Part shown: positions 1 to 32,868 of the stretch, in pieces
Layout: each line of letters opens with the position of its first letter
Position numbering within the stretch: position 1 is the first letter of the stretch
Source: an uncultured Ignavibacteriales bacterium
GTDB taxonomy: Bacteria; Bacteroidota; Ignavibacteria; Ch128b
Direction of reading: 5' to 3'
DNA length: 32,868 nucleotides
Assembly: GCA_937138605.1 (NCBI GenBank)
Contig: CAKZPH010000108.1
Coordinates: forward strand, 1 to 32,868
Notes under the pieces: model-generated
What the model saw: the letters and a program-made list of their open reading frames with translations, nothing else
What the model was told of the DNA's origin: nothing
Database searches by the model: none
Position numbers and translations under genes: made by a program

Positions 1-122
1 GCTATTTCTATATTTTTATAAAGAGTGAGAGTTGCATTTGCATGATGTTTACAAAAATCTGTTAATGGGTTTGTAATCAATAGAGTAATATTGGTATCAA
101 AAGAAAAATAAAGAGAATAAAA

Positions 123-152
123 AAACCGCTCTAAAGTGAGCGGTTTTTTTTA
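123..152 (-). terminator. Intrinsic (possibly bidirectional) terminator downstream of the E1 gene
   Basis: Inverted repeat AAACCGCTC-taaa-GTGAGCGGTTT with flanking A and T tracts, about 20 bp beyond the stop of the minus-strand E1 ORF. Confidence 0.85.
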
Positions 153-171
153 TTTTGGAGGTTGTATGGGA

Positions 172-2262
172 TTAATAAAGGGCTAATTTTAATGCAGCTT
201 CGTAGACGTCTTCTACTTGCGGCAGAATAGCATTCTCTAGATTCTTATGAAAACCTATGGGTGTATCTTTACCAGCAACTCTCATTACAGGCGCATCCAA
301 ATATTCAAAGGCATATTCTCCAATAATAGCTGAAATTTCACCTCCAAAACCACCTGTTAATTTATCTTCATGAACTATTAAAGCTTTTCCAGTTTTCTTG
401 ACTGTTTGAATGATTGTTGTTTTGTCAAGTGGTGCAAGGCTTCTTAAATCAACTACTTCAACATCAACACTATGTTCTTCTTTTAATTTTTTAGCCGCAC
501 GTAATGACCAATGAACCGTTGTTCCATATGTGATGATTGATAAGTCATTACCTTCTTTACGTATTCTTGCTTTGCCAAAAGGAATACAGAAATTTTTTGG
601 TGGTCTAGGAGAAGCAGTAAATGGTTGATTATACAAAAACTTTGGTTCTAAAAATAATGTTACTCCACGATTTCTAATTGCACATCTTAAAAGTCCTACA
701 GCATCATCAGCAAATGCTGGAATTACAACTCTAAGTCCTGGTAAAGAGGTAAACACAGCTTCAAGACTTTGTGAATGATAAAGTCCGCCACCAATGTATC
801 CGCCTGATGCTAATCTAATAACAACGTTTGGAACAAACTTGCCGTAACTTCTCCAATAATCGTGGGACATTTCAATTAATTGTTCCATGGCAGGCCAGAA
901 ATAATCGGCAAACTGAGCACCTTCAATAACAATTCTGATATCGTCACGGTATCTCGAAAATCCTTCAGCTGTACCAACAATAAAATCTTCAGCAAGTGGA
1001 GCATTAAATACTCTTTTTTCCCCAAATTCCTGAAGCATACCTTTGGTCACATTGAAGACTCCACCTTTATCTTTTGAAGCTACATCTTGTCCCCATAAAA
1101 ACGTATTTGGATTGTTTCTGAATTCTTCTTTTAATGTTTCATTGATTGCTTCTCTTAAAGTTATTTTTGGTAAGCTTTGGTTTTCTTGTTCGTTAAGAAC
1201 TTGAAGTTCCTGAACAGGGCAGTGAACAATTTCTTCAGGTACAACAAATTTATATATTGAGTTAGGATCTGGGTCAGGAGCAGATTCAGCTTTTTGTGCT
1301 GCTACTTCAACTTCTAACTCGTTTGTTTTTTCTATTTCAGAAATTTCTTCTTCGCTGAAAATCCCATTTAATATCAAGTAGTTTCTAAACCTTGGTAGTG
1401 GATCAAGCTTTCTTACTTGTTCAAGTTCTTCTTTTGATCTGTAAAGTTCATGTCTATCGGAATTACTGTGAGCATGAATTCGAACACAATCGGCATGAAC
1501 CATAGCTGGACCACGTCCATTCATTACATAATCAATTGCTTCTTGCATTCCTCTCCAGGAATCAAAAGGATTTGTTCCATCAACATTTACAATGTGAAGA
1601 TTTTTGAATCCAATGAAATTATCAGAAATTCTTGTGTTTGCAGATTGAACTTCAATAGGTACTGAAATTCCATACTTGTTGTTTTGAATTACGAATATTA
1701 CAGGCAATTGTTCTCGACTTGCACCGTTTACTGCTTCATAAAAATAACCTTCACTGGTTGATGCTTCACCTGAACTAAAATATGCTATTTCATCACCACC
1801 GTAGAGTTTTATTGCTCTTGCTACTCCGACTGCATGTAAAGCATGATTAGCAACGCAACTTGAAACGTTTTGTATTCTGATTTCTGGTTTTGCGAAATGG
1901 TTACTCATGTGACGGCCACCGCTAGCAACATCGGTTGCTTTTGAAAGCCCGTTTAGTATGATTTCCTCAGGGGTTATTCCTGCAGCAAGGGCAGTTAGCA
2001 TATCACGATAATATGGAAATAAAAAATCTTTATTCTGGCGGAAACTTAAACCAAGAATTAATTGAATTCCATCATGACCGGCAAAAGGAGCATGATAAGC
2101 CCATCCTTTGTTTTGTTTAAGATATTTAGCAGCTTTCTCATCAAGCAAGCGGCCCAGATGCATAAGTTGATACCACTTTCGAAGGGTATTTTTATGAACT
2201 TCTAATCCTAAATCGTCTAGCCCAACAAGATCAAGTTGCAGGCTGTTTTGTAATTCTTTCAT
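172..2262 (-). CDS. 2-oxoacid dehydrogenase E1 component, fused alpha and beta subunits (2-oxoisovalerate/branched-chain or pyruvate type)
   Basis: 696 aa; N-terminal TPP-dependent E1 alpha-like region (GGRHMSNHF, GDGA-like YFSSGEASTSEGYFYEAVN, QNNKYGISVP) followed by E1 beta-like region (TLREAINETLKEEF, GQDVASKDKGGVFNVTKGM, GTAEGFSRY, HEDKLTGGFGGEISAII). Confidence 0.9.
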   Translation of the reverse strand: MKELQNSLQLDLVGLDDLGLEVHKNTLRKWYQLMHLGRLLDEKAAKYLKQNKGWAYHAPFAGHDGIQLILGLSFRQNKDFLFPYYRDMLTALAAGITPEEIILNGLSKATDVASGGRHMSNHFAKPEIRIQNVSSCVANHALHAVGVARAIKLYGGDEIAYFSSGEASTSEGYFYEAVNGASREQLPVIFVIQNNKYGISVPIEVQSANTRISDNFIGFKNLHIVNVDGTNPFDSWRGMQEAIDYVMNGRGPAMVHADCVRIHAHSNSDRHELYRSKEELEQVRKLDPLPRFRNYLILNGIFSEEEISEIEKTNELEVEVAAQKAESAPDPDPNSIYKFVVPEEIVHCPVQELQVLNEQENQSLPKITLREAINETLKEEFRNNPNTFLWGQDVASKDKGGVFNVTKGMLQEFGEKRVFNAPLAEDFIVGTAEGFSRYRDDIRIVIEGAQFADYFWPAMEQLIEMSHDYWRSYGKFVPNVVIRLASGGYIGGGLYHSQSLEAVFTSLPGLRVVIPAFADDAVGLLRCAIRNRGVTLFLEPKFLYNQPFTASPRPPKNFCIPFGKARIRKEGNDLSIITYGTTVHWSLRAAKKLKEEHSVDVEVVDLRSLAPLDKTTIIQTVKKTGKALIVHEDKLTGGFGGEISAIIGEYAFEYLDAPVMRVAGKDTPIGFHKNLENAILPQVEDVYEAALKLALY

Positions 2263-2446
2263 TTTGATTCCCTGATTTTGTTTGTGATTGATTAATTTCC
2301 CTTATTCATAATTTCAAATTAAAGTCAAAGTAGTAACAAATCAGTTTCTAAAAAAGTTCTAAATTTTTGCCCTAAATTTTCTAAATAGTTGAAATTAATT
2401 AAATATTGAAGTTTTTTTTAAGTTTGAAAAAATTTTGCCGTGGAAA

Positions 2447-3892
2447 ATGCTATCTCAAAAAGTTTTAAATAAAATTAAATCAATAGTAGGAGATCGAAAT
2501 TATTTTGATTCTCCCGAACATAAAATTGCCTATTCTTACGACGCAACACCGATCTATCAACAACAACCTGAAGCGGTAGTATTCCCTGAAACGGTTGAAC
2601 AGATAATTGAATTGGTTAAACTAGCTAACGAAGAAAATTTTTCAATTGTACCTAGAGGAGCGGGAACTGGACTTAGTGGAGGTTCAATTCCCGTCGAAAA
2701 TTCGATTGTTGTTGTAATGACACGATGGCGAAGAATTCTTGAAACGGATGTAAACAATCAAACAATTTTAGTTGAACCGGGAGTAATCACTGAAACAATA
2801 GATTTAGAAGCATGTAAGTATGATTTATTTTATCCACCCGATCCTGGTAGTATGAAAATTAGTACAATAGGAGGTAATGTTGCTGAAAATGCAGGAGGGC
2901 TACGAGGTTTAAAGTATGGCGTTACTAAAAATTATGTTCTTGGTTTAGAATTCGTAACTCCAACGGGTGAACTAGTTTTTATTGGTGGCAAAAATTACAA
3001 AGATGTGGCAGGATATAATTTACGTGATATAATGATTGGTAGTGAAGGCACTCTTGGCATTTTTACAAAAATTTTATTGAGACTTATTCCAAGACCTAAG
3101 TTGACAAAAACAATTCAAGCAACATTTTCAAATGTTATAGATAGTGGTAAAGCAGTTTCTGAAATAACTACATCTGGAATTGTTCCTTCCATGCTGGAAT
3201 TTCTTGATAATACAACGATTAAATGTGTTGAAGATTATGCTAAAATTGGTTTAGATACTTCCGCAGAATCGATTTTATTAATTGAAATTGATGGTAAAAC
3301 ATCGGAAGTTGAAATTGAGCAAGAATTGGTTCGATCAATTTGCATCAAGAATAATGCAACAAATGTTAAGGTGGCAAAGGATGAAAGTGAGGCACTATTA
3401 CTTAAGTCTGCAAGAAGGACAGCATTTTCTGCACTTGCTAGAGTTAAACCGACTACAATTCTGGAAGACGCAACAGTACCACGAAGTTTTTTACCGGATA
3501 TGCTTGAGGAAATTAAAAAAATTGTAAAGGAAGAAGATATTTTGCTTGGTAACTTTGGTCATGCTGGTGATGGTAACTTGCATCCAACTTGTTTAAGCGA
3601 CGAAAGAGATTATAATGAAATTCATAAAGCTGAAAGAGCATTTGAAAAAATTTTTAATGCAGCTTTGAAATTTGGTGGAACAATCACAGGCGAACATGGC
3701 GTTGGACTTGCAAAGAAAAAGTTCTTACCGCTTCAATTTGGAAATGCGGGAATTGAACTTATGAAAAAAATTAAATCAGTCTGGGATCCAAATAATATTT
3801 TAAATCCAGGAAAAATTATCACCACAAAGCCAAAGTGTGAAGGCAGATTACCAAAGTTAAAAGAAGAAGTCAAAAATTTTGGTGAAGCATGA
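2447..3892 (+). CDS. glcD: FAD-binding oxidase, glycolate oxidase GlcD-like
   Basis: FAD_binding_4 / FAD-oxidase C pattern (VPRGAGTGLSGGSIP, DPGSMKISTIGGNVAENAGG, GSEGTLGIFTK, GNFGHAGDGNLHPT, GEHGVGLAKKKFL). The track start at 2435 is TTG; in-frame ATG at 2447 is more likely. Confidence 0.9.
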   Translation: MLSQKVLNKIKSIVGDRNYFDSPEHKIAYSYDATPIYQQQPEAVVFPETVEQIIELVKLANEENFSIVPRGAGTGLSGGSIPVENSIVVVMTRWRRILETDVNNQTILVEPGVITETIDLEACKYDLFYPPDPGSMKISTIGGNVAENAGGLRGLKYGVTKNYVLGLEFVTPTGELVFIGGKNYKDVAGYNLRDIMIGSEGTLGIFTKILLRLIPRPKLTKTIQATFSNVIDSGKAVSEITTSGIVPSMLEFLDNTTIKCVEDYAKIGLDTSAESILLIEIDGKTSEVEIEQELVRSICIKNNATNVKVAKDESEALLLKSARRTAFSALARVKPTTILEDATVPRSFLPDMLEEIKKIVKEEDILLGNFGHAGDGNLHPTCLSDERDYNEIHKAERAFEKIFNAALKFGGTITGEHGVGLAKKKFLPLQFGNAGIELMKKIKSVWDPNNILNPGKIITTKPKCEGRLPKLKEEVKNFGEA

Positions 3893-4788
3893 CTGTGCTA
3901 TTATTTATTTTTTTGATTTTGTTTTATGAACATTCATTTGCTCAAAAAGAGTTTTCAGTTTTCTTATATGATTCTTTAAAGGTCTATTCAAAGGAGGAAA
4001 TTCAAAAATTACTTCCTATTGAACGCGAACTAATTAAGTCTGAAATACTCGCAAAGTATGGATATGTGTTTGATGATACTTTACTGCAAAGATATTTCCG
4101 TAAACAGATGTGGTACAAAGGTAAATCGACCGAGTTTCCACAATTAAATCAAATAGATTCAATTAACTATTTCAATTTCGATGAGCACACAAAATTTAGT
4201 CAGAGAACTGTTAGGGAGAATGTTAAGAGATTTAAACCCATATTCTCAGATTTTGTTAAAGAGTATTATAGTTATTGTTTTGAAAATTCATCTTATCGCA
4301 CAATTGCAAAACGAAAATTTAAGCTCCGGAATTTTAATTATTGTTATCGACAAGTTTTTTATGTACCACGACTAGAATTACCAATTTCACCTCTTGATTT
4401 TGAAAGGTTTTTATCAGAAGATGATTTTAACGTTCATGATTATGCAATATTCAAGGTTGCCAATGATGTACGAGGAATTATTTTTCGTGGTTATTTTACT
4501 CGTGACGGAAAACTACTTCAGATGGATGAAGTTGGAGTCGATCCAGGAATAAATCTTGGTAAAGTTGTGACAGAAAATTATGTCGATTCTGAAGGAAGAA
4601 TTTTTCTTCATTATAATAAAATGTGTAATGATTCTGATGTGAAAGAAATAGCTAGAATTTTGGATTATGATGAAAATCAACCTAAGGTAAAGCGAGAGAT
4701 ATTGATTTTAGAAGATGAAGTTAACCTTTACTTTCAAATAACCACATCTGAGTATTTCATTGAAGCGGGAATGAGGAAAAAGAAATGA
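3889..4788 (+). CDS. Secreted/periplasmic protein with an N-terminal YARHG-like domain, function unknown
   Basis: Signal peptide MTVLLFIFLILFYEHSFAQ; YARHG-like block ERELIKSEILAKYGYVFDDTLLQRYFRKQMWYKG; ATGA overlaps with both neighbouring genes. Confidence 0.75.
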   Translation: MTVLLFIFLILFYEHSFAQKEFSVFLYDSLKVYSKEEIQKLLPIERELIKSEILAKYGYVFDDTLLQRYFRKQMWYKGKSTEFPQLNQIDSINYFNFDEHTKFSQRTVRENVKRFKPIFSDFVKEYYSYCFENSSYRTIAKRKFKLRNFNYCYRQVFYVPRLELPISPLDFERFLSEDDFNVHDYAIFKVANDVRGIIFRGYFTRDGKLLQMDEVGVDPGINLGKVVTENYVDSEGRIFLHYNKMCNDSDVKEIARILDYDENQPKVKREILILEDEVNLYFQITTSEYFIEAGMRKKK

Positions 4789-6089
4789 TAGGGAATTTCC
4801 CGATTACAGTTGATTTGCCTTCCGAAGAGATTCTATCAAGTTGTATTCATTGTGGAATGTGTTTGCCGGTTTGTCCTACTTACAATATGACTTTTGACGA
4901 AGTTTCTTCACCGAGAGGAAGGATAAGGTTAATAAAATCTGTGTTAGAGGGTTCGTTAGAGATTACTGAAACATTTATTCATGAAATGAATTTTTGCCTT
5001 GATTGTCAGGCATGCGAATCCGCTTGTCCAGCTGGAATTAAATATGGTTCGCTTGTAGAAGCAGCAAGAGTACAAATTGAAAATAGCGATAAAGTTTCGC
5101 AGCTCTCAAAGTTCATAAAAAAAGTTTTATTCAGGAAAGTTATTCCAAACTTTAGATTTTTGAAGTTCTTGTCAAAACTTTTGCGTTTATATCAGAAATC
5201 TTCTTTAAGAAGAGCATTTTACAAAATTGGATTGCTAAAAGTCTTTTCTAAAAAGCTTCCAGAAATTGATAAACTCTCCCCAAAGATTTCTTATTTTTTC
5301 TCAGATGAAATTTTTCCTGAATTTGTTGAAGCAAAAAATGAGAAGAGATTTCGTGTACTTTTTCCTGTCGGCTGTTTGATGAATGTCATGTTTGCAGATG
5401 TAAATAAAGATACAGTAGAGTTGTTAACAAAATTAGGCTGCGATGTAATTATACCCCCTAACCAAACATGTTGTGGATCTCTACAATCACATAATGGTGA
5501 TATGGAAATTGCAAGAACACTGGCAAAGAAAACGATTGATTTATTTGTGCGCTATGATTTTGATTTTATTATCTCAAATTCTGCTGGATGTGGTGCATTT
5601 ATGAAGGAATACGGTCATCTTTTACAAAATGAATTAGCTTACGCTGAACGAGCAAAAGTTTTTTCTTCAAAAGTTAAAGATATTATGGAATTTTTATATG
5701 AAAATTTTGACATATCAAGATATGAGTTTCTAAATAATTCTATAATTACATATCACGATGCATGTCATTTAGCTCATACTCAAAAAATTGTAGACGAACC
5801 GAGAAAAGTTTTGCAGCAAATTAAAAACCTAAACTATGTACCACTGAACGAAGCAACCTGGTGTTGTGGCTCTGCGGGGATTTATAATGTGGTTAAATAT
5901 GATTATTCAATGATCATTCTTGAAAGAAAAATGAACAATATTAAAAACACCAACGCTAAAATTGTATTAACAGGGAATCCCGGATGTTTAGGTCAACTTA
6001 GATATGGTGCCGAAAGATTTAATGTCGATGTGCAAGTTTTACATCCCGTTACTTTCTTAAATAAAATAATTAGTAACGGAAAAATTTAA
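4785..6089 (+). CDS. glcF: (Fe-S)-binding protein, glycolate oxidase iron-sulfur subunit GlcF-like
   Basis: Two 4Fe-4S motifs (CIHCGMCLPVCP, CLDCQACESACP) and two CCG-type domains (CCGSLQSHNGD, HDACHLAHTQ...WCCGSAG). Confidence 0.9.
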   Translation: MIGNFPITVDLPSEEILSSCIHCGMCLPVCPTYNMTFDEVSSPRGRIRLIKSVLEGSLEITETFIHEMNFCLDCQACESACPAGIKYGSLVEAARVQIENSDKVSQLSKFIKKVLFRKVIPNFRFLKFLSKLLRLYQKSSLRRAFYKIGLLKVFSKKLPEIDKLSPKISYFFSDEIFPEFVEAKNEKRFRVLFPVGCLMNVMFADVNKDTVELLTKLGCDVIIPPNQTCCGSLQSHNGDMEIARTLAKKTIDLFVRYDFDFIISNSAGCGAFMKEYGHLLQNELAYAERAKVFSSKVKDIMEFLYENFDISRYEFLNNSIITYHDACHLAHTQKIVDEPRKVLQQIKNLNYVPLNEATWCCGSAGIYNVVKYDYSMIILERKMNNIKNTNAKIVLTGNPGCLGQLRYGAERFNVDVQVLHPVTFLNKIISNGKI

Positions 6090-6230
6090 TAGTTTACTTA
6101 TCCTTGACTAAGATGTTAATTGAAATTTGAGATTATTTTAATGTAGTAAAAACTGAAAGTTTTAACACTTTTCTGTGTAAAATAATGATAAAAATATTAC
6201 GATGTTTTTGAACGAACTTAATACAGTGAT

Positions 6231-8609
6231 TTAATTTTCAATTAGAATTTTCTTGTCACTTTCACTTGAGTCAAATAAAATAGATATCATTTTATCGAAA
6301 TCATATCGTTCGATGGCTAAATTTCTAGAATTAATCTTGATGTTTAAATAACCATCGAAATTATTCTCTATCATATCTAAAACTTTACTAATGGTTTCTG
6401 TCCATACTTTTTTATTCCATGCTGATACAACAAATCCAGTTTTTCCATTTATAACTATTTCTTTCGGTCCACCTACATCTGAAACAATGGCGGGTAAACC
6501 ACACATTTGTGCTTCGAGCACTGCGAGTCCAAACGTATCAGTTACACTCGGAAAAAGGAACAAATCCGATGCAGAATAAATCAGAGGTAGTTCTTCTCTT
6601 GAAACTTTACCAAGGAAGAAGATCTTCTTGTTAGAGTTATTCATTACCAGCTCATCTTTATAAGGACCATCTCCAACAATTATTAGATTTAAGTCATCAT
6701 AGGTTTTCTGAGTTTCTTTAAAGCAGTCAATTAAAAAGTCCATTCCTTTGTCTTTCGATACTCTACCAACATACAGCAGATTTACTCCATTAATTCCATA
6801 CTTTTCTCCAAATTGTTTTTTGGCAAACTCAACAGGTGAAAAAAGATTTTTATCTGTTCCGCGGTAAAAAGATCTTAATTTTTCCGATGGATACTCTCGG
6901 TCTTTTAATATAGATATATACTGTTCCGTTGGTACAAGAATTTCATCGGTCTGGGAATAAAACCATTTAACATAACTTTCAAGAGTTTTAGCAAGATTTT
7001 CGTTTTCCGATAGAGCTAAAGACTGAGCGTAAAAATCTGTATGATAAATAGATATCGATTTCACATTTAATAGTTTAGAAACTAATAACCCTAAAAGTCC
7101 AATTGGACCGGGTGTTGAAATAATAATTTCCTTAACTTCTCCAACTTCATCAAGAATTTTTAATGATTTTAGAATCGATGGTATGGAAATTATTTGCCTT
7201 TCATAATAAGGAAGTGAAATGCGATGAATAACCGGTAATTGCAAAAGTCGCGGAGGTGCATTTTTCAGTCTGTCATTCTCGCCGGTAACAAAAATAACAT
7301 CATAATTTCCATTCAGTTTAGAAACCATTTCATTAAGAGATGCAGAAACTCCATTTAAGTCACTAAACGTATCAGTGAACCAAAGAGTTACTCCTTTTTG
7401 ATAGTTGACTTTAAAGAGAGTTTTAAAAAGACTTTTTATTCTAAAGTTATCTTTTGTGATGTGTTTAGTTGATATTAAAAATGGAAGGGTTAATAAACTC
7501 ACAGGAACTATACTGGTAATGTTTTGGAGAAGTTTATTGAATTTTCCCTCTTGAAAACCTGATTCAACCGAATGAATAATTGTTTTAATTTTCATGTCGG
7601 TAAAGTCGCTGATAAAGTCGTAGACAGTATCAAATCTTTTTTCTAATGGAAAAGTTTCTGAAGTTTTTAAGAGCGTTTGCATAGCAAGGTTTAGATCTGA
7701 TTTTGGACTAATTTTAATCAACGATTTTAACAAAAGCTTTTCTAAGAATTTTAATTCATGTTGTTCAAAGATTATATCGTGAATTTTCTTTTTCACCAGG
7801 TTTGGTATCGAAAATGTAATTTTTGAATTTTTCCAGTGGTCATAAAGAACTTTATAGGCAGAAAATATGAGTTTTTGAAAATTGCCATTTTTACCAAAAG
7901 CATGAGTAGATTTATTTTTGATTGCTTCTAAAAATTCATCAACTGTTTCTACTTTTGCTTGCGTAAATGTAGAACCTATAAAAATTCCGGCGTGATCATC
8001 TGAACCTCCTGTGTATCCTTTAATCCAGGGTGTATCGCTGAAAGGTGTGATGCCATGTTTTGAATAGAGATTTTCAATGTGAACATCTTTGAGGTTATTC
8101 AAAATTAGTTTAATCCCAGAATTACTTATTTTATTCATTCCTCCATTTATGATTTCGAAGGTGTCGAAAAGTAAAATGAGTTTTTCGATATGATGAACAT
8201 CTAATTTTTCATCTTCAGCAAAATTTGCGTGGGCTACCGAATAGGCAAGATTTTCTTCTTTAATGAAATCGCGTAAATCGTAAATGTTGTATCGCAACTT
8301 CTCAATCATTCTGAACTGGACTTCATCTAATCCATAAACCAATAAATGAATAGGACAATTATCTTCCGGAAAGAATGTTGTAGCTTCGACACCAACTATC
8401 ACCTCCTCTGGAAATTTTTCTTTAAGCAGAAGAGCGCCATCAATTTTATTGTGATCGGTGATTGCTACAAAGTCCATTCCGTTTTTCTTTGCTAAATGGT
8501 ATAATGATTCGGGTGAAGTGTAACACTCTTTTGTTTTCAATAACTTGAAAATGAAATCAGATGGGATTTCTGAATAAATTGAATGAACGTGTAAGTCTAC
8601 TTTTTTCAT
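6231..8609 (-). CDS. Fusion protein: N-terminal PHP phosphoesterase-like domain plus C-terminal GT4-family glycosyltransferase
   Basis: PHP motifs DLHVHS, AITDHNKIDG, VAHANF, GGSDDHAG; GT4 motifs LLYVGRVSKDKGMDFLIDCF, LIIVGDGPYKDEL, FLFPSVTDTFGLAVLEAQMCGLPAIVSDVGG. Confidence 0.85.
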   Translation of the reverse strand: MKKVDLHVHSIYSEIPSDFIFKLLKTKECYTSPESLYHLAKKNGMDFVAITDHNKIDGALLLKEKFPEEVIVGVEATTFFPEDNCPIHLLVYGLDEVQFRMIEKLRYNIYDLRDFIKEENLAYSVAHANFAEDEKLDVHHIEKLILLFDTFEIINGGMNKISNSGIKLILNNLKDVHIENLYSKHGITPFSDTPWIKGYTGGSDDHAGIFIGSTFTQAKVETVDEFLEAIKNKSTHAFGKNGNFQKLIFSAYKVLYDHWKNSKITFSIPNLVKKKIHDIIFEQHELKFLEKLLLKSLIKISPKSDLNLAMQTLLKTSETFPLEKRFDTVYDFISDFTDMKIKTIIHSVESGFQEGKFNKLLQNITSIVPVSLLTLPFLISTKHITKDNFRIKSLFKTLFKVNYQKGVTLWFTDTFSDLNGVSASLNEMVSKLNGNYDVIFVTGENDRLKNAPPRLLQLPVIHRISLPYYERQIISIPSILKSLKILDEVGEVKEIIISTPGPIGLLGLLVSKLLNVKSISIYHTDFYAQSLALSENENLAKTLESYVKWFYSQTDEILVPTEQYISILKDREYPSEKLRSFYRGTDKNLFSPVEFAKKQFGEKYGINGVNLLYVGRVSKDKGMDFLIDCFKETQKTYDDLNLIIVGDGPYKDELVMNNSNKKIFFLGKVSREELPLIYSASDLFLFPSVTDTFGLAVLEAQMCGLPAIVSDVGGPKEIVINGKTGFVVSAWNKKVWTETISKVLDMIENNFDGYLNIKINSRNLAIERYDFDKMISILFDSSESDKKILIEN

Positions 8610-8768
8610 ATTAATTTCTTTTTTGCCCGCATGTTAAGTTTTGAATGTTAGGATAATGTGAAGTAAGCATTAAAAAAGAATGTTTTAGAGTAAATAAATT
8701 GTGAAGTTATTGTTACGTGAAGGTTTAGCACAGTATGAATGAAAGTATTGGTAGGTTAATCTGTAACT

Positions 8769-10145
8769 TTATAATTTCTTACACATTTCAATATATTTCT
8801 TTACATCAAATTTTCTCTTGCAACCATCATAACTCATATATCGAATTTTTCCGAAGATCGGTCTTTCAAACCAGGGTCTATCGTGAACACCACCAATTGA
8901 CCATGCGCAACCAACAATACCGTTGGGATCTCTACCATCAAGTTCATACTTATCATTTAGATATAAAGCATATTCGTATGCTTTTTCAGGTGACTCGCTC
9001 CATTCAAGGATTTTTTTAGCCCAATACATTCTCATGTATCCATGCATCTTTCCTTTTTTAGTCATTTCAATCTGCGCAGCATTCCATAAATCATCATGAG
9101 TTTTGGCATTTTCAAATTCCTCAAGTGTATAGATAAATTCTCTTTTGTCGAATCTATGCTTGTTCAATGTCTGCTTTGCCCATTCAGGAAATCCATCAAA
9201 TGAATCATAGTTTGTGTTGTAATAACAGAAATTGTCAGTTAGTTCTCTCCGAATAATCATTTCTTCTAAAAATGAATCAACGCTCTCTTTATGTTTACTA
9301 TAATTTTGAAGTATTAATGCTATTTTTTGAGCAGAAATAAATCCGTAGTTTATGAATGGAGATAAATTACTCAATACATTTTTAGATGGATTGTTTCTGT
9401 TTTGGTAGTAATGCTCCAACTTATGCTCCAAAAACTCTTGAAAAGTGCTCCAGGCACTCTGCTCCCCACCAGTAATCCAATTTAATACGTTAACATTAGA
9501 ATACCTTATTGATTTAATTAAATTTTCCCAATTTGTCTTAATAGAAGAATCAAAATTTGAAGGAAGTAACGGATTAATATCTGGAAAATCATCTAAAAAT
9601 TCAATCAACAGTTTTTGAATTTTGTATCTTATTGTGTATGCTCCAAATTCTTGTTTGTTTGAGGTTATCCAACAGGGGACTATATTGTGAGAATCTACTT
9701 CATAGATTGGAATAGGGAGTTGTTCAGCTAAATATTTGATAGTTTTTTGATAATTTTTCAATGGAATAAAGTCGGTGATTAGAATCCCAACTGATGATTT
9801 CTTAAGATATTCAAACAAAGTTTCTCTATCTTTACCAACCAAAACTTCGAGATTTATGTTCAAATTCTTTAAATCATCCTCTAATTCTCTTAACCCATCG
9901 AACAAAAATTTATAATGCATATACGGTAGAAATTCATTGGAGTAAATTAACTTTTCTTCAGAATTAATAAAGTGTAAAACTTTAAGTTTCCTATTTTCTT
10001 TTTTTGCTATTTCGCAAGCAAGTAGAAGTGCCCAATTATGCTTGACTCTCTTATCCCTGTTCATCAAGTATACGATTATTCCAGGTTGATGATCTCGATT
10101 ATTTAATTTTCTGTAGCGTTTTGGATTTATCATATTATTTATCAC
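8769..10145 (-). CDS. phr: Deoxyribodipyrimidine photolyase, class II CPD type
   Basis: IVYLMNRDKRVKHNWALLLACEIA N-terminus; C-terminal RPWFERPIFGKIRYMSYDGCKRKFDVKKYIE typical of class II photolyases. Start is GTG 10145 or ATG 10133. Confidence 0.9.
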   Translation of the reverse strand: MINNMINPKRYRKLNNRDHQPGIIVYLMNRDKRVKHNWALLLACEIAKKENRKLKVLHFINSEEKLIYSNEFLPYMHYKFLFDGLRELEDDLKNLNINLEVLVGKDRETLFEYLKKSSVGILITDFIPLKNYQKTIKYLAEQLPIPIYEVDSHNIVPCWITSNKQEFGAYTIRYKIQKLLIEFLDDFPDINPLLPSNFDSSIKTNWENLIKSIRYSNVNVLNWITGGEQSAWSTFQEFLEHKLEHYYQNRNNPSKNVLSNLSPFINYGFISAQKIALILQNYSKHKESVDSFLEEMIIRRELTDNFCYYNTNYDSFDGFPEWAKQTLNKHRFDKREFIYTLEEFENAKTHDDLWNAAQIEMTKKGKMHGYMRMYWAKKILEWSESPEKAYEYALYLNDKYELDGRDPNGIVGCAWSIGGVHDRPWFERPIFGKIRYMSYDGCKRKFDVKKYIEMCKKL

Positions 10146-10157
10146 TCGGTCATTATT

Positions 10158-13100
10158 TTAAAGAATACATTTCGAATTAATAAAATATTCGCAACGCTGG
10201 CAATTAATTGTGTTTTTACTAAAATCTTTCATCTCTATTTTACTTATTATTTCACGAATCTTGTTATTGATTGCTAGAAGTTCTGATTTATCGTAAGATT
10301 TTTGATACGGTTTATCAGGAAAGTTAATAAAGAAAATTATCAAGTTTATTTTTTTATTCTCACCAAAGTAGCGATATGCTAAGAACGCGTAAACATCCAT
10401 TTGAGTTTTGTATTTGATAACTTTTAAGTCGTATTCATTGATGTCAAAAGTGTCCGTTTTGTAATCGATGATGGTAATTTCATTTTCATTGATATTTATT
10501 CTATCAATAACGCCCATCAAAATATGGTTATCTATTTTGCTTTTAATTTCGAATTCTCGTAATGAATTTTTTGATTCGAAAATTTTTTGGAAATTTTCAC
10601 TTCTGAAGAGAAATTTAAATTTTGTTTGAAGTTCTTGATAAAAAGCTTTTTGCACTGATGGTGTAAATTGTTTTAGTTCATTTTCTATTATTGAATTTAT
10701 TTCATTAAAGTCAAGTGAATTTACTTTTTTCATAATGGAATGAAACAAATTGCCAAACTCAGCTCCTCCAATTTCAAAGGTTGACTCGTCTTTTTCTGGT
10801 TCAAAAAATAAGGTTGGATGGTATCCAATTACATATTTCAATAGATAATTTCTTGGACAGAACTCGTATGTATTAATTTGTGTAGATGTAAAAATTTCTA
10901 ATTTACTTTTGGGTTGGATAGATTCAATGAATTCACCTTTTAGGAACAGCGGTTTAATTTCTGACTTTTCGATTATATCGTCTTTGCCAAAACTCAGTTT
11001 TGGATGTTGGATACTTCTAATTATATCAATGCATATCTCTCTTTGCTCTTCAACAAAATTTTTAACTCCATCTTTTTCTCTGAGAAATTTAATTTGAGTT
11101 GGAATTTTTATTTGATTTTCGTTTAATAGCACTTCTGGGGTTTTTCCTAAAGCTTTTAAAATAATTGATATTAAATATTCGTCGTTATCAGCGTTAATTT
11201 CTTCTACAAGTTTACAACCAAGGATTAAAATTTCTGAAGACCTTGTGAGAGCTACATACCATACTCGTAAATTTTCATTGAACGACTTCTTATTATATAA
11301 TAACTCACCAAAAGCTACGGGAAAAGTATACAGGTATTTATTGCTCTCTCCAGTTATATTACTCGAATCTTTAGTTTGTTTTAACTTAAATATTATTCCA
11401 GTGTTATCTTCTATTTCAAGAGTTCCGCCACGAAGGGTAAATTTACCTATTTCTTGATGAAGATTCGGTAGTATTACGACTGGAAATTCCATTCCCTTGG
11501 CTTGATGGACGGTCATCAATTCAACGCAGTTTTCTATTTCTGAAATTGTAGCTTCTGCGGTTTCTGTTTCAAATTGTGTAAGTTCGAGATATTCAATAAA
11601 ATCATTTATATCCCTAAATCCTTTCATTTCAAATTGATGGGCTAGATTAATGAATTTATTTATGTTAGCAACTATTTGATTTTTTCTTGGATGATAACTC
11701 ACATTACTTGTGTAAAAGGTGTCTTGTAAAATTTTTTGCAGGAGTATAGAAATTCCAAACTTTTTAGAAAATTCAATATGAGATTTTAGAATTTCATAAA
11801 TATTTTTTATGAAAATATCTAAAGGGTTGCTGATGACATATTTTTCAAGTTTTTCAAAAAATGTTTTGCCGTTTTGAAGATAAATTTTGAAAATCTCGGT
11901 GTCACTGCAAGCAAAAAATGGTGAGCGTAATATTGCTATTAAGGAATAATCATAATCAGTAGAAATAATAAACTTTAAGTAGTTTCTAAAATCACTTATC
12001 TCTTCCGTCTGGAAGTATCCACGACCTCCACTTACGATAAAAGGAATTCCAAATCTGATAAAAACGTTTTCATATTCTTTTATTTCTTCTCTTTTTCTAA
12101 AAAGTAGAGCGATATCACTAAATTGAATTGATCGATAAATATTTTTCTTTCGGTCAAAAATTAGTTTTTTTGATATAACTAAGTTTAATATTCTCTTTGC
12201 AATTAGCTCAGATAAATTTGTTTTATCATTATGGTTGTTTGTACCAACAATAATTTCGATTGGCTCATCAAGATATTCGTCAGGATTTTTTCCAATAGAA
12301 AGAGGAGTGTATTCCACTGATTCGTGATAGTTTTTATTTGCATTACATTCCTTTTTTTCAATGAGTTTACTGAAGATTTTATTAACTAAACCAGCAATAG
12401 TTGGAGTGGTTCTGTAGCTTTCGCTTAAATTTATTATTCCAAAATCTTTTGAGTCGACAAATCGTTTTTTGTTCAGTTCTCTAACTTCGTCTTTTAATTG
12501 TTGAAATACTTTTAATTCTGCGTTCCTGAAAGCATAAATGCTTTGTTTTTCATCGCCTACAACAAAAATATTGTGGGTATCATCAAAACCATTTGTAATT
12601 TTTTTTAATATGCTATATTGAATTGAGTCAGTATCTTGAAATTCATCAACCAGTATAAACTTGAATCGATTTGATAATTCCTCTCTTACATCTGTGAAGT
12701 CAAGAATTTTATCGGTGATTATTAGAATATCGTCAAAATCTACAACCCCATGAAGAGTTTTAATTTCATTATATCTTGTTTTTGCCTTTAAATATAAATC
12801 GATGAAAGTTAGAATCTGCTCAAGGCGCATCTTTTCGAGAACTAATCTCTGGTAATTCGATTCAAACAATTTTTTGTTGGACGTAAGAAATTCTTTTAAT
12901 TCCTTAAAAAATGAATAATCTATATTTTTTCTACGTTGATATTTTTTTGAAATGACAGGAAATTCAGTCGAGAGTTCGTATAATTTTTCGAATATCTTTC
13001 TTAAATCCTTTTTTTGAATGTATTGCGAGATTTGGTCATAAAAGTTGGTCAAAATCTCATATTCATTTTCTCTTGTTCCAAACGATTCGATTTCATCTAT

Positions 13101-13787
13101 CACCATTTTTATTTTTTCCAGTGCGTCTGTTAAAAAATCAAAGTTGTAATTAAAGAAATAATCTTCCGCAGTTTTCCAGATTTTATTGTAATACAATTCA
13201 AATTTTTTTTCGGTATCTGATTCAGAAAGGAAATATAAATCATGAATTAATTTATCAGTTAAGTATCTCTTTTGAATAAGTCTACTTAATTTCTCGGAGA
13301 CTCTGTCTTTTCCGAATAATTTAAGTAGAGATCTGACTTGTTCATTTTCGATAGATTCTAAAAGAGTTTCCTCTATTGCCTTATCAATAAATTGTAAGTT
13401 TTCTCTATCTTCAATGACCGTGATGGTTGGGTCGATACCTGATTCGATCGGAAATTGTTTTATTAAATTGAGACAGAAAGAGTGAATTGTAGAAATTTTT
13501 GCAGAGACGATGTGCTGGCGAAAAGTTTTAAGTGAGTTTGCAATTTCTTTGTCAACTGATTTTAGTTTTTCCTCAATGGCTAATGAGATTTTTGATTGAA
13601 GTTCACCAGCAGCTTTCTCTGTGAATGTGATTGCAATTATTTCATTATATTTAACTGACTTTTTTGATATTGTCTCGAGAAAACGTTGAGTGAGTATGAA
13701 AGTTTTTCCTGAACCAGCATTAGCAATAACTACTGTATTTTTATTTATATCAATAGCCTTTTTCTGGTTTTCTGTTAATACGATCAC
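10158..13787 (-). CDS. UvrD/AddA-like superfamily 1 helicase with C-terminal RecB-family (PD-D/ExK) nuclease domain
   Basis: Helicase motifs ANAGSGKTFILTQRF, LVDEFQDTDSIQ, GDEKQSIYAFRNAE, ELMTVHQAKGMEFPVVILP, RVWYVALTRSSE; nuclease motifs FGNLFHSIM, GVIDRININENEITIIDYKTD, QMDVYAFLAY; cysteines FCPRNYLLKY and CQRCEYFINSKC. The track start at 13817 is TTG; GTG at 13787 has GAGGA-like sequence upstream. Confidence 0.88.
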   Translation of the reverse strand: MIVLTENQKKAIDINKNTVVIANAGSGKTFILTQRFLETISKKSVKYNEIIAITFTEKAAGELQSKISLAIEEKLKSVDKEIANSLKTFRQHIVSAKISTIHSFCLNLIKQFPIESGIDPTITVIEDRENLQFIDKAIEETLLESIENEQVRSLLKLFGKDRVSEKLSRLIQKRYLTDKLIHDLYFLSESDTEKKFELYYNKIWKTAEDYFFNYNFDFLTDALEKIKMVIDEIESFGTRENEYEILTNFYDQISQYIQKKDLRKIFEKLYELSTEFPVISKKYQRRKNIDYSFFKELKEFLTSNKKLFESNYQRLVLEKMRLEQILTFIDLYLKAKTRYNEIKTLHGVVDFDDILIITDKILDFTDVREELSNRFKFILVDEFQDTDSIQYSILKKITNGFDDTHNIFVVGDEKQSIYAFRNAELKVFQQLKDEVRELNKKRFVDSKDFGIINLSESYRTTPTIAGLVNKIFSKLIEKKECNANKNYHESVEYTPLSIGKNPDEYLDEPIEIIVGTNNHNDKTNLSELIAKRILNLVISKKLIFDRKKNIYRSIQFSDIALLFRKREEIKEYENVFIRFGIPFIVSGGRGYFQTEEISDFRNYLKFIISTDYDYSLIAILRSPFFACSDTEIFKIYLQNGKTFFEKLEKYVISNPLDIFIKNIYEILKSHIEFSKKFGISILLQKILQDTFYTSNVSYHPRKNQIVANINKFINLAHQFEMKGFRDINDFIEYLELTQFETETAEATISEIENCVELMTVHQAKGMEFPVVILPNLHQEIGKFTLRGGTLEIEDNTGIIFKLKQTKDSSNITGESNKYLYTFPVAFGELLYNKKSFNENLRVWYVALTRSSEILILGCKLVEEINADNDEYLISIILKALGKTPEVLLNENQIKIPTQIKFLREKDGVKNFVEEQREICIDIIRSIQHPKLSFGKDDIIEKSEIKPLFLKGEFIESIQPKSKLEIFTSTQINTYEFCPRNYLLKYVIGYHPTLFFEPEKDESTFEIGGAEFGNLFHSIMKKVNSLDFNEINSIIENELKQFTPSVQKAFYQELQTKFKFLFRSENFQKIFESKNSLREFEIKSKIDNHILMGVIDRININENEITIIDYKTDTFDINEYDLKVIKYKTQMDVYAFLAYRYFGENKKINLIIFFINFPDKPYQKSYDKSELLAINNKIREIISKIEMKDFSKNTINCQRCEYFINSKCIL

Positions 13788-16700
13788 TGTTATTATCCTC
13801 AGCTTTAGGTAAGGCAATCATTGCAATTGTACCTTTGTTCACTTCACTTTTTATTTCTATCGTACCGTTTAAATCTTCAATAATTTTTTTGACTATGGCA
13901 AGACCAATTCCAGTTCCTTCTGTCTTCGTAGAAAAGGTTGGTTCAAATAATCTATCTTTATATTCATCAGGAATTCCACATCCATCATCTTCAACGTTTA
14001 TAAAACAGTAATTTGCATCGCTATAGAGCTTTAATTTCACTTCTTTAGTATTGGCTTGAATGGAATTTTTAATAAGATTTATGAAAACTCTTGTTAATTC
14101 TTCTTTGTCCGCATAAACAAAATAATTTTCGTTTTTGACCGACTCTAAAGAAATTTTTGTTTGAGTTGAATAAAGATTTACTATTTCTCCTAAAATCATT
14201 TCAAGGTCACATTTAGTAATGTTTCGTTCAGGCATCTTTGCAAAATGAGAAAATTCATTGGTTATTTTAACTAAAGTTTCAATTTGTTCAACCAATGTTG
14301 TGGAAACTTTTCCGAAAATTCTAGCGAACTCTTTTTTATTTTCTTTATACAGAACCTGTAAATGTTGAAGTGATAATTTCATCGGAGTTAACGGATTTTT
14401 AATTTCGTGCGCAACTTGTTTTGCCATCTCTTTCCAAGCATATTCACGTTCAGCACGCGCGAGTTTTTTGCGACTTTCTTCAAGATCTCTTATCATTTTA
14501 TTAAAAGCATCAATTAAATCGCCAACCTCATCTTCCTCTTTCCTATCAAGTTTAATCGATAAATCTCCTTCAGAAATTTTTTTGGTAGCTTCAGTTAATT
14601 GAGAAATTGGTTTTGTAACTCTTTCAAAGAATATATTACCGAATATAAAGATCAATATTATCGTTAATGAATAAGAACCTAAAATAAAAGTATCAATTTG
14701 AGCTAAGTCACGTTGGATCTTTTCTTGCTTATAAATAGTCGGTATTGAAATGATGTACGAACTATTTTGGGTATTAATTCTCTTGTATCCAACAAGATAT
14801 GGATAATTTGAAATGTACTCAAAATCAAAGGAGTAATTTTTGTTTTTTAGGTTCAAGTCGTTATAAACTTTTGAAGGAAGATGTTGAGGGAAAAATTCTA
14901 TTTTGTAAAGTTTATCTTGGGTTGAGTATAATAGTCTGTAATCAATGTAGAGATTGAAATCGATTTTTAAATTCTGTGTAAGTTCTTCTATTTTTTTTGT
15001 TGATTGGGAAATTTCTAATGAATTGCTACTTAGTGTAATAGAAAGGAAATCTAAATCTTTTTTAATTTCGTTAGATAAGCTTTCTGTCCATCTTTTTAGT
15101 TCTGAATCTCTGGTAAAATAAGCTAAAAAAATTATAGGTAGAAATGTAATAATGAATAAACCAGCGAAGAGTTTTGTTTTGAACTTTAATTTAAATTTAT
15201 AACCACGAGCCAACAAAAGTATTGCGGTAAGGATAATAACAAATACAGAGATTAATATATGAACAAGAATTAACTTAAATACGTTAAACACATAATATGT
15301 CCAACGTTTTATAGGTATGCTTATGGAAATTGCTTTCACTTGATCAGATGAGTTGAAAACATAAATATATGATTGGTAATTGCGTTCATCTATTTTTTCT
15401 TTAATCCAGAATTCATTCATTCCATTTCTAATTTTTTCATTAATCTCATAAGATAACTCTCTGAAAACAGGCAGATTTTCACCACTTACTAATGCCCACT
15501 CTTGATTTTGTAACTTATAAATAGCAAGTTCAGGAATAAGTTTCAGGGCGTTTTTTTCATATTTGATGTTTTGAAAAAGGGATGTTTTATTTTCTGAAAT
15601 GTTTTCCGGTTTGTCAACTTCAATTAAGACTCCTGCAAAACCAAAAATTTTTTCTTGATATCGAAGGGGAGTGATTCCTAGTATTGATTTTAAATCTCTA
15701 TGTTTTATGACAAAAAAAGCAGGATTTGTAACCATTTTGTAATCAAAATATTCTTTAATATAATCTGGTTCTTTCATTCCAAATCCAAAAGCCCCAATCA
15801 AATTTCCTGTATTATTAAAAAGTAATAAGTAAGAATTTAGTCCCTCATCGCTTAAGATGCTATTGACCCAATATTTATATGTAATAAAATTAAAATCGAA
15901 GGAATTGTTCCAGGAACTAAGAACAATTTTTTCAATTAATTCATCGTCGGTGGATAAGTTTTGTAGTATTTGATTTAGCGCAAAACGAATTAATTCATCA
16001 CGCGGTTTAATCAATTCATTTACTATTGTTTTTTGCAATTCCCTTTCTTGAAGGTCTGTTTTATTGAAGAGAAGAATTGATGAAAAAATTGAAGATATAA
16101 TTAGAATTAAAATAATGCTTCGGAAACTTAGGATGTACTTTTCCTCGAGTATTAAAAATGAAGCTAGTAAAGTAACAAAAGTAAAAAGAATGGCTACAAT
16201 AGAATTAAATTGTGGATTCTTATCCAATAAGTTAAAAATGATTAAGAATGATGATAATGCAGTGAAAAAAATCAGAAAGAACTTTTTAAAATCAATTTTG
16301 GTCCAAAAATTGGCCGAAATAAAAGAAATCCAAACAACAAGTTGTAAAAATGCAACTATTAATATACCATTAACAAAGACATTGTAATACATTAATGAAG
16401 TTGTTAAGTCGGGCAGTAAATTTTTCTGTTCAAAATACTTAATACTAGAATCGAAAACGAAACTTCTGAAAATTGCACCTGTTGCTCTAAAAGAAAATGG
16501 AACTAAAATAATTAAAAGTCCTGCAATTACTGATAAAAATATTTTCTTAACCTTACTAAAGTTTCTTAAATAATCTTTCTTCTCAAGAAACCAAATTTTA
16601 AGGTGAAATAAAATTATTAGAAAATTTAATACTAGTGCGGTGGAAGTCAAAAATAAATCTAACGGCGACTTTACCAAACCATAACCAAATCGTGAAGCAT

Positions 16701-17676
16701 AGAAAGAAGGATTTACAATTTCACTACCTTCAAAAAAAGAAGTAAAATCGATAATCATTAAAACTAAACGTATAAGCCAGATTGAAATCGAAAGTATAAA
16801 AACTTTAATTATGAATGAATCAATCGTTCTCAAGTCTCTAACCAATGAAATTATCAAAACAACAAATGCAAATAGCAGAATTAACTTCTGAAATTTGCTG
16901 AGTTCTTTGTTTAATTGTTCAATATAAAAATCTCTATCCGGCACATGTATAGTTAAATAAAAGGCTATTTTTCCATCATGAAATCTTATGTAACGACTTG
17001 TTTCTTTTCCTAGTTTAGTTTGTCTGATAGTTTTTTGTGATGAAGAAGTATCCCAAACAATTCGAAATTTAAATCTAGAACTTTCTTGAATGTCACTTAT
17101 AAACGATTCATTTTTAATAAATTCATTTTGTAAAAAATAATTAGTTTCAAGTGTTTTAATTGCGCTTAAATAATACGTTGTATTACCCAAATCAATTCGA
17201 CAGGTAAATATCAAAAATTTTCGAAAGTTATCCCGGGAGATTTCAAATGATTGATTTACATCAGGTGGTGGGATGTGTATTTCAGTAAAGACTTTTGTAT
17301 CAGTCCAGGCTAATGGTTTAAGTGAGTCCGATAAAATTTGAAAATTAAGGTTTCTTTTTTTATCACTTTTTAATATTTCAAATAGTAAGGAAGTTTTTTG
17401 ACTTAGTTCAATGTTTTCAAAGGATTTATGTAATTTTTTCCGTACTCTTTCACATTTTTTTGAGATTGACTTTTGTTCATCTAAAAATCTTTCCTGAATA
17501 TTTTCTGTAATTTTATTGGCTTCTTTTAAGTGATATGATTCCCAATTATCACTAAGTGACTTTGTATAATAAGGGAAATATAGTGCACTAAATAATAAAA
17601 TTAATATAGACACACTAACCAGTATAAAGTAAATATTACGGGATTTGAAGATGAATGAAGAAAGTTTACGTTTCAT
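13750..17676 (-). CDS. Large multi-pass membrane sensor histidine kinase, NtrY-like (HAMP-HisKA-HATPase)
   Basis: Many hydrophobic segments; HAMP (FERVTKPISQLTEATKKISEGDLSIKLD); H-box MAKQVAHEIKNPLTPMKLSLQHL; N-box RVFINLIKNSIQAN; G-boxes VEDDGCGIPDEYKDRLFEPTFSTKTEGTGIGLAIVKKI. ATG at 17676; the track start at 17679 is TTG. Confidence 0.9.
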   Translation of the reverse strand: MKRKLSSFIFKSRNIYFILVSVSILILLFSALYFPYYTKSLSDNWESYHLKEANKITENIQERFLDEQKSISKKCERVRKKLHKSFENIELSQKTSLLFEILKSDKKRNLNFQILSDSLKPLAWTDTKVFTEIHIPPPDVNQSFEISRDNFRKFLIFTCRIDLGNTTYYLSAIKTLETNYFLQNEFIKNESFISDIQESSRFKFRIVWDTSSSQKTIRQTKLGKETSRYIRFHDGKIAFYLTIHVPDRDFYIEQLNKELSKFQKLILLFAFVVLIISLVRDLRTIDSFIIKVFILSISIWLIRLVLMIIDFTSFFEGSEIVNPSFYASRFGYGLVKSPLDLFLTSTALVLNFLIILFHLKIWFLEKKDYLRNFSKVKKIFLSVIAGLLIILVPFSFRATGAIFRSFVFDSSIKYFEQKNLLPDLTTSLMYYNVFVNGILIVAFLQLVVWISFISANFWTKIDFKKFFLIFFTALSSFLIIFNLLDKNPQFNSIVAILFTFVTLLASFLILEEKYILSFRSIILILIISSIFSSILLFNKTDLQERELQKTIVNELIKPRDELIRFALNQILQNLSTDDELIEKIVLSSWNNSFDFNFITYKYWVNSILSDEGLNSYLLLFNNTGNLIGAFGFGMKEPDYIKEYFDYKMVTNPAFFVIKHRDLKSILGITPLRYQEKIFGFAGVLIEVDKPENISENKTSLFQNIKYEKNALKLIPELAIYKLQNQEWALVSGENLPVFRELSYEINEKIRNGMNEFWIKEKIDERNYQSYIYVFNSSDQVKAISISIPIKRWTYYVFNVFKLILVHILISVFVIILTAILLLARGYKFKLKFKTKLFAGLFIITFLPIIFLAYFTRDSELKRWTESLSNEIKKDLDFLSITLSSNSLEISQSTKKIEELTQNLKIDFNLYIDYRLLYSTQDKLYKIEFFPQHLPSKVYNDLNLKNKNYSFDFEYISNYPYLVGYKRINTQNSSYIISIPTIYKQEKIQRDLAQIDTFILGSYSLTIILIFIFGNIFFERVTKPISQLTEATKKISEGDLSIKLDRKEEDEVGDLIDAFNKMIRDLEESRKKLARAEREYAWKEMAKQVAHEIKNPLTPMKLSLQHLQVLYKENKKEFARIFGKVSTTLVEQIETLVKITNEFSHFAKMPERNITKCDLEMILGEIVNLYSTQTKISLESVKNENYFVYADKEELTRVFINLIKNSIQANTKEVKLKLYSDANYCFINVEDDGCGIPDEYKDRLFEPTFSTKTEGTGIGLAIVKKIIEDLNGTIEIKSEVNKGTIAMIALPKAEDNNSDRINRKPEKGY

Positions 17677-18149
17677 CAATTAATTGTTATTTGACTAATT
17701 TCCCAACTTGTACCGTTCCAACTTAGTTCAAAATAAACTTGAAAACTTTCAATAATTCCCTTACGGTGGCAAATCAATTTACCTGTAAAATGGGTGGAAG
17801 TTGCGTCTGTTAATTTAGATGTGACTTGAAAATTTAATGGTTCATAAATTTTCATAAAGTTTTGAATTACATAGTATGTCTGATTATTAGAATAAAAACC
17901 TCGCTCACCTGTCTTTAAACTAACATATACTTGTTTTGCAAAGTAACCTGAAAGCTGGTCAATTTCCCTTTCTGCAAATAATTTAGAAATAATTTCTATT
18001 TTTTCTGCTGCAGAAGGAACTTGTTTTATTGCTTTTTGTTTCTCTTGCAGGTTTTGTTTTAATAGATTTTGACCCTTTTGCTGTGAGTAAAATTCACTAC
18101 AATTAAAAATCAATATTAATACAAACAGATATGAGATTATTTTTTTCAT
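17676..18149 (-). CDS. DUF4783-like secreted protein
   Basis: 157 aa, signal peptide MKKIISYLFVLILIFNCSEFYSQQ; overall pattern (small NTF2-like, FYSNNQTYYVIQNFMKIYEP...FELSWNGTSWEISQITI) resembles DUF4783 proteins; TGATG overlap with the kinase gene. Confidence 0.65.
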   Translation of the reverse strand: MKKIISYLFVLILIFNCSEFYSQQKGQNLLKQNLQEKQKAIKQVPSAAEKIEIISKLFAEREIDQLSGYFAKQVYVSLKTGERGFYSNNQTYYVIQNFMKIYEPLNFQVTSKLTDATSTHFTGKLICHRKGIIESFQVYFELSWNGTSWEISQITIN

Positions 18150-18191
18150 ACGACATCAAATTATGAATTTTTGGTTATTAATAAAAACAAT

Positions 18192-19055
18192 CTACCTATT
18201 TTCTCCACCATTTCTTGAGGTCAATCTAATATACATTTTCTTCTCATCTAATGGTTTTCGAATTAATGTATTATATCGGGAGGTTTTTAATTCGGTATTT
18301 CCCGGTTGTAATTGATATGCCCAATCAAAAACTACGCGTTCTGGAGTGATTGACTTTACTCGAAATTTTGCAAAATGATTATCCCAGGTCCATACCACAT
18401 AAGTATGTCCCACATTTAATCTTACATCCTTTGATGCACTCCAACCTGTAGTGGGTGCTTTGTCTACGTCATAAAGATCCTTTGTCGGTCCCATATCTTG
18501 AATATCGGTGTCGTCCCACACCACCATATAGAAAATTCCATTATCATTATCGAAGAATATATCACAATCGTTGGAGTTATATGGTACAACTTTGTTAGAT
18601 GAGAAATCGTAACCAGAAATATTAGGAAACCTTCTAAAATCAAAGATTGCTTGATTATACCCTTCAGGTCTTGGTGTATCGTAGACCACATCATAACTTA
18701 AATCACTTTCATTACCATCAAAGTCATAAGCAGTGATTGCATAATAATAAGTTGTACCATTTTTAACCGTCAGGTCAAGAAAATAATTACGATTTGCCGA
18801 ACCAATGTACGTGTATTTACCATAGTAAGAATATCCTCGATATATGTTATAACCGGCAAGGTCTTTTTCTTTATTATGCTCCCAATATATTTTAATCCAA
18901 TTATCACCTGTAATAGTATAAATTCCTGTTGGAGGTTTTGGGGGAGTTGTATCATTAAATTCCGTTAAATGTTTATCATTTATACAACTGCTTAAGATTA
19001 TAGAGATTAAAAAAAGAACTGATAGAGATGTTAATGATTTCATTTTATGTCTCAT
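18192..19055 (-). CDS. Lipoprotein with fibronectin type III domain
   Basis: Lipobox-like SIILSSC after hydrophobic signal; FN3-like DTTPPKPPTGIYTITGDNWIKIYWEHNKEKDLAGYNIYRG...YYYAITAYDFDGNES. Confidence 0.75.
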   Translation of the reverse strand: MRHKMKSLTSLSVLFLISIILSSCINDKHLTEFNDTTPPKPPTGIYTITGDNWIKIYWEHNKEKDLAGYNIYRGYSYYGKYTYIGSANRNYFLDLTVKNGTTYYYAITAYDFDGNESDLSYDVVYDTPRPEGYNQAIFDFRRFPNISGYDFSSNKVVPYNSNDCDIFFDNDNGIFYMVVWDDTDIQDMGPTKDLYDVDKAPTTGWSASKDVRLNVGHTYVVWTWDNHFAKFRVKSITPERVVFDWAYQLQPGNTELKTSRYNTLIRKPLDEKKMYIRLTSRNGGENR

Positions 19056-19336
19056 TTTTTATTATCTACAATTGCAAATAAAATGCCTCCAAATCTTTAT
19101 TTGTTTCTTTCAAAAACACATAAAATCTCAATAAAACCAAAAAGATTTTCTCTTTTATGAATAAAATAATGTACACAAAAATATTCCATTGTATACTCTC
19201 TCTTAAGCTCGATAACTTTAATTCGATAATTATTGAATAAAAATGAACAATTTCAGTTTATAATTTGTTTTATCAATGTAGTTTAGAACAAAAATTGTAA
19301 GCACAGAGTTAAAATTTTGTTGAAAGATTATCGTTC

Positions 19337-19367
19337 TTGCAAAGTCAATATGATTTAACTATATTTC
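19337..19367 (+). promoter_or_regulatory. Candidate Bacteroidota-type promoter for clpC
   Basis: TTGCAA (19337) followed 17 nt later by TATATTTC (19360-19367), close to TAnnTTTG; about 35 bp upstream of the ATG. Confidence 0.4.
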
Positions 19368-19401
19368 AAATGAAGTTAGATATACATTAGAAAGGAAAAA
19401 A

Positions 19402-21915
19402 ATGGACGGAAATTTCTCAAATAGAGTTCAAGATGTTATTCGAATGAGCAGGGAAGAAGCTCTTCGATTGGGTCATGATTACATAGGGACTGAGCATTTA
19501 CTCCTGGGCATTATTCGCGAAGGAGAGGGAATTGCAATAAAAATTCTAAAAAATTTAGGCGTTGATTTACTGAAATTGAAAAAAGCAATAGAGGATACCG
19601 TAAAACCGTCTGGTGGCACAATTACAATTGGAAATATACCACTAACAAAAGCCGCTGAAAAAGTTTTACGCATTTCTCAGATAGAAGCAAAAATTTATAA
19701 ATCCGAAGTTATTGGTACAGAACATTTGCTCTTATCTTTGCTTCGTGATGAGGATAACATAGCTTGCCAAATCCTTAATCAATTCAATGTGAATTATGAT
19801 TCTGTTCGTTCTGAACTTGATAATATAATGAAAGGTAAATCGAGTCATCCTTTAGAAGGAGGTTCATACTCAAGTACTCGATTTGAGAAGAAAATGGAGA
19901 GAACAAGGACACCAATATTAGATAATTTTGGTCGTGATCTTACGAAGCTCGCTGTGGAAGATAAGCTCGATCCAGTTATTGGTAGAGAAAGAGAAATTGA
20001 GCGAGTTATACAAATATTAAGTAGAAGAAAGAAAAATAATCCAGTGTTAATTGGTGAACAAGGAGTTGGTAAAACTGCTATTGTTGAAGGATTAGCGCTC
20101 AGGATAGTTCAGAAAAAAGTTCCTCGTGTTTTATTTGATAAGAGAGTTGTAACACTTGACCTTGCTGCACTAGTTGCTGGTACGAAGTACCGTGGTCAAT
20201 TTGAAGAAAGAATGAAAGCCTTAATGAATGAGCTTGAAAAGGCGAAAGATGTAATTCTATTTATCGATGAATTACATACAATCGTTGGAGCTGGAAGTGC
20301 TTCAGGTTCATTAGATGCTTCAAATATGTTTAAGCCTGCATTAGCCCGAGGCGAGTTGCAATGCATAGGTGCTACCACACTTGATGAATATCGTCAGTAT
20401 ATTGAAAAAGATGGTGCTTTAGATAGAAGATTCCAAAAAGTTTTGGTTGAACCAACAACGGTTGAAGAAACAATTGAAATTCTAAAGAACATAAAATACA
20501 GATATGAAGCACATCATAATGTTCGATACTCAGATGAAGCTATTAAAGCTTGTGTAATTTTAAGTGATAGATACATTTCAGATAGACACTTACCCGATAA
20601 GGCGATTGATGTTTTAGACGAAGCTGGTGCAAAGGTTAGATTACATAATATTGTTGTACCCAAAGAAATGGTTGAACTAGAAGAAGAAATTGCTGAAATA
20701 AAACAGAAAAAGATTCAGGTTGTTAAAAATCAAAATTACGAGGAAGCTGCAAAATTAAGAGATATTGAACAGAGATTACAAAGTGAATTAGAAAGATTAA
20801 AAGAACAATGGGAAAAGGAAGCTGCTACAATAGTTCACGAAGTAACTGAAGAGGACGTGGCGGAAATTGTTTCTATGATTACTGGAATTCCAGTTACTCG
20901 TGTAGCCCAATCTGAGTCCGAAAAATTATTACATATGGAGGATTACATAAGGCAATACGTAATTGGACAAGATGAGGCAATTGAAAAAATTTCGAAAGCA
21001 ATTCGTCGGGCTAGAGCTGGTTTAAAAGATCCAAAGAGACCAATAGGAAGCTTTATTTTCTTGGGTCCTACAGGAGTTGGCAAAACAGAACTTGCAAAGG
21101 TTCTTGCGAAATACTTATTTGAATCTGAGGATGCTTTAGTTAGAATTGATATGTCCGAATATATGGAAAAATTTTCTGTCAGTAGATTGATTGGTGCCCC
21201 TCCAGGATATGTTGGTTATGAAGAGGGTGGACAATTAACAGAGAAAGTAAGAAGGAAACCTTATTCAGTTATTCTTTTAGATGAAATTGAAAAAGCTCAT
21301 CCTGATGTTTTTAACATTTTACTTCAGGTTTTAGATGATGGAATTTTAACAGATGGTTTAGGTAGAAGAGTTGACTTCAAGAATACAATTATAATAATGA
21401 CTTCTAACATTGGAACTAAGGATATTAAGAAAGTCGGTTCGATAGGATTCGGTCATAAGGATGAGCCTGAAGATGATTATGAAAAAATGAAAGAGACCAT
21501 CGAAGAATCAATGAAAAGGCTTTTTAATCCAGAGTTTTTGAATAGGATTGATGATTATATCATCTTTCGTAAACTTACAAGAGAGCATATTGATAAAATT
21601 ATTGATATTAAATTACATGATTTAACTGAACGCTTGAAGTCGCAAAGCTTCCAATTAATTTTGACAAAAGCTGCCCGTAATTTCCTTGTAAATAAAGGAT
21701 ATGATCCTGTTTTCGGCGCCAGGCCGTTAAATCGTGCCCTCAGAAAATATCTAGAAGATCCTGTAGCAGAGGTAATGCTTAAGGAAATTGTTAAAGGAAC
21801 CTCCGTTCTGCTTATTGATCATCTAAGTGGTCAAGATGAATTGACTTTTACGATGACAAACTCAGAGGAGACTCCTTCTGAAGATAAGCAGGTTGAGGAA
21901 AAAATAAACCCTTGA
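19402..21915 (+). CDS. clpC: ATP-dependent Clp protease ATP-binding subunit ClpC
   Basis: Clp N-domain repeats, two AAA+ modules ([30 protein letters not shown]), UVR-like middle segment ([19 protein letters not shown]), C-terminal ClpB-D2-small domain ([25 protein letters not shown]); AAGGA upstream of ATG. Confidence 0.96.
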
Positions 21916-21934
21916 GCGTAAGTATCTTCTTCCT

Positions 21935-21964
21935 AAAAAGCTGTCCCACAGGACAGCTTTTTTT
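21935..21964 (+). terminator. Intrinsic terminator between convergent clpC and the barrel/cytochrome gene
   Basis: AAAAAGCTGTCC-caca-GGACAGCTTTTTTT perfect hairpin plus T tract (A tract on the other side, so possibly bidirectional). Confidence 0.92.
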
Positions 21965-21984
21965 ACTTAAAACGTCATCACTTT

Positions 21985-23151
21985 TTAGTATGCACTAGAA
22001 AATCCAATTGAAAACTCGGTAGCTTTTGCTTTAACGTTATATTGTATTTCTCCAATCAAACGGATATTTCTCCTTAAAAGATAACCAATATTCAGTGCAA
22101 TTGACTGATAATTGTATTTGCTATTGTTTGAGTTGATGTAATTGAAAAGGCCGGCGAAATATGTTTTACTTTCGTCACCTTTTGGAGTATAAATCAATTC
22201 CAGAAAAGAACCATTTAGTTTAATATTCTCTTCAGAAGCAGAGGGATTGCTATCGGTTCTTCTTAAGAATTGATAATTGAGTTCTAATTTGTCATTAACT
22301 GAAAAAGTTAAATCACCCCCATACATTAAAAGCTTGTTTGAAATACTAATAGAATCTATAAACTTCTCTTTTCCATGATATGCTGCCATTCCAAGTCTCA
22401 GAAAATCGAATACGTCTTGTGAAATTCTTCCAAAAAAGTTGTTGATATTATCTAAATCAAAATTGTCATTTTCTGATTGACCAATTCCAGAACCATTAAG
22501 GATCATGAAGGTTAAGTCTGTTTTTAGAGGTAGTGGCAGGTTGAGCATAATACCACGATCATAACCAAGATTGATTCTTGATTTGCCAGGCTTTAAAGTA
22601 TAAATCTGGTAATCTTCTAAAGTCAATCTAGTTTCTCTTTTAAAGAGTGGGTCGCATACTTGAAATTGACCAAGGTATAAATCAAGTTCTGATTTAAACA
22701 CATTATTGAACATAAAATAAGCATCTTCAAGACCGGCAATTTTTCCTTTTTCGTTTAGATAAAAGTAAAAATAATAAGCAATATCTTTTGTTAGTGAGCC
22801 GCCAGATAGAATTTTCATTACTCTTGGAATACCGAATTCAAATTTTGATTCTTTATCTTTATTCTTGAATGAGGCAAATCCATCAAATCTAAATGCTAAA
22901 GGGATGTCACGAATAAGGTTTAATTCTTCATCACCCGTTTCCATAAAATATCTTAGCGCATCTTTATCATATAAAACAAAACCATTCTTTGCAAATTCAT
23001 CACCATAATCTTTTAATCTTGGAAAAGGTGAATGACAGGTCTGACAGCTCATGTTGTATTTTCTTCCAAATGCTGGTATTCCCAAAATTTCAATTGGGAA
23101 GAATACTAAAATGAAAATTACTGAAGTTAGAACTTTATATTTGGATTTCAT
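21985..23151 (-). CDS. Outer-membrane beta-barrel-like protein with N-terminal single c-type heme motif
   Basis: Signal peptide; IPAFGRKYNMSCQTCHSPFPRLKDYGDEFAKNGF heme motif; remainder rich in alternating amphipathic strands, ending ...KATEFSIGFSSAY. Confidence 0.75.
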   Translation of the reverse strand: MKSKYKVLTSVIFILVFFPIEILGIPAFGRKYNMSCQTCHSPFPRLKDYGDEFAKNGFVLYDKDALRYFMETGDEELNLIRDIPLAFRFDGFASFKNKDKESKFEFGIPRVMKILSGGSLTKDIAYYFYFYLNEKGKIAGLEDAYFMFNNVFKSELDLYLGQFQVCDPLFKRETRLTLEDYQIYTLKPGKSRINLGYDRGIMLNLPLPLKTDLTFMILNGSGIGQSENDNFDLDNINNFFGRISQDVFDFLRLGMAAYHGKEKFIDSISISNKLLMYGGDLTFSVNDKLELNYQFLRRTDSNPSASEENIKLNGSFLELIYTPKGDESKTYFAGLFNYINSNNSKYNYQSIALNIGYLLRRNIRLIGEIQYNVKAKATEFSIGFSSAY

Positions 23152-23165
23152 ATTTAACCTCTTTT

Positions 23166-24506
23166 TTAAGGTAAGATTTCTATTTCAGTTGATTGCTCGT
23201 TGATTACAATCGTTTCGTATTCGGATGGTGGTACTCCTAAGAATTTTCCAACAGATTCGACAAGCAATTTGTAATTAATTGTAGCAGTTACTTTTAACGG
23301 ACCGGGCGGACAATTATCGGGGATACGAAATGTGAAAGTCTCTACTTTTGTCTCCCTTGGTCCAATTCGATAATCCACACCTAAAGATGCAGTGTACCAT
23401 TGCTGTATCGTCATTTGGCCTTCAGGGTCGAAATAAGGCATTCTAAAAATTCTGTTGCCCGGAGAAATTGCGTCGCGTTCAAGTCCCTTAAAATCTGGAA
23501 TATTGAGAGCTACACCTAAATCTTGATATGCTAATGCGTTTGAACTTATAGTGTATTCCTCTCCTTCAAAACCTTTTTTATCTACAGGTAAATGATATTT
23601 ATTATTTTTCGAATCAATAGCTTCTACATGTAGCCACACAATTCTATCTTCTACTGAACCAGTAGGAAACTTATGACCCGTTTTTTGATTGTAAAGTAAG
23701 ACAGTAAATTTTACAACTTCTCCAGGTTCTACTTTGTCAATATCTGGATAAATTTTTAGTTCGATTACGCCTCTTAATTTACTTTTATCATGGGCACCGT
23801 GAAAGATATGCGTTCGCATGTCCTTATAAACTGGTCCCATACTTGCTGAACGCATTTCTGTTTTTGGCATGTGACAATCCTGACATTGTACTCCTTCTCT
23901 AAAGTATGGACCTTCCTTCCATTCTAGGTGAGTTGATTTTACCCATACTCCAAATGGACTTTTTTCATTATGACATACTCCGCAGAAATCTCCGGAACGT
24001 AATAAATCAGATTTAACAATTTCATGAACTGGCGATTGTATCTCACTTTTTCGGGTTGAATACTTAGTTTTTCCTGGTCTCATTATGTAATTATGATTAT
24101 AAGGAACTTCCCCAGTGAAACTAACAATTGAATGACAAACTTCACATGAAACAGATTCATTTGCACGAGTATTAAATGAAGGTTTTTTAGGTGGAATATC
24201 TCCTGTTACATACGCTAATGGTGAATGGCATCCATTACATCCCGCTTTTACTTCTGCAACTCTTTCATCAGTTTCAGAATGGGGCAGAGCAAGTTTGAAA
24301 TATTCAATCTCATCCCATTCATGTGTATAAGCTTTAGCCATTAAAGATTGTTTCCATTGTTGATAAATATCAGTGTGACATGCCGAACCACAGTATTCAG
24401 GTGTTTTAAAATCATCATACTTAAATTCAGAAACCTTGGTTTGACTCAGGAGAAAGGTACAATTAAAAAAAAATATTGTAACGGAGATTAGTCTTGTGAA
24501 TTTCAT
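23166..24506 (-). CDS. Multiheme c-type cytochrome (cytochrome c554-like N-terminal region plus beta-rich C-terminal domain)
   Basis: Signal peptide; CNGCH, CEVCH, CGVCH, CQDCH plus noncanonical CGSACH; CGSACHTDIYQQW resembles the c554-family first heme. Confidence 0.82.
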   Translation of the reverse strand: MKFTRLISVTIFFFNCTFLLSQTKVSEFKYDDFKTPEYCGSACHTDIYQQWKQSLMAKAYTHEWDEIEYFKLALPHSETDERVAEVKAGCNGCHSPLAYVTGDIPPKKPSFNTRANESVSCEVCHSIVSFTGEVPYNHNYIMRPGKTKYSTRKSEIQSPVHEIVKSDLLRSGDFCGVCHNEKSPFGVWVKSTHLEWKEGPYFREGVQCQDCHMPKTEMRSASMGPVYKDMRTHIFHGAHDKSKLRGVIELKIYPDIDKVEPGEVVKFTVLLYNQKTGHKFPTGSVEDRIVWLHVEAIDSKNNKYHLPVDKKGFEGEEYTISSNALAYQDLGVALNIPDFKGLERDAISPGNRIFRMPYFDPEGQMTIQQWYTASLGVDYRIGPRETKVETFTFRIPDNCPPGPLKVTATINYKLLVESVGKFLGVPPSEYETIVINEQSTEIEILP

Positions 24507-24768
24507 TATCCCTCCATAATTAATTTTGTCCTAACAGGTGAATTTTTATGATCAATTCTATAAATCATTTTTTGAGATAAATTTTTTTGGATCGTTGGGT
24601 TATCAAGATTTTTAAGGTTAAATTCTGGCATTGTAATACATCACTTTTAATTTTACATAAAACAAAATTATTTTTAATAAATCTATCGATCGAAATAAAT
24701 TATTCAAACTGATAATGATTAGAATTTGTGGGAGTATATTAATAAATTGCAAAAATTTATTATTAATT

Positions 24769-24842
24769 GGCGCCTTCGTCTAGTGGTCAAGGACGCCGCC
24801 CTCTCAAGGCGGAGATCACGGGTTCGAATCCCGTAGGCGCTA
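24769..24842 (+). tRNA. tRNA-Glu (anticodon CTC)
   Basis: Cloverleaf read by eye: acceptor GGCGCCT/AGGCGCT, anticodon stem-loop CCGCC-CTCTCAA-GGCGG (anticodon CTC), T arm ACGGG-TTCGAAT-CCCGT; CCA not encoded. Confidence 0.93.
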
Positions 24843-25081
24843 CTAACTACTATTAATCATGCCAAAATAGTTTTTCTAAATTGATTCTTTCTTAAATGTC
24901 TTTAACGTCTGGAAAAAGTAAAAATCTACTATTCGCCTATTAATGAAAAATGAGTAATGATTAGAATTTTATCAAAACGTATTTTTCATATTTGTATCTA
25001 TTTAATTTTATAAACATAACCATTTTCTATTTATATTTGTGAGTTCTTTCTGTTGTCCTTTTTTGTAAAATTGAATTAATT

Positions 25082-25759
25082 ATGTCAAAGTATTTTGACG
25101 AAGAAAGCACTATTGAGATTTTACGGCTACTTAAGGAGCATTATCCAAATGCTAAAATTAAGTTAAAGTTTAAAACTCCATTTGAATTATTGATTGCAAC
25201 TATATTAAGTGCTCAGTGTACGGATGATAGGGTGAACATTGTTACAGAAAGACTCTTTAAAAAATATGTAACTCCTGAGGATTACTTAAAAGTACCAGTT
25301 GAGGAATTAGAACGGGATATTTTTTCGACAGGATTTTATAAACAAAAGGCGAGAAGTATTAGAGAATGTTGTAAAATCTTAATAGAGAAATACAATGGTG
25401 AAATTCCTAAGGATATAGATGAATTAACCAAAATTCCTGGAGTTGGCAGAAAAACAGCTTCAGTAGTTTTGGGTAATGCTTTTGGAATTCCGGCAATAGC
25501 AGTAGATACACATGTTAAAAGGCTTTCGAATCTTTTCCATTTTGTAAAGGAAAAAAATCCGGATAAAATAGAAGAACAGTTAAAAAAAATTATTCCAGTG
25601 GAAGAGTGGGTGATAACTTCTCATAGAATATCAACCCATGGAAGAGTAATTTGTCAAGCAAAGAATCCACGATGTGAAATTTGTTTTTTAGATCACATTT
25701 GTCCTTCAGCATTTAAAATCAAGAAAAAGAGTAAAAATGACCAGAGAAGAAGCTCTTGA
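25082..25759 (+). CDS. nth: Endonuclease III
   Basis: HhH motif IPGVGRKTASVVLGNAFGIPAIAVDTHVKRL and C-terminal 4Fe-4S CX6CX2CX5C (CQAKNPRCEICFLDHIC). Confidence 0.95.
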   Translation: MSKYFDEESTIEILRLLKEHYPNAKIKLKFKTPFELLIATILSAQCTDDRVNIVTERLFKKYVTPEDYLKVPVEELERDIFSTGFYKQKARSIRECCKILIEKYNGEIPKDIDELTKIPGVGRKTASVVLGNAFGIPAIAVDTHVKRLSNLFHFVKEKNPDKIEEQLKKIIPVEEWVITSHRISTHGRVICQAKNPRCEICFLDHICPSAFKIKKKSKNDQRRSS

Positions 25760-26288
25760 AATATTGTTTGAATACACAAAAAGTGAATCACTAAGAAAAC
25801 ATTCTTTTGCGGTTGAATCATGTATGATTCATTATGCTGAAAAGTTTGGAGAGAATGTTGAAGAATATAGTATAACTGGATTACTTCATGATTTTGATTA
25901 TGAAATATATCCAAAAGCACCAGATCATCCATTGAAGGGAAGCGAAATATTACGTTCTAAAGGCGTGGATGAAAAAATTATTCGTGCAATTTTAGGTCAT
26001 GCACCTTATACAGGAGTTCCACGTGATACTTTAATGGCAAAAACTCTCTTTGCTTGTGATGAACTTGCGGGACTTATTACAGCTGTTGCTTTTGTACGTC
26101 CGAATAAAACTATAGATGAAGTGGAAGTTAAATCAGTACTCAAGAAAATGAAAGATAAAGCTTTCGCACGTCAAGTTAACAGAGATGATATTATTCAAAG
26201 TGCCAATGAATTGGGAATCTCACTTGAAGAACACATTAAGAATTGCATTGATGCAATGAGTAAAAGAAAAGATTTACTTGGACTATAA
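25737..26288 (+). CDS. HD-domain (HDIG-type) predicted hydrolase
   Basis: 183 aa; RKHSFAVESCMIHYAEKF, TGLLHDFDYE, HPLKGSEILRSKGVDEKIIRAILGHA; start overlaps nth 3' end by 23 bp. Confidence 0.85.
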   Translation: MTREEALEILFEYTKSESLRKHSFAVESCMIHYAEKFGENVEEYSITGLLHDFDYEIYPKAPDHPLKGSEILRSKGVDEKIIRAILGHAPYTGVPRDTLMAKTLFACDELAGLITAVAFVRPNKTIDEVEVKSVLKKMKDKAFARQVNRDDIIQSANELGISLEEHIKNCIDAMSKRKDLLGL

Positions 26289-26443
26289 CGTTAGAAACAA
26301 AACATGAGAATGAATTGAAATATCCAAGAATCGGAATTAATAATTTTTTTGGTTTATCCGAAAATAATTTTGTTATAAAGCAAAGACCTTAAGTGGTGTT
26401 AATAAATTTTGTTGTTAATTTAAGTTTAATTTTTTTGTTTTGC

Positions 26444-26475
26444 TTGACATTGTTTAACTCCAACGTTTATATTTG
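26444..26475 (+). promoter_or_regulatory. Candidate Bacteroidota-type promoter upstream of porU
   Basis: TTGACA (26444-26449), 18-nt spacer, TATATTTG (26468-26475), a direct match to the TTG / TAnnTTTG consensus. Confidence 0.6.
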
Positions 26476-26609
26476 TATCAAAGATTAAGGAGATGACTAT
26501 ATAGATTTCTTTACCTCTTAAAAATTAATTGGTGATAAGTAAAATAAGTAAAGGAATCTATATAGGTTTACCGAGTGTTTATTTATACGTAAACAGTCGG
26601 TTTTTTGTT

Positions 26610-29600
26610 ATGAGTACTAGAATAATAAAAATTCTATTAATTTTTCTAATTCCGATAAAATTGCATTCAACAAATGATATTCGAGTGTTAATATCTACTC
26701 AAAGTGGAATTACATTTGAATTCTCACCAATTTATCTTTCAGAGGCTCATTTCAAAGATGCTAAAAATCGAATCCTTCCATTATTTGATGGTGCTTCCGA
26801 TCCAGATTTCAGAAAAATTGGTAAACCAGATTACAGATTCAAAATAATTCCAGTTGGATTGCCTTCACTAATTGGAAATTCATTTAAGATCGTCTCGTTG
26901 GAATTCGAAGATATAAATGGAGTGACCTTAAAACCAGTACCGAATCTTAGAAAAGAAAGTGATTTTATTGTTTATGAATATGAGGATATATTGGCAGACA
27001 CGGAAATTGAAAAACACGATTTGATTGAATGGGGTGAAATTGGATTGTTTCGTGAATTAGCTCTTGGTTATCTTAAAATTTACCCATATGAGCAAATTGG
27101 AAATGATGTAGTTAGAGTTTATAAAAAAATTATAGTAAATATTACCTATGGGCAATTTGATGAAAGAGTGATTACAAAACCAGTTGAAGATTTTCTAGTG
27201 CAGGGATTATTAAATGAAGATATTGCTAAATATTGGTACTACAATTACAATTCCAATTTACTTAATAAACCTTCCAAGGGATTATTAGCATCAGGTAATT
27301 GGTTTAAAATGAAGATTACTGAAGAGGGTATTTATAAATTAGATTTTAATTATTTAAGGTCAAAAGGTGTGGATTTATCAGGAATTGATCCCAGAACAAT
27401 TAGAATATTTGGGAATGGAGGCAGAATTTTAAGTAAAAAACCTGAAGATTCAAAACCGGAAGGACTAATTGAAAATTCTATTATAGTTGTTGGTGAGGAA
27501 GATGGTCGGTTTGACCAGAATGATTATATATTATTTTATGCACCTGCTACAAAGGGATGGGAGTATGACTCTTTATCAAATTCATATAGACATTATTTTC
27601 ATTATTATTCAGATGTAAATTATGTTTGGTTAACTTATGGTGGAAGTGTCGGAAAGAGAATGTCACCAAAAATTAATTTGACAACATCGCCCACTGAAGT
27701 TGTAACAACTACGATTGGTTTTGTTTTTAATAAGGAATTTAAGAAGAACTTAGCCTCAACTGGTAGAAAATGGTTTGGTGATGAATTTAATGATAGAATA
27801 AAATCAAGAGTTTATACAAATCGTTTGCCTGGATTGATTCCAAATCAACAAATCACTTACAGGATTAGTGTAGCGGCAAGATCAAATCGATTTACTACAT
27901 TTTCAGTTGAAGAAAGTTCGAATTTAATTGGTACAATTGGTGTTTTAGCAGCCGATATTTCCAGTGGTTCTGGAATGTATGCAAGGCAAGGATTTGGAAT
28001 ATTTACTCATTCATCTAATTTAGCTGATAATCGGAGCATTCTGAAAATCACTTATAATCTTACAGATGCTACATCTCAAGGATACCTTGATTATTTTGAA
28101 ATAATATATCCACGTGAACTTTATGCAGATAACGATAGAATTTGGTTTTTTAGTCCACAAAAAACAGGAGTTTTTGAATATATCATCAGAAATTTTTCGA
28201 GTAGCGAAATAAATGTATTTGATGTTACTGATTTTTCTAATGTTAAGATGATTCACAATGCGGAAATTAGTGGAATGCAGATTAAGTTTAGAGCTAGTGA
28301 GCAAGCAAAAGTCCCCTCGAAATATTTTGCCGTTGGAAAAAATGGATACTTAGTTCCCTCTGAGATTGTTAAAGTTCCAAATCAAAGATTACGAGATGAG
28401 AGTTTAACTGAAGGTGCAGATTTAATTATTATTTCACCAGCTGAGTTTTTATCGGAGGCAAATCGTCTCAAAACTCACAAAGAAACACGGAAGATAGCTA
28501 AAACAATAGTGGTTAATGTTGAGGAAATATACAACGAATTTAGTGGTGGTTTACTTGATGTAACAGCTATTCGTGATTTCATTCGTTATGCTATGTTGAA
28601 ATGGTCAATTAAGCCAAAATATGTGCTTCTTTTCGGAGACGGGCATTATGATTACAGAAATGTAGAAGGTTATGGTAAAAATTTTATTCCACCATATGAA
28701 ACTGAAGAAAGTTTGTTTTTAATATATTCGTATCCAACTGACGATTACTATGGGCGCGTAATTGGAAATGATTTAATAATGGATGTATCAATTGGCCGAT
28801 TGAACATTCAATCCCTCAGCGAAGCCAAAAATGTTGTGAACAAAATTATCGATTACGAAACAAATCGAGATTTTGGTCCTTGGAGAAATATCATAACGTT
28901 AGTTGCAGACGATGGCAAAACGACTACTGGAGATGATGGAGATATACACACTCGACAATCGGAGTTTCTCGCAAAAAACAGAATACCTGCTGCGTTTGAA
29001 CAGAAAAAGATTTATCTAATTCAATATCCCACGGTTGAGACAGCGGGTGGTCGTAAAAAGCCAGATGTTAATAGTGAGATTATAAAGACAATAAATAATG
29101 GAACATTAATACTGAACTTCATTGGTCATGGTAATCCAGAAGTTTGGACTCATGAATTTGTATTTGAGAAGACTGTAACTATTCCACAATTAAAGAATTA
29201 CAATCGATTGTGCTTGATATCTGCCGCAACTTGTGATTTTGGTGATTATGATAAGCCATCTTCTCAAAGTTCTATGGAACTTCTTACTTTAAGTCCAAAT
29301 GGTGGAGCAATTGCAGGTTTTACTGCATCAAGGTTAGTTTGGTCTGATCAAAATGCTGCAATTAATAATTCCTTTTTTCATTTTCTTTTGAGTTATAAAA
29401 ACACAAACTCCCCTCAACCGACGATTGGTTTAGCTTATCTAAACACTAAAAAAATTCACTACTACGAGAATGATCAAAAGTATCAATTATTTGGCGACCC
29501 ATCTCTTTACTTGAATATACCAAAACTTTCTGGTGTAATAGATTCAATAAATTCTAAGTCAATAGTAACGCAAGTGGAATTGAAGTCGTTAAACAATACA

Positions 29601-30602
29601 ACAATTGTTGGTAGTGTAAGGGATTCTCTTGGTAATGTCATTTCGAATTTTAATGGTCAAGTTATAGTTACAGTTTACGATTCTAAACGATACCAAGAAA
29701 TTCCTGAATGGTATGGCTGGAGTGGACCTGCTAGAGGAATTGAGCTCTCTGGTGGAATTGTATACCGTGGAAGAGCAAGTGTAAAGAACGGGATTTTTAG
29801 AACTGAATTTGTAGTGCCCAAGGATTTATCGTATGAAGGGAATAATGGTAAAATTATAGCTTATTTCTTTAATGAATCAGTTGACGGTATGGGCTTTACA
29901 GAAAATATTAAATTAGTTTCTGCTGATTCAATTAATATAATCGATAATAAAGGTCCTGATATTACAATTTATTTTGACAATGAATACTCACCTTATACAA
30001 GTCTTGTTCAGAAAGATGCAACGTTGATTATTAAACTTGAAGATGAAACAGGAATAAACACAACTGGTCTTGGCATGGGCCATGATATCGAAGCTGTGAT
30101 TAACGATAATATTAGTAAGGCAATCAAATTAAATGAGTATTTTCAAGGTGAACTTGACCAAGGAAATAAAAAGGGTGAGGTAAGATATAGATTACTTGAT
30201 TTACCTTTAGGTAAAAATAAACTTAAATTAACAGCCTGGGACGTATTAAATAACAGCAATTCAGTTGAAACGTTATTTGAAGTTGTAGGTGAAGATAAGA
30301 TTTTAATAAAGTATATTTTTAACTATCCAAATCCCATGAAAAATGAAACTGAATTTACATTTCAGCATAGTTATGATATGCCAGTAAATGTGGAAATAAA
30401 AATTTATTCTGTTGCTGGAAGACTAATACATAAAATTGAAAGGCAAAACGTAGTTGAGAAATTTGTAAAGATTCCATGGGATGGAAAAGATCCAGACGGT
30501 GACTATCTTGGTAATGGTGTATATTTATACAAGATTATTTTAACTTCAGTCGATAATATAAAATCGAGCGAAGCAATAGGTAAATTAGCAATAGTAAGAT
30601 AA
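26610..30602 (+). CDS. porU: Type IX secretion system sortase PorU (C25 gingipain-like peptidase)
   Basis: C25 features (ADLIIISPAEFLSEANRLKTHKE; LLFGDGHYDYRN; YPTDDYYGR; catalytic His in FIGHGNPEVWTHE and Cys in ISAATCDFGDYD), C-terminal T9SS/FlgD-like sorting domain (NYPNPMKNETEFTFQ...GDYLGNGVYLYKI). The track start at 26529 is TTG; ATG at 26610 opens signal peptide MSTRIIKILLIFLIPIKLHS. Confidence 0.9.
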   Translation: MSTRIIKILLIFLIPIKLHSTNDIRVLISTQSGITFEFSPIYLSEAHFKDAKNRILPLFDGASDPDFRKIGKPDYRFKIIPVGLPSLIGNSFKIVSLEFEDINGVTLKPVPNLRKESDFIVYEYEDILADTEIEKHDLIEWGEIGLFRELALGYLKIYPYEQIGNDVVRVYKKIIVNITYGQFDERVITKPVEDFLVQGLLNEDIAKYWYYNYNSNLLNKPSKGLLASGNWFKMKITEEGIYKLDFNYLRSKGVDLSGIDPRTIRIFGNGGRILSKKPEDSKPEGLIENSIIVVGEEDGRFDQNDYILFYAPATKGWEYDSLSNSYRHYFHYYSDVNYVWLTYGGSVGKRMSPKINLTTSPTEVVTTTIGFVFNKEFKKNLASTGRKWFGDEFNDRIKSRVYTNRLPGLIPNQQITYRISVAARSNRFTTFSVEESSNLIGTIGVLAADISSGSGMYARQGFGIFTHSSNLADNRSILKITYNLTDATSQGYLDYFEIIYPRELYADNDRIWFFSPQKTGVFEYIIRNFSSSEINVFDVTDFSNVKMIHNAEISGMQIKFRASEQAKVPSKYFAVGKNGYLVPSEIVKVPNQRLRDESLTEGADLIIISPAEFLSEANRLKTHKETRKIAKTIVVNVEEIYNEFSGGLLDVTAIRDFIRYAMLKWSIKPKYVLLFGDGHYDYRNVEGYGKNFIPPYETEESLFLIYSYPTDDYYGRVIGNDLIMDVSIGRLNIQSLSEAKNVVNKIIDYETNRDFGPWRNIITLVADDGKTTTGDDGDIHTRQSEFLAKNRIPAAFEQKKIYLIQYPTVETAGGRKKPDVNSEIIKTINNGTLILNFIGHGNPEVWTHEFVFEKTVTIPQLKNYNRLCLISAATCDFGDYDKPSSQSSMELLTLSPNGGAIAGFTASRLVWSDQNAAINNSFFHFLLSYKNTNSPQPTIGLAYLNTKKIHYYENDQKYQLFGDPSLYLNIPKLSGVIDSINSKSIVTQVELKSLNNTTIVGSVRDSLGNVISNFNGQVIVTVYDSKRYQEIPEWYGWSGPARGIELSGGIVYRGRASVKNGIFRTEFVVPKDLSYEGNNGKIIAYFFNESVDGMGFTENIKLVSADSINIIDNKGPDITIYFDNEYSPYTSLVQKDATLIIKLEDETGINTTGLGMGHDIEAVINDNISKAIKLNEYFQGELDQGNKKGEVRYRLLDLPLGKNKLKLTAWDVLNNSNSVETLFEVVGEDKILIKYIFNYPNPMKNETEFTFQHSYDMPVNVEIKIYSVAGRLIHKIERQNVVEKFVKIPWDGKDPDGDYLGNGVYLYKIILTSVDNIKSSEAIGKLAIVR

Positions 30603-30619
30603 TTGGAGGAAATAATATC

Positions 30620-31777
30620 ATGAAAAAATTAATCGCATTAGTAGCGTTAAGCTTGATAATGGCAAGCTTTCTAAAACTTCATGCTCAGGGTGAGGCCGCA
30701 GTTCCATTCTTGCTTCTGGCGCCAGATTCTAGATCAGGTGGAATTGGTGAGTCAGGTGTAGCTTTAGCCGATAATGCTAATGGTGTTTTCTGGAATCCTG
30801 CTGGTCTTACTTTTCTGGATGGTTCTGAAGTCACATTTACGCATTCTAACTGGCTTCCACAATTTCAGTTAGATTTATTTTATGAATTTGCAGCTTATCG
30901 TCAGTATATTCCTTCACTTAATGGTAGTGTTTTTGCCAGCATTACTTATATGAACTTTGGGGAGTTCGTTAGAACTTCATCTCAAAGTCCAGACCCAATT
31001 GGAACATTCAAGTCATTTGATGCAGCTTTTACAATTGGATATGCAACAAAATTATCAAAGTCTCTAGGTGTCGGAGGTAATTTTAGGCTAATTCATAGTC
31101 GACTTGCTGATAGAGGAACTGAGTTAGAGCAAGGTAAAGGAGTTGCAACTACAGTAAGTTTTGATGTTGCTATGATGTTCAGACCAGATAAATTTTACTT
31201 ACCATTGATTGGAGATTTTAGCAGGAGATTTAGCTTTGGAATGAATTTAAGCAATCTCGGTCCAAAAATTTATTACATCGATCAAGCTCAAGCGGATCCT
31301 ATTCCAACAAATTTACGATTGGGAATTGGATTAAGGCTACTTGATATAGATTATAATTCAATTACGTATACAATTGATTTTAGTAAGCTCTTAGTGCATA
31401 AACGAAAAGGTGACAATAAACCAGACGGTTTACCAAAATCATTGATTTCTTCCTGGACAGACGAACCTTTCAATGAAGAATTAAGACAGATTGTTACTTC
31501 CATGGGACTTGAATACTGGTATGGTGTTCCAGGTGACTTTATGTTTGCTGCAAGAACAGGATTTTTCTATGAAGATCCAGCTTATGGGAATAGAAAGTTC
31601 GTTTCTCTGGGTGCAGGTGTAAGGTATGATATTTATGGTTTTGATTTTTCCTACATCACAACTTCTATGTTCAAGGGGCAAGAGAATCATCCATTAAACG
31701 AGACATTAAGGTTTACTCTCTCAATTGGTTGGGGTTCAAAGAAAAAATTGTCCAAGGGATTTCCAATGGGAAACTAA
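30620..31777 (+). CDS. porV: Type IX secretion outer-membrane protein PorV (LptO) family
   Basis: Signal peptide, FLLLAPDSRSGGIGESGVALADNANGVFWNPAGLTFL signature, barrel-like C-terminus, adjacent to porU; GGAGG upstream of ATG. Confidence 0.88.
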   Translation: MKKLIALVALSLIMASFLKLHAQGEAAVPFLLLAPDSRSGGIGESGVALADNANGVFWNPAGLTFLDGSEVTFTHSNWLPQFQLDLFYEFAAYRQYIPSLNGSVFASITYMNFGEFVRTSSQSPDPIGTFKSFDAAFTIGYATKLSKSLGVGGNFRLIHSRLADRGTELEQGKGVATTVSFDVAMMFRPDKFYLPLIGDFSRRFSFGMNLSNLGPKIYYIDQAQADPIPTNLRLGIGLRLLDIDYNSITYTIDFSKLLVHKRKGDNKPDGLPKSLISSWTDEPFNEELRQIVTSMGLEYWYGVPGDFMFAARTGFFYEDPAYGNRKFVSLGAGVRYDIYGFDFSYITTSMFKGQENHPLNETLRFTLSIGWGSKKKLSKGFPMGN

Positions 31778-31850
31778 AATTAGCCAAAGTTCGTAGGTAA
31801 GTTTGTTTGAATATTTTCTTCATAACGATTAAGTCAACGTCATTTCAACT

Positions 31851-32868
31851 ATGAGAAAAGCATTTTTAGTTTTAATTGTATTTATTAGCCATAATATATA
31901 TGGACAAATTGATTTGAATAAAATTCAAATCCATCTTCCCCATAAATTGAATAGACATTACGATCTGGCTAGCCAACGAAATCATTCAATTAATTTTGAT
32001 GATACTATAAAAGTACTGGCGGTTATGGTTGATTTTCAAGTTGATCAAGATGGAGCAACGTATGGTAATGGAAAGTTCGGTTCTCATTTTTCAAAGAATT
32101 ATGGTAAGAATATCATTGACCCACTTCCTCATGATAGAAACTACTTTAAAAATCATTTAGAGTTTTTGAAAAATTATTATGCAAAAGTTTCAGATGGAAA
32201 AATAAAAATTTCCTATGAAGTACTTGACAGAATTATTACGCTATCGAAAGTGATGAGTGAATATTCACCGCCACCCAGATCAAATGACCTGACAAAACTA
32301 AAATTTCTTTATGAGGAAACCTGGCTTAAAGTAGATTCATTGTATCATAATCACAATTTTACAGAATATGATGCATTTGTCATTTTTCATGCTGGAGTTG
32401 GTAGAGATATAGTTATTCCAGAAACATTTGGATATGAGAAAGATATCCCATCTGTTTTTCTTGGGCTCTCAACACTTAAAAGTTTTTTTGGAGAGAATTT
32501 TGTAGGTATTCCTGTTGGAAATCCACCAAAATTTGTTACCAATACATTAATTCTCCCAGAGACGGAAAGTAGAGAGATACAGACATTAACTGGGAAAACT
32601 TTGTTGGAGTTAAGCATAAATGGATTATTGTGTGCAAGTTTTGGGAGTTTTCTTGGTTTACCCGATCTTTTCGATTCAAAAACTGGAAAATCGGCAATTG
32701 GTCGATTTGGCTTAATGGATGGTCAAGCAATGTTTGCTTATGCAGGACTTTTTCCACCTGAACTTTCCGCATGGGAAAAACAATTCTTAGGTTTAGTCAA
32801 GCCAATTGAAATAAAAAGCGATACTGTTAATATTGAAGTACTTGCCCGTTTGGCATCTTTAGATAATC
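31851..32868 (+). CDS. M6-metalloprotease-like secreted protein with degenerate zinc motif, truncated by the window edge
   Basis: Manually translated ORF from ATG 31851 to the last base with no stop: MRKAFLVLIVFISHNIYGQ signal; KVLAVMVDFQVDQDG and CASFGSFLGLPDLFD...GRFGLMDGQAMFAYAGLFPPELSAWEKQFLGLVKP match the M6 pattern HEFGHxLGLPDLYD...GxWDLM...PxxLSAWxKxxLGW. Confidence 0.8.
   Translation, partial: MRKAFLVLIVFISHNIYGQIDLNKIQIHLPHKLNRHYDLASQRNHSINFDDTIKVLAVMVDFQVDQDGATYGNGKFGSHFSKNYGKNIIDPLPHDRNYFKNHLEFLKNYYAKVSDGKIKISYEVLDRIITLSKVMSEYSPPPRSNDLTKLKFLYEETWLKVDSLYHNHNFTEYDAFVIFHAGVGRDIVIPETFGYEKDIPSVFLGLSTLKSFFGENFVGIPVGNPPKFVTNTLILPETESREIQTLTGKTLLELSINGLLCASFGSFLGLPDLFDSKTGKSAIGRFGLMDGQAMFAYAGLFPPELSAWEKQFLGLVKPIEIKSDTVNIEVLARLASLDN

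Follow-up and report, generated by a model that had tools for sequence, protein, structure and literature searches.

A conserved, inactivated M6-like metalloprotease encoded beside porV as a candidate component of a type IX secretion system subtype

The last gene of the window, the whole stretch of DNA analysed here, encodes an inactive M6-like protein that we call M6i. The window is the complete contig C108 (32,868 bases), one of the 302 contigs that make up a draft genome. We consider M6i to be a catalytically dead M6-fold protein and, probably, a non-enzymatic surface machinery component of a type IX secretion system (T9SS) subtype, neither a product of gene decay nor an ordinary cargo protein. 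A machinery role appears likelier than cargo or decay because of the operon in which the gene lies, its co-occurrence with a second gene, and the tail of its sorting domain. The probable role comprises four steps taken jointly. The signal peptide suggests that M6i is exported by Sec; the C-terminal sorting domain, which is present, would then take it across the T9SS; PorV, the product of the adjacent upstream gene, would capture it; and the tail type that M6i has in common with PorU and PorZ suggests that it stays on the surface with its sorting domain uncleaved.

The M6i open reading frame begins with an ATG at position 31,851 on the forward strand and runs for 339 codons without a stop until it is interrupted by the contig end (31,851–32,868). 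Completion of the frame past 32,868, proposed in the original prediction, succeeded in part: the remainder (643 codons) is in the same draft genome, at positions 1–1932 of contig C210 (L072), and about 23 codons are absent between the two contigs by comparison with the closest full-length orthologue compared (L032). Both parts match the NCBIfam model NF052323 (T9SSA_dep_M6i, "T9SS-dependent M6-like inactivated metalloprotease") in a complementary manner, the window part with 468 bits over model positions 21–333 and the C210 part with 360 bits over positions 359–1043. The cut-off of this model, 600 bits, is meant for the full-length protein and is exceeded by three full-length orthologues (827–1141 bits); full-length relatives in the same taxonomic family (G001, G003, G004, and G005) pass it as well. 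As read from the translation, residues 1–18 (31,851–31,904, forward strand), MRKAFLVLIVFISHNIYG, probably form a Sec signal peptide, and the next residue is a Gln. A Gln just past the cleavage site agrees with the Bacteroidetes "Q-rule" (PMC5837995), and this residue, Q19, is nearly invariant across orthologues. At the other end of the protein, on C210, is the type A T9SS sorting domain expected of an NF052323 member (TIGR04183, 37.0 bits, cut-off 23; PF18962, 30.7 bits, cut-off 27), the C-terminal domain that the original prediction had proposed looking for.

The former zinc helix is found at residues 262–266, where the codons GCA AGT TTT GGG AGT (32,634–32,648, forward strand) encode ASFGS followed by FLGLPDLFD. 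M6i reads ASFGSFLGLPD at the place of HExxHxxGLPD in active M6 enzymes. The same genome encodes an active M6 paralogue on contig C277 (L203) with the motif HEFGHIFGLPD, and a T9SS sorting domain lies within an 801-codon frame on that contig. The segment THEFGHIFGLPDLYD of this paralogue corresponds to CASFGSFLGLPDLFD in the window, and its VFTHEFGHIFGLPDLYD aligns column for column with the window's LLCASFGSFLGLPDLFD. The predicted loss of both His residues and the Glu is confirmed by this alignment and by the translation. What remains around the motif is M6-like. The GLPD segment (32,655–32,666, forward strand), whose D aligns with the last residue of the HExxHxxGxxD motif of active M6 proteins, is conserved, as is GRFGLMDG (32,700–32,723, forward strand), identified by sequence comparison as an M6 segment past the zinc helix. 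The other scaffold elements that had been predicted, LAVMVDFQVD, GLPDLFD, and LSAWEKQFLGL, are all present.

Structure modeling confirms the M6 fold of the window protein. When the 339-residue fragment is modeled (mean pLDDT 77), the only confident PDB match is the InhA2 zymogen 4yu6 (probability 1.00, E = 3e-5). Model confidence is low right after the former zinc helix, probably because the end of the fragment is cut. Comparisons at the level of sequence are less telling: the Pfam M6 model gives 21.9 bits on the fragment, slightly below its 22-bit cut-off; a search of the PDB with the sequence of the window protein alone returned nothing relevant; and a profile of the M6 part reaches InhA weakly (E = 0.05). 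A profile of full-length M6i retrieves propellers, which also dominate a Foldseek search with a full-length model and leave that search uninformative on the M6 domain. The model of the full-length orthologue L096 (pLDDT 87) is composed of an M6-like domain, a beta domain, a propeller, and the sorting domain as a terminal beta-sandwich.

M6i is the third in a series of genes on the forward strand. PorU, the C25 sortase of the T9SS, is encoded at 26,529–30,602 (PF01364; NF033707, 996.8 bits, cut-off 420) and carries its own sorting domain ending in GKLAIVR. PorV, the outer-membrane shuttle, is encoded at 30,620–31,777 (PF19572, 108.5 bits; NF033709, 306.7 bits, above its cut-off; NF033710, 249.3 bits, cut-off 250), and its gene ends 73 bp upstream of the M6i start. 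The predicted linkage to porU and porV extends well beyond this genome. The porV gene is directly upstream of M6i, on the same strand and within 400 bp, in 133 of 135 loci with upstream room (median gap, 6 bp), and porU is within 2500 bp in 111/116 loci. The link between M6i and PorV is a genomic one. In two genomes of family f5 (L054 and L055), porU is tandemly duplicated upstream of porV and M6i. Relatives without M6i still carry PorU and run a T9SS, and therefore M6i is not universally needed. A PorU tree separates the sequences of M6i-bearing loci from those of loci without M6i, with weak support (73). Elsewhere in the window, a single open reading frame at 6231–8609 seems, by reading, to be a fusion of an N-terminal PHP-like part (MKKVDLHVHSIYSE...) with a glycosyltransferase-like part.

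Whether a protein with a sorting domain is cargo or machinery could be reflected in the fate of that domain. In Porphyromonas gingivalis, the sorting domains of PorU and PorZ are retained at the surface, whereas those of cargo are lost (PMC5562754, PMC8545088, PMC7712824). In the lineage considered here, the two classes can be told apart by their final residues: cargo domains typically have endings such as KKMILIK, PorU such as GKLAVIR, PorZ such as GKVAVIRK, and M6i such as IKIAVVK. The pattern K-phi-A/S-V/I-x-K/R is found in 128/139 M6i tails, 100/139 PorU tails, and 9/9 PorZ tails and in 0/57 cargo domains from five genomes, figures to be read in light of a pattern defined post hoc, on tails already inspected, and of cargo samples that were drawn, for the four other genomes, from the top of the score ranking. 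Among 39 further complete sorting domains in the window's genome, one has the pattern and belongs to a PorU2-like sortase. This protein, a second C25 sortase (L327:114-4538, contig C9), ends in KIAVVR, a tail of the PorU/PorZ/M6i type. We take the tail to be a real but modest pointer to the PorU/PorZ type.

The most serious alternative is that M6i is an ordinary cargo protein of the T9SS, such as an adhesin or another binding protein of the surface, whose dead protease fold and propeller bind extracellular ligands and whose gene merely lies beside porV. When whole sorting domains are scored, M6i sides with cargo: the cargo HMM scores best (median 47 bits), compared with 17 bits for PorU and 19 for PorZ. 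An attempt to group the M6i sorting domain with those of PorU and PorZ by whole-domain HMM failed accordingly, and this failure counts against the machinery reading. The propeller is also the least conserved of the large domains (0.31, whereas the M6 and sorting domains reach 0.64), as would be expected of a ligand-facing part. However, the M6-like domain and the sorting domain both show strong conservation from class to class, the M6i tail is unlike that of all 57 cargo domains, and at most one full-length orthologue is present per genome (99 relatives), fixed beside porV. On balance, we regard cargo as unlikely. Of the two roles named in the original prediction, accessory or cargo, the evidence leans toward the former, an accessory or machinery role, given the single copy, the position beside porV, and the PorU/PorZ-like tail; cargo is the less favored. 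Replacement of PorZ by M6i was considered separately and rejected. Because PorZ is encoded elsewhere in the same genomes, M6i is not a PorZ stand-in: an above-cut-off match is present in 87/99 relatives, the window's genome has a separate PorZ gene on C183 (368.5 bits, cut-off 260), and the PorZ model gives one match among three full-length M6i orthologues, of 20.8 bits and to the sorting domain only.

The second gene associated with M6i encodes a metalloprotease-propeller-barrel protein, which we call MAbar. In the window's genome, it is found at L072:1984-5082 (contig C210), and Pfam detects two domains, a TolB-like propeller and a Peptidase MA domain with the motifs HEFTH and WFAEGTAQY. An outer-membrane barrel is suggested by the C-terminal ending ...YFGMLFGFEF and by a weak match to BamA; no NCBIfam equivalog scores above its cut-off. 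MAbar keeps HExxH in 126 of 127 sequences, and the last sequence is gapped at that place. Its gene is downstream of M6i in 117/128 loci and non-adjacent in several lineages (f6, f13, f30, f34, and f45). A DUF5683 protein is usually encoded next after MAbar in the operon (L072:5079-5975 in the window's genome). M6i is present in 72 of 99 relatives and missing from 27; a close MAbar orthologue occurs in the same 72, and the 27 others have none or weak partial matches. In an even sample of 398 Bacteroidota genomes (M6i matches with E up to 1e-40, MAbar with E up to 1e-80), the two proteins have identical distributions, both in 154 genomes. This co-occurrence extends to genomes in which the two genes are separated by a long distance or lie on different contigs (G010, G020, G102, G158, G203, G206, and G342). 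Because genomes share ancestry, the 154 co-occurrences are not 154 independent events, and the split between presence and absence may reflect one or two ancestral events only.

Such a distribution, unlinked cases included, could also mean that M6i is a dedicated regulator of MAbar, acting as inhibitor, activator, or chaperone, with the T9SS merely its export route. The retained HExxH and WFAEGTAQY-type motifs of MAbar fit this idea. On the other hand, porV is the nearer and more constant neighbor of M6i, MAbar is not always adjacent, and a common distribution may descend from one ancestor. We find this alternative quite improbable. The preferred reading, M6i as a surface component of the secretion machinery, can accommodate MAbar in another way: the M6 cleft, free of zinc, might form together with the beta-propeller a binding scaffold that partners MAbar, a tentative extension suggested by the observed co-occurrence. 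The N-terminal protease of such barrels usually faces the periplasm. If that of MAbar does so, the outer membrane would separate it from a surface-located M6i, which counts against this reading. Still more doubtful, but worth stating, is the idea that M6i and MAbar make up an unrecognized module of two parts, belonging to a T9SS subtype of Ignavibacteria and of Bacteroidota outside that class, in which a PorV-held dead protease at the surface and a live metalloprotease in the outer membrane would jointly handle cargo or control its quality.

The non-catalytic state proposed for M6i is a conserved one. We considered 143 orthologous M6i loci, 142 of them informative at the motif. HExxH is absent in all 142, whereas GLPD retains both its P and its D in all 142, and no orthologue in this set has an intact HExxH elsewhere in the protein. 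The position of the first His is occupied by A (107), S (22), G (10), or N (3), that of the Glu by S (76), N (35), T (20), M (7), or another residue (4), and that of the second His by S (123), N (13), T (5), or G (1). A tree was built from 29 inactive proteins of several classes and 16 active M6 proteins of the window's class. The 29 inactive proteins form one side of a branch apart from the active ones (support 100/99); one row of this tree, a_L217, is a long branch. From the column counts and the one-sided grouping of the inactive proteins, we conclude that the loss of HExxH is old and was probably a single event. It is conceivable that M6i has remained an enzyme by means of another metal site or of catalytic residues drawn from other conserved positions, and the invariant polar residues H171, N247, D262, and D280 (L096 numbering) might be taken as candidates. 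This is very improbable, since the three ancestral positions vary (A/S/G/N, S/N/T/M, and S/N/T) and none of them supplies an invariant nucleophile or ligand. A decayed, strain-specific pseudogene, as the division of M6i between two contigs and the three open reading frames of the G082 orthologue (L086:8581-11591, with porU and porV kept; a decayed gene or sequencing errors) might suggest, can be rejected, since the split coincides with a contig end, frames of about 1000 codons are open in 40 further relatives and in most of 80 named-genome loci, and conservation across orthologues is high.

T9SS studies have mostly been carried out in Porphyromonas and Flavobacterium. Should the PorU-PorV unit of other branches of the phylum indeed include a dead protease as a fixed part, the surface half of the T9SS would differ among lineages, and a secretion system would have recruited a pseudoenzyme. 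Because M6i and MAbar have identical distributions, the uncharacterized metalloprotease is a directly testable partner.

M6i is not new in kind. The original prediction knew of no described T9SS component of this sort, but NF052323 already names a T9SS-dependent inactivated M6 metalloprotease with the same architecture and inactivated motif as M6i and no structural difference from it. The name gives no function, and we found no paper in the open-access literature that describes the family or its function. To our knowledge, the additions made here are the operon with porV and MAbar, the co-occurrence with MAbar, and the PorU/PorZ-like tail. With M6 peptidases such as Bacillus immune inhibitor A (PDB 4yu5 and 4yu6) and the active protein of C277, M6i has in common the fold, GLPD, and later GLM-type segments, but its HExxH zinc and catalytic residues are replaced, a beta-propeller and a sorting domain are added, and it falls in a separate clade. 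PorU2 (NF052324), a putative second sortase, is a C25 sortase, whereas M6i has an M6 fold, and the PorU2-like protein found here has the M6i type of tail. Set against the T9SS attachment complex, M6i has the sorting domain and matches PorU and PorZ in tail type, but not in whole-domain score. Within that complex, M6i resembles PorZ, which functions in A-LPS delivery and, like M6i, joins propeller and sorting domain to a similar tail; PorZ differs in that its propellers number two and an M6 domain is missing (PMC8545088).
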